Of a stretch of DNA of 64,000 nt, positions 1-64,000 are shown piece after piece. This stretch comes from Bolinopsis microptera. Its lineage: Eukaryota; Ctenophora; Tentaculata; Lobata; Bolinopsidae. The stretch lies in contig NC_087081.1 in assembly GCF_026151205.1 (NCBI RefSeq), positions 8,179,246 through 8,243,245 of the forward strand. The letters are read 5' to 3'. Positions within the stretch are counted from its first letter, which is position 1. Every line of letters begins with the position of its first letter. Made by a program: the position numbers and the translations under genes. The notes under the pieces were generated by a model that was not told where the DNA came from, did not search any database, and saw only the letters and a program-made list of their open reading frames with translations.

Positions 1-2443
1 ATTGTTATTACTAGCCTGTTCCTCGACGATGTCTATTTTATCTCTGTCTGTAACTGGGTCGAACTTAACTATCTCAGGTGCGTACTCATCTCTCATTTGA
101 CTCTCGTACCTGGACATGTTGAAATTTAAATTACATTTAAATTAAGGTTAAGTTAAATTTAAGTTAAATCAAATACCAAAGAGCAGAACTAAAACATACC
201 CACAGTTTTGAAAATCCTACCGAGCATGTTGATGCACATAAAACGTTGTTGCTTTTCTTCTTAAAGACTTCAAGAAGTTTGTTCAACTTAGTTAATATTA
301 CATGTACTAGGTGTTGAGTATGTATTTTTGGGCTTACAGAGAACAATCTCGGTCAGTTAATTCATCTCCACTTTCAGAATATTTTGCGAATTACTAATCA
401 TAGGCAATTTTCGAAACCGCGTTTTACATTTAAACAGAGTATGCTGAGATTCTAGATATAACTGCATGTCAATATTTTTACAGTAGTAAAGTACGCCGAC
501 AAACTTTCTCAAGTAAACTTAACGAGTTTTCTTGAGCTGTACGTGCCAATATTATTCACGATGCTCAGAAGTTTATATCGCTACCTTGAGTAGCAACAGT
601 TGTAGCTCCTTGTAGAGAATCATCTATATCGTGCAGTATAAATATAAAAGAAAGTTTTTTAAAGAAGGCAAGTTGTGCACAATAGCTCATAGGATCGGGA
701 TTAAAACTTGATTGTATTTTGCATGGAAGCAATTTTAAATTAAAGTGAATAAATTGGACCGTGCTAAACATGATAAGTGTGTTTGTAGATTTGCATCTTG
801 CTTGGGTGGTGGTCGCCCAAGTGATATAAAAACGTGACACAAGGACAGTTTACTTAATCGGCCTCCCAAGTACGCTCCCACATCCAGAAAGTTTTATATT
901 TCCTCCCAGATGCGTTTTTTCTAAATTCTGTGGCCCACAAGTGCTTTGCTCGCAAGTTTGTCTTTTTTTCTGTGGCCCACTCGTTTCGCAAATTTTTAAC
1001 ACTGGGCCAATTCACAAGCAGGGACGTGGCCAGGTTTTTTCTTTGGGGGGGGGGGGGGCGTCGGCGAGCGAAGCGAGACTACTAGTCCAATCCAGCTGCG
1101 CAGCGAGCGAAGCGAGCAAGCTGTGGCAGGGGTCTGGGGGCGCAGCCCCCAGCGGGGTCCAGGGGCGGAGCCCCTTGGCGGGGGCCAGGGGGGCGCAGCC
1201 CCCCGGAAATTTATTTCGAAATAGGGTGTTTTAGACGACATTTGGCATTAAAGAAATTTGTAGGACAGCAATAGACTGGGATTGAAAAGAATCAAGTACT
1301 CACGTAAATTTTGTAACTTCACAACAGCAATCTGTATTCTCCAATCAGAATATTTCACTGTGTTCCAAAACTGACAGGATGTTCCTCTTTGATTTTTATA
1401 CAATCGAAATGTTTTCTTCAAAAATTTCTTCAATTAATTTGTCTTTATTCCTAAAAAATATTTTGAAATTTAGGAGTAACTTCTCAAAAATTTCCTCTTT
1501 TTCTCAAAAATTTCCTCTATTTCCTTTTATTTCCTCCCAGGCTGCCTGGCAAGATGGCGTGTTTCTGGATGTGGGAGTACGCTCAAATATTATTGGAGCT
1601 TTTCCAACTTTAAGATAATATGGGCGATTTGAATACTTATTGATGGTTCATTCAAGAAATATGCTAGTTGAAATTTTGACACTACGTTGAAATATAAATA
1701 CAAAATACATCCGAACTAAAAAGTTGTACTCACCCTTCCATCACTTCTTTAGACAATGTCCTCTCGAACTCAATAATGAACCTGAATTATCAAGTATTCA
1801 AACTTTAGAGCAAGAAAACAACATCAATCATCACACCAGTGCAAAGACAGGATCACAGTCGGTTGATTTATTTGAAATTGAGTATATTCAATATATTGAC
1901 AGCAAATTTGAGTCGTCATATTTGCAAAAGATATCACAAACATACAACAACCCATCTTATGAAACATACCTAGCTCTATCAATTCGAGCGAACAGCTCAG
2001 CTTTCTCGAATATCCTAGAGTAAGAATCCGCCATCAGAGCGATAAGGAGATTAAGAACCACTACGCAAGACAAGTAGATCCAGATCACTGAGAGGAACAT
2101 CCACCTGGTGAAATATGTGGTAAAATATGAGGTGAAATAGGTGGTGAAATATGTGGTGAAATACGTGGTGAAATATGAGGTGAAATACTTGGTAGATTGT
2201 TGAAGTACAGAAAATGGTTTGAATTAATCAACTTTACTTTACTTTTATAAAATTCTGTCAGTGCTATACAATTCAATTAGAAAACAGGATGGGAGGAACT
2301 CATCATATAATTTTAAAAAATCTCACCACTCGGGGTAAATAGATCTGTCCAAGCCATCAAGGTACTCATAATCAATCAGGACCATCCGCAAGACGACGAA
2401 TATGGTTTCGTAGAAAGTTCTGGGGTCTCTTGAATCAGTCTCA
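1..2443 (-). CDS. Channel pore, S6 and C-terminal tail exons
   Basis: Exon 2443-2327 carries the pore helix and selectivity region (FYETIFVVLRMVLIDYEYLD, then a short loop RSIYPE). Exon 2104-1970 carries S6 (FLSVIWIYLSCVVLNLLIAL), MADSYSRI and FEKAELFARIDRA. Exon 1781-1734 continues FIIEFERTLSKEVME, and the exon at 109-1 encodes an acidic cytosolic tail (YESQMRDEYAPEIVKFDPVT) still open at the left edge. All phases agree (2/2/2/2). The usual glycine-containing filter of TRPV channels (of the G-x-G-D type) is not visible; the equivalent position reads MVLIDYE, so ion selectivity may differ. The gene's stop codon and 3' UTR lie to the left of the window. Confidence 0.87.
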
Positions 2444-5400
2444 CTGCGGGATTTTAATATGCTGGCAGGACTGTTAAGTGCTGTTTGGGAGGATCACAAA
2501 CATCATGCTAATTTGCTTCAAGCCCAGAAAGGGAGCAGCTTTAAAATGAAGATTTATGCAAAGAGTTTGTTCTTCTTTTAAGAGACAAATCACACTTGAA
2601 GTAAGGAAGTTTCATTTAATGAAAGTTAAGATATTTAAAAGAATTTTCGAGCCGTGAAGGAAATAAAGTTGTTATAGAAAGATTCTGGGGGAAAGTAATG
2701 AGGTTTATATCTGAATATTATTAAAGGTATTTTATCAATATAATTTATGATGGCTTTAAAGCATAATGATCAAGCAAACTATGTTAGATGATTTTGTATT
2801 TTCTGTTAAATCTTTGCTAGCTGCGCCTCCACAGATTACTGGAGGACTGTGGAATGCATAATGATGCATAATGATGCACAATGCATAATAATGCACAATG
2901 CATAATAATGTACAATGCATAATGATGTACAATGCATAATAGTGCACAATGCATAATAATGTACAATGTATAATAATGCATATTATACACTGCTGAAGTA
3001 CTTGTGGCTATGAAACATGCTCCCAATAACCAGTGATTTGTGTGCTCAAAAGACGCTGTTAAGCTATTAAAGGCTAGCCCGCTAGTTGTTCAATCCGGCT
3101 CCAACTAAATAACTAAATAAGTTCGAGAATCGAAGTTTTAAAAAAAGTAAAAACAATCCGGTATGGAAATTTATGGGTTTAGGGCTATCATTTCAATTCG
3201 TTTTTTAATAATTAAAAGCAAATATATGCCTGTCATTAATATGAAAACTAGGTAAAAAGCATCAAATAAATATTAGTATTTTCTAGAAACGAAAAGTCTA
3301 CAGTCCAGTCTGAACATATCTTAAAAACAAAAGAAATCCGGCAAAGTGCTTAAAACTTTAAAACAGTTCGCGAATCTACGATCAGGCAACGAATTGCACA
3401 ACTAGTAATTACAGTCAGATTCAGTGCAAGTAGGTGCTCCTCAAAGCATAAGAATAAAGTTTATGTGTCTTTATATCGGTCGATTTAAAGTCAGTTGAAA
3501 AGTCAGTTGAAAATATGATTGATCAACACTTTCTATGTTTCTCCTCTATAATATCTAGATTTTAGGTTTACTCTTTAAGTAGCTATTGTTGTGAAAGAAG
3601 GAATCCACAACTTGTATCGAAGAAATACCGATTTTCAACCAACTTATCCATCAACCAATAAAAAAATGTACACACATCAAGGGTTTCATGTTGAACATGT
3701 AAATACATGAAAAGTGTTATCTGAATCTGAACTGTGGGGGTAAAAAAGGAGAAAAAAGGACGATTATTTTACCCTTCAGAGTGGAGGTGCGGTCGGGTGA
3801 TACTGTAAAATTAAGTTAGTAAACATGCGGTCCTAACTGCTGTAATCTTTAATTCTATAGATACAATCTATAGATAGATTTTATCTGGGTGTAAAACTTT
3901 GGATTCCATGCTTTTAGTCGTTTTTGTTGCTTGAATTCAAGACTAAAATACCTTTAAAATTTCGGTTCATCTCATAGTTTTCTCTCAGTTGCAGAGAAGC
4001 TCTTCGTGCCAGAAATTATTAGTTCATGCTAAAATTTGCTAGTTAAGATAGCTGGCTTTATCAAATGTGGCTGATCTATTAGAACTCAATAAGAGCTGCA
4101 CCAGGAAGTTACAATGCGAGGCAGATCAACTTATGCGCATAATGCATAATGCATAATGCTGCATAATGCTGCATAATATAATGCATTAATTGCTGCTGCT
4201 GCTGTCTATGCATGCTGCAGTTCCCTGGTCTGATCTGTTGTGTCATATTAGATGTGTGCCGCATTATAATTACCCTTCAAATTCGTCCGATAATCCGCTG
4301 TAGTTGAAAAAGTTAAGAAGCAGTATTACTAGCTAGTTACTAGGTTACTAACTGGTAACCAGGTTACTAGCTGGTTACCAGGTTACTGTCTGGTATTTAG
4401 AGAAGAAGCTAGGTATTTACTATTTAGCTGTTATTCAGTTAAGAAGGGTTTGTTATTTAGTTAATGTCTTTCACGTGTCAGACCTGTTAGAGCTCTTCAA
4501 ATAGCACAATATAGGATTTAGGTATTTTCCGTATTTTCACTTAACGGTTAACACTTTAACACAGCACGTACACTACTGCGTGCAAATATTCTGTCTGCGT
4601 GCAAATATTCTGATATGCGTGCAAATATTCTAACTGCGTGCAAGTATTCTTTCTGCGTGCAAATATTCTGTTTAAGATTTGATCTATTTATGTTATACAT
4701 TTATAATTGTGTAATTTATTATATTCGTAAACATTGACTGACTAATAAACCAGTCCCTAAACATAATACACATATTTTTAATCTATATAATATAGATTAA
4801 AAATATGCAGTTTACAATAAAGAAGACAGGTATAATTACTAGCGTAAAGCAGCAGCTCAAAGGATTCAGCACATTTAGTACGGCTGTCGTTAGCAGCTTG
4901 AAAAACAGCAGAGTAAAAGCAATGCTCTTTTTATAGAACTATTATATCTAGATATAAAATTGCATTAAAAAACTATATATGGTTAGTTGGTGTATCTAGA
5001 TGAAGACAATTATTTTTTAAAGTTAGTACTTGTTATCATAGTTGTGCATCTAATTTAAAGTTTACTACTATAGCGAAGTAGTGAGGTGAGTGAGTTCAAA
5101 ACTTCAAAGGTTACCCGAAATGACTAAAAGTAAATTTAGAGTATGCCAATTGCCAACTAATTTTGAGCGGTTCTTGACTGAAGGGTTAAGTTCATATCAT
5201 CGCATAGGACTTTGCTTAAACTGAGCATAATTATTCATAAATATTATGAATTAATACATTACAGCTTAAGACAGCTGTGATAGACTGTCTTTTTTGTCAA
5301 ATGAGAGTGTGCGAAAAAATTGAACGATTCCAAGCAGGCATATTATGTGAAAAGGAAACATCCAATTTGCTGTTCAATTTGTTGTTCACCAATAACTGTC

Positions 5401-8400
5401 TCACTATAATTCATGGTTTGGTAAATGCATGCCCAAAGTACCTTTAACAAGGGCTTGGAAATTAGTAAGAGGGATTGGAAAGTGGAAGTGGCCTCCATAG
5501 ATTCAAAAAGGAGAATGGCTTCTATTATTAAGGTGGGTACATAGCTTTGAGAGGGTCCTCTTTGGATGATCTTCCTATGACAAGGGACCCTACGTTACGC
5601 CACTGCTAAAAACCTTGGGTCCGACATATTTTTTGAATTATAAAACGATATCAGTTAAGTCTATCTACAGACTTACAGAGAAACCTTAGCGGTTGGAACC
5701 TTGGTGCTTCTGTGAAAGGCTTTTATGGGTCTCGCAGACAGCCAGGTGATCGTCCTCGCCGTCTGCAAAAGGCTATTTATAACTAGAGGATAGTTGCTAT
5801 AACTAGAGGATAGTTGCTATAACTACAGGATAGTTGCTATAACTACAGGATAGTTGCTATAACTACAGGATAGTTGCTACTTGCTACTTGTCTTTGCTAC
5901 TTGCCTCTTCACGGATGCTAAATGTCTCCAGAATGGCCCTGGGTTCCATCATGATAATGCTAGATGCTTATGGTGGTGTGCTGAGCTCCTGGTCTGGGAA
6001 TGACCAAGGTTTTTATACTGTCTGGTAACCAGATCTCTGCTACTTGGTTACCAGAACTCTGCTACTTGGTAACCGGATCTCTGCTACTTGGTTACCAGAA
6101 CTCTGGAGCCACTAGGGTGGAGGATGGTGCCACTGTGATAGGCTGATCTTTCTCTACTTCTGAGTGGTGTCCCTGCAAAGAAAGATCCTCGGGTGCTTCT
6201 TCGGCGTCCTCAGAAGGCTTCTAATTACTACTAGAAGTAGGTGGTTGCTACTTGCCTTTATACGGATGCTTGGTGCCTCCAGTAATGGTCCTGGATGCTA
6301 GATATGCTGTTATAAGCTTAGAAGGGTGCTAGATGCCGCCCGGTCTAGCCTAATAAACCGGATGTTGTCTCTGCTTGTCTGGTAAAACCTGTCCCGTGTA
6401 GCTGCAACCTGAGAGGAGGATGGAGCCTCATCGAAAGGCTGGGGTATTTCCACAACTTTGGGGGCGCCGTGGGAGTGCCTAACTCTAGAGGGGGTTGTTG
6501 TTGTTAATAGTTTAGAGAGAGCTGACGGGATCCTGATACAAGTGTTTTAGCAATGTATAAGATTAGCAATGGGCGAAACTTTTGAGTTGGACTTTGAAGC
6601 GAATTAGGAATAACTGTTCGACATTCAGATTGGTCAAATTCAGTGGTGAACAACAGGTTTAAGAACAGGTTTAAATTGGATGCTTCACTTTACAATAAAC
6701 ACATAATATGCTTTATAACACGCATACTCACATATGAATGAGCTAATGTCGCTAATAAATCGCTAATGAATCCCTATCAAAAGTTAATGAAATTTGGCTT
6801 GTTGCCAGCCATAAAACAGCGTATGTTTTGGAAGAAAAGGTTTTAAACTGATTTTCCCAGCATAACCCATCACATATCAATGCGCCAATTCTTTTGTAGC
6901 TGCTAAAGGCTGGCCCAAAAAAGATGCTTAAAAACTAAATTATCGATTGGCATACGCTGAAATTTGAATAAATCATCATTATAAGCGACCTCTGAAGTTT
7001 TGAATGTTAGCTACATATTGTGCAGCAATAATGCCCTAAATTGGGGGCGGGGGCGTTCAGCAAAAAACAGTATCCATGATATAAGAAGCTGTTGGAAGTG
7101 TTGAGCTATATGTAGCGCCGAGGCGTGAGCTAGCAACTAGACCAGTATTTTGGGGGGGCTAGTTATGCATAGCTCACACCCCTGATTTAGCATAGCTCAA
7201 ACCTTAATCGTGTATCACCGCGGTGTGGGATCAAATTGCTAAAATGATCGGTAAACGTTAGTTTTAGTTTCTGCATAGTGAATTGGTAGATTTAAATTTG
7301 CCCGCTTTCTGTTAGTGCAAGGAGGAATATGTTAGCAAAGCTGTAATTTTATAAACTAGTTATTAATACACTTTAATAGTCTTCTCTTTGATTACTGAAC
7401 TTGATGAAGTAAGTGTAATTTAAAGAAGAGTAAAACTTACTTGCTGTAAGTCGTCTTGTAGAAGACACACACGGCTGGCACAAATAGTGTTGCAAACATG
7501 GTACCGATAGTGCTAAGATCACCCATGACATACTTCATGTATACCACGAAGGGTCCGACCTGACAAGAGTCATCGTTAAATCTTAAATCATTAGTAGATC
7601 TCTTTTGTTATATGGCTTACCTCGGAAAAGTTCAAACAATTGTCAGTCAACACTTTACAGTTATAGCACGTGTGAGGTCGATGAAGTCATTTGATAGAAT
7701 TTAGTATTACCATAGTTACCTTCTTAGTGATCTGAAGCTTGAGGAAACATGACAACCACATCAGGATCATAACGATGGCACCAAATAAATCAGTAGCATT
7801 TATGAAAAGCTGGACGGAAGCATCCAGTTCATCATTGGCACTGTTCATCCTGGGTTCCTTCACTCTTTTAGCACCTCTAACAAAGATGATAACCTTCCCG
7901 ATGATGAAGAAAAGGAGGAGATTGTCTACGAGAAAGTCAATGAGGACGGCTGGTGACGATTTCACATCGTCCAAGAACGTTAGTTGTCTATCACCGTACC
8001 TCTTTTTTAGGAAGTTTTCGAGGTCCTTCCCCTTGAAGTGAAGAGAATTAACCTCCCTCTGATAAGTGTCATCGAACAGTTTCTTTAAAAAGTTTAAGTA
8101 CTTAAATTTCTCTTTGAGGAGTCTGACATTACTGATGAACCGCCACACATACGCGGACATGGCAATGATTATGGACAAGGCGTAGACGACGTCCACGGTC
8201 TTCAGTTCGTCTATGAAGGAATGGGGCTGAACATACACAAAACTCCAGACACTGAGGAAAACGCCCAGGAATATGAACTTGTGGGTGGCATGTTTCTTGG
8301 CGTAGAGCTGCCATTTTGCTTTGGTGAGACGGTCGAAGATGGAGTGCTCTATCAGACCCATGTTGGCTAACCATACCAGGTAGTGGTAGAACGAGCAGAA

Positions 8401-11400
8401 CATGTTCCGACCTGAGGGGATTGTACGGTTTAGTTGTTAGGGGATACGGTTTGGTTGTTAGGGGATACGGTTTAGTTGTTAGGGGATACGGTTTAGTTGT
8501 TAGGGGATACGGTTTAGTTGTTAGGGGATACGGTTTAGTTGTTAGGGGATACGGTTTAGTTGTTAGGGGATACGGTTTAGTTGTTAGGGGATACGGTTTA
8601 GTTGTTAGGGGATACGGTTTAGTTGTTAGGGGATACGGTTTAGTTGTTAGGGGATACGGTTTAGTTGTTAGGGGATACGGTTTAGTTGTTAGGGAATATG
8701 GTTTAGTTGTTAGGGGATACGGTTTAGCTGTTAGGGGATACGGTTTAGTTGTTAGGGGATACGGTTTAGTTGTTAGGGCATACGTTTTAGTTGTTAGGGG
8801 ATACGGTTTAGTTGTTAGGGGATACGGTTTAGTTGTTAGGGGATACGGTTTAGTTGTTAGGGGATACGGTTTAGTTGTTAGGGGATACGGTTTAGTTGTT
8901 AGGGGATACGGTTTAGTTGTTAAGTTGTTAGGGGATACAGTTTAGTGAAACGTGACTTAATCTCATTAGTAACCAGTCCTCCGATACTTTTTCTCTCTGA
9001 AGTATTATAAAAGCCTTTTTTGGCAAGCTTCAAAACTGAAAGTTTAAGTTTTTTTTAGATTCCAAATATTTGTAAGTACCAGATTTCACTTGGGACGGAG
9101 TGATTAAATACATTTTACATCTATCATTCACTTAACAACAGTTAAGGGCTTTAGAAATAGCTCTTTTAGGTCTGGAAAAAATTAAAGTTGTGTTTCTCGT
9201 GCCATGTTCCCCTTGGTGCGGAGTGTTTAGATACAATTAGTTCTTTGTCAATAGTGTGCGATAGAAATTCAAGCACTTTGGCAATAATATAATGCAGCAG
9301 CTTATCATTAAGGCCAATGAATAGTGAATAATACAATTAGGCTGATGTTTAGTCTTATTACTGCAAAATATTTGACGTTATTTGACGTTAATTTTTACAT
9401 GCTGATGCCAAATTCTAAAATACCCAATATTTTATCCAATAAGTATTTCGTTTAACTCTGCCCTCATCATAGTCTTAGTTGCATACTAAACACTTAAACC
9501 CTTTTAAACATTGTTTTCCGGATAAAATAGGGTCGATTTTGAGTGTCAATCACTGTAAAATGAGATTTTGTGTGTCAATCCCTGTAAAATAGCGTGCCAC
9601 CAGCTTGATATCATTTTGTCGCCGACATATTTACACCTCTCGCAAAACTAATAATTAAGTAATTAGATTTGCCAAGACATGCTCAGGTTTGAAAGCCTAG
9701 CCATTGCTGAGTTACAAAGTTAATAGTGTACACCTGCAACCAGATAGGAAATGATGCAACAAAATTGGACGAGCTATGAGTTAGACTAATTGGAGGAGAT
9801 ATGAGTCAGGCTAAATGACTAATTGGACGAGATACAGTCGTACTGATTTGACGGGATAAAGTTAGGCTCGGCTGGATACGCTGATTAGTGTACGACAGTT
9901 CAGGAGTTATGGCTAATATCGCAATACTAGGTGGTAACCACCTAGAAATTCACAAGGCATTATTTGCCCTAATGGACAGCTGCACGCCGGTTACTTAAGC
10001 TGGGTTGGTATTTGTGCTTTTCTTTCACAAATAAGACGAAGCCCTACATGATAGTTGATACGCAGATATAAGGGTTTGGCTTATATTAGCTAGACTTGGT
10101 TAGACCTTTTTCATGCCAGAGTAAAGTATGTGATAATATAAAAGGGTGAAATATAAACTTGCAATTACTGAAGCCTAGTACGTTAGAAACATAACTACTA
10201 CAGTGTCACGCCTGCGCCAAGACGTCTTCAAGTTCAAGCCATGTAGCCAATCAATATTGCAATAAAACTTTCATGCGGATAATATCATGTTGTCATGGTT
10301 ACAAAGATGATATTGTTGCCATAGTTACCCGGACTGCCGACCAGTCGGTCGAGCTGGTAATATCTTTCACCCTGATACACATCTTCTGTAACAAACCTGC
10401 AAAAAGTGTCGTACAAAACGTGTCTTGTCTTACAAGTTACACCTTATCACTAGGGGCGTGTAGAATAACATGGAAATAATAATTCAAAGTTTAAGCTAAT
10501 ATATATGAACTTAGAGATTTTGTCTGACTGACTTATCGAACACTTCTCTGGTAATGGTAGGCATGGTGTAGGCTATCCTCATCAGACCCATTATCCCTGA
10601 TTTGTCCTCAATGCAGGTGTCGGCACCCTGCAGGGAGTCGTGTAATGTTTAGAAAGTAGTAAATATTAACCTGGTTATCATCATGATTGAGGTTATAAGT
10701 CTCTCTAGCATACGATCTGGTGGTGCAAGTTATTCGATCTATTTGATATTACAAAACATCAAAAATCTTTCAAAACTTACTTTATCAACAAGATAAGCGG
10801 AAATGTCAGATCTTGCGTAGTAGCTGGACACAATGATGGGGGTATGGTTCATGTTGTCCAGTACGTTTATATCTGCACCCTTCTCCACTAGCAGCTCCAT
10901 CACTTTCATTGCACCAAACTGAGCTGAAATATAACAGCTGATTATTAAGTATTGATGAAACCGTCTTTTAGTGTCTTCTGTAGAATAGAAACAAAATGTT
11001 TCAACTAAATCGCTACGATCTGGTATTGAAAAGATCGATGTAATGCATTAAAAAATTAGGAGAAGACTCATGACTACAACTCAGGCTGCGGTATCTTTAT
11101 ACTAATGAACATCTTCGCTTTTAGTCAGAAGCAGATAGTAGGATAATACGTTACATTGTTGTAATTGGGAACAGCCAAAATTTCTACTCTTTAGTCAAAA
11201 ATTCCAATTGTAACTGAGAGCGCGTGCTTCAGCCTTCCTTTGTAATACTAATAACCAACACGCCTGAATATCTAATTTTCCTCGGAAAAAGCCTCTGACA
11301 AAATTGAATTTATCTTGGCTGCAGACTATTTTAATCACGAAGGAAAAACCTTCTTCTCATTATGAGACGAACAGCTTTCTGTTTAAAGACTAAATTCCTT

Positions 11401-14400
11401 GCAAAAACGTGCCGTTGTAATTTCATCAAGAACATAACACTTTTGATGTCTACACTCATGTGCTTTAACCAACGAAGCCTAGTAACATCTGTTCACCAGA
11501 TTTTCCAAAGCCATATCTTATAAGAGCTATCCTACTTAAAAATAGTTATTACACGGGTGGTGGTAACTTGTTGAGACTTTTTCAAAGGTAACGCCATATC
11601 TCGTTAATAAGTCTCGTTTGTAAGGTGGTTGACACGAGTACTAGTAGGAGAGAAGTTTGCAAATAATAAGTGAATGGTATGTGAATTATGTACTTAGGAT
11701 ATTTGAATCATGCACGTTAAGTATTTGAATTATGTGCTAACCAGCAATATGCATTGCGGAGCGTCCGGTCTTTTTACATCTGTAGTTGATATCCGCGTTA
11801 TTCTTTATAAGCGTGTCCGCTGTATTGGGCTTCTGTGCTATAGCTGCAAGAAATGTTATTTTAGATAAACATAAAAGTATTTGTATAATAAACATACATT
11901 TGAAATAGCGGAAACGTTTATTGATGAAGTAGGAATTGTACATTAGTTTTTGCGGCCTAGATAGGTTTGTTAAAAGTATGGATTAACTTAGTGAAGTTGA
12001 ACCTACCGAAAAGTTTGGACTTACTGCAAGCATTACTGTGATCAAAGCATTTCTGTAGTCTAAGAAAAAATTTGATCAAAGAAAAAATTCGGGCGTACCA
12101 AGAATATTTCAACATCTGCCAGGTTATTTTAAACAAACCTGCATAAAATAGGGGGGTGTAACCGTCAAAGTCCTCAGCATTTGGATCACCACCGCAATTT
12201 ATCAACTTCTCCACTTCTTTTTTATCACAGTATTGGGCTGTTAATTGTTAATATAAGCAACTAAATTGGAAAGTATTCGTAAAATTTGCAGTATGTTAAT
12301 AAAATAATAACAAAGTGTAGGTAATTTTTATGCAGTGTCAAAAGGAAGTATAAAAAAGTAATACAAACCGCAGAAACAAGATTAGTTACCACCAGATATT
12401 TTATAAAAATCTTAACCTACCTGTATTATAATTTATGCTTATATCAATTAAATAAGGATAAACTAAACCTGGTTGAGCCAGGGGAACGGCCCACAGCAGG
12501 GCAATCAGCGATGTACCCGAAATCCTAACATAAACTTACTTGTAATGTGGAGAACAGTCTGACCATGGTAATCCATCAATGCCAAGTCGTGTGACTCAAC
12601 AAGGGCGTTAAACTTGTCGTCCTCCACCTGATTGGGTGGTTTTTATTGATAAACAGTTGATCGTTTCATTGGAATCACTGAACTTAATTTGGGGAAACAT
12701 GACTATTATGTTTGATAGGAAGTTTACGAAAGTCAGATATTGGTACAGTTATTGCTGCCACTGCTAGCTAACCCTAACTGTGCCATGAGTAGCAAAGAGT
12801 TACCAAAGAGTTACCAAAGAGTTACCAAAGAGTTACTAACGACTTACTAAAGAGTTTCTAACGACTTACTAAAGACTTACTCACCTCAACTGTGCAGTAA
12901 GGGGCCATGGTTAGAACAGCTCCTTGATCTAAAGCACATTGCTCCAAATATCTGAATAAGGCGTAGGGGTCATCTTGGTTCTCAAGTTGGGGTGGGATAT
13001 CTGAAGGTACAGATCTGATTAATTCCTTATATGGTAGTGTTACCATGTCAACATCACCTTATATGGTAGTGTTAACATGTCAACATCGCCTTATATGGTA
13101 GTGTTACCATGTCAACATCACCTTATATGGTAGTGTTACCATGTCAACATCACCTTATATGGTAGTGTTACCATGTCAACATCGTCTTATCTGATGATTC
13201 TTTCAAGAAAACTTATAATGTTTTTCTGAACAAAATTCAGTGATACCAGCATTGTAACATTGTCATCACTGAATGTTTCAGAAGAAATGATAAATTTTCT
13301 TAAAAAAATGAGTGTAGACAGGAAATGTTCAAATCAATTTCCTCCGACCATTAAGAGTCATCAAAGTGGTTTTTGAAGACACATGAATCCCGTTCATAGT
13401 TTCTAAACTTTATAACAGCAGATTCTTGAAAATATTTCCATAATATTTTCTTGTACCCGTAATCAATATCTAATCACAGAAATATTTGCCGTATAAATGC
13501 CGCTATAATGCACACAATTGTTATACATATCCCATATTATGTGCAACACACATTACAATGTTACACCTTGCTGCTCATTATCTTGCCATTTAATAAACGC
13601 ATCCGCAAGTTCTCAAGTGTATTTGACAATTAGATTGAGATTTACTACTCCAAATACCATTACTCCAAATACCACACGTAACATGTTGGGTGCAAATAAC
13701 AGTGTTGTAAAGAATCTATTGCTGCCCACCAAGGATATGTGTAAGTGAGTGCTGAGCTAACTGCAGGCTAGCTTTTGTAAGATGTCCAAATTAGCTGTGA
13801 TCGAATGTTCAGATCTAACATTAAACCACGAATTGGTTCAATCAACTACGACTATGTAGTCTCCACAGTGCTATGTAGTGAAGCAATATAAGTATATAAT
13901 AATGATGTAATATAATGTAACTATACAACAAAAGAATGATTAGCACTATCTCGCCATGGAAGACTAAGGAGTTATTTAAGAGTTACTGAAGAGTTCCTAA
14001 AGAATCACAAAACAGTTACTAAAGAGGCTGACCTGTTATGGGTAATCGTTGGGGTCCCTGAGAGTCTTTCAAGACATCTTTGAAGAGTGATATCGCAGTT
14101 TGTAACTGAGGAATATTATATTAGAGCACATGGAAAAAAAAAACATTATAACATGGTTCAGATAGGATAAACAATTTCGTATTTTTACAATAACTTATAA
14201 GAAAGAAAAGCTTGCAAGAGGCAGTGTAGCGCGATGGCTAATTCTCACAAAGTTTTCACAGCATGAGAGTAAGTTAAAACACCTTCTATTATTATGTCAC
14301 GTTATATATTATTTTAATATTTTGTTATAGTAATTATTTTATCAATATATAATGGAGTACCGCTGATCTTGACTCCGTCCACCTCTTTCTCCTCTTTGCA

Positions 14401-15919
14401 TCTGCTCGATCAAAGAAGTCGTAGACATAGTAGAAGAGTCTCCAGCAGTTCCACTTCCACGTCTCCACCCACCTACACAACCTCCCACAACACCATATAT
14501 CCCTGTCTGGATCTGCGTGGTGCCGTAGATACCTTCTTGCTTTCTGCCTCAGCCTATACGTTATATTAAACAACCTATCCTCGTTCAGTAGGATTATCCG
14601 GAAGAACTTTTCAATAACCGTCTCCTTCGCCTCCTCCACTTCAGGAATAGAATCAGTATAATGAGAACTAACAACAGACACCACATCCTCCAGCAACACA
14701 TCAGGGGTGGTTCTAGGATGCTTGTATTCATGTCTGTGGAGCTCAGGGCTGGGGAGTAGGTGAGGAGATTGGAGGTGATGTAGGTAGGGTGGGAGGGGTG
14801 GTGTCCTGGAGGGGGAGGGTGGGACAGGTGGGATTTGGTGGAAGATGCTGTAGCTGGTTTTTGATTTCTTACGTAGTCGTGGTTTTGGAATTGCTTCACC
14901 GTAATCTTCTGGAGCTTGTGAATCACCTATTTTACTTTTGCGTCGATTGGGTTTTGCAGGGGGTTTATTTGATTCTATCTGTTCGATGAATTTTGATGCA
15001 AGACCCAGTCTGTTGTATTTCATCGAAGGCACAGTATCTCTGCCTTCATCACGAGGCAGGGGTCTTTGTCGAGTAATATCAGATTTATGCTTGGAACTAG
15101 GGTCATGGGATGATCTTGGAGAATCTGGATATGATGAAGAATGTGAAGCATTCGAAGAGGGAGGATTTGAATTGCAATTCAGTGATGAGGAAGAAGGTGT
15201 TGTTGAAGTTGGTAAGCTAGAAACTGAATAAAAATCGCTCAAGTCCGTGCTGGACGGACTCAAGTCCGTGCTGGACGGATTACTTGCTCTTGACATTGCC
15301 TTTAGAAAAGACGGACTAAAACTAAAAACGGAAAATATAATGCAACTATCAATACTAGACGAAGTCGGATACACGTTATTGGTACGTGTGTTGCATCAGA
15401 TATAAATTGTGCAACCCCTGTAATGAATTGCTGAATTGATAGGACAGCACGCTTAACCTAATTTAAGCGGTTTTATTGTGAATATACTATACACTTCAAA
15501 CGGCAATAATAGATTACACTCCAAATATACTAGACAACTATATATATATATACTATAATATATATGTCTGCACATTTCATTGCTTGCAACAATATTACAA
15601 TAGCTCTGGAAACGCCTTGGAGAATTGGTAAAACTCATTTCAATAACTGGACGGATGTTTTCAATCCGTTTCCCAGTTTGATAGATGTAGTTGCCATTTT
15701 CTACATGGCATAGAATTTCATCGGAGAGGCCAAACAGAGTTTGTTTTGCGAATGTAAACCATAAATTAGGGTCATATCCGACAAGTTACTCACAAATACA
15801 ACAGATTTGCTTCGCGTTTTAGACTGGCTCCGAGTAGAAATAGATTCTTGAGACTTAGATATTTCTTTGAAATGTCTGTTGTTTTCTCTGAGTCGCCTTA
15901 ACAATGCTGAATGGTGCAT
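1..15919 (-). CDS. TRPV-like cation channel, 16 exons, 3' end outside window
   Basis: Exons in transcript order: 15919-15794, 15299-14361, 14105-14033, 13000-12885, 12627-12540, 12237-12139, 11843-11742, 10923-10781, 10627-10533, 10396-10329, 8411-7720, 7559-7441, 2443-2327, 2104-1970, 1781-1734, 109-1. Every junction has GT/AG and the phases agree, giving 1023 codons with no stop. Seen: ankyrin-type repeats at about residues 435-615 (DYHGQTVLHIT, DFDGYTPLFYA, TGRSAMHIA, NMNHTPIIVSS), then S1 about 660-678, S2 690-709, S3 771-795, S4 824-841, VGPFVVYMKYVMGDL leading into S5, a pore helix (FYETIFVVLRMVLIDYEYLD), and S6 ending NLLIALMADSY followed by FEKAE. Known: the GPFVVM-like S4-S5 linker and the LNLLIALM S6 with EKAE after it are hallmarks of TRPV-type subunits, plasma or ciliary membrane tetramers passing cations. 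Inferred: a divergent TRPV (or TRPV-like) subunit. The two N-terminal exons are less certain than the rest. Confidence 0.88.
862..1585. mobile_element. Composite inverted-repeat element with GC-rich stem-loop core
   Basis: Lies in the last channel intron seen. Outer inverted repeats CTCCCACATCCAGAAA (876-891) and TTTCTGGATGTGGGAG (about 1561-1576) bracket the segment. Inside, 1047-1215 is very GC-rich: a G run of about 14, then successive palindromes of the form GGGGGCGCAGCCCCC, AGGGGCGGAGCCCCT and GGGGGGCGCAGCCCCCC at regular spacing. The family is not identified. The G-run/stem-loop part may be a separate insertion inside the older inverted-repeat element. Confidence 0.5.
2105..2190 (-). 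repeat. 12-nt tandem array ending in the S6-exon splice acceptor
   Basis: On the minus strand about seven 12-nt units of the form NTATTTCACCNC run head to tail. The last unit reads ATATTTCACCAG and is itself the 3' splice site of the S6 exon. A single C-to-G change at the end of the unit creates the AG. The array supplies both polypyrimidine-like and A-rich context. Confidence 0.85.
2444..7440 (-). other. Large channel intron, repeat-rich, no exon seen
   Basis: This 5-kb intron separates the S5 exon from the pore exon. I saw no coding exon in it. It holds several tandem repeats: a 17-nt array (2874-2981), GTTACTAGCTGGTTACCAGG-type motifs (4319-4400), a 19-20-nt CTGCGTGCAAATATTCTG array (about 4573-4675), a near-perfect AT palindrome (4769-4806), a 20-nt ATAACTACAGGATAGTTGCT array of five copies (about 5778-5884), and four copies of a CTGCTACTTGGTTACCAG-type unit (about 6000-6110). 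Confidence 0.7.
2874..2981. repeat. 17-nt minisatellite
   Basis: About six copies of a unit like ATGCACAATGCATAATA in the large channel intron between 2444 and 7440. Confidence 0.85.
7720..8411 (-). CDS. Channel exon 11: pre-S1 helix and S1-S4
   Basis: This is the largest membrane exon, 692 nt. It begins inside a Gly codon shared with the exon at 10396-10329. A pre-S1 segment (DRLTKAKWQLYAKKHA) has the K-W-x3-(F/Y)A pattern seen before S1 in TRPV channels. Hydrophobic spans follow: HKFIFLGVFLSVWSFVYV, VDVVYALSIIIAMSAYVW, AVLIDFLVDNLLLFFIIGK and LFGAIVMILMWLSCFL, which match S1-S4. The S4 region has no regular arginine ladder, as expected for TRPV. The exon ends LQITKK at a GTAACTATGG donor and joins VGPFVVYM in phase 0. 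Its acceptor (CCCCTCAG) sits at the edge of a 21-nt minisatellite, reported separately. Confidence 0.9.
8418..8941. repeat. 21-nt minisatellite abutting the S1-S4 exon acceptor
   Basis: About 24 copies of a 21-nt unit (plus-strand core GTTAGGGGATACGGTTTAGT). On the coding (minus) strand each unit contains CCCCTAAC, i.e. a pyrimidine run plus a CTAAC branch-point-like motif. The unit nearest the exon changes to ATCCCCTCAG, which is the splice acceptor at 8411. The multiple of 3 keeps a plus-strand frame open for 174 codons, but that frame is not a gene. Confidence 0.92.
12789..12884 (-). repeat. 11-nt donor-like tandem array at a channel intron 5' end
   Basis: Directly after the real donor (GTGAGTAAGT) of the exon 13000-12885, eight 11-nt units follow on the minus strand. 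They are of the forms GTAAGTCTTTA, GTAAGTCGTTA and GTAACTCTTTG, and each begins with a 5'-splice-site-like hexamer. The array lies wholly within the intron. Confidence 0.85.
13024..13185. repeat. 32-nt minisatellite next to a channel exon acceptor
   Basis: Five copies of a 32-nt unit (core CCTTATATGGTAGTGTTACC, then ATGTCAACAT). The array ends about 24 nt from the acceptor of the exon 13000-12885, on the intron side. Copies are nearly identical, suggesting recent expansion. Confidence 0.9.
13963..14032 (-). repeat. Diverged 11-nt donor-like array at the preceding intron 5' end
   Basis: After the donor GTCAGC of the exon 14105-14033, five to six 11-nt units follow on the minus strand (for example GTAACTGTTTT, GGAACTCTTCA, GTAACTCTTAA). 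They share the consensus GTAACTCTTTA with the array at 12789-12884 but are more diverged, so two consecutive introns of one gene start with the same repeat type. Confidence 0.75.
14361..15919 (-). CDS. N-terminal exons 1-2 of the TRPV-like channel
   Basis: Exon 1 (15919-15794) starts at an ATG preceded by an in-frame TGA and ends at a strong GTGAGT donor. It encodes 42 basic, Ser-rich residues. Exon 2 (15299-14361, 313 codons) is Ser/Thr/Pro-rich with proline runs, then changes to an acidic/hydrophobic stretch and a Trp/Cys-rich block (DIWCCGRLCRWVETWKWNCW, FYYVYDFFDRADAKRRKRW) before the junction to the ankyrin exons. The phase-0 acceptor chosen (TTTTCTAAAG) and the donor (GCG then GTACTC) are both weak, so edges may shift, and exon 2 could alternatively begin at ATG 15374 or 15290 region as its own start. 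Downstream phase agreement and same-strand adjacency are the reasons for joining it to the channel. No domain is recognised. The low-complexity part is probably disordered and cytosolic. Confidence 0.6.
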
Positions 15920-16513
15920 TTCGGGATCGCTCGATGATGATCACCAACTGAACTTCTACTTTAACAACTTTTAAGCGCACCAAACACGACCTCAAATTAA
16001 ACGGCCAAACAAGGTTTTGCTTTGTTTTCAAGTGTGACCGACACCACAAAGCAACACTTAAATTACGAATTATACGGTTATAATACAGCGGAACAAATGC
16101 ACTGCAAATTTACTCAGATTTATTCTGCTACCACTGAATGGCTTATAATTAATCAAATTGAAACTTTTTAATAAATTTTGTTCGGTTTAAGTGAGGAACT
16201 GTGTGAATATTTGTGCTCTTCCCTGTAGCCAATCAAGCGCGGCCGCTTCGTTAATTTTTCCTCTTATTGTCATGTTTATCCGGGAAATTCATTCAGAGGA
16301 ATAAAATATCGCATAAATAAGGCAACACATTTTTATATTTTAATACTTTAGGAGTGCTATTAATTTTGGAGGAAACCTTAAGAGTGCATATTGTTAATAA
16401 TTGTTATCGCCCATTGGAGCATACGGCATACCATAGGAGTAGGACATAAGCCTATACAGTTACATGCGGACGTAGATGTTTCAGTAAATAATTGTAAATT
16501 ATTAAATTGTAAA

Positions 16514-17582
16514 TCATAGCACCAAAATAGATTTCCCTGCTTCAGCGACTGGTAGAGTGTCAGACGTCAGTTGAGGAGGAAGAGGTGCATTCTTTGCCAC
16601 GTAAATTACATTGTAATTAATTTAGGTAGGAAGATTGTCTGGTATGCTAAATCGCGAGTTAATAATGATTGTGGGCAACGGTAATGAAAATGAAGTTGTA
16701 CGTGTCTTTTGTGTGTGATAATAATAACAACGATGCGATCATTCATTTTGTACTCAAATTTACGGGAATTATTCGAATTATCTAAAAAAAAGGAAATTTC
16801 TGATCTACCATTTCATCTTGACTATTAATTTCACCTACCCCTTTTGTCAACCCTTTAAGACCACATCTCCCTTTAAAAGGATGAAAACGGAAGAGTCCCC
16901 GATAACGTCTTTTCCTCGAACTTGTGTCTGATTCCTCCTCAGACGGACCCTGTTTTAATGACCCATCCCGGAAGCACCGCAACAGTGGGGTCTCAAGTAC
17001 CGGGAACTGATAAGGTGGGGGCTGTTCTCGGACCCTCCTCTCTACTCCTCTTCTCTCCACGTTCATCAACAAGGGTGTTGAGTCCTGCCTGTGCAAGAAG
17101 TTCATTCTCCTTTGGGATTCTTTTCGTTTTATAATCATTTCCTCCAACTCAACATCATGTTCAAGTGGTTTTCTTTTCACCTCCTTGAACGGGAAATTCT
17201 CCTCCTCCAGAGGTGTCTCAGACCCGCGCATGAGGTTCCTCTGAGATCCTTGCTGTGTAGATACAATTGAAGCAGTTCTAGATCGCATGCCAGGAAGAAG
17301 TCCAGTGAACAGTCCGGAAGAAGTAGATCTTCTTCTCACAACCCTCATCCGGGATCTGTCAGAGGGTACTTCAGCTGGAATTTCACCGGGGGTAGGTGCA
17401 GAGTTAGTTCTGTTATAGTCTTCTGGTCGAGGATTATTTGAGGAAACAGAAGCTCTGGAGCCACCACCCATGATAGAGTCCCTTCTGGATTGTGCGAGGG
17501 AGCTTCTCCTGCGACGGGCTGCTTCTTCATCTATCGCTGGAAGAGAGCTTTGAGCCGAGGAGATTCTCCTGTTTGCCATCAT
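16514..17582 (-). CDS. Ser/Arg-rich protein of unknown function, two exons
   Basis: Exon 1 is 17582-16839 (248 codons), starting at ATG-ATG with an in-frame TAA just upstream and ending at donor GGG/GTAGGT in phase 0. Exon 2 is 16591-16514, entered at CAAAG and ending LVL with a TGA; it joins in phase 0 to give 273 residues. If the donor is not used the frame runs on 18 residues to a stop at 16782. The protein is hydrophilic and has many Arg/Ser clusters (AARRRRSSLAQSRRDS, VVRRRSTSSG) that look like basophilic-kinase sites, and a PPPYQF motif that could bind a WW domain. No membrane segment or signal peptide is seen. I do not recognise the family. It lies upstream of the channel gene on the same strand, about 0.6 kb away. 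Confidence 0.7.
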
Positions 17583-18650
17583 TTTAAGTCCGGTTTATCG
17601 CGTGACTCTGTTATCAACTATGTTATTCTTATCAGTTGATCAGTGTTCAGAGGACACATATTATCCTCTCCTATCCATGTGGTAACCCTGAGACGCTTTT
17701 AGAATCGATTGATTGACAACCAGCAGTATTATAAATGGCATTATGAGTAATGTATTACAGCAACATAAGAAATAATGAAAATCTTTCAATTAATAAAGTT
17801 ACAAGCAAGCCAGATGGCTATTTATTTCAAAATAACTGAAGATTATCAAACAGCAGAAGTATGACACCGAAATGCACAACCAATTATCCAGACCATCCTG
17901 TTATAAATGGAGTAAATGATAATTAGATAGCCAGAAAATCTTCCTTGTGCCTTGTTAAAGTACGAATGCAAACTATTTTTTAATTGATGTCAATTATCAT
18001 TTTTCCGTAAAGCATGTAATTACGGGCAGTTAATTTTGCCTTCATAACGGAACAAGGAATAAATTAGATTACTTATTCGGACACCTATGTTCACTCATCA
18101 GACTTATATGAGCCATATTTGAACCATTTCATGTGGTTAGAGCCGTATTTGTATCGATTGATGTGGTTTGAGATGAAAGAAAACCACAGACGCTTCCTTT
18201 TGTTTGGTAATTTTGATATCTCTAAGTGGAAAGGGTCTAATTTGAAATATGACGATTGCACTATGCAATATCTGACCACTTGATAATTTTAGGGACCAGA
18301 TAACGACAAACTGTATGTGTGTTTATATTACTTTTTCTACAAAAAGATATCAATCAGCAACAAAAATCAGTTCTAGAATAAGAAAGGAATAATGTGGATT
18401 GTCATATATTCCGATTAAACTAGTTATACATATGCAAATGAAAAGTACACTTGGGACAACAAACTGAAAATGCGATATGTTGTTAACAAATGCAAGCCAT
18501 TAAATTATGTGGTGATGTGATAATAATAGATCGAACAATAAAAGAATGAAAGCTCATTTCAGAGGAAATTCCAATTGGCATAGTTTATTATATTCATTAA
18601 GCCACCATTATTTGGTTTAATTAGGTATGTAAAAGCTTTTTTAGAAACTT

Positions 18651-20375
18651 TTAGTTACCAAGCAATTTTAAAACGTTTATGTCGACGGCTAAATTTTGGT
18701 ATGGCAGAAATTCTCCCAAAAGCTTAATTATGTATGGTTTACAAATATCACAAGGTGTAGCGTATTACATGTGTTTAAAAAAGAGAAGAAGAAAAAAGAA
18801 AATATGTTTACCCCGAAAAAATCCAGCAATCCAACGGCTATTTCAGACATTTTTTCTCTGGTTCCATCCATCTCATCATCATCTTTTAAAAGCAACACCC
18901 CCTTCTCTGAATCTGGGGGTTGTCCATTGGGAGGGTTTTTATCTTCAAAATCTTCGCTGGGGGGTTTTTCATCTTGAGCCTGTGGTTCTACTTCAACTTG
19001 TGGTAATTCTTCCAAAGATGTCTTAAACAGTATAAGTGGCTCTGACACTCTTACAGTAAACTTTTTATTAACAAAACTTTCAGTTCGACAATACGGATCA
19101 AAAACAATATCACCACGCGAGTCATAGCTATCCAAGAGAGCTGAACAATCAGTCCCATACCCCGGAATGTTCTCCGAGCAGCACAGCACACAACCCAGCT
19201 TCCCCCTGGTACACTTTGCATGTACTGGACTGTCACACATGTCACACACTTTAGTGTTTCTGGGGGTTAGTAACCATTCCATACAGCTGCCACACCTTGT
19301 TTTAGAGCTTGAGGGAGGGTCCATGTCGAGCTGCTGTGATTTCCAGCAGTCTTTAAGAAGGAACTTCAACTAACATGCAACAACATAATGAGCATAGAAC
19401 ACAATATAGACTATTATAAGAACTTAAGAACTACTTAACATCGTCAAACTAACTGTAAGAAACTAACATCACTTTCACTAAACCTCACCAGTCACCACAA
19501 CTAGCCGTTTCCCAGTTGAGAACAATTTAAAGAAATGTTGAAATAGGTGCGATCAAATTTGCTTACTTATAAAAAATCTAATCACTGTTGCATGTATGTT
19601 GCAGTGACTGCATTCAGTAAGTGAAATGATCACTTCGATCTTGTGAAAATATTGCTGAACACTGACTAGACTTTAGAGGAGAATATTTAACGATCTGTCG
19701 AATAAGCATATTATACGTGTCTACCCAATAACGGGTTACAGTCAATAAAACGTCAGATCATTCGTGCACTTGAAGTCATCAAAGATGAACAAAATTCGAT
19801 AAAGGAATGCAACCAATCGCAAAAGTGAAGACTTTCATAAATAGAATCTATAAACCACGTGTAGCCCATACTGGCTAAAAATATGTAGCATCGGGTTAAG
19901 TGGACAAGCCACTTAAGTGGTCAAACCTCTTGTTTCTATAATTAATAGACAAAAGAGACATATCAATGAAAGCCAACTTGGCATTAGTATTAAGAATGAG
20001 ATTTGTGTTATCTACAGAGCATTCATGGCATTGCACACTTGCGTTTGAAAAAAAAAAACTTATCCAGAAGCATGCGATTGAGTTCATTATCGGCGATCCA
20101 CGATATTGACGCTTCTCTTTTGCTAGTGAATTAGAGGGACAATAAACCAATCCACTCAATCCTATTTTGGGTTCAATTAGGATTAAGAGTTATGGAATGT
20201 TATCAGTCCTTACCCTAAAACAGGTGAGTTTTTGATAAATTCTCCTCCAACGAGAGCCTTTCCCCGTCGTGTTCCCATGGCTCTTTATTGAGATTTCCTT
20301 CGCAGCAGTTTCAGCATCTACCAGATTATCGGCTGCATTCTTTTCTCTGCTCTTAGTCTTAGAATCACTCATCAT
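18651..20375 (-). CDS. C4HC3 cross-brace zinc-finger protein, three exons
   Basis: Exon 1 20375-20214 (ATG; basic, ends YQKLTCFR at GTAAGG), exon 2 19333-18812, exon 3 18722-18651 (ends LKLLGN, TAA). All junctions are phase 0, giving 251 residues. Residues about 67-105 show C-x2-C-x12-C-x2-C-x4-H-x2-C-x6-C-x2-C, eight ligands of a two-zinc cross-brace of the PHD/FYVE-like class (CGSCMEW, VCDMCDSPVHAKC, GCVLCC). A middle part is acidic and Pro-rich (PQVEVEPQAQDEKPPSEDFE). A basic helical stretch precedes the finger, as in Rab-effector or histone-reading fingers, but I cannot choose between them. The intron between exons 2 and 3 is only about 89 nt. If it is retained, the frame continues to a stop at 18728. 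Confidence 0.68.
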
Positions 20376-20878
20376 AACGGTAACCACGGTAACGGCTTTT
20401 CCTTCTCAAACAATGAACCAAGCAACAAGAAATGTTATAAAAATACTATTCAACAGAGATTGCAAACAAGAGCGCAAGGCTCATCTATCAATGACCAATG
20501 CTGTAAACAAGGCAAGGGTAATTGTGCCTAATTGATCGATGAAGGCACGGTATATTGATTGACAAATAGTATGGTCGTATGAAATATGCAGATACACTTA
20601 ATTTGATTGAAGGAGCCGGAAGGCAGCTGATTGATTGACTTTTTAACTAACTCCCTGTCTCGGCGCTCTCTTCGTTTATTCTAACGGCTCGATTGTGATT
20701 ATAAGAGATAAAGGTTAAAGTTTGACATGCTAGTCCTTTGAACCTTCTCATTTTTGTGGGTTTGATTGGTTGAGTTTGTGTCAGGTACAGAATAGTTTAT
20801 GTTATAGTAATGATAGTTTATGTTCATTGCTTTGAAATTACCGATGTAAGATGTTGCCCCTATCTAAAAACATTTTTA

Positions 20879-20952
20879 ATTTGTCACTGGTCATTAGGTT
20901 TATGGTATGTATTATTATAATGCATTCCATAAACTAATGATCAGTGACAAAT
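20879..20952. mobile_element. Short hairpin element (MITE-like)
   Basis: ATTTGTCACTGGTCATTAGG is followed after about 25 nt by its near-perfect inverse ending GATCAGTGACAAAT; the arms are about 27 nt. It lies in the gene-free stretch 20376-22019, where I see no exon. Confidence 0.6.
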
Positions 20953-21329
20953 AAGAAATGTCGATTTGATAACATAAAAAATAAATACAGAGAAAATTAT
21001 ATTTTTGAGCCTTCAGATTATATACTCATAAATGTGCATTCTAAAGGTTTTTTGGTCTGGATTAATTGTCCAGGGTTGATAAAGATACTCGTAAATTTCC
21101 TTTAAATTTGTGATCAAAGAAAATTGATCGAACAATATGTGTCAGTAAACATGTAATAAAGTAATAAAGATATGGTAGCATTGTCTAAAAAAAGTGGACA
21201 TTTTTAACAGCTTGAAAATTGAATTTTTGAGACGTCCACATCAATTAGACAATGATAATCACCAACTGTTGACGTAATATCCGGATAGGAACATTTTTAT
21301 GAGACAGATGTTGAGAGTTCAAAATGTTT

Positions 21330-21428
21330 GATAATTCCGTATGAAACCAAGGGAAACTGCTCTTTTCAGGCAAAAGAAAAGACCCTGAAAGATCAGTTAC
21401 TTCCCTTGGTCGCATATACGGAACTATC
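21330..21428. mobile_element. Imperfect inverted-repeat element (MITE-like)
   Basis: Arms GATAATTCCGTATG...CCAAGGGAA and TTCCCTTGG...CATATACGGAACTATC face each other across about 45 nt. Confidence 0.5.
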
Positions 21429-22019
21429 AAAAAATGTGAACTGTAAACATCACTAACAGTAACTGTTAAGTGTCACCAGTCTGCCGTGATTTTAACATGT
21501 AACCATAGCCAGATCTAACCGGCTAGCTATTCAGCACATTTGCAGTGTCTTTTCATCACTTGGAATGGAATTATAACAGCAGCTAACTAGCTACCTAGCT
21601 GGCAGAACTTTCATCTTTTTTATTTACGGGAAAAATGTGCGACAGATGCATAGTTGCAAGTCGTTACAACTCTACAAAACTTATGAAACATTTTTGGCGC
21701 TTTCCAGGGTCCGATGAAATGAACGTAATCTCTTCTTCCCTCCAAAATGTTGCCTTATATGCAGATGCACCCGTGATATAATGAAAACTAAACTGTTTCT
21801 TTAGTGTTTTATAAGCGTGTGTGGGTAAGACGAAGGGAGCTAAATTCTCCAAACCAGTCTAAAAGATAGTTTATGTTTAAACCTTGACCAAGATCTAATT
21901 ACTGAATATGTATAATTATGATATAGTTTAGATGTAGATGTTAGAAGCTGTATAGGAAAACATGATTGCACTTGTATGTCATTTTGGTACTTGACATTAT
22001 AATAATATGCAAATGAGTG

Positions 22020-22728
22020 ATGGCTTCGGCGTAAGTGTGTACAAATTCCTTATTTCCAGCTGGCCGATGACAATAAATTATTAGAATGTCATACAGATCA
22101 GCTACTACAGGAGGTCCAGCCTTTGACCAACTAACCTCAAAAAGAAACTGTTAATATTTCAAAAGTTAGCGCAAATCCCAAAATCCGCATTTTAGCTCCC
22201 ACGTTAAGCAAAGGGTACAAAATGAAGCAGTCCAGCTATAAATCCTACTAGAGATATAGGATCCAGTTCATTAAGAGCAACACGAGCTAGTTCTCCGTCC
22301 TCCCCTAAGGAGGGGTGCTCACTCCCCCTCCTTATATGGGCATCACGTGGGTCCTCACTACAAGCTTCCTGTAATTAATGTCCGTTATTGACTGATCAGA
22401 AGCGAGCTAGATAAAGTCCGGGAGAAGCGGGTGGAGGTTAAGGAGCTGTCTACTGTAAGGTTTCCCCTCGTATCAAGCCATCAAATATTGGCTGATTTCC
22501 TTATAAGGTTAGAATCTTACAATCTTAGTAATAGATTGTGTTTGCCAAGTGTTAGCTGCAGGTACATTGGGATCGGGAGGAATTCTGATGATTCTGATGT
22601 TTTAAAAGTGGACTGAGGTTATCGATTTGGCCAGATGTAACCTAACAGCTGAGGAGCGGGAAAATGTGACAGTTAAAAGGCTAATGGGCTATTCTTCTTT
22701 AGATTGGGTTCCTTTGTGTGTCATATGA
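22020..22728 (+). CDS. Small 61-residue protein, three exons
   Basis: Exon 1 22020-22030 (ATGGCTTCGGC then GTAAGT), exon 2 22400-22454 (after GACTGATCAG, ends at ACT/GTAAGG), exon 3 22609-22728 (after TTTTAAAAG, ends TGA). Phases agree (2, then 0). The product is charged and helical at the start (SELDKVREKRVEVKELST), continues TEVIDLARCNLTAEERENVT, and ends DWVPLCVI. There are no membrane segments. A second acceptor-like site at 22059 precedes another short open frame (LADDNKLLECHTDQLLQE), which could be an alternative exon. The family is not recognised. Purine-first codon bias in exons 2-3 supports coding on this strand. Confidence 0.55.
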
Positions 22729-22967
22729 GAAGCGTTAAAAGAGCTGCACATGATAAGTCTTGATATAATTGCATATTTTTGATAGCTTAAAGCTTAACTT
22801 TTTAGATGTTTTCCCAAGTGAAATATAAAATGGGTTTATAATCTCTTACACAGTCTATAGGTAGCACATAACGCTTGAGTAATTGACATATTCCTGTTAG
22901 TTCGCACTCTAACAACCTTCAACTTAAACAACCGTCAGCATAATACATACTATGTCAATCTGACATA

Positions 22968-23190
22968 TTATGCACAATCCTTTGATATATCTCGACACGG
23001 GAATAGCTCAAGGGAATGCCGACATTTTTCCAAAGGCTGACGCATGTTACAGCGATGAAAAACGTTTACCTGCAGCCCAAAGAGTTGGATTTACAGCTTT
23101 TCCAAAGGCTGACACATGTTACAGCGATGAAAAACGTTAACCTGAGTAAACCCAAAAGAGCAACCCAAAGAGTTGGATTTACAGGTTCAC
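22968..23190. repeat. Tandem duplication of about 70 bp creating two last exons
   Basis: On the plus strand CAAAGGCTGACRCATGTTAC, AGCGATGAAAAACGTT and CAAAGAGTTGGATTTACAG occur twice. The two copies contain, on the minus strand, two near-identical exon starts with separate acceptors (TTTACTCAG and GGGCTGCAG). Confidence 0.85.
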
Positions 23191-24188
23191 CCGGACCACA
23201 ACTACATTATATGGCTTACTACACACGCCTTGACTTACAGCTACTGGAGCAAGGAGACCTTCAGTGTGATACTGGTAGATGGTGGGAGTACATGAGGTAT
23301 CCTTCCCTTCGGAGTTCTCAGAGTCCTCAGAGTCGGTTACTTCAAGATAGGAGGGTTTCTCGCAGTAGGAACGACGACAGGACTCGGAGAAAACTTTTTG
23401 ATTTTCACGACAAAGGGGCATGGAACTTTCATTGAAAGTTGAAAAAATCAACGGTTATTGAGCAAAGGTTAGAGCAAGCGAAACAATGTATGTGCACTAG
23501 CTCACTAGGTACACGTACTACTCACACCAATAACACGGAAAAGTACACAATTTCAATAAAAGATCTGCTCAAATCCGGTGGAACCAGTTACATTATCTTT
23601 TATTGCAAGTAGTGATGCGTTATAATAGACCAATTACTTCGCACTATCAGATCCTGTTGATTGAATTGCGATCTTACGGGATAAAAATGCAATAAGCAAT
23701 TATGTCATTTCCCCAATTTTGATGGGCGCTATTGATTATTTTGAGTGTCAGATTTTACCATTATCGCCTTCGCTTCGTACGAATACACTCGAGACTTTCA
23801 AGGGTCAAGTCAAGAAATAATGTAAACATCAACCTCTCAGTTTCACGATGAGTGGAAAGAGGTGCAAGATTTACAAATTTGAAAAATGTAAAAATATGAA
23901 TTCGTTGCAAAAAAGATATCAGTCTATGATGATCATTTCAATATTCATTAGACAAGAATAACTTTAAATCTAAGCAGCACGAAAAAACAGCATCAAAAAT
24001 GTTAAATCTACATCCAAAATTTTAGACTAACTTCCAAGATTTTGAACTAACATAAAACATATCTAATATAAATAAAAAAACTGAACTTAAATCAAAAATT
24101 GTAAACTCACTTGAAAACTGAAATCGAACTGGCGCTTTGAGTCGGGAATGAGAACAATAGTTTCCGAAACACCATTCTTGTGATCCAT
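22968..24188 (-). CDS. Small Cys-containing protein with two alternative last exons
   Basis: Exon 1 24188-24111 (ATG; DHKNGVSETIVLIPDSKRQF; ends CAA/GTGAGT), exon 2 23382-23239 (after TTCTCCGAG; SCRRSYCEKPSYLEV, acidic Asp/Glu/Ser stretch, ends LLAPVA at GTAAGT). All are phase 0. Two last exons can follow in phase 0: 23141-23091 (VNVFHRCNMCQPLEKL, TAA) and 23069-22968 (VNVFHRCNMRQPLEK, then 18 more residues, TAA). They arose from a local tandem duplication. Products would be 90 or 107 residues. No known domain is seen. Exon 2 might instead start further upstream at CAATGAAAG, but that breaks phase with exon 1. Confidence 0.55.
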
Positions 24189-24731
24189 CGGGGCCGTCAG
24201 AGACCCGTCACAGGTAGGGGCGTTTAGTTCAGGTGGGATAGGTTACCATGGTTACCATGCAACATTCAGTGGGAGATGATAGAGCCGTAGTACGCTACAA
24301 ACGAAACAATGATCACACAGTGCAGCAGTGAATCAACGAATCAGTAACCCTAACAACGAAAATGACGACCTAGACTCGAAATATTTGGTGAATTGTGTGA
24401 CTTCAGGGAAGCACTACTACGACAGCAAATAAAAATACAGGACTATGAGAGAAAATTAGAGTCAAATCCTGCTGTATTATATATATAACAATATCTCAAA
24501 GTTTGGCGGTGGCTATGACTCCTTCCATGCTGGACACTATATAACCCAGCAACTAGTAACTATAGCAACTAGTAACCATGGCAACTAGTTCCTCTCATTG
24601 CTCCTTCACATAATGAGGTTCAGAGACGGTTTACAGGAGAGCGTCACATCTTTCAACAGCTCAGCCCAAACACGAAATAGTTGCACAGGGGAGTACAATG
24701 TGCCTAAAACAAGTGACACGTCCTTAAGTAT

Positions 24732-24743
24732 CAGAGAGAGAGA

Positions 24744-24776
<33 letters not shown>

Positions 24777-24906
24777 CAGAGGGTATATAATAACTTTATA
24801 ATGTGAAAGATTGAAACATGTAGGATCCAACTCTCTCTCTCCCCCTCTCTATCTCTCTCTCTCTCTCTCTCCCCCTCTCTATCTCTCCCTCTCCCTTTCC
24901 CTCTCT
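24732..24906. repeat. (GA)n and (TC)n microsatellites in inverted orientation
   Basis: About 45 nt of (AG)n at 24732-24777 and an interrupted (TC)n at 24831-24906 are separated by about 53 nt, so the two arms can pair as a long hairpin. Confidence 0.92.
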
Positions 24907-25149
24907 CGACCGAACTCGAAGAGTGATGAATGTCACACTGCGTGATAGGCCCGACAATTACAGCGACTAAAAGCGAACTAATATGTCGTTGTTGTCATCA
25001 ACAGTGTATCTTGCTGTGCTGTCTTCCGAGGCGTTGCAAGTCAGACGTTCCCGGATATATCATGTTTATGAAGGAGCACATGTATCATATTTTCAATTGT
25101 CGCCAGTTCATTAGCTCAAAAGTGACAAAACATTTTGTTTGGATTCCAG

Positions 25150-26729
25150 CAGCGCGGCGGGGAAGAAAGATGCAACTTTTGGCTATGATGTGTTCGGAAT
25201 GAGGAGATGAAAGTGTTCTCGATACAGTAGGCACCAGGCAGCAAAAAGGAGATATGTCAAATACTAGCAGCCCTTTTGATTGACCAACGAAAAGCGTCAA
25301 GATCGACAGCATTGTTTGTCTGAGGGCCACGTTGCCATGGTTTCGCACGACATCAGGGAACTAGCCACGCCAGCCGTTCCATAAGACGTTAATTGCGGAG
25401 ACTTAGTCGAACGTACTGCTTGTAAAGTTGTAATAGCTGCAGCTGTGGAGGCGCAAGGTAAAGCCAAGTGGGATCCAGCTGTAACCAGTCCACATTTTAA
25501 CGTTACGATAGTACGATCGTTAAAACTATAACCCTCTTGATCTCCCACACGGTAACCATGGCGGCGACACACGGTAACAATGGCGACGACACTTGGGGAG
25601 TGTCTCCAAACGTGTCTCTAAACAGGACGTACCACTGGATGTTAGGGCTGGTGTCAGACTGTACGCCAGCCGTAATATCTCACAACATACTCAGCTCAAT
25701 TCAAACAACAACGCGTGTTAAATTAACAGGAATTTTGACGTTCGGAGATCTGGTTGCAATAGGGAGAAGCATATAATACTTAGCGTATAATATTTTCATG
25801 TTATGATAATATTTTCCTACTATGATATAACTATAAGGATATAATACAGACTATGCTGGGAAGGCAGTTTGCGTGAGGTACTGTTAGAGAACCTGTACGT
25901 GCAGAGTAAGCGAGCCGTGGGATATAGTGAGTTCTGCAATCTGCATTCTCTCACACTTTTACAGTTATTGTACGCGCTGTAGGTATATAATTCTCCTTTA
26001 TAATACGAGATATTATAGGAAAATGTCATATCCCAGGTGCCATGAAGACGAGAGAGATATCATCAAAAATCAGCTAATCAGGCTGTCTTGGTAACAATGA
26101 CTACCAAGAATGCAACCTACGTGTAGTAAAGCGGAGAGGCATGGGAGAATGTGTTTTCTCACACTGTTCTGTAAGAGATCTTTCAGATAGCAAAGTGGCA
26201 TAACACCAGGCAAATAATTTAGCAAAAAATGGTGCTACAATGAAGTAGCTACGAGTGTCAAACTGAGATTTGTGAAAATGTACCAGGTGAAAAGAAAAAA
26301 AAACTTATCCTGGAAGCCAAGCCGATAGATTCCGATGTCCTAAAAATAGTGGAAGTTCCGGTCACACCTTTTTCGGAACCTGTCACCACAACATCGGCTA
26401 GTAAAATTAGAGTTTTCTTCAAAGAGCTTCATACTGGTTGTAACAATTTAAACCTCAACACTACTGAGAATACGGGGAACTGGCAGTGAACTAAATCCAC
26501 GACCACCCAATTGTCACGTCGTGTCTGTCACCACGTTAGAGGGAAAGCCCTGAAGTTGACCCACATACCGGTTGGCACACATTTTTGAGCGATTCCACAG
26601 AAAATCGCCACATTTTTTCCAGCTTACGAGCTAGTAACTGACTTTGATTGGCACAACAAACGTTTGAAAATCAAAACTATCGAGGAAAACATAATCTCAC
26701 CAATTCCCACAAAACGAACTGCCCGCTGA
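25150..26729 (+). CDS. Unidentified plus-strand gene, exons incomplete
   Basis: Several short plus-strand frames have splice-like borders and RNY-type codon use. 26037-26090 (HEDERDIIKNQLIRLS), 26246-26436 (ICENVPG, acidic/Lys-rich, IDSDVLKIVEVPVTPFSEPV) and 26623-26729 (YELVTDFDWHNKRLKI, ends TGA) join in phase (2, 1), although the donor at 26436 is weak (GTTGTA). Upstream candidates 25150-25210 (KKDATFGYDVFGMRR), 25337-25531 and 25850-25905 (LCWEGSLREVLLENLYVQ) do not join cleanly. The frame 25337-25531 (DVNCGDLVERTACKVVIAAA) has one in-frame TAA near 25382. It could be one working gene with exons I have misplaced, or a decayed copy. No family is recognised. Confidence 0.4.
25558..25776 (+). 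CDS. Open frame of 72 codons, possible exon
   Basis: ACCATGGCGG gives a good start context. The frame (MAATHGNNGDDTWG..., TRVKLTGILTFGDL) reaches a stop at 25776. It lies amid the plus-strand pieces above, but I could not connect it in phase. The opposite strand is also open here, so coding is unproven. Confidence 0.3.
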   Translation: MAATHGNNGDDTWGVSPNVSLNRTYHWMLGLVSDCTPAVISHNILSSIQTTTRVKLTGILTFGDLVAIGRSI

Positions 26730-28703
26730 ATAATGACACCCTCGAAAGGTGATGGCCTATAAATATTTCTGCTGAGAATACCCATGTATAGTAATGGTAT
26801 TCATCATCCTGTGAAATACTTAGCATACATTACCCGACCTGCAGCCTCTTAATTCCATCATCTGGACTGAGCCGCGACCAAATCATGATAACCATGGTAC
26901 CATGGTAACCATGGTACCATGGTAACCTATGGTTACCATGCAGTTCTCATTATTCTAGTGCCTAGAATCTCAGTCTCCTGACTGATCCAGCCAAAATCTT
27001 ATTACCTCTGTAGCCAAACTGTGCTTTGGTTTTGAAATTGAACTACTACGGAAATGGTTGTTTCCATTATCAACATCAAAATTCTCAACATCAGAATAAT
27101 GGAGTCCGAATTTGAGATCTGATCCGAGTCGAATTAGAAATATGATATAAATTGTCACTTGCTAATTGCGACTTGGTATGGATGAAGTTAGTTGATAGTT
27201 CTGAATGAAAGAACACGCCTAAACTGCATGTCTATTTTCACGATCATTAGCATCTTATTAGACCGTTTGTGACATAACTACCTTAATCTTATGAGAATAT
27301 TATCTGGCAAACAATGGTAACCATGGTAATTGGAACATTGATAGCTAAGATGCTTCGGGTAATAACCAAATGTTTGGATTGCTCGAGATAATAAGAAGTT
27401 GAGCCCTAGGTGCGCAATCACTGAAGCCAATAGACTTCAAAGTACTCCAGAAGAATTAAACTAACTATAACCTCCAAACAATAAGATTCCGTCCCCCAGC
27501 AATGACGACAACAATGATGACAAATAATGACAATCCATGTTAAAATACAGCCTGTAAGTATGGATAATCCAGCCCATTTTGGCCACATATAGACGTTGTT
27601 GAAATAGGGTTCTCCTTTTTAAATAAGGTCTGTTGCACTCCGTACGTTCCAATGTTTGATTGGCCGCACAATTGTTCTAGTCGAATAAAAAAGTAACAGT
27701 TTGCAAGTGTACATCTATAAATACTGGAGCTATTTTAAACATACAACTGAGATATAACTTAATGAAGCATAAAACAATTTTCTCAAACTAACGTCAAAAT
27801 CGCAGACTCAAAAACGCTCAAATTCGAGCATTATCGGCTATTCTCGGCGTATCCACAGCTTCAAAGTTATTGACCATCCATATGCCCATATATATGTAAA
27901 TATATACTAGCAAGAAAACAAACTAATAGTTCGTAATTGCCTGGAAAATCTCCACTCATCCTTTACTAATTGTTATAAACTAATTGTCATGGAAACATGG
28001 CATTCGGAATCATTAACTATATTTTCCAAGTACGCAGAGAGAACACTTTGTTATTTAAATCTAGAATGCAATGTGCTGAATAGATTATAGAATACCTTGC
28101 AAAACTAACGAAGCAACACTCATAGATAATACTATAATATAATTCGGCAGCAACTGAAAGGGGTGTCAACTTTCATCTTCTTTGCAATTAATTATGCGGA
28201 TTCATTATACGGATTCATTATGCGGAGACATCAAATGTGGGAAGCCCAGACAGTCAGGTTATACCCTGGCTAAAATACGGATTACTTCTGCCTGAAAACA
28301 TCGTCACACTAGTCGTTTAGGCATATCTGCATAACTAAAAAGTCCGTAATGTGGAAAATAAATAACCTAATATGCAGTTACTTTAATCGATTTTCGATTA
28401 AACTCAACGTAGAGTTATAATAAGTCAACCAAAGAGTTGATTTCTCAACGTTTTGACTTTTACATTTTCTCTCACGGACGTAGCGTAAGAGAAAATGTAA
28501 AAATGAGCTAAAAAATCTAGCACTTCTAAAGTTCTAACTTTCTAACGAGCTGATAAAGTAATAAGTGGTCGGCCGTCTTCCCACATGTTGAACAGGTATC
28601 TCTAGTTTAACCTCTCTAATTACTCATACTAGATAGACTACTTAGTACTTACAAATATAGAAATATAACTGATCTCTCACCCAATAAAAGTTCCTATGGA
28701 TAA
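26730..28703. other. Gene-poor stretch with palindromic TTACCATGGTAA motifs
   Basis: No exon supported. 26889-26940 is a chain of GGTAACCATGGTACC-type palindromes. 28460-28503 is a hairpin (TTACATTTTCTCT...AGAGAAAATGTAA). Frames here are short and AT-driven. Confidence 0.5.
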
Positions 28704-29024
28704 TCTTACTATATATAAAGCGAGACGATATATATATATATATTTATTTATCCGTGCCATTTTACTGACACCACGGCATCAACTTTAACGCGAATTTCTG
28801 CAAAAACCGTCAAAGATATACAACTGAAACTTTTTTGACTGGGTCAAATGCTTTAATGGCCTCCAAATCGGCATGAAAAAATAAAAAATAGGCCAAGAAA
28901 TAGGAGTTTTAGAGCCCAAAATTTGGTACCACAAGTGGTGTCAAAAACGCGAATTAAATAGGTAATAATTGTTTTAGTCTCTTGAGCCTTGACACCATTT
29001 TAGGGTCAGACGGGTTCCTGCTAG
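28704..29024 (+). mobile_element. Non-autonomous Helitron-like element, family B
   Basis: Starts TCTTACTATATATAAAG after an A and ends GGGTTCCTGCTAG before a T, which fits the Helitron rule (5' TC, 3' CTAG, insertion between A and T). A short (TA)n lies near the 5' end, as in related non-autonomous Helitrons. No coding capacity. The 3' subterminal hairpin is not obvious. Confidence 0.55.
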
Positions 29025-29408
29025 TAAAGGTAAACTGTGCCTTTGAGATTAGAATAACAAATTAATGATTAAAATTCGCTAATTCGCGCAATCAAACTAG
29101 TATGAAAACACTGAATGATAGCCTAGTTCACCACATACTGACATACTGACTACACAGAAGGTCTCTTTCCACAGTCTATCTCTACACCCACTAATTCAAG
29201 ACCAGAGGAACATACTTGTGCCAGGTGTAACCTACCCGTAAATTATTGGTTGCTAGGTTACTAGGGTGGACTGTTTCTAGGTTACCTAGTACACGATGAT
29301 ATCCTGAACCCTGAAGCGATCTGATCTTTAGAACTTAAGAATTTCTTGGATACAAGTACCGTTATTGGTAACTAGTACCGATAGCGGTAAACTCAAAGTC
29401 AGGTTGCC

Positions 29409-29998
29409 ATGGCATCTCACAAAGGTGCTATTCGGCTGAGTAGACTGGGAGTGGACCGTGATCAGCTGAGAGTTTCACCGGTTTTTACAATATATAGTCT
29501 AGGAGGTGATGATATTGTTGTAGCGCAGTTTTAAGGGTGGAGTCTTTTCGATGTTTTTAGTCAAGCCCTTTTCGGTGATGAGATGGTAGAACTTTAAATT
29601 GATTTGTTGTGATTCCTTAGCAATTAGGAACCAGTCAAATTGTTTTTTTTCAATGCAATCGAAATGTGTTATTGAATTAAAATTCCGATTTGAAGCTTCA
29701 GTAAATGATAAAAAGTCGGACTAAAAGTGAACTATTGTCGCTTCAATGTAACACCTCCAGTCTCCACATCATCTCCTGCATCTTTACAGCATCCAGCATA
29801 CTGGTAAAAGTAGAGGTACAAGTGTTTTGTAGCTGTGAACAAGTAACTGTGAAGATAGTCGAGCTTCACCCTGAACAGTCCGGAGTGGCCGGGGTCAGCA
29901 GGACGTTAGCATTTTGTGCCTGTACCCAACAGAGTCAAGATCGAGTGGAATTTTGCTATTTGGCTTTCTACCCTGCCTATGCTGGGAATTTTATGTAG
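29409..29998 (+). CDS. Small 101-residue protein of unknown function, two exons
   Basis: Exon 1 29409-29505 starts at GCCATGGCA (MASHKGAIRLSRLGVDRDQL) and ends at G/GTGATG in phase 1. Exon 2 29790-29998 follows CATCTTTACAG and restores the frame (SSILVKVEVQVFCSCEQVTV, VELHPEQSGVAGVS, ends GNFM, TAG). The second exon is hydrophobic/beta-rich with CxC pairs (FCSC, FCAC). No signal peptide or membrane helix is clear. If the donor is not used, exon 1 ends at a stop after 44 residues. The family is not recognised. Confidence 0.55.
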
Positions 29999-30179
29999 AT
30001 TATGTTTTCTCGTCAGGATCTGGGTAGGACAAGGTAACTTAAGTACTGAATTCAATTAAAATATGTTATTTGGAAGCTTCTGAAACAACGACCTGTCGTA
30101 CCAATTATATGTTCCCAGAGCCTCATCCAAATATATAATATCCCCAAAGATTACTTAATTCATGATGTATATATAAGTT

Positions 30180-30975
30180 GCCTGATATGTGCTCCTGGAA
30201 GCCTTGTTTTGCTCAAGTTATTGTATGGACTGTGCGGAAAAAGAAAGTGCGGAGTTGAAACGAGAAACAATTATCAAAAGCTGTAGTAAGCACTGGCATC
30301 ACTCAATAATTGCTTTATAAAGCATGGGGGCCACAACTATCCACGTGAACATATTGATGTAACAAATAGGCCTTCCCCGCCTTCCCTCAACACCTGGATT
30401 TAGCCAGAACGGCAGTATAGCTGGCACTTGTAGTAGTAGTGCCAGTTATAGCGACCTTACTTCATCTGTGAAGTATAAGTAAACCTGTAAGTTTGGTACT
30501 GTGAAGTATAAGTATGTGTTCCTGGAAGACTATGCTAATGCTCATATTCGTCCATTCAGGCCCTTGTTTGCCGACTTATCCCTAACACCTTTGGTGTGAT
30601 TCAAAGTTATTGTAAGGAAGTAAGGAATATCCAAAAACGTGCAGATAGTCTAAAACGTGAAACAGTTGTTTTCTTTCTTTTTTGAGGAGCACTACCCGGA
30701 AGCATTACTTGGCACTAACGCATTAAAATCTTCAATTACAATAAATCTTTAATTAAAATATCAAAAGAGTGATGCACTGGCATCACTCAAAAATTCATCC
30801 ACTATCCATCAACTATCCACTTGAACAGAAACTCAAATCTCAAAAGTGAACGTATTGATATCACAAATAGGCCTTCGTTCAACACCTGAATATAGTCAGA
30901 ACGACAGTAGAACTGGCACTTGTACTACAGGTGAACTATGAAGTGTCAGTACCTGTGAGGTTGGTACTGCTTCTT
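30180..30975. repeat. Diverged direct duplication of about 450 bp
   Basis: Blocks such as CACTGGCATCACTCAA, ACAAATAGGCCTTC, CAACACCTG and CAGTA(T/G)A(G/A)CTGGCACTTGTA occur in the same order at about 30180-30520 and 30510-30975. Together with 29999-30179 this stretch shows no coding frame. Confidence 0.55.
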
Positions 30976-31693
30976 AACAAGTTTACAAGTCAACACTGTT
31001 CCACATTCCGAACTTAGCCACAACTAATACTATATAGAAGCACTGTCGTCTGTCCACTTAGAAGCCCTTCCCACACAGTGTAGACTGTAACTACTGCTAC
31101 TACCATTCAGTGCTCTATTTGACACACCTTAATAATCATTATCAACTTTGTTTAGACTGACCAAACTGTGGAGGATAATTATGACCTGAGAAGGGCAAAG
31201 TTATCTAATCCAAGAAATTTATTTAGTCATTTTTTAAAGGAATCATCAGGAAATGTACATATTATAACACATCACCTGTGCCACTAGTATAAATGGCAAA
31301 TATCTAACAAAAACCACTGTATGTGATCATTTTGCTCATTAGTCGCCAGTAAAAGAATGCAATAAAATCGTATCGTAAAGAGACTTATTACTAATTGCTA
31401 ATAATTATGTTTATTATGTTTTTACTACTGAAACTATTTCTATTTATAAGTTTTACTTCGTGGCTACGTAAATAACAAATAATTTACTAATTTATAAGAC
31501 CAAAACTGAGAATAGGTTTATGACTGGAATAGATAATGATGAAATGAGGATGTTCTTAAATAGAGGCTCTAAAAGATAAAGATTAAAATCGCAAGGCAGC
31601 AAATCACTCGCTGCTTGAAAGGTACCTGGTATGATAGAGTTAAGACAGAATGCTCTAAAATATCAACCCAGATGGGGACTATTAACTTAATAC

Positions 31694-32216
31694 CTGCGAC
31701 TTTGAGGTTCCCAACCGTGAACTAAGCATGCTGGCCCATGCTGACCTATTCGGTCTCAGAGGAGCTCTTTCAATTGGCATGTACACAGGGAACGGGATGA
31801 TCTTGAAGATAGTGTCCGTTTGGGAGATTTTGTTTTGGTATACTGATTATAACCCAATTTATACCATAGACTTATATTTCTGCAGTGAAAGGAATCTTTA
31901 AATGTTTCTCAATCCTTAATGAGTATAACTTTCTAAAGTATAGCACTATTTAAAGATTTAACATTTGGGACATTGCCTTTCAAATATTATTTTCACGTCC
32001 AACAACAGTATTCATGCACCAGTGCCTATACTTAATTCATTTTGTTCTTACCACTATAATTAAAATGTATCTTTATCAAATTTAAACAACTTTATAAACG
32101 GTACTTACGGTGCATACATCTGCTTTGTGGTCATCAACGTTCTGTGGTCCAGAAGGGTAGGGTGACAACTGATAACACGGAATCAAGAGCAAACCTTCCT
32201 CTTCCTTTCCCGCCAT
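31694..32216 (-). CDS. First two exons of a small minus-strand gene
   Basis: Exon 1 32216-32109 begins at ATGGCGGGAAAGGAAG (MAGKEEEGLLLIPCYQLSPY) and ends exactly at ACC/GTAAGT, 36 codons. Exon 2 31801-31694 enters after ATCTTCAAG and ends TCGCAG/GTATTA, again 36 codons (IIPFPVYMPIERAPLRPNRS, then SAWASMLSSRLGTSKSQ). Both are phase 0. The proline-rich product has no membrane segment. A possible last exon is near 31085-31060 (TCTACACTGTGTGGGAAGG to a TAA), which I regard as weak. Family unknown. Confidence 0.55.
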
Positions 32217-35200
32217 CTGCCTCATTAACTTGCCTGATCTTGCCTGATCTGGTCTGTGTTACCTCTTCTCTACTGCTTGCGGAGGACGGAGCAGCTCTGC
32301 ACTTAGCTAGTATAACAGCCTGCTGATTTGTTGGATTCTTCTTTTTTTTTCCAACTTTCTCAACTCGGAAACTGTTTTTTTAATCAACCAGGGTTTTTGA
32401 TTTCCAGACTAACTGTCTTGTGTGAATAATATTTGCTCGTAGGATTTTCTTAATCACTGGTTTTAAAATAATTCCATGCGATAGTCTACGTCGTTGGGTC
32501 TTTCTTCCATTTGATGAGATGGCTTCTCTTTATCTTACTTTGGGAAATTACCAGTCATATGAACAGTTCAAAATTGTTTGAATAACTTGGCATAAATGTA
32601 AATTAAATGTCGATAAAACTTTCATTTAAAAAGAGTCGTCATCAATCTTCGGCCTACTCAAAAATGTAAAATATGTTTAAACAGGAAACCTAATAAAAGC
32701 AATACCGGCTACTTGTACGATGTAGCTCCGAGGTATTTAATTGTTGATAAAATTTCTGTCTTTTTATGATTTATAGAAAAATGCTTCGTCGATCAAAACG
32801 CTTCACTACTAAGTACCATAAAATATCTATCAGATAATATTACTCGGCTTCGTAGTAAGGGCGACCAGCGATATGTTGAAATTATTACAAAATCAAATGA
32901 CAAAATCGAAGATTAGCAGTTAATTATTGGAATGGGGTTATTTAAGCTCATGCTTGAATTATCAATTATTTTCATGTAGAAATGTTTTGATACCTACTCA
33001 TCAATGAACGATAACATATCAAAATTTTGACTACCGACACTGTTCATACTATTGTACTAACAATGTTCATAGGGTTAATGGTAATTAGGGCGTGGTATTA
33101 TACTCAAATACCAATAACCAAACGGAAATTGCGTAACTTAATGTCGTAACTAATTGTAAATTTCTTGAGCATAACAATAGAAGTTGTTAGGTAAACGGAT
33201 CAACGTTTATTTTTTGTCCATCAGAAGCCTAGTGCGAGTATTTTTAAAACCATCAGTATCTAAACGAAAAGCGCCCATTATAGAAACATTACGGTATAGA
33301 TAGTTTTAACTGTGCCGGGTGCACATCCCTGGAAAGGGATAGTCACGGTAAAAGGGTTTAGCTGTATAGGAAGGCACGGTATAAACTATAAAACTATAAA
33401 GAGTTTTTACAGTAGTCGATGACAGCTCCTCCTTCCGGTAATCATAGTATATTTCTCAGGAGATCAATCTCCAGCAAGTTATTTTGTCCTGCTAATCTTT
33501 TCTGTAATGACTGTTAATTCTTGGAGAGCTTATTAAGTGATCAAGATCCTGGTAGAAGCTGTACTATGCCATGATATGAAGTGAGGACAGTTACATCTCA
33601 GCGAATAGATTCAAAACTAATGATAAGTACTTAAGCTCCAATTAAAAAGTCTTGAAAGTGTTTATAATTTAATAAACGAGACTAGTGCAGGTGTTCGTGA
33701 GAAAAGTAACAATGGCACATCTAACCTAAACTATGACATTATACATATTATGTCATATGCTTAGATGTTACAGAAAAGAGTGGTCATATTTTTGTGAAAA
33801 AGTAAAGAATGGTCAGATAATAAGTGATATAATCGCATTCAGCTGCTTCACATGTATATGTGACGGAGGTATGAGAGCATGGAAGTAACAAGAGATACAA
33901 AAGAAGGTCTGTAAAAGATAACAAAAGGGAGATTATACCCAGCATGGATGATCAGGACACTGATATAAATCAAAACCTGAATGTTGTGAATATTATAAGT
34001 GGCAGATATGTAGTAAATATAAAGGTTTAGAGTAATGGCTAAGTTCATTGAGTAGATAATGAGTGATCAATGAACCACCATGCCTAACGTAATGAAAAGC
34101 AATCAATGATGGCGGCGAGCAGCTCATTTGGACTCATGACTAACATGACTTTGGTATTTGGTTCATTTGTGCTCTCTGAACAAGCATAACGTGGTAAATG
34201 AGAATATAATGATCATAATATAGACAATGTCATTATACCATTGTATGCACATTTATCAATGTAATGGGTCATCAAAAACAGACCACCTACAAATTCTTAT
34301 CAATTATGATAAGTCTAGGTCCTGATCTCTCTCATGAGCATTAGTCTGGTTCACAAAATATTTTTGCCAAAAACGTCGTGTTTTTGGCAATTGACACACC
34401 AATTAACAAAACAATCGTTTGGACTAAATACTCGTATTATAGACTTCAGCAAGCTTTTCTGCAGAAACCATTAAAATGTGAAGTCTTGATTAACTGTTGC
34501 AAGCCAATAAAGCATCTTTAAACCGTAGGGCTATGTACATTGCTACAATCCTGTTGAAGAAGGACAATAGGCAGTAGGCACCTTACGTAATGGTATATAC
34601 TATATAATACCGTGTATTGTGATTACTGGTAACGAGCACATCCTTGTTGCACCACTGGTTTTAGTATGAACTATGAACTCTACAATTTCCTACAATATCC
34701 ATGATCAGGGGCATCCGAGCATAAGCAGTTATAGTATTTGATAGTTTAATGGTAACCTCATCTTCCCAAAGTCTGAGTTATGCATTTTTCTATTTTACAA
34801 TGAAGTTTAGCACCTAGACTACATACCTTGTGTTTCCTACTACAGAAAAGAATGGATAATTTGAGGTACATAGCTTGTATGGGGAGATTATCTATAATGA
34901 GTGAATCATACAGTTGCACTATTGTTACACGAACCTTAGCTACAATGTCCTGCTACTTTTCTGCAGAAACCATTAAAAATGTCTCGATTAATTGTTGGCA
35001 AGAGAATATTCGATTTCTTTTAACCAAAGAAATTGTTGTGAAGCTGACGATCAAGGTTATTTTATTTCGATCAAGTCATGTAAGGCATCTAGTATAGTTT
35101 ATGTAGACTATAGCACAGTGTAACAGACTGCTACTAGCATTTTCTGCACTTCTCAAACCACAGCTGAATACCCATGTTATCAAGTACACTACTCCTTATT

Positions 35201-35650
35201 CACGTAATATTCACGTAATATTCACATAATATTCACATAATATTCATGTAGTTCTCAGGTACTATTCATGCATAACATTTTGTAACATTTTGTAACATCC
35301 GCCAGCCAGACGGCTGCCACAAAGTCAGTCGACTAGCTGAGATCCACAGTAGTAAGGTTTCAACAGACTGCACAGTGCACTGTTGCACGTTTGAGTTATC
35401 TGAACTCATGTAAAACTTACTGGTGCAAATCTAGTGCATAATCCTTGTCAAGTCTGGTGCAAATCTAGTGCATGATCCTTGTGAAGTCTGGTGAAAACCA
35501 GCACAAAGAATGGACGGTTAGCTACAAAGTGCCGCGGTTTATGCGTAACGGCTGTTGGGATCGTGTGCTCTGTCTACTGTCGTGTTCGTTACGTCTGGTT
35601 ACTATAGGTTACCAGTTGGTTACTAGGTTACCAGTTGGTAACTAACTTAC
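32217..35650. other. Gene-poor stretch
   Basis: I see no convincing exon here. It holds an 11-bp-arm hairpin (TTGCCAAAAAC...GTTTTTGGCAA near 34371-34398), a repeated TTTTCTGCAGAAACCATTAA block (about 34456 and 34958), a 12-nt TTCACGTAATA array (35198-35258) and a 36-nt two-copy repeat (35418-35495). Open frames in it are short and AT-driven. Confidence 0.5.
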
Positions 35651-38046
35651 TAAGGTAATAAAGAAGATGCCGCCTATGTTTAGTCTCGGTTTAAGCTTAA
35701 TATTTACCGGTGAATTAGAATAGACTATCCCAAGGTCGGCTCTAGCAATAAGAGAATAGGATATGTTGCAATAATTCACCAATGATCCTGTTTTATGGCT
35801 TCCCGCGTAGACATAAACGCTGCTTATTTGCTTTTTCTCCCCTCTAAATTCAGTAAAAATTATAACCTGCATTAAGCTCTCAGAGTCTATGGAATTTAGA
35901 GTGCTCTGCCATTACGAAGAGTGTGTAATTGTAAATATATTTTGCTTACAAGGGTCAAATAAAATAGGCTCCGTCAAAGTTAGATTAGCTAGACAGTTAT
36001 ATTAGCTAGACACTAAACGGGCTGCATGGCTAGACGGGGAAACCAACAATAGATAATACTGAAATATAGAGCAGGCGACAAGTGGGCCTTCAGCAAATAA
36101 AACTGTTAAGTGTGGCAGAAAACCAATAGCCTTTCAAGTTCAACATTTTACACAGTTAAAGTTAATGAAAGACTCCTGTTAATGGGTTAAAAAGCTTATA
36201 GGTTATAAAAAGCTTATATAAAATATACCTCTATTTTTAACAAATCCTGCACACTTTCTCAAAGGTATAGGATGTAATCTTTGGAACTTCTACAAGCCTT
36301 GTAGCTGTCAGTCGTGGTAGGGTGTGAAGAATGGGAGTACAGAATACTGAATACTAGTAGAATACTAGTAGTGAATATATAACTAGTCCCTGCATACAAT
36401 ATGGAATAATTTAAGGACCATCATTAAAGGATTTGCTGTCAAATAAAAGAGAGAAAGAGGCATACCAGATGGATCACATACGGTTTTGGATAAAAAGGTG
36501 ATCGTTAAAAAGGGTATTTGAGTGAGAATAGCCAGGAAGGTAGGGTGTGAAGAGTAAAAGTAGCGATGTGTCTCTTGTCACACCTTTGATGTAAATAACA
36601 CAGTTTGGAGGCATGGGCCCCGTTCTGTCTTTGGTAGTATGGGATTTGGTGAAAGTGAAAGTACCGTCACAAAATAAAGAAAATCGGTACCTCGACTACA
36701 AACTAAATAGTACTATTATAGTATATATATCTGGGTCTAACCTACTAAAAACAAGTACCTTATACTGAATAAAGCTATTCTAGATTTGTAAACGTTACTG
36801 TTCCTAAGTTGGACAAGTAACTAGTAACATCGTATAACAATTAAGATGTCTGAAGTAATGTGACAAAACGTTCAGCTTAATTTTCCGCAAATTGGTTATC
36901 GATGCGCTTTGTCCATTATGTGAGGTGAAAATTGTCATGAAATTTCAGAAAATTCCAGCCATGTTATATTTCCAAATTATATTTTCGTGCCTTATTTCAA
37001 ATGATTTGAGCGTATTATAAGATGTGAAGATTAAGTTAAACAATTTGCGTGCCAATGATTAACTGATTTATTTCACAATAAGTCCGAACCATCTTCACAT
37101 AGACTTTTGATTGGGGACTAGTGTTAGTAACGTGTCGTGCAAAAATGCGACTGCAATTAAACTTAGTGTATGTGATATAATTATCAGTAATATGCAACAT
37201 TCTGCAAAACGAGAATAAGACAATGAAACAAAATACGTTTTGTAATTATGCTATACTGTTGTAACGTTTATTTGTGAAAATAGTAATTAATCAAGAACTC
37301 TTGGAATTTTTTAAACCAGCTACAGTCTTTAAATTTCTGAAGAATTCATTCTCGTAAGCTTAGTAAATCTTCAGTTATTAATAATAAATGGCATGTGAGA
37401 ATTAAATGTAGATTTAGATGATAGTCTTAATAATAATATTAGCCAAATTTCTGAAGGATTCATTTTCATAAGAATTGGCGTAGATATTATTTTTAGGTAC
37501 AACGCGTACCAACAACTTAACATTTTTTCGTTTATTGCAGTAAGTATCCTACGAATATTTTCAATCAAAGCATAAAATGACATGTCCTACTCAACAATTT
37601 GCCTGATCTAAAAATATAAAATCATCCAGGCAGACAGAACCACGTACTCAATACATACCACTTCCACAAAACACATACCTAAACCAAAATGAAGACCTGC
37701 ACAGTAAACCTACGCAAGCGCGCCTAGCAATCCATACTATTATATTGGGAAGAGCCGACTCTGGTAATTCGGGTACACAAAACCCGGCCAGCCTGCATGT
37801 TTAAATATATTCAGAGCAGCAAGTATTTGCAAGTAGGACATGTTATTTCCCGATTTGATTCAAACAATTCAAACAATTCGTACCCTGAGTTACAATACTA
37901 GTTACTAACAATTCGTACGGTGTTGGTACCAGGTACGGTGTTCTGTTCAATTTTCTTTCGTTATATCCTCTACCAACAAAATATATTGATGTTGGGATGC
38001 CACCGAGCTTATGAGGAATTGCAAAAGTATTTGTTTTTCCAGAATA
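35651..38046 (-). CDS. Two exons of an unidentified beta-rich protein
   Basis: Exon 38046-37906 (47 codons, after CATACAG; KTNTFAIPHKLGGIPTSIYF, then NRTPYLVPTPYELL, ends at GTAACT) and exon 35866-35651 (72 codons, after AATGCAG; VIIFTEFRGEKKQISSVYVY, ARADLGIVYSNSPVNIKLKP, ends IGGIFFITL at GTAAGT) are both phase 0 at each border and can be joined. Alternating hydrophobic residues suggest beta strands, perhaps an extracellular or lectin-like fold, but no family is assigned. A start at ATG 38058 is possible. The first exon lies in the duplicated segment; its copy at about 39040-39185 is broken by a stop. Confidence 0.45.
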
Positions 38047-39965
38047 CTGTATGTACAAAAATGAACATTAGGCTAAAATGAGATATCAAAGAATCTATCA
38101 ATGATCTGACCGGTCAACTGTAGACTCATTATTCTCAAATTTCTAATGGAAAATATCAGCTGGCACAACGGAAGTACGTAACGCTAAAACGAAAAGAAAA
38201 CAATTAAAAAGGCCTCACCCCTTTACTGATCCTTTTCATCGCCCCACAGATTGCCTCCTGAATTATAGGCTGTGGATCTTGACTGAGTCAGTTGCAAAAT
38301 CCGCGGTGGAAAACGACTGCTCAAGAGTCATACCAAAAGGTTCACAGAATTTAATACCATACTCTTTCAAAGTTCTAAGTTTCTGGATAAGAAGCTAAGA
38401 AGGTGTTCAGTAAGGCATTAATGACCTACTAGGGCTTGAGTTTTTTTAACATGAACTGTTTAGTGGAATCTGCAGTTTTATTTCAAGCAAATTATGGATA
38501 TTGTTTGTCTAATTTGCCGGTTGCAAATCCATTTTAACCTAACTTGTAGACTTTAACTTTGTACAACTATAATACTACACGTAACTGTCGACCCCACTTA
38601 ACATTTGATGAGCTAATTAAACATAAATAGTCTGAAAACATGATGCTTTTTTCCTGCAATCAGACAGTTAATGAGTGTTAAACTTCCAATAAAATCTAAG
38701 TACAACGCGTGCAGGGTACCAACAACTTAACATCTTTTCGTTTATTGCAGTGACTATCCTACGCATAGTTTGAATCAAAGCGGGAAATGACGTCCACAAT
38801 TCACAAAACACATACCTTAACCAAAACCAAAGTAATCAAAGCATTATGAAGACCTGAACAGTAAACCTACGCAAGCAATCCATACTATTGGGAAGAGTTG
38901 ACTCCGGTAATTCGGGTACACAAGACCCGGCCAGCCTGCATGTTTAAATATATTCAGAGCAGCAAGTAGTTGTAAGTAGGACATGTTATTTCCCGATTTG
39001 ATTCAAACAATTCGTAGGGTGAGTTACCATAGTAACAAACAATTCGTACGGCGTTGGTACGGTGTTCTGTTCAATTTGCTTACGTTATATCCTCTACCAA
39101 CAAAATATATTGATGTTGGGATGCCTCATGCCGCCGAGCTTCTGAGGAATTGCAAAAGTATTTGATTTCCAGAATACTGCATGTTCAGAAATGAACATTA
39201 GGCTAAAATGAGATATCAAAGAATCTATCAATGATCTGACCGGTCAACTGTAGACTCATTATTCTCAAATTTCTACTGGAGAATATCAGCTGGCACAACG
39301 GAAGTACGTAACGCTAAAACGAAAAGAAAACAATTAAAAAGGCCTCACCCCTTTACTGATCCTTTTCATCGCCCCACAGATTGCCTCCTGAATTATAGGC
39401 TGTGGATCTTGACTGAGTCAGTTGCAAAATCCGCGGTGGAAAACGACTGCTCAAGAGTCATACCAAAAGGATCACAGAATTTAATACCATACTCTTTCAA
39501 AGTTCTAAGTTTCTGGATAAGAAGCTAAGAAGGTGTTCAGTAAGGCATTAATTACTAGGGCTTGAGTTTTTTTTAAACAACTGTTTAGTGGAATCTGCTG
39601 TTTTATTTCTAACAAATTATGGATATTGTTTGTCTAATTCGCCGGTTGCAAATCCATTTTAACCTAACTTGTAGAATATACTTGTTTTAATACTTTCGAC
39701 AATACTATATAAAAAATAATTTGAGCCTGAAGAATGAAGATGGCGTTGATGCCGAAAATTTGCCTACATTCCTAACTTCCTGTTTCATGTGTCCTTGTCT
39801 CTTCCAACCGGATATTATCCAACTATCACTAACTTTTAGACTTAAACTTCGTACTTTATGTTCGATGGGCTTATAATTAAACATATATAGTCTGAAAACA
39901 TGATGCTTTTTCCTGCAATCAGACAGTTAATGAGTGTTAAACTTCCAATAAAATCTAAGTATAGT
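37490..39965. repeat. Direct duplication, two units of about 1.2 kb
   Basis: Unit A (about 37490-38700) and unit B (about 38700-39965) match through most of their length, from TACAACGCGT...TTTCGTTTATTGCAGT to CAGACAGTTAATGAGTG. Unit B carries an extra stretch at about 39680-39850. Each unit contains a last exon of the 41507 gene and an exon of the beta-rich gene. Confidence 0.92.
38223..38282 (-). CDS. Second copy of the last exon (alternative or relic)
   Basis: The 60-nt exon and its acceptor are identical to 39412-39353 as far as I can read. It would encode the same C-terminus (SRSTAYNSGGNLWGDEKDQ), so its use would change only the 3' UTR. Confidence 0.5.
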   Translation of the reverse strand, partial: SRSTAYNSGGNLWGDEKDQ

Positions 39966-41507
39966 GAGTCCTTAACTTTATCAAAAGTTCAGAACAATAT
40001 GAGGAAACAATGAAACGCAATTTCAGTTTTTTATGTAATATATTGTGCAAAAATTTAAACGACAACTTATAACATTTTTAACTGTGTGAATCAAACAATT
40101 TAAAGATATTTGTATTTTAAATTTTCTCGAAAACACGTTGAGCACAGTAGCATGGTGTCTTTTGTTTCGAAAATAAAGATAGTGCACGTAGATCAAAATG
40201 AGACCATGGATACTATGTTTCAAAATGAAATGGGATTAAACTCACAGATTTCCAAACGCTGGGTTTCCTGGCTGGAGACTCGCTAATAACAGGTGCAGTA
40301 CCTGTCGAGTTCTTCCTCCTCTCGGCAGCCTGGGCCAACGTTCCTGAAATCAATGTAATGTTGAAATCTAATGATTTTCCGGAAAACGATGTGAGATCTA
40401 ATACTTTTTAAAACAGCAACTTTGGCCATGAGGGTCGATTATTCACAGGGAAAATAACATGTGTCATAGGTCAATTTTGTGCCCCATGTGTGCCCCAACT
40501 GTACCTAGCTAGATTACCAACTGGCCACGTTTTAAGATAAAATGTTAAACCCATCGAAAGTTAGGTGGGGTCGACAGTTACGTGTAGTATTATAGTTGTA
40601 CGAAGTTAAAGTCTACAAGTTAGGTTAAAATGGATTTGCAACCGTCGAATTAGACAAACAATATCATAATTTGCTTGAAATAAAACTGCAGATTCCACCA
40701 AGCAGTTAACGGGAATACAAGATAGTTATTAGATGAACAGTGTAAGATCAAATAGATATCGGGAAAAACAGCAGCTTGGGCCATGGATGTATCAGATTGA
40801 TTATTGACAGAAAAATTAACTTATATTGTAGGTAAAATTTATTTTTCAGAAGAAAAATAGTTAATATAAATAATTACCCTGTGCAACACTAGCGAATGAT
40901 ATTGTTGCTTTCTTTTCCCCGATGGGTTGCAGTCCAGTTGCTTTAGGGACAGATGTGGAGGAGGACGAGGGACCTGAACCTTGTCTAGAGAGGGCTCCCA
41001 CTCGTCTCCTCGTACCACTCTCACTGTCCCTCTTCGATAGGTCCCTGAAGATATGTTAATAAATATCTATTATGAAAGTTATGTAAGTTATACTTATGTG
41101 AAAGAGTACGTGGCGGAGGTCAAATACTTATCAAAACGTACGTTTACCGTTCAATATGTAAAGTTTAGACAGGTTTAAAATTATTTTAACTGCTCACAAA
41201 ACTTAAACTATTGCGTCAACACACCATTACAGCCTTTCAGAAACATAATTGAAATCGTTAAGTTCACATGTTTGGCGCTTTACCGTCCCAACCCACAAGG
41301 GATGCACACCGTGTATACATGCATGTAACAAGATCTTAGTGGGCTTGAATTACAATCGTTCAACACAAAGACAAAGCTATAATTTGTAGTATTGACGGAA
41401 CTGACACGTGTGTAGGTAACTATGGTAACGCGTTTGGTAACTATGGTAACTCACCGGAAGGACACGGAGGACCCGGCTGCTCCTCTTCGGTTCCGATAAT
41501 GCTTCAT
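39353..41507 (-). CDS. Basic Ser-rich 125-residue protein, four exons
   Basis: Exons 41507-41455 (MKHYRNRRGAAGSSVSF), 41044-40878 (DLSKRDSESGTRRRVGALSR..., KATISFASVAQ), 40343-40246 (TLAQAAERRKNSTGTAPVIS, ends KPSVWKS) and 39412-39353 (SRSTAYNSGGNLWGDEKDQ, TAA). Donors GTGAGT, GTAATT, GTGAGT; acceptors TCTTCAG, ATTTCAG, ACTCAG. Phases 2, 1, 0 all agree and the coding length is 378 nt. The protein is strongly basic, low complexity, without membrane segments; a cytoskeletal or nucleic-acid-binding adaptor is possible but unsupported. A second identical copy of the last exon lies at 38282-38223. Its first intron begins with two copies of GTTACCATAGTTACC. Confidence 0.72.
40553..40720. repeat. 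Inverted partial copy of the duplicated unit
   Basis: GGTGGGGTCGACAGTTACG through AAAACTGCAGATTCCACCA is the reverse complement of about 38460-38600 in unit A, so a third, partial, inverted copy sits in the intron of the neighbouring gene. Confidence 0.88.
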
Positions 41508-41905
41508 CCCAGCAGTATAAACAAACACGATCTATGGTACAACTACAGGGAAAAGAGTGCAAAGTTTTCAGCATTTTCGGGCTTTCCCATCATACTTTGT
41601 AATTCATTAGGCTTTATTTACCATGTCAATCGTCATATCAACACTACAGCTCAGAATGTCGTGTATCCCCGAGCTGCTCTCCAGAGAGCTAGTTAGTTAG
41701 ATTTAAATAGCTGCATATATAGGGTGCTGGGTGGTCGGGCTGGGAAGCAGTATGTAGCCCACGTAATTGTATAGACTACCAAATAGAAGTGGAACTATGG
41801 GTGACATTATAGTGCTGGTTAGCTCGTGCCATTTAATTAGTATACAATTATGAAATGACAACTAGGCCAGGAACTAACGAACAGAGTGATTGTTGAAAGT
41901 TTCAG

Positions 41906-41998
41906 GAATCAAACTGTAGACACTTTTAGTGAGATCATAAGAGAGAAATCTGGCGACTATTATTTCTGTATCCCTAAAGCCCTAGTGGTCACTACTCA
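41906..41998 (+). CDS. Possible plus-strand exon
   Basis: After GAAAGTTTCAG an open segment reads NQTVDTFSEIIREKSGDYYF then CIPKALV up to a weak donor (GTG/GTCACT). Codon use looks coding, but I found no partner exons. It would lie antisense to the region just upstream of the 41507 gene. Confidence 0.3.
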
Positions 41999-42545
41999 CT
42001 ACATGGTCACAGTTACCATGGTTACGTGTTCAAATTTACAGGCCGTATTTAATGTGGGAAGCTGTGATCAAGGGGGAATATAGCCTGTTATTATCTTTTC
42101 GGGCACAACCCCGGCTTCAGATAAAAACTTTAATTAAACAATAGTATAGCACCGAAATATTGTGTCAATTATCCCTAGCGATAAATGACGCATACAACGA
42201 GATGTATTCAATAGTTCAGCAATTTTACCACAACCCGAAACACTTTGCTACGGTATCAAAACTTTGGCATACAATACAAAAGTTATCACTTGTTCTACCC
42301 CTAATATAGTGCGAACCAAAAAAGCACTGCAACTGTAACTACGGTAACCAAGTGGTAACCTTGATAACTCACAGCAAGGTTGACAGTGCTTTAATGGTTA
42401 TTAATTACAGTAGCACCACGTGTTAGTGAGATTTGCTTTTGCGTGCAAACCCTTAACAGTGAATTTGTCTGCCCATATTCGGTCCGCTAGCTCGAAATTC
42501 CGTCCAGCTTCCGCGAAAAAAGCCTCGAATTGGCAACTATCAGCA

Positions 42546-42586
42546 ATGGAGAGAAATAACAAAGTCAAGAGGCAAGAGCAGTATTG
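42546..42586 (+). CDS. Possible first exon, plus strand
   Basis: ATGGAGAGAAATAACAAAG opens a frame (MERNNKVKRQEQY) that meets a GTACGTGG donor in phase 2. Purine-rich, coding-like codons. No downstream partner is confirmed. Confidence 0.3.
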
Positions 42587-42861
42587 GTACGTGGACGATT
42601 TCCTTTCAGTAATTGTAGGTTATGTGCGGCCCTCCGTACTTGGCTAGGAACCGCGGCCTTGATGTGAGAGCTGAGGCTATTCTTCTTATATGGTCGCCGG
42701 TTTCTGACCTAACATTATACTGAAGGACTTACAGCTACACTCAAGGAATCTCAGTATATTCAATACCGAGAGCTATTTCACTTAACCTAGTTTGACAGTC
42801 CCCATCCACCAAAAAGCTAACAGAGGATTCTTATAGCTTCATATTTATACGGACACCTTTA

Positions 42862-43285
42862 TAGTAGCCCCGACTGTGCCCCAAGTGTGCCCCAAGTAAC
42901 TTTGTGCCCCGACTGTGCCCCAAGTAACTTTGTGCCCCAAGTGTGCCCCAAGTAACTTTGTGCCCCGACTGTGCCCCAAGTAACTTTGTGCCCCGACTGT
43001 GCCCCAAGTAACTTTGTGCCCCAAGTGTGCCCCAAGTAACTTTGTGCCCCGACTGTGCCCCAAGTAACTTTGTGCCCCGACTGTGCCCCAAGTAACTTTG
43101 TGCCCCAAGTAACTTTGTGCCCCAAGTAACTTTGTGCCCCAAGTGTGCCCCAAGTAACTTTGTGCCCCGACTGTGCCCCAAGTAACTTTGTGCCCCAAGT
43201 GTGCCCCAAGTAACTTAGTGCCCCAAGTGTGCCCCAAGTGTGTCCCGGGAATTTAAATTTTGGGCCCCAAGTGTGCCTAGCTAGA
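42862..43285. repeat. Minisatellite of alternating 11- and 17-nt units
   Basis: Units CCCCGACTGTG / CCCCAAGTGTG and CCCCAAGTAACTTTGTG alternate irregularly for about 15 periods. The array is followed by CTAGCTAGATTACCAACTGG, a block also present at about 40507 beside a two-unit version of the same repeat. Frames stay open in three minus-strand registers (GTKLLGA, GHKVTWG), which is a repeat artefact. Confidence 0.92.
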
Positions 43286-43354
43286 TTACCAACTGGCCTA
43301 CCACATAACAAATATAACGGACCATCCACACTCTTTTGATACCCACTAAAACAG

Positions 43355-45836
43355 TCAGGATAATTCCTTAAAAACCTTAAAATTTAAAATTGAGCAGATT
43401 TCAGATGTGTTGTGAGAGCTGACCATTATTGTAAACTCAATATTTATATGTATAATAATAACCACGTTAATGCAGGTGTCATAACTTGAACGACAATCTT
43501 TACAAGGTGTACCATCACTATAAAAACTGATGAAAGGAAATACAACGATCAGCAAATATGTATAGTTGTCAAGAATGGATGTGTAGGCTGCAAACTTTGA
43601 CAAGCGCAGCCTTTGATTTAGGTTAGAAGGATAGAGGTCTGCAAGGTCATTACTGTGATCTAAACTCTAAGGTTTTGGTCGAGCACAGCAAGGCTGACTG
43701 ATACAACGCTATTCGTCTATGTTACTGAAGGAAGCTGGTAAAAGCTCTAAAGAGGAACTGCGAACCCTGATGCAGGACAAGGATGTAAAATAATGTAGGG
43801 GGTGATCTGGCATAGATCGGACTTAGTTCCGACCTAGTAGTAGTATAGTAAAACCCCGATTTACCCCAAACCCCGATATACCGCGGCCATCTCCTTTCCC
43901 CTAAATAGGGCTTAACATGTATAATGTAAACAAACAAAACCCCGATTTACCGCGAACCGCGATTTACCGCGGAGTATGCATCGGATGTTTCCTTCCCCAA
44001 ACTCCGCGGTAAATTGGGGTTTTACTGTAGTCAACTAAAAGTAGTAAAACTTGTTGACGAATCTGATATGCGTTCGACAAGACCTCCCTCTTTCGCACTT
44101 GAGTTCATGTCGCACTACAGTCTAGGTAGCGTACTGAAGTGCGACATTGTCGATCTTGGAGGTTTTCGCACTAGGGTACGTGTCGCACTACAGTACGGGA
44201 ATCGTCTTTGATTTAGGAGAGAGGTCTGTAGAAACCTTACTGTCATTTACACTCTAAGGCTTGTGTGTTTCTGTTGAAAATATCTGATGATTCCGCGCAT
44301 AACATTGCTACAAATGAAAAATGCTCTTTTTAGGTAAGGAAATTTGTCATCGTTTCGATGTAAATACATCATATTCATGTTTCCTAAGGTCTGTATGTGA
44401 GCGGGAATTTGTGAGATCTGGTAGTTTGCTTTTGGCTCTGTGTCAACTGCAAATTCTCAAGTGCACAAGAAAGCGGTAATTTTGAGGAGGAAATTATCGC
44501 AGATGTGCTGTGTTAATTGGTGCAATAAATCCAGAACAATGATGGTGAAATCTTGCTCGACAAATATAAATCCAGCTGCATTCCATAAACACGTACAATT
44601 TATTAATTTATTAATTTATTGTACGTGACATGGCAACTGGTCTTGATATCACAACTGTTGATTGCTAAATCCAGAACAATGATGGTGAAATTTCGACTTT
44701 CGACCGATGGCGGATGTTATCTCCAGGCTGGCTGGTTGCTCGACATATAAATCAAGCTGTACTGCATTCCATGAACAGTCACGTACAATTGTACGTGACT
44801 TAATTTATTAATTAATTGTACGTGGTAATGAGATCACTACTTTTAATTGCTCTTGTTATGGCTGGAGTAAGGAAAAACTTGTATAAGCAATAGTCAATGA
44901 TTGAGACGGATGAGAATGTGATGACACGATCATTCCATAAAACTCATGGTTGATATAACAGCTGGAATTTAGATTTCAAAGCTGTTAAAGCAATTAGGAT
45001 GCCAGGATGGTCAAAACTCAACAACTCTAGTTTTTATCAAAAACATGAAAAATGTTTGTGTTGCATTCTTCTCCAAAGTAAATCTGATGTTTCTCTGGTA
45101 GAATTAGAAAAATTAATGTTTATTAACATTCTTCTCCAGTAAGTAGTTCCAATTAATATAATATGAAACATTCGAAAAATCGAATGTTTCATTTGTAAAA
45201 GTCAAGAAACATATTGTCTACATTCCTCTGCAAAGTAACCCTAATATAAGTAACGTAACTAATACTCCAATATAACTTGTATTTACGGGAGAGAAATCGG
45301 TTCTTTTGCGATAGTGTAAACGGGACAACTATCGCTGGATGGCGACAACTAGCGCTGGATAGCGCTAGCTGTCGCAATCTTATGTTTCACGTGTAAAACA
45401 AGTTGTGCATTATATTATTCCCCACAGTAACTATAACTTATAATAATATAATACTGATATTTAGAGGACAGAAATCTAATTGTTCTCTTTTTAAATCAAT
45501 AAAAGTTATTCTCTATTTTATTTTTCTCTAAATTAATTGTAGTAGAAATCTACAGGAGACTTGTAAGTTGTAACTTTGTAAAATTATCATATAAAATTTT
45601 CTTGGATTATTAACTAATTCAACAAAGTTTTACTCACATATTGTAAGTTATTTTACTAAATTGCCATAGTAACTGAAATACTCACACGCAAGCTCTACGT
45701 GACCAATAGTAACGGTTACCTTAGTAACTAAAATTACTCACATGTAACTGTGCGGAGGGGCTGGCATCTCCTCTGCTTTTCTTTCGGAACTTTTCTTCTT
45801 TAACCCTTTTACCCTATTGAGAAGATTTTGTTGCAT
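43355..45836 (-). CDS. Two-exon model, unknown protein of 88 residues
   Basis: Exon 1 45836-45742 (ATG; QQNLLNRVKGLKKKSSERKA, EEMPAPPHSY; ends at GTGAGT in phase 2) is convincing: basic, Lys-rich. Exon 2 43526-43355 follows an excellent acceptor (TTTCCTTTCATCAG), restores the frame (FYSDGTPCKDCRSSYDTC) and then runs through a hydrophobic stretch (INVVIIIHINIEFTIMV) to a stop. The late part may be intron read-through. The 2.2-kb intron holds the MITE at 43846 and repeats. Family unknown. Confidence 0.42.
43846..44027. mobile_element. TA-flanked MITE with pogo/Tigger-like ends
   Basis: Ends AGTAAAACCCCGATTTACC and, inverted, GGTAAATTGGGGTTTTACTG, flanked by TA on each side (43844-43845, 44028-44029). 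Known: CAGTAAAACC...-type ends with TA target duplication are typical of pogo/Tigger elements of the Tc1/mariner superfamily. Internal repeats of CCGATTTACCGCG. 182 bp, non-coding. Confidence 0.75.
44520..44835. repeat. Direct repeats with palindromic CACGTACAATTGTACGTG motifs
   Basis: AATCCAGAACAATGATGGTG, TGCTCGACA..ATAAATC..GCTG and CATTCCAT.AACA occur twice (about 44528-44630 and 44665-44830), each copy ending in inverted ACGTACAAT...ATTGTACGT arms. Possibly two copies of a small hairpin element. Confidence 0.6.
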
Positions 45837-46807
45837 CGTGCCCGTTCTTTTCAAGGTGCACGATAACAACTATACTTTTCTCCTTTTCTCCTCCAAAATT
45901 CTACTCAGACCAGCTTCTGAAAACTGTTTTGTCTGATGATTATTCCTCTTGTCAGTAACTATGACAACTAAAAAATACTCTCTTGATAGTATTATATATG
46001 CGTACTTTAACAACGAAATTTATCAATGAAGACCCGTCTTAACAAATCACACATCAAACTCAAGCAAAATCAGTAGAAATTAGAAATTAGAAAGATCATT
46101 ACAATTTTACATGTGTCAGATCCAAGGTTACCTTGCTCGAATACAGTGCACGTTATTATCAGTACTGATTTTAGTAGTGATACTATAAAGTAGGGAGGAA
46201 GTGCACACTGTAATTCACAAAAATAGGAGTGAGATCAGGTCAAATAACGAGGTAGAAATATCAAAAGAAAGATTAGTAGAATCAGCCAACGTTTGGGCGG
46301 AAATTGTTCCAAAATTGTTCGAAATTACCATAGGTAAACACTAGTGCACATTGTTTGAAATTATAATTGCAATGGTCTGCACTGCAGTAGATAATAAGAT
46401 TATAGAATGAACTAAAGTGATATTATGCATTTCCAACCCACCGATTACAACATAATATGAAACTTATTAATTATAAAATTAATTAATTACTGTTACGTCG
46501 AAACACATCTCCGACCAAAAGCATTCCAAGGAATATGATAAAAACAGTAACCATGACAACAGGAACATGCTTAGTGCTAACACCATAAACAGAAATTAAA
46601 TAACAGCTACTGTTTTATTATATCTGAAAATACCAAGACCCAACTATAATGAGAAAACAGTAAACATTACAACTCAAAACAGTATAACTGTGACAACTAA
46701 AAACAATTACTATGACAATTATGACAAACTAGTAAAGTATCAACTAACAAGGTTTCGATGCTAGTAAAAGTGTGATTATAGTTTAGTTATATACAGTGAG
46801 CTAATAT

Positions 46808-46898
46808 AGTTGTCATGGCTACTAGTTGTCATGGCTACTAGTTGTCATGGCTACTAGTTGTCATGGCTACTAGTTGTCATGGCTACTAGTTGTCATGG
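46808..46898. repeat. 16-nt tandem array
   Basis: Nearly six copies of GTTGTCATGGCTACTA. The surrounding 45837-47523 stretch has no exon I can support. Confidence 0.92.
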
Positions 46899-47523
46899 TC
46901 AGATTGAGATATAGTTCTCACTAGTTAGTACGACAATGACACGCCATTTTACATCATTTTATCTGACTCCCACGTTACTAGGACATTGAAGCCGCCCTAA
47001 GTCAAAGTCCCACGTTTAATTTACTAATAGATCTGCAGCTTTTTCAGAGCCACTGCCGCCACTTAAGTAAAAAACCAGCGGTGTGCAGCTTCACTGCAAG
47101 GCGTGGAATTAGGTACTCGCTTGCTTTTAACAGTTAATTGTGGGTGTCCTGAATACCTGTTTTTTGGGAACATGTCAGTACTAACGAGCAGAAGCAAATG
47201 GTTGCCACGACGACCAAAACAACAACAAACCCTGATCAAGAAATTATAAATGAAAATTGCCATGGTCCATGCAGACGAACCAATTTGTTGGTTTTCAGAA
47301 TATCGTCATTCTGATTGCGTTTAATTAACCAGATTCATAGTCACAGCGAGAACAGTGGTTAGCATATGTTATTATGCATGAGGAAATATTTTAGCATAAT
47401 ATCATAAAATTTTTTAGCATATCTATCATTAAAGCATTAACAAAGTTGTACAATTAACGAGATCGGCCGTTAAAAGAATTCGACGTTAACTTGTTGTGAA
47501 CACGTCATAGTGAAGTCAAAAGA

Positions 47524-47664
47524 TTTGGCCTGTCTCCTCAGCTTACGAATTTGTCGACCGTGAAAATATGACTATTCTGTTATAAAAGTGTGGCACGATA
47601 CCGCGTGACCACTTTAAGGGTGACATGAATTTGTGGTTATAACATGGTTTAGGAGACAGGCCAA
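47524..47664. mobile_element. Short inverted-repeat element (MITE-like)
   Basis: Perfect 14-nt ends TTGGCCTGTCTCCT and AGGAGACAGGCCAA enclose 113 nt. It lies about 100 nt upstream of the IQ exon. No clear target duplication. Confidence 0.55.
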
Positions 47665-47760
47665 CTTGATACAGGGCCACATAGATACAGTGTCATAATT
47701 GTAATGTTTTGCAAATTTTTACAAATACCCAAATTGTTACGTTTATACCTTATCTTTCAG

Positions 47761-49191
47761 TTGGCAGCAGGAGAAGAGGAGAAAGCAGCAGTCAGCATCC
47801 AATCCCGATACAGAGGTTATAAAGCAAGAAAACATTTGGGTCTGCATGCTTCCAATATTTTACTTGAAAAAAAAAACAAACAAAAAAAACATTTGTAACA
47901 AGATTACGATTAGACCTCTTTGAAATGTGACAATTTCGACACACTTCTAGGACTATTAGACACTAGACAGAGTAGGTTTTAAAGCGCTAATGTTCTCTGA
48001 ATTTCTCTGAGAACTACAATGTCTTTTTTGACTTTTTGCGGAGCAATATTAGTGAAGAAGTCTAATTGTATTCGACAAACGTACAGCTGTAGAGGGATGA
48101 AACAAATTTTTTCAAAATCAAATCTTTCAGCCGCAGAACCAGCAGCAGCCGCTCCCGTAGAAGCCGCTCCAGCAGCCGAAGCTGCCCCAGCAGAAGCCGC
48201 TCCTGCAGCCGAAGCCGCCCCAGCAGCCGAAGCCGCTCCAGCAGCAGAAGCTGCCCCAGCAGCCGAAGCCGCTCCAGTAGCCGAGGCACCAGCAGCCGAA
48301 GCCGCACCAGCAGTCGAAGCTGCACCCGAAGCCGAAGCCGTACCAGTAACCGAATCCGCACCAGTAGCCGAATCCGCACCAGTAGCCGAATCCGCACCAG
48401 TAGCCGAAGCTGCACCATCTGCCGAAGCCGCACCAGCAGCCGAAGCTGCACCCGCTGCCGAAGCCGCGCCAGCTGCCGAAGCTGCACCAGCTGCCGAAGC
48501 CGCACCAGCTGCCGAAGCCGCACCAGCTGCCGAAGCCGAACCAGCTGCCGAAGCCGAACCAGCTGCCGAAGCTGCTCCAGCTGCCGAAGCCACAATAGCA
48601 GCCGAAGCTGCTCCAGCTGCTGAAGCCGCACCCGCTGCCGAAACACCAGCAGCAGAGGCACCAGCGGCAGAGGAACCAGCAGCAGAGACACCAGCAGCAG
48701 AGGCACCAGCACCAGCAGCAGCAGAGGCACCAGCAGCAGAAGCCTCTCCAGCAGCAGAAGCCGCTCCAGCAGCAGAAGCCGCTCCAGCAGCAGAAGCCGC
48801 TCCAGCAGCAGAAGCCGCTCCAGCAGCAGAAGCAGCTCCAGCAGCTGAAGCCGCACCCGCTGGCGAAGCCGCCCCAGCAGCTGAAGCACCAGCAGCAGAG
48901 GCACCAGCAGCAGAGGCCGCCCCAGTAGCCGAAGCACCAGCAGCAGAAGCTGCACCAGCAGCCGAAGCTGCACCAGCAGCCGAAGCCGCACCCGCAGCCG
49001 AAGCTGCACCCGCTGCTGAAGCTGCACCCGCTGCCGAAGCTGCACCCGCTGCCGAAGCTGCACCCGCTGCCGAAGCCGCACCAGCAGCCGAAGCTGTCCC
49101 TGCTGCAGCCCCAGTAGCAGATGCCGCCGTCGAAACGCCGGCAGCCCCCGCCGCAGCGCCTCCCGCAACGGAAGCAAAACCATCTGAGTGA
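47761..49191 (+). CDS. IQ-motif protein with long (AAPAAE)n tail, 5' exons unknown
   Basis: Exon 47761-47839 follows TATCTTTCAG and encodes GEEEKAAVSIQSRYRGYKAR, a clear IQ motif (IQxxxRGxxxR), the usual binding site of calmodulin or myosin light chains. Its donor (G/GTCTGC) is weak but phase 1 fits exon 48131-49191, which follows AATCTTTCAG and encodes 352 residues of nearly pure Ala/Pro/Glu in hexapeptides (AAPAAE, with APAAEA and PAAE variants) to a TGA. The tail is acidic and presumably disordered. IQ followed by an acidic Ala/Glu-rich tail recalls neuromodulin (GAP-43)-type membrane/calmodulin proteins; this is only an architectural analogy. The start codon is not located. A speculative phase-0 first exon is MCCVNWCNKS near 44502. 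Confidence 0.65.
48131..49160. repeat. 18-nt coding minisatellite in the Ala/Pro/Glu exon
   Basis: Units of the type GCCGAAGCTGCACCAGCT repeat about 50 times with synonymous GCA/GCC/GCT and CCA/CCC variation and a few 15-nt units. Because the period is a multiple of three, frames on the other strand also stay open. Confidence 0.93.
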
Positions 49192-50352
49192 CAATCTCAA
49201 ACTAAAATTAATCTGTTATATAGTACCTGAATATACCTTTGCTTTTTAATGTTGAAGAAAATTGGCCGACTGGGCGGTTGATGTTGATTGCTATGCAATT
49301 CAGATCTTGTTCTTTAAGCGCGATTAAAAGTTGTTAGATTGTATGAATGGGCTCGCTAAAATCCGATGAAGATGGAAACCTAACATGTTAAAATACAATG
49401 GAAAAGAGGTATAATAGCTGATATAACCAAGTCATGAGTTGTACGATTGTGTTCTTCTTGTGAGCTATGTAACGAAATATAGGTAGGTACTCTTTAAACA
49501 TTTGGTTATGGAAATAAGATTACTAAAATTCAGTCCTACAATCTTTCATGTGAATTCGTTAATTCTTTTATTCAAGTAATTAGTATGATATGGATTCCTT
49601 TTTGATCTATATCACATCCTGATCGCTGCATGAGCAGAGCGTAAACATTCGTTCAGTTAACTTGAGTTGGGATTTTTGGAGCTTAGATTTATTGCTTGGC
49701 CAGACTAATAATATGCTGGATCTCAAGAAATATCCTATTCCGATGATAACTGCATAAACATCACAATTAGTTTAACATTTGATTGTTCAACGCATCCATA
49801 ACAATTTTAGCAAATTGGTGTTTTAGTTTTAAACATCATAAGTCGTTAATCTAAATGCTTATGTGTTTTAAACGATTTATGTTTTAAATGTAAAGTTTAC
49901 TTGCACTGATCACAAAGAATTTAGAATGGCATTGTAAATTTGGATTGAAAGATGCGAGTCAAAGAGATTTCTACAATCCTAAAGATTAACTTCAAAGAAT
50001 CGATTCGTATCAAATGCGAAACATTATTAAATTCTTGTGCGATGAATGATTGAATAAATCAAAATATCAAAGAGTCCAATTTAAGTTGACTATTTACCGA
50101 TATATATAATTTGGTATATCCTCCATTGGACAGTTATCATCGGTTAGTATATTGTTAGTCATGAAGTAAAGTATTCAGAATAACTATACTAAATACTGAA
50201 TGTGTATAATATAGAGTCACAATTTGGCCCATTTCTCCTGATACCATATAGTTTGCAGAATGTTAATATATCGCAATGATATGTAAATAGCATTAAATAA
50301 ACTTTAAGCTTGGTTTATACTTATTGTGGGCGACAATTATATACAGTGTGCA

Positions 50353-50449
50353 TGGGCCACAAGTAACGTTACAAACTTTGGCCTTTATAGCTCAGTCACT
50401 GATGGTATAAGGCCCAACGTATGCAAATTGTAACGTTACTTTTGGCCCA
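50353..50449. mobile_element. Hairpin MITE
   Basis: Arms TGGGCCACAAGTAACGTTAC and GTAACGTTACTTTTGGCCCA are inverted, with a loop containing TATAGCTCAGT. Confidence 0.65.
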
Positions 50450-51176
50450 CCTTGTAGTTATGTAATACACGTTCAGATTTTACTTGCGGAGGGATTTTAA
50501 TTATCTTCGTTGTAAATTGGTTAGCATTTAATATATAATAATAGCTCCACCTTTTACAAGGACCTTGTTGTTTTCTTGCTTCCAGATAAAATGTCTTTCT
50601 TTCGATGATGAAATCAATTAAATTATTAAAGTAGTTCATCTAGTTTAAACTGTTTCAATTCAATAGTTTGTAATGGTCCTTGCTTCATAGCATAATGAGT
50701 ATCACACCAAAATTTCCAAAAATTAAGTTTTATTTTAAAACTGTTAAAATCTGTAGCAGACCAAGTTGGAAGTTGGAACCAGGCGGATACGCGGAAAATG
50801 TCATGAGTCAGCCTTGAGACATAAAGAGTTAGTAAGATATCAATGGCACGACATAATTGACGTCATAAAATCAGTGACGTCTTAAGTGATACGACATCAC
50901 TTTTAGTACCACAGCAGCTACATACGTCAATGTCACCATAGCAGACGCAGAACTATTTAACCCTGATTATAAACGGCGGGTTTTCAATGCTGAACTATGA
51001 CAATAACATAACTAGCAGCTAAAAGTTTATATGGACAATACATGCAGGTTTTAACATTCGGTGAAAAATATGATGTCATGTTAATACATATTTAGAAAAT
51101 TAAGTGAGACAGGTAAAAGTGTAAAATCCGGATTGGAACATTATTTATGAGTCGCATATAGTTGAAATGTTTCTCG

Positions 51177-51354
51177 GGTAAAATTTGTATTGAACGAACC
51201 CGTTTGCTGCGACAAAGAAATGGCTCTTATCAGGAAAGGAATAGTTTGAGATCATGAGTACAATGCAATGTTGTCACATTAAAAAGTTGAATAATTCCTT
51301 TCCTGATAAGAACCTTTTCCTTGTTGCATCAAACGGGATCAATCCAAATTTTAC
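51177..51354. mobile_element. Long-arm hairpin MITE
   Basis: Imperfect inverted arms of about 65 nt: GTAAAATTTG...CCCGTTTG...CTTATCAGGAAAGGAAT and ATTCCTTTCCTGATAAG...CAAACGGG...AAATTTTAC. Confidence 0.7.
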
Positions 51355-52294
51355 CAAAGAAATACAATATGTAAAAGTGATAAAGTTATGCATTATGTGG
51401 CATTTTTGTGGAGGTGTATTATCGTAGAGAAGTACTGTAAAAAACTATACTATACTGTGAATGTACTATGAACGTAGCCATTAACAAACGATGTTTTCAA
51501 TCCACTATTATCATGTCACCAGAATACCAGAAACCAGCCTTCTTAAGTACCAAGTAAGTAAAAAAAGAATTATCAATGAGCAAGGACGACTCCCGATATA
51601 TTGTTCACCAACTATAACAGTTTTCATTAAAATATTAAATTAATCGAAATTTTAAATCATACTTACTGAAAAGCTGCAGCAATTGGCGACAATAAATAAA
51701 TACACATGCGCTTGTAAAAAACTTGTTAAATATATTTTATAGACGATTTAGTATCTACGGAAGAGAACGCAAGTGGTATAGACAGAACAAGCAGACGCCT
51801 CGGTCACCAAGGTAACGTGATGAGCTGACCAATCAAGTGATGTTCCTCCCTGTCACGTGACGCTAGGCCGACCAATCACACGCGCTACAGGGCGAACCGC
51901 GTCCTGCTTATCTTTTGTTATGATGTTTTATCTTGTAGAAGATTAACTAATAACTGTACATTGAAATAAATGTGCTCATGATTATATTCCTGAGTCAGGA
52001 AACTCCGTCGTATAGCGTAAGTCCGTACGACCTTGAAGGGTCCTGTAGGGGTCATGTTTTATAACTATTATTATTAAGAATACCTTGTGAGAAATAATAA
52101 GGTAGTCGGAAATTAGGGGATTTTTGAATAAAACCTACCGGCTACCCCGTTAACAATTAATTGATTTCGACTTTATTAACTTAATAAACACGACAAAGCA
52201 TGCTTGGTTACTATGACACTATTTGAACAGTTGATAGTACTGATGTATAAACTTGATTTCACCAGTAGGCAGTAGCATTAAGTCAAATTAACTA

Positions 52295-53259
52295 CCTTAC
52301 TCGGGAATATTATAACCGGGATAAAGTGGTGGGTTTTGGAAGATTCCGCCATATTTTTCCCGGTCAAAAATTTTACCAGTCATAAAAAAACCCGCCGATT
52401 CAGATTATGGGGTTCCAAGGGGTGGTGATCATCATATTTTACATGAAGTCTCATATGTGCTAGAGAAGACTTTTGAAGCAGTGGATGGAGGGCTGTAACT
52501 TTATTGGCGGTTGCTACCATAATTTCGTTATAAAAATCACAATTTGGTTATAGAAATCAGATTTCAGGGTGGACCGTGATTCTGAGATTCTCACTTCTCT
52601 TGCCCATGAATCAGTGAATCGTAGAGAAGAAAACAATTTATATGTTATAGAAGAAAAAAATAATAATAATAATATATAATATATATTATTATAATAATAA
52701 TGTCTCTAAAGATTGATCGCTTCTCGTGTGCAGTGTGTAGACTAAAGAAAGAGGTAGTTTTTCCCGTTGAAGTAACTTGTGGCCACATTTGTTAGAAGTG
52801 AGTAACCTGTGCCACTATTTCATGGTCCACGGTGGATTGATTACTGGAGCAGTTGAAGATGCAATTGCAAAGCCAAGACGTTCCCAAATACCAAGCGGTG
52901 GGCAGGAAATTAAGCTCAGGCTGACCTTCAGAGCAGTAGCCCCATTAGCGGACAAAATGAAAGTCTTGTTAATACAACAATACAACTTCGAATTTGACGG
53001 TCAGCAGCTCAGGGGGATATCAATAATGATAATGGCGGGGACATTAGCGATAATGAGAATGAGAATACGCTTTAATGAAGATTTGACTTATTATTGCTTA
53101 GATTTATTTTCCTTTAATTAAAAAAAAAGTTGAAAGGTCGGCCACCGGTAAATACATGACCGGGATAATTTGGCGGGTTTTTGGAAAGTCCGCCATATTT
53201 TTCCCGGTCATTAATTTTCCCAGTCATAAATTAACCCGCTATAATATTCCCGAGTAAGG
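52295..53259. mobile_element. TA-flanked TIR transposon carrying a RING-finger fragment
   Basis: Ends CCTTACTCGGGAATATTATA and its inverse, flanked by TA on both sides (52293-52294, 53260-53261), imply a Tc1/mariner-like TA insertion. Subterminal blocks at both ends share GACCGGGATAA...GGCGGGTTTTTGGA, TCCGCCATATTTTTCCCGG and CAGTCATAAA in direct order, and each is itself partly palindromic. No transposase is seen. The interior holds a gene-like fragment (next entry). Confidence 0.75.
52699..53121 (+). pseudogene. Decayed RING-finger-like fragment inside a transposon
   Basis: ATGTCTCTAAAG opens MSLKIDRFSCAVCRLKKEVV and continues to VTCGHIC, the first half of a RING finger (C-x2-C ... C-G-H-x-C). 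It is cut by a TAG directly after CGHIC and by further stops. A second open frame (52777-53121) contains KMKVLLIQQYNFEFDGQQLR, which looks like part of a ubiquitin-like fold but does not continue the first frame. Best read as a captured and mutated host gene piece; a RING plus ubiquitin-like donor gene is a guess. Confidence 0.5.
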
Positions 53260-53269
53260 TAATTAAGTA

Positions 53270-53575
53270 TCTCTACTATAATTCAAAGAATTATTTCTGT
53301 CTGTATGTCTGTACGACCGCCCACGTGCAAATAGATGAAAAATAGGAATTTAGGTAACAACCAAAACGTTCCATAGCAACGGTGTTTTAATGCACACATG
53401 CACGTGCAAAGATTGTTTTAACGTCATTTTGATCGGTTTTGTGGTAATTACGTTGTGTTTAAAGTGTTTTATATTTAAATCGGCTGTATCTTCGGTTGAG
53501 ATGGATATTTTTTGATGCGATTAAAACTTTCTTTCAATACTACTAGCTTCGTCCCTGTTACCACGGGCTTTCTAG
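53270..53575 (+). mobile_element. Non-autonomous Helitron-like element, family A copy 1
   Basis: 5' TCTCTACTATAATTCAAAG after an A; 3' ACCACGGGCTTTCTAG before a T. A TCTG microsatellite near the 5' end (shortened here), then CGTACAGACAG-complement region, GTACGACCGCCCACGTGCA and TTTTGTGGTAATTACG. It lies 8 bp from the TIR element's right end. Confidence 0.65.
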
Positions 53576-53576
53576 T

Positions 53577-53882
53577 TCTTACTTATAATTCAAAGAATTA
53601 TTTCTGTCTGTCTGTCTGTACGACCGCCCACGTGCAAATTAGATGAGAAATAGGAATTTGCATAGTAACCATAGTAACGGTGTTGAACGTGCACGTGCAA
53701 TGATTGTTGTTACGACATTTTTATCGGTTTTGTGGTAATTACGTTGTGTTCAGTGCAAGCTACATTTTAATTCCCTTTTCATCGGCTGAATCTTCGGTTG
53801 TGACGGATATTTGTTGATGCTATAAAAACTGACTACCAAAGAATACTAATACTATTACCTTCCTCCCTGTGACCACGGGCTT
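53577..53882 (+). mobile_element. Helitron-like family A copy 2, 3' end clipped
   Basis: Same start (TTACTTATAATTCAAAG) and body as copy 1, head to tail with it; the 3' end stops at ACCACGGGCTT and runs straight into another start. Confidence 0.65.
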
Positions 53883-53960
53883 ACTTATAATTCAAAGAAT
53901 TATTTATGTACGACCGTTTTTTATCTAAAAACCAACGACCTTTACTCCTAAATTTCTGTT
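53883..53960 (+). mobile_element. Helitron-like family A copy 3, 5' fragment
   Basis: ACTTATAATTCAAAGAATTA and TGTACGACCG only, then unrelated sequence. The third start in a row suggests nested or tandem insertion. Confidence 0.5.
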
Positions 53961-54537
53961 AAAACGGCAAATTGTTTTATAATGCAGAAAATTTAGAAAT
54001 ATAATGACTTAAATGCGGGAGTGTTATATATTTCATTAGTCGTAAAAGTCACGGTAACTACTACTACTATGTTAAAAATACAGAATATTGTGTAATAACA
54101 GCCTCAAAAAAACTTCTGTTCAAAGCATCGGGTTAATGCTGTGGTCTTAATTCGAAATTACTTTTAAACGGTTGAGAATTGTTTTAAGAAACTGTTTTTT
54201 GCTAGCTCAACTATTCAGCAAATTATTTACCCTTGGTGTGCATTTCGATTAAATTATACTGTTTGCTATAAGCGCGCTTTCCAGATTATCTGCTTATCCA
54301 AGGGTAGCCCATTAAAGATAAGCGGCCATTCACTCGCATTGGGTTTCTTGTTGTTCATTTTCAATATTATGTAAATACTAATAGCTGTCAACTTGATTGA
54401 TAATGGCCCAATGCCCATCAGTTTAACTTTAAGCGTCAAAAGTGAAGAAAAGTGCCATGAATTAATTAATATTAAAATCTACCATGCCACCAATTTCATA
54501 CAAATAAAGAAATAACAATTGGCAGGAATATGTCGTA

Positions 54538-55390
54538 CCGTAGATTGGGGTAAAATCGCCGTGTCGGGGAACTTCGCCACTATTTTTCAAATAATCATTC
54601 ATCTGTTTTGAATTGTTAGGAGATCGTTTTTTGTATAGTATTGTGTCGAACAAATGGTTATAAAGGTATTCATATTCAAAAATAAACGTTTACTATGTTA
54701 ATTAAACTCAGGCAACATGAAATAATGCAATAAAGTGGCTAAAATTTCCTGCTTGCATATTTTCCATATTTTACAATTATATCCTTAATAAATTCTGTGT
54801 GACATCATTAGCATATGTCCTGTTCATTTAAGGGTGAATTTAGTTAGCCATGATGCACACAACTGATATTATAAAGTTTTCAAATTTGTGTGTGGCGAAG
54901 TTACCCTCTTCTGATCCCATCTGTTCGGCGAAGTTTGGCGCGAAATTCGCGCGCGGCTGGTGAAGTCACGCACGTGTATTGGCGAAGTTTGACTACATTT
55001 CTACTTCATCCCGGCGATGTTACCCGCAGCATGGCGATGTTACCCCGGCGACCAAATTGCCCATTGTAACACGCAGGCTAGAGCTAGATAAGTAAAATTG
55101 GCAGGTATATCAAGGAAATATAATTGAGTTTCGAGTGGTATGGTGCTTAGCACCGAATATGGTATAGTTTCAGAATGGCGAAGTTACCCCATATTGCAGG
55201 GTAACTTCGCCCTGATTTCAGTGGCACCAATCTAGCTGACTATTTATGCCTGGCTGATGTGGTTCATACGAAAACATTTGCTTTACCAATCCTGTTCATA
55301 TGAGCTATAAACTTTTTCAAGTACTCGTGTCGTATTTTCTAAATAACATGAAATAGCTGTAAAACATGGCGAAGTTCCCCCATTCTACGG
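54538..55390. mobile_element. TA-flanked TIR element, 853 bp, non-coding
   Basis: Ends CCGTAGATTGGGGTAAAATC and, inverted, GAAGTTCCCCCATTCTACGG, each flanked by TA. Inside, GGCGAAGTTACCCC and GGCGATGTTACCCC recur in both orientations. No transposase frame, so a non-autonomous Tc1/mariner-type element is inferred. Confidence 0.7.
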
Positions 55391-55464
55391 TATCTGATAA
55401 ACAAACTGCTGACATGTTTCGGGTGACCGACAACTAGACTGAACCCAACTGAACCTATCTTTCT

Positions 55465-55759
55465 ATATTATAATTCAAAGAATTATTTCTGTCTGTCTGT
55501 CTGTCTGTCTGTCTGTACGACCGCCCACGTGCAAATTAGATGAGAAATAGGAATTTGCATAGTAACCATAGTAACGGTGTTGAACGTGCACGTGCACATG
55601 CAATGATTGTTGTTACGACATTTTTATCGGTTTTGTGGTAATTACGTTGTGTTCAGTGCGAGCTACATTTTAATTGGCTGTATCTTCGGTTGTGACAGAT
55701 ATTTTTTGATGCGATAAAAACTAATATAATCTTCCTCCCTGTGATCACGGGCTTTCTAG
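55465..55759 (+). mobile_element. Helitron-like family A copy 4
   Basis: TCTATATTATAATTCAAAG start, (TCTG)5 microsatellite, then the same body as copies 1-2, ending GATCACGGGCTTTCTAG before a T. Intact at both ends. Confidence 0.68.
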
Positions 55760-56429
55760 TAAACAGGTAAAATAACGAAATATAAACGAAGTTGTGTTGC
55801 AGAATTACGTGATAAGCGAGAAGAAAGTGCACCTTAATAAAGTCAGCGGAGCGGTAAAAAGGTATCAATCTCGCATACACGCGCTTGTTCGAGTAGATCA
55901 TGCATGACACGTTAACCATGGTAACCATGGTAACCGCTGCATGAGCAGTGATCGATCCAGTCAATAGCAGAGCTTTTCAGTTCTCACGTGTTGTTTGGTG
56001 GCCAATAAGATGGCGCGCATAAGTATACCGGTGCGTGTGCACGGATTCAAACTGACTTATAACGCTGTCATGTAAAATGTTGTCATACGTTGTATGACCC
56101 GCCGCGCACGAATGCGCGGCTCCCCCTGTATCGTCGAAACTCTACAGTGAAGCGACCGTGGGGGTCACCACGTGATACAAGTAAAATGTGCACGTGGAAT
56201 GTGTGTGTGTGCCACTGTGCCGATAAAGCTGTTTCTGATCTGCGTTAGTGATGCTAATTACTTAAATTTAATTATAAGTATAACACACATAACGCCGCCC
56301 TTTATTTTCTATTCCGTCCCTTAGCAGTATCGCGGAGGAGTACAAATAAAATTTCACTGTATTCCAATTATTGTGCAAGTTTCAGCTATTTCTCTTGATA
56401 CAAACACAAACACTTAAATACTTTTATTT

Positions 56430-59400
56430 TGTAGTAGTAGTAAACCCGCGATGGGGTGGCATGTGCCTCAATAAAAATATTACAATCATTTATTATTATA
56501 TCAATGTATCATTAAATATTTCAAAAATATCAATAACGTATGGTTGATCCTTCACACTTGGTAAAATATATAAAAATAAAGTTAATCTACACTAAAGAAT
56601 AAATAATCTATATTATATAAATCAAAAATATTAACTCCCCATCTTCATGTAGTCATTTATCAAAGCGGTAGAAATCCAAGTAATTTTAGTACGCGGTGCG
56701 CAAGGAATTTCGTTTTTTTTTTAAAATGTGTAGGCAAGATAAGCCTAAGTGTGGCAGTGAAAATTGAAAAATAAGTTGCAGAATAAATTGCAGTGACTGA
56801 CTGTCAAATGCATTTTCGCAGTTCATTTATTTGACTGCACAGTGCACTAACGTTTAGGATTCTTACAGCTGTTATATTTTGCTAATATTTTGTTTAAAAG
56901 TTGTAAAGGACAAAGTTCTTGTCCGTCCACGAAAGGTTTTCTAGGTCAAGTTTTTGTTTGTCCAGTAAGTAACGTACAATGTTGTCCTTGTATGAATTAA
57001 TAAACTTATCTTGTAACTTAGGTACGTTGAAGGGAAGGATTTTGTTTATTTCGTTTATCGTGTTGTTATATAATCGTGGTCCTACGTTAGAGATGCTATA
57101 ATCGGTGATCCGTAATCTGTTGAACTTAATTTCAAAATACTTTGGATTTCTCCTTTCCGTTTGTCTAAGCGGTGATTTTTCAAATATACTACAGATACTC
57201 GATGGTGCTACTCCCATATAAACCTTGTGCATCAAAGTTAGACAGCTTTTAGCAATGAGGTTAGGAAGAGCCAAAATTCCTATTTTGTTGAAGATGGATT
57301 TTGTGTGAGATGGTAGTTTACGTTTTTCTTTGTCGTAAAAATAGTTATGATAATCTGAATCAGTGGCGCGAATAGCTTTCTTTTGAGCAGAGAATAAAGA
57401 CTGAATGGAATTTAAAGATTTAGTACCCCAAACAGTAGCGCAGTAATACAGGTGAGATTGAATTAAACTATTGTATAGCATTTTTTGAGCTTTATTCGGA
57501 ATGGAACTTTTAAGTTTCATCATTACGCCTGCATTTCTGGATATTTTAGTCTTTAACTGTTTAATGTGCTGGCTCCAGCTAAGTTTTGAGTCAATAATGA
57601 CACCTAAAAATCGTTCATGTTCACTTTTCACTAGTCGCTGTCCTTCTATACTAATATTTATATCCTCTGGTAATCTGTTAGTGAATATCATGTATTTAGT
57701 TTTTCCTATATTGAGTTTAAGACCGTTGTTTTTAACCCATGTCTGTACAGTATTTAATACTCTGTTTGCACGCATGTTCAGTTCAGTGTACGTGTCGGCA
57801 GAAACGATGATGTTTGCATCATCAGCGAAGAAAATATAATGGGCTATATCGCTTACATTTGCAAGGTCGTTTATGTAAATAATGAACAATATAGGACCAA
57901 GAATGGACCCTTGAGGAACTCCATGTTCCAATCCCATTTTTTCTGAACTGCAACCGTTGACGTGAACATACTGTTTCCGGTTAGTTAGATAAGACTCAAA
58001 CCAGGATAAGCTAAGGCCTCTTACACCATAGTGCTCCAGCTTATGTAGCAGTATCTCACTGTCTACTAGGTCAAACGCCTTGGAGAAGTCAAGAAGCAGT
58101 AATGCTGACACTTGCTTCCTTTCTAGAGCTTTATGTATGTTAAACTGAGCTTCAAGCAACGCATGTTCACAACTGTGACCCGATCTAAAACCAAATTGCG
58201 ACGCATATAGAATATTACGTGATTTTAGGTGCTTTACTAAACGTGCATGCATTATTTTTTCGAATATCTTTGAGAAGCAGGACAAAAGTGAGATTGGTCT
58301 GTAGTTTGTAATTTCGCTGCGCGATCCTCCTTTATGGAGTGGGATAACCTTAGCAAGTTTGAGCTTTTCGGGGAATACTCCTTCGTGAAGGGAGTGTGAG
58401 ATCAGGTGATTAACTACTGGAGACAGCACATTGCAAACCTTTTTAAGAGGCTGTATATTCATATCTGAAGTCGATTTGTTCTTAAGATCATGTATGATTT
58501 CAGCAATTTCGGAGGGCGAGGAGTCCTCCAGCTCCATATCAAAATCACATCGACTTGATTGGGGAAGAGAATGTCCTACTGATCCTGCACCGCGAACCAG
58601 ATTGTTTTCGCTCTTTAGGTTCTCAGCTATATTAGTAAAATAATCATTAAAACTGTCAGCTATATCTTGTGAGTCGGTTATAACTCTATTTTTATAGTTA
58701 ATCTTACTTATTTTTATTTTTTCTTTTGATTTCTTGTTTAATATTTGATTAATCATTTGCCATTGTAATTTGCTATTGCTCGCATGCTTTTTAAAATATG
58801 ATGCGTAATACTTCTTTTTCGCAATATCTACTTGTTTTTCAACAAACTTTTTCATATGCTTATAAGTTTTTTCATTTTTTTCAGTAGGCTCTTTAACAAA
58901 GGATTTATATAGTTGGTTCTTTCGATTGCATGCACATTGAAGCCAATCTAATATCCACGGTTTAGAGTTTTTTCTGTGGTTTGATTTTTTCTTTTTAACT
59001 GGAAAACACTCATTATAGACTTCTTCATATTTAGTGTGAAAAGCTTCAAATTTTGTATTTGTCCCGTCAACGTTGTGTAAAAAATTCCAATCAATAGACG
59101 CTATTTTCTCCTCAAAACGAGCGATTTTCTCTTCATTTATTACTCGGTTTGATGATTCACAAGTTTCATTTTTCAATTTATTTCCTATTCTATTAGTGTC
59201 GAGAAGTATGCCGGTAAATGTGGCAAGGTGATCAGATAGCGATTCAGTTATAATGCCTGACTTTGTTATAGCATGGCATTGGTTTACGAAAATGTGATCA
59301 ATAAGTGTAGCACTGTGACAAGTAATACGAGTTGGTCGTGATATCGTTGGTGCGAATCCATACTCTGCAAAAATATCAACATATTTAGTAGTATGGTCAT

Positions 59401-60140
59401 TTACGCCGTATTCTAATAGATTAATATTGGTATCACCTAGAAATAATACGTTTTTGTTGCTATGTCGCGCCAAATCTTTTAGGGTGTTTTCCAATTTTTC
59501 TAAGTAACTGGGGACATTACCACTGGGAGACCGATACATATTGCATAGTATGACGTTTTTGTGGCCATTTTGAGCTATCTCTATTAACTGAAATTCGCCA
59601 ACGTTTGGATCATCTCTATAAGATAATTCAGATCGTGCAGTGACATCAGATAATTCACAGAGATTCTTGTTTACATAGGTTACTAGACCACCGCCCTTAC
59701 CAGAGTCCCTTGCGGGAGCCTGAATAAAGGGGGGATGAAAGCCTTCTAACTCTAATTCTTTTCCTTGAAATGCCATACTTACAACCGTGCAGTTTGTTTC
59801 GTTGAAACACAGAACATCAAATTTTAGGTGCTGTTCAATTTCATCACGTATATTAGAGATTGCTTTGCTCAAAGATCGAATATTAAGAGATTGAACTTTA
59901 AATTCATAAGGCCTACTCGTGTTGATTTGCCGTGGTTCGTAGTATTTACAGCTATTTAGTACATCTGAGCAGTTATCCCATGGATTAAAGTTTAAGTCAT
60001 TGTTTTCTTCAAAAGTATTACCTATATAATTAGAGTCATGGTTTCTATGGTATGGGTTAAATTTTGCGCTATTCTCGTAATTACCGTGTACGGTGTATAA
60101 TTGTCTAGGTGATACCTTTGTTAATTTGTTGTCTTGTCAA
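56430..60140 (-). mobile_element. Non-LTR (LINE) retrotransposon, Jockey/CR1-like group
   Basis: Inferred element extent. The coding frame ends at 56894; the region beyond is a 3' UTR ending CATCGCGGGTTTACTACTAC with a (TAC)n tail at about 56430, which is a common type of LINE 3' end. The frame is open upstream to a TGA at about 60140 but has no in-frame ATG there, so the 5' end is probably truncated or begins nearby; no ORF1 (gag-like) frame is seen. Target-site duplications were not found by eye. Confidence 0.85.
56894..60137 (-). CDS. LINE ORF2: APE endonuclease and reverse transcriptase, intact frame
   Basis: About 1081 codons with no stop. Endonuclease part: VQSLNIRSLSKAI, FDVLCFNETNC, GGGLVTYVNKNL, NMYRSPSG, FLGDTNINLLEYG, ATLIDHIFVN, SLSDHLATF (the terminal S-D-H of APE-type nucleases). 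Reverse transcriptase part: KVIPLHKGG, NYRPISLLSCFSKIFEKI, SQFGFRSGHSCEHAL, LLDFSKAFDLVD (catalytic D), GVPQGSILGPILFIIYINDL, FFADDANIIV (catalytic DD), and the thumb-like LGVIIDSKLSWSQHI. Length and order fit ORF2 of Jockey/CR1-group LINEs, which nick DNA and copy their RNA at the target. No start ATG is seen in the upstream 90 codons; a downstream ATG or another initiation would be needed. Confidence 0.92.
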
Positions 60141-60547
60141 GTTAAAATGTGGGTCATTCGATCATTAATAAGGTAAAAAGTTTAAATAAAGTTCAAAGCC
60201 GAATCCCGGTAGTCCATATTATAAAGTTATAATACAAGCGATCCCGGGCTGCAACATTGCCATGTTACGCAAATAATTGCCGCGCTAACGAAATATTTGC
60301 CATCTTAGCAAAATATGCGCATACATATATTAAATGCTAATATTGTTTAGATGATCAGCGAGAAGTTTGAAGTGCTAGATTATAAAATATAATAGCTGGT
60401 TTTAATTTCACCTAACCATGTGCTTTCGCGCTACTGCAAGCGCAAGCGCTCTGGATAAAGCAAGGTTTTAATTATCATGGTTACTAATTACTATGTCTAT
60501 AGTTACTTTAGATTTTTGTCATGTTGGAGTATTCGGTGTAAACAAGA

Positions 60548-60706
60548 GGCTATTTCTGTTTCTGTTTCTGTTTCTGTTTTTTTCTCTTTCTGTTTCTCTT
60601 TCTGTTTCTCTTTCTGTTTCTCTTTCTGTTTCTCTTTCTGTTTCTCTTTCTGTTTCTCTTTCTATTTCTCTTTCTGTTTCTCTTTCTGTTTTTCTTTTTG
60701 TTTCAT
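60548..60706. repeat. 12-nt microsatellite-like array
   Basis: (TTTCTG)n grading into (TTTCTCTTTCTG)n, about 13 periods. Confidence 0.93.
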
Positions 60707-60798
60707 ATATACTGATATATCCTTTCATACGATGTGTCTGTTTTAACTTGTTGACGTGGCACAAATTCACATCATTACACTATTATCACTGTGCTAAT

Positions 60799-61182
60799 TT
60801 ATGACTGTGTTGCAAATATGTAATGTTCCAAAAGCTCTGATATCCCAGGATAATTTAAAATATCGATTGGCTCCTTAGTCGTGGTGTGTCCATTCGAGGA
60901 AGAGCATACATATTCTTCTCCAGTGGAAGTGAGCCACTTTGTGGCAGTTTTCACAGCAGTTTGCTTGGCCATAAGTGTTTCAAGTTCAGACATCAACGTG
61001 CCATGTTGAACACTCTTGTTCTGAAAAAAATCTGAATGCAACTCCAAGAAGTCCTCGCATTTAACAGAATTCCTCTTAAAGTCTTAAGTTTCATGACATT
61101 CTCAACACTGGCCTTAAAGCCTTAAGAGCTTTCAGCTCATTTAATGAAAATGAGTTTAAAACATTGGTAACAGAATTCAGAT
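60799..61182 (-). pseudogene. Intronless, frameshifted coding relic
   Basis: From ATG at about 61182 the frame reads MDLNSVTNVLNSFSLNELKA then LKALRPVL before a stop. Shifts of frame within 40 nt recover NVMKLK and then KRNSVKCEDFLELHSDFFQN, QHGTLMSELETLMAKQTAVK, TATKWLTSTGEEYVCSSSNG and a natural-looking end (ISELLEHYIFATQS, TAA). Two small indels in an otherwise continuous, intron-free coding run suggest a processed pseudogene. The parent family is not recognised. A spliced gene with a tiny intron is a less likely alternative. Confidence 0.5.
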
Positions 61183-61562
61183 CCATAGTGATGGGAGGAA
61201 GAGGAAGGAGAAAATGGCGGTGAGGGAGGAGAAAATGGCGAAGTCAATACTAGAATACTGTAGCCCAGGAAGCGTTGCTTAGGATACAAACGGTCACGTC
61301 ATAGTCTCTTCTATCGCTTTGACATTGGGACCTAAAATTATTTGTTATATAGTAGTGTTGAAAGTATTAAAACAGTATTTTCTATGAATAACTTCATCGT
61401 GAATAACATTAGTATTTGCATATTAATTTCATATGCAGAGTTTCTGACAATCTAAGTAAGCTATTCAGTTATTCGGTCTCCCACGTCCCCTCGAGTTGTG
61501 GGATTAAAACAATGGGTACTATAAGTGGAGCAAATTGGACCACCTAAGGATTCGCCCTCTTA

Positions 61563-61950
61563 TCTATATTATATTTTAAACTTGTCGAAATCCCCCGCAA
61601 CGGGGACATAAGAAAAGGATAGGAATACCCGAATAGCATATAGCATTTTTAGAATTTTGAGTAAGGCTTTAGATTTTCTATAATTAACGTTGGAAGTGAG
61701 GTAAAATAAACGTTAGAATAATGGCATAATTTCATCGAATGTTACCTGCGCTGTGTTGTTGCTTAGCAACATCAAGAGATTGCACGTGCACGAGCAAGAA
61801 CAGATGAGCAACGCGCGCGTTGCTATGCTTTATACTGATACGTGATACGTCATAAGTAGCTCACATTTAGGCTCACGATATCACTATTCATAACTTTGGT
61901 TGTGATTGATATTTTTCGATGCGGTAGAAAGTATCGTTAAGATAATTTTG
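61563..61950 (+). mobile_element. Possible diverged Helitron-like copy
   Basis: TCTATATTATATTTTAAAC after an A, a CCCCCGCAACGGGG hairpin-like block, and a body segment (TTGGTTGTGATTGATATTTTTCGATGCGG) resembling family A. No clear 3' CTAG-T end. Confidence 0.35.
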
Positions 61951-62273
61951 GATACTTACAAAGTCACAACGTTGTCGTCATTGTCAAATAAAATCCATAC
62001 TTTCTACAGTACAGAGCTTAGAGCTAGATGATTAGAGATAAGAGAAATTTAAACATAAATGATTTTTTAAATTTCCTCGAACAAAGCTTTCGACTAGCGG
62101 GATTCTAAAACTCTTATAAACTTATAAAGTTACAATAAGTAAAATTGTCCTCCAGCTCCTCCTCACTTCCTCAGTAAGGCCCTCCGGTAGATAGACAATA
62201 CTAATACTAAATAATAAATCAGTATTATAAGATCATCAGCCAAGAAAGATCCACAGGTATACGAGGACAGGAT

Positions 62274-62516
62274 TTGGACCTTATTAATTTGAATCCCAGT
62301 TTAAAATGCGACCAACCTCTCACTTCCAACAATTCTCATTGGACTCTGACTCACGAAGCATACCATTTGCATACAATTCTATTATCTTATAAATATTATG
62401 TAGATCGTATAAATTATGCAGTGGAGGCACAATTAGCACTATCTCACTATATTAGCCCCGATTTCTCAACGATCCAAGGCCCCCAGATGACAGATCGCCT
62501 TGTCTTAAAAGCTTAA
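62274..62516 (+). CDS. Open frame of 80 codons, coding uncertain
   Basis: Reads LINLNPSLKCDQPLTSNNSH, then HEAYHLHTILLSYKYYVDRI and ISPDFSTIQGPQMTDRLVLK to a TAA. Composition is not obviously repeat-driven, but another frame is also open over the first part and no splice partner is seen. Confidence 0.25.
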   Translation: MDLINLNPSLKCDQPLTSNNSHWTLTHEAYHLHTILLSYKYYVDRINYAVEAQLALSHYISPDFSTIQGPQMTDRLVLKA

Positions 62517-62867
62517 ACATCTTTAAAAGGTTAAACATAAGTAGAAAGCTGCTTCTAACTTTCTAAGCTTCTAGTTGAATATAAACAGCAGCTTCTCAAT
62601 GTTCAGCATGGTTAATGCAGTTTAACTAACACCTGGATCATGATTTATTCAATTATTGCAATTAAAACAATGGTTACATGGGGACCCCAGGCTATTATAT
62701 TATTTTCATGAGCAATAGAGATTCGACGGAATGACAGGCTGAGCGCCGCCCAGTAAAACAATGGCTACTTATAAAGTTATAAGTGGATCAAAGTGGACTG
62801 CTCATTACACATGCACCCTCTTAAATAGTTATAATTAGAGAGCCAAAGCAGTTGCGTAACGTTGCCT

Positions 62868-63062
62868 GTTGGAGCCCCCGCTGAAAAAGTGCCCCCGGCC
62901 CTGTTGGCGCTCCCTCCCCTTTTGGCGCCCCTCCCCTAAAATTGAACAAATTAGATGATTTTAGAGGATATGCCGGTAAAATCTCTAAAAAAAGTGTGTT
63001 TCTAGAGCAAAATTCCAAATTTTCCCCCATTCAAACGACGATTTGCCCCCCCCCCCCCCCCT
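62868..63062. repeat. C/G-rich interspersed repeat with C-run
   Basis: TTGGCGCTCCCTCCCC, TTGGCGCCCCTCCCC and a run of about 18 C at 63044 resemble, in inverted orientation, the G-run element near 1047. Family not identified. Confidence 0.4.
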
Positions 63063-63144
63063 AACTTCCAAATAAGTAGAAATATCAGTTGTTTTAATTG
63101 AATCTATAATTGTAGCTATTTATACTTTTATAGTTTTATAATAT

Positions 63145-63330
63145 ACAGGGTGAACCAAAAGTGACTACCCACACGCAACCTTTTAACTTTTTAATAACTC
63201 ACGTACTAATTCGTCTCCAAATTGCACCAAAATTTCAGAGATTATAGATTATATGGGTCAAACTTAGATTTCCTAAATGTTTCGTAAGCCACGCCCAATT
63301 ACAGTGGGCGTGGCATGACACTCCCTCTTT
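63145..63330. mobile_element. Possible transposon end
   Basis: ATACAGGGTGAACCAAAAGT resembles the inverted-repeat end of Tc1/mariner-type (IS630-like) elements. The partner end was not found, though the inverse pair CCACGCCC..TTACAGTGGGCGTGG lies 130 nt on. Confidence 0.3.
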
Positions 63331-63731
63331 TTCACTATTGTCTTCATAAAATGAGAACGCTTTAAGAGCTCCTTCTCTGTCAGCAATGCCATGTCATGTT
63401 GTAGTCTAATGTCTATTTACTGTAGAAACTAAAACACCAATGGCCGAATTTCCTCAATTCGTTTTTCGAAAAACCAATTAACTGAGGCACAAATAAGCGT
63501 GCCTGCAACCTCAAAACGAGGTATAATTGTTAAATAAACTGAAAACAACTGAATTGAATGAAACTAACTGAATTAACAAAAAAACTCTATTGAAATTAAT
63601 GTCTATGTATTGTTGTTATGACTTTATGAGTAGAATGTGAGCTTTGTTTTTAAACGTATCATTTTAAAATTGCTTTGTGAAATTTAAACTTTAAGCTAAC
63701 TCAAACTGAAAATAATTATTTCTACAGAGAA

Positions 63732-63786
63732 ATGTCGATATTTCTTCTACTTACGCTTTACCTACTCTTCTCTCCTGCTCAAAGTG
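63732..63786 (+). CDS. First coding exon of a secreted or membrane protein
   Basis: After TTTCTACAGAGAA an ATG opens MSIFLLLTLYLLFSPAQS, a textbook signal peptide (short n-region, hydrophobic core, Ser/Ala before the likely cut), ending at G/GTAGGT in phase 1. TTTCTACAG just upstream could be the acceptor of a 5'-UTR intron. The rest of the gene lies to the right of the window; no further exon is seen before 64000. Confidence 0.6.
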
Positions 63787-64000
63787 GTAGGTTTCATATA
63801 AGTTATTGCTCTTAAATGATCACTTTCTCACTTTTAATAATGTATATGAGTAACGCAGATTAGTATGAATATTGACGTGTTTCTTCAATAAATCTTGTAT
63901 AATAAACCTACGCATCAGTAGTCAATAACTACAAAGGGTTATTATAATGAAAATGAAATGAACGCGTTTGGACTTGTGACCAGCTCGCAGTACATTACAT

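Follow-up and report, generated by a model that had tools for sequence, protein, structure and literature searches.

Tandem repeats that begin at 5' splice sites in a ctenophore genome, including two arrays in consecutive introns of a predicted TRP-like gene

Tandem duplication at 5' splice sites (donors) is a genome-wide habit of the ctenophore Bolinopsis microptera and concerns roughly a tenth of the sampled exon ends. The whole stretch of DNA that was analysed, 64,000 nucleotides in length and called the window here, holds two such arrays in consecutive introns of one gene; they are small, old examples of donor-seeded repeats and seem to have arisen as a by-product of DNA being duplicated locally; they do not look like functional switches of splicing. 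In the literature that we found, repeats spanning splice sites have so far been oddities of a few amphioxus genes, and no report of donor-seeded tandem arrays in ctenophores was found in the open-licence literature. The observation is relevant to changes in intron length, to shifts of intron borders and to possible gains of introns.

Both window arrays lie on the minus strand, where the introns beginning at 14032 and 12884 run on from the donor as 11-nt head-to-tail units resembling GTAACTCTTTA. With the exon-intron boundary marked by a slash, the end of exon 14105-14033 and the array following it read ..ATAACAG/GTCAGCCTCTTTA GTAACTGTTTT GTGATTCTTTA GGAACTCTTCA GTAACTCTTAA ATAACTCCTTA, and the end of exon 13000-12885 is followed in the same way by ..GTTGAG/GTGAGTAAGTCTTTA GTAAGTCGTTA GAAACTCTTTA GTAAGTCGTTA (GTAACTCTTTG)x4, in which the four GTAACTCTTTG units at 12836-12793 carry the GTAACT core head to tail. 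An earlier sequence-only reading of the window had described two consecutive introns starting with tandem donor-like 11-mers, one array being nearly uniform and the other diverged, and both descriptions are borne out by the sequence and by TRF: the array from donor GAG/GTGAGT (12794..12884; TRF 12794-12881) has a period of 11, 8.0 copies, 87% match and a score of 113, whereas the array from donor CAG/GTCAGC (13969..14032; TRF 13969-14026) reaches 5.3 copies, 72% match and a score of 46 at period 11, and a score of 58 as period 22. The splice sites named by that reading stand, but the introns open one base lower, at 14032 and 12884 instead of 14033 and 12885. Likewise, its 11-nt register applies to the later units but not to the first step, which is longer (13 or 15 nt, depending on the intron), the 15-nt step being accompanied by an overlapping GTAAGT at +4. 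Matches of two consecutive units number 9 in the window, compared with 0.01 expected in shuffles. Both arrays adjoin an exon-intron boundary, start at the donors 14032 and 12884, and have a unit that begins at +1 of the donor and includes no exon sequence; nearly one 11-mer consensus is common to both. The array covers 91 of the 257 nt of the 12884 intron and 64 of the 1032 nt of the 14032 intron, and the remainder of each intron is not made of the 11-mer. When these two introns were tested as a wholly duplicated segment with AG and GT derived from the same proto-site, the result was negative.

The host gene as traced extends over 1782..15395 on the minus strand, and it is predicted to be an ankyrin/TRP-like channel gene with a TRP-like layout: the spliced protein matches Pfam Ank_2 (4.1e-21) and exon 1960-2223 matches Ion_trans (8e-4). 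Its intron-by-intron model was derived from two paralogs, L009 (C9:10668215 region) and L010 (C6:6929284 region), which are single-exon where the window gene has introns. In this paralog-based model 13 introns are placed on the minus strand, at 14360-14106, 14032-13001, 12884-12628, 12539-12238, 12138-11844, 11741-10924, 10780-10628, 10532-10397, 10328-8412, 7719-7560, 7440-2420, 2326-2105, and 1969-1782. The exon upstream of the first array (14033..14105, LQTAISLFKDVLKDSQGPQRLPIT) was aligned to L010, and the exon between both array introns (12885..13000, IPPQLENQDDPYALFRYLEQCALDQGAVLTMAPYCTVE) was placed by paralog alignment as well. At both exon joins the paralog reads through without an intron, with ..PITD/IPPQLENQDDPYALFRYL facing PITG/IPKFVSDDTPDPHAAFRYL at the first and TVE/VEDDKF facing PIE/YDESRL at the second. 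By this alignment, the predicted ends of exons 14105-14033 and 13000-12885 are confirmed by the intronless paralogs. Reading frames and paralogs together indicate that the outer donors are probably the ones in use.

The strength of the array copies was judged with a donor matrix built from 77 sampled donors of this genome, in which the 5th percentile of real donors is 5.4. The 12884 donor scores 9.6 (79th percentile) and its copies 1.9-6.3, while the 14032 donor scores 7.3 and its inner copies at most 2.2; in both arrays the first donor outscores each copy and most copies fall under the real-donor range. The only copies within this range are 12825, 12814, and 12803, each with a score of 6.3 and all in the 12884 intron, so that up to eight extra near-consensus donors, as had been proposed, are reduced to three. 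The GTAAGT copies reach only 4.3-4.8 because the base before them is A. Nor does every shift alter the frame, as had been supposed: a donor at 12869 would add 15 nt in frame (VSKSL), donors beyond it run into TAG, and nearly all alternative donors of the window arrays would introduce a stop codon or a frameshift. The further proposal that the arrays affect splicing finds no support in these data, as the first donors are strongest, most copies lie below the real-donor range, and the alternatives mostly lead to stops or frameshifts.

The genome search covered one assembly of 264.65 Mb, with about 258 Mb in the 13 largest contigs. Counts of the patterns are dominated by large arrays, and on this understanding three successive GTAACT motifs gave 19,318 hits compared with 874 in the reversed control, three GTAAGT motifs 7,536 compared with 1,744, AGGTRAGT-GTAAGT-GTAAGT 238 compared with 8, and GTAASTNNTTN x3, found at many unrelated loci, 182 compared with 3. 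A highly abundant type of minisatellite in this genome is built around GTAACT, often with GTTACC or ATGG neighbours. Because GTAACT arrays outnumber arrays of the stronger donor GTAAGT, the motif alone is no evidence, and counts of GTAAGT or GTAACT arrays were rejected as proof of a splice origin. The GTAACT unit as such occurs at random places, as the sequence-only reading had thought damaging to its case, but this is not so for arrays at donors generally. An array-first coding test on 48 motif-selected arrays, with a codon-usage score over 75 nt, found a significantly coding flank upstream in 6 and downstream in 4, and most of the sampled GTAACT-type copies lacked coding sequence upstream. 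Among the motif-selected loci, the array starts at +1 of the donor after a coding exon in L083 and L100 and at the donor after a TLC-domain exon in L110, and in L084 the unit includes the donor along with the last part of a C-type lectin exon; some units of L083 begin with GTAAGT and end with AG. Since the array-first test misses short exons such as that of L110, it was replaced by an exon-first sample.

This repeat-blind sample consisted of 100 exon 3' ends taken from kinesin and protein-kinase domain matches, with the introns unseen at the time of choice; 225 nt downstream of each were fetched, and frame and matrix together identified a donor in 77 of them. It thereby covers two protein families of one assembly, and donors only. 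An array was taken as strong at a TRF score of at least 80 and was counted if its left edge lay at -12..+6 from the donor. Strong arrays start at 8 of the 77 donors (10%), whereas 0.48 are expected from the window array density (P=4.6e-8). The density of array starts is 5.5e-3 per nt at donors versus 1.8e-4 at +8..+150 of the same introns, and the excess over the intron interior amounts to 30-fold with a score threshold of 80 and to 15-fold with a threshold of 50 (P ~1e-6). Three further arrays of the sample begin deeper in the intron, at +15, +36, and +160. The test rests on array starts rather than on coverage, because arrays cover 8 of 77 donors versus 37 of 797 window tiles, which is only about a two-fold excess. 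The donor-edge arrays have units of 53 nt (L112), 53 nt (L133), 35 nt (L178), 11/21/32 nt (L157), 33 nt (L143), 13 nt (L122), 21 nt (L159), and 61 nt (L205), which are unrelated among themselves, and in five of them (L112, L133, L143, L178, and L157) the unit contains the exon end together with the donor. In L112 the 53-nt unit is present twice, AGCTTACAAG/GTAAGAC.., and repeats the codons of the kinesin SKLTR motif along with the donor. In L133, L143, and L178 the array reaches the very end of the fetched sequence, and its true left edge may lie somewhat further into the exon, although not far, because the preceding sequence is the matched kinesin domain. With these three dropped, 5 arrays are left versus 0.48 expected, or 5 versus 2 in the interior (~4e-4; binomial, hand calculation). 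In five introns that were read further the array is confined to the donor side and gives way to sequence without repeats, and therefore these arrays are not simply whole introns. Array-bearing donors look no weaker than the others of the sample. In L159, considered together with L212, the array lies between two donors, since the exon end recurs at its far side with a donor (CTACTG/GTAAGT) that is better than the one at its start (CTACTG/GTAACT).

We consider it probable that the window arrays are donor-anchored minisatellites which arose by duplication of the splice-site stretch and are tolerated since the outer donor stays intact. A short stretch that either starts at the 5' splice site or includes it would be duplicated in tandem, perhaps by replication slippage, break repair or a process linked to splicing, and would then grow and shrink as a minisatellite inside the intron. 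As every extra copy would be intronic, the outermost donor, joined to the exon, would remain intact and used, the later copies would be free to multiply and decay, and splicing would be little affected. Growth by splice-site duplication, which the sequence-only reading had already suggested, is supported because 8 of 77 sampled donors bear an array at their edge, five with exon end and donor in the unit. This support comes mainly from outside the window and is weaker for the window arrays themselves, which hold no exon sequence and share the common GTAACT core. The alternative that they are ordinary GTAACT minisatellites standing at two donors by chance, with the donor likeness of GTAAC being coincidental, draws on the abundance of GTAACT x3 (19,318 versus 874) and of GTAASTNNTTN x3 at unrelated loci (182 versus 3), on the scarcity of coding sequence upstream of the sampled copies, and on the single 11-mer consensus of both window arrays, which also counts against the favoured origin, as it would be unexpected from independent origins. 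We nevertheless regard this alternative as rather unlikely, since both arrays are exactly in register with consecutive donors, another donor of this gene has a third array 7 nt away, and array starts are strongly enriched at donors generally, where the units are unrelated. We infer that the window arrays arose by duplication of the donor and not as chance neighbours of a common GTAACT repeat.

A different origin would make the arrays scars of intron gain, the intron itself having come into being when a stretch with AG/GT was duplicated in tandem, which is what has been suggested for globin genes of amphioxus. Both paralogs being single-exon across the intron region of the window gene, and some L083 units beginning with GTAAGT and ending with AG, would fit this explanation, but in five introns the array fills the donor side only and unrepeated intron follows. 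Retrocopying or intron loss would explain the intronless paralogs just as well, their sequences being compatible with gain, loss or retrocopy alike, and we judge an origin by intron gain to be improbable. Still less credible, to the degree that we would give it only a slight chance, is that selection has kept the copies as additional sites for U1 binding or as backup donors, by which the splicing of weak introns would be strengthened or regulated: three copies of the 12884 intron do score like real donors and the alternative donor 12869 (+15 nt) is in frame, but the first donor of this intron is already strong, at the 79th percentile, the copies of the 14032 intron have decayed so far that none exceeds 2.2, stops would be introduced by most alternatives, and array donors in the sample are no weaker than others.

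Human CBS likewise has a donor multiplied by a tandem repeat, a 31-bp VNTR that lies across an exon-intron boundary. It differs from the arrays reported here in being confined to a single locus and in having a longer unit. Closer counterparts are the amphioxus mirages, which were reportedly first described by Canestro et al. in 2002 (NAR 30:2871). Mirages are minisatellites that duplicate exon-intron boundaries in Adh3, the globins BflGb6 and BflGb9, troponin C and PGBD5, and for them normal splicing (RT-PCR), length and somatic instability and a proposed part in intron gain have been described (PMC3087553, PMC3902484). In mirages, as in the arrays of this study, AG/GT signals are repeated, in amphioxus without apparent harm. 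By sequence, the genome-wide donor arrays are of the mirage kind; the difference is that the host is a ctenophore and that about 10% of the sampled donors are affected. The window units start at the donor without exon sequence, whereas mirages span the boundary, a property shared by the units of L112, L133, L143, L157, L178, and L084 elsewhere in the genome. Creation of introns by tandem duplication of AG/GT, as far as cited in PMC3087553 (Rogers, 1989; Zhuo et al., 2007; Gao and Lynch, 2009), has tandem duplication with splice signals in common with our arrays, but here the arrays lie inside the donor end of introns. With about one in ten sampled donors affected, either tandem duplications are attracted to donors or this ctenophore tolerates them unusually well. 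The 5' splice site in ctenophores could be a mutational hot spot for tandem duplication through a process tied to transcription, splicing or repair, with about one tenth of the donors in a fast-changing array, an idea that we advance tentatively and somewhat short of even expectation. If true, it would provide a source of intron-length change, of spare donors, and perhaps of new introns.

The window gene carries further arrays on its minus strand. The third donor-side array (11677..11741; 22-nt unit, 2.7 copies; TRF and placement test) is the one 7 nt from donor CTG/GTTAGC. Acceptor-side tandem arrays are seen in three introns. In the 14032 intron a 32-nt array with 5.2 copies (13025..13190, TRF score 304) stands 24 nt from the acceptor, which ends at 13001. 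About 24 copies of the 21-nt unit TATCCCCTAACAACTAAACCG, which includes a branch-point-like CTAAC and a C/T-rich stretch, occupy 8412..8946 (TRF score 956) and reach to within 12 nt of the acceptor ..CCCCTCAG, and the array of the 12-nt unit CATATTTCACCA (2105..2187, 6.8 copies, TRF score 129) ends at the acceptor ..TTTCACCAG/GTG. Within 12 nt of a splice site lie 5 of the 20 intronic arrays of the gene, three at donors and two at acceptors, versus 0.57 expected (P=1.2e-4), a figure that serves as illustration and not as proof because the gene was chosen for its arrays. Genome-wide, TTTCAG x3 arrays are three times as frequent as in the reversed control.

Elsewhere in the window, a long open frame at 48001-49188 on the plus strand consists of an 18-nt unit repeated about 53 times, which gives an AEAAPA-type protein repeat, and other phases of this segment also hold long open frames. 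A 1,080-codon open frame at 56897-60136 on the minus strand resembles, by eye only, the endonuclease/reverse transcriptase of a putative non-LTR element. In the genome, EF-hand genes that lack introns and hardly differ from one another form large tandem clusters, spaced at about 1 kb, at C1 ~22.00 Mb, C5 ~17.02 Mb, C13 ~11.09 Mb, and C3 ~3.42 Mb, and the one member read, from the C1 cluster, bears out the ctenophore origin by matching the ctenophore photoproteins berovin (1e-118) and mnemiopsin (2e-117) much more closely than the cnidarian ones (~1e-18).
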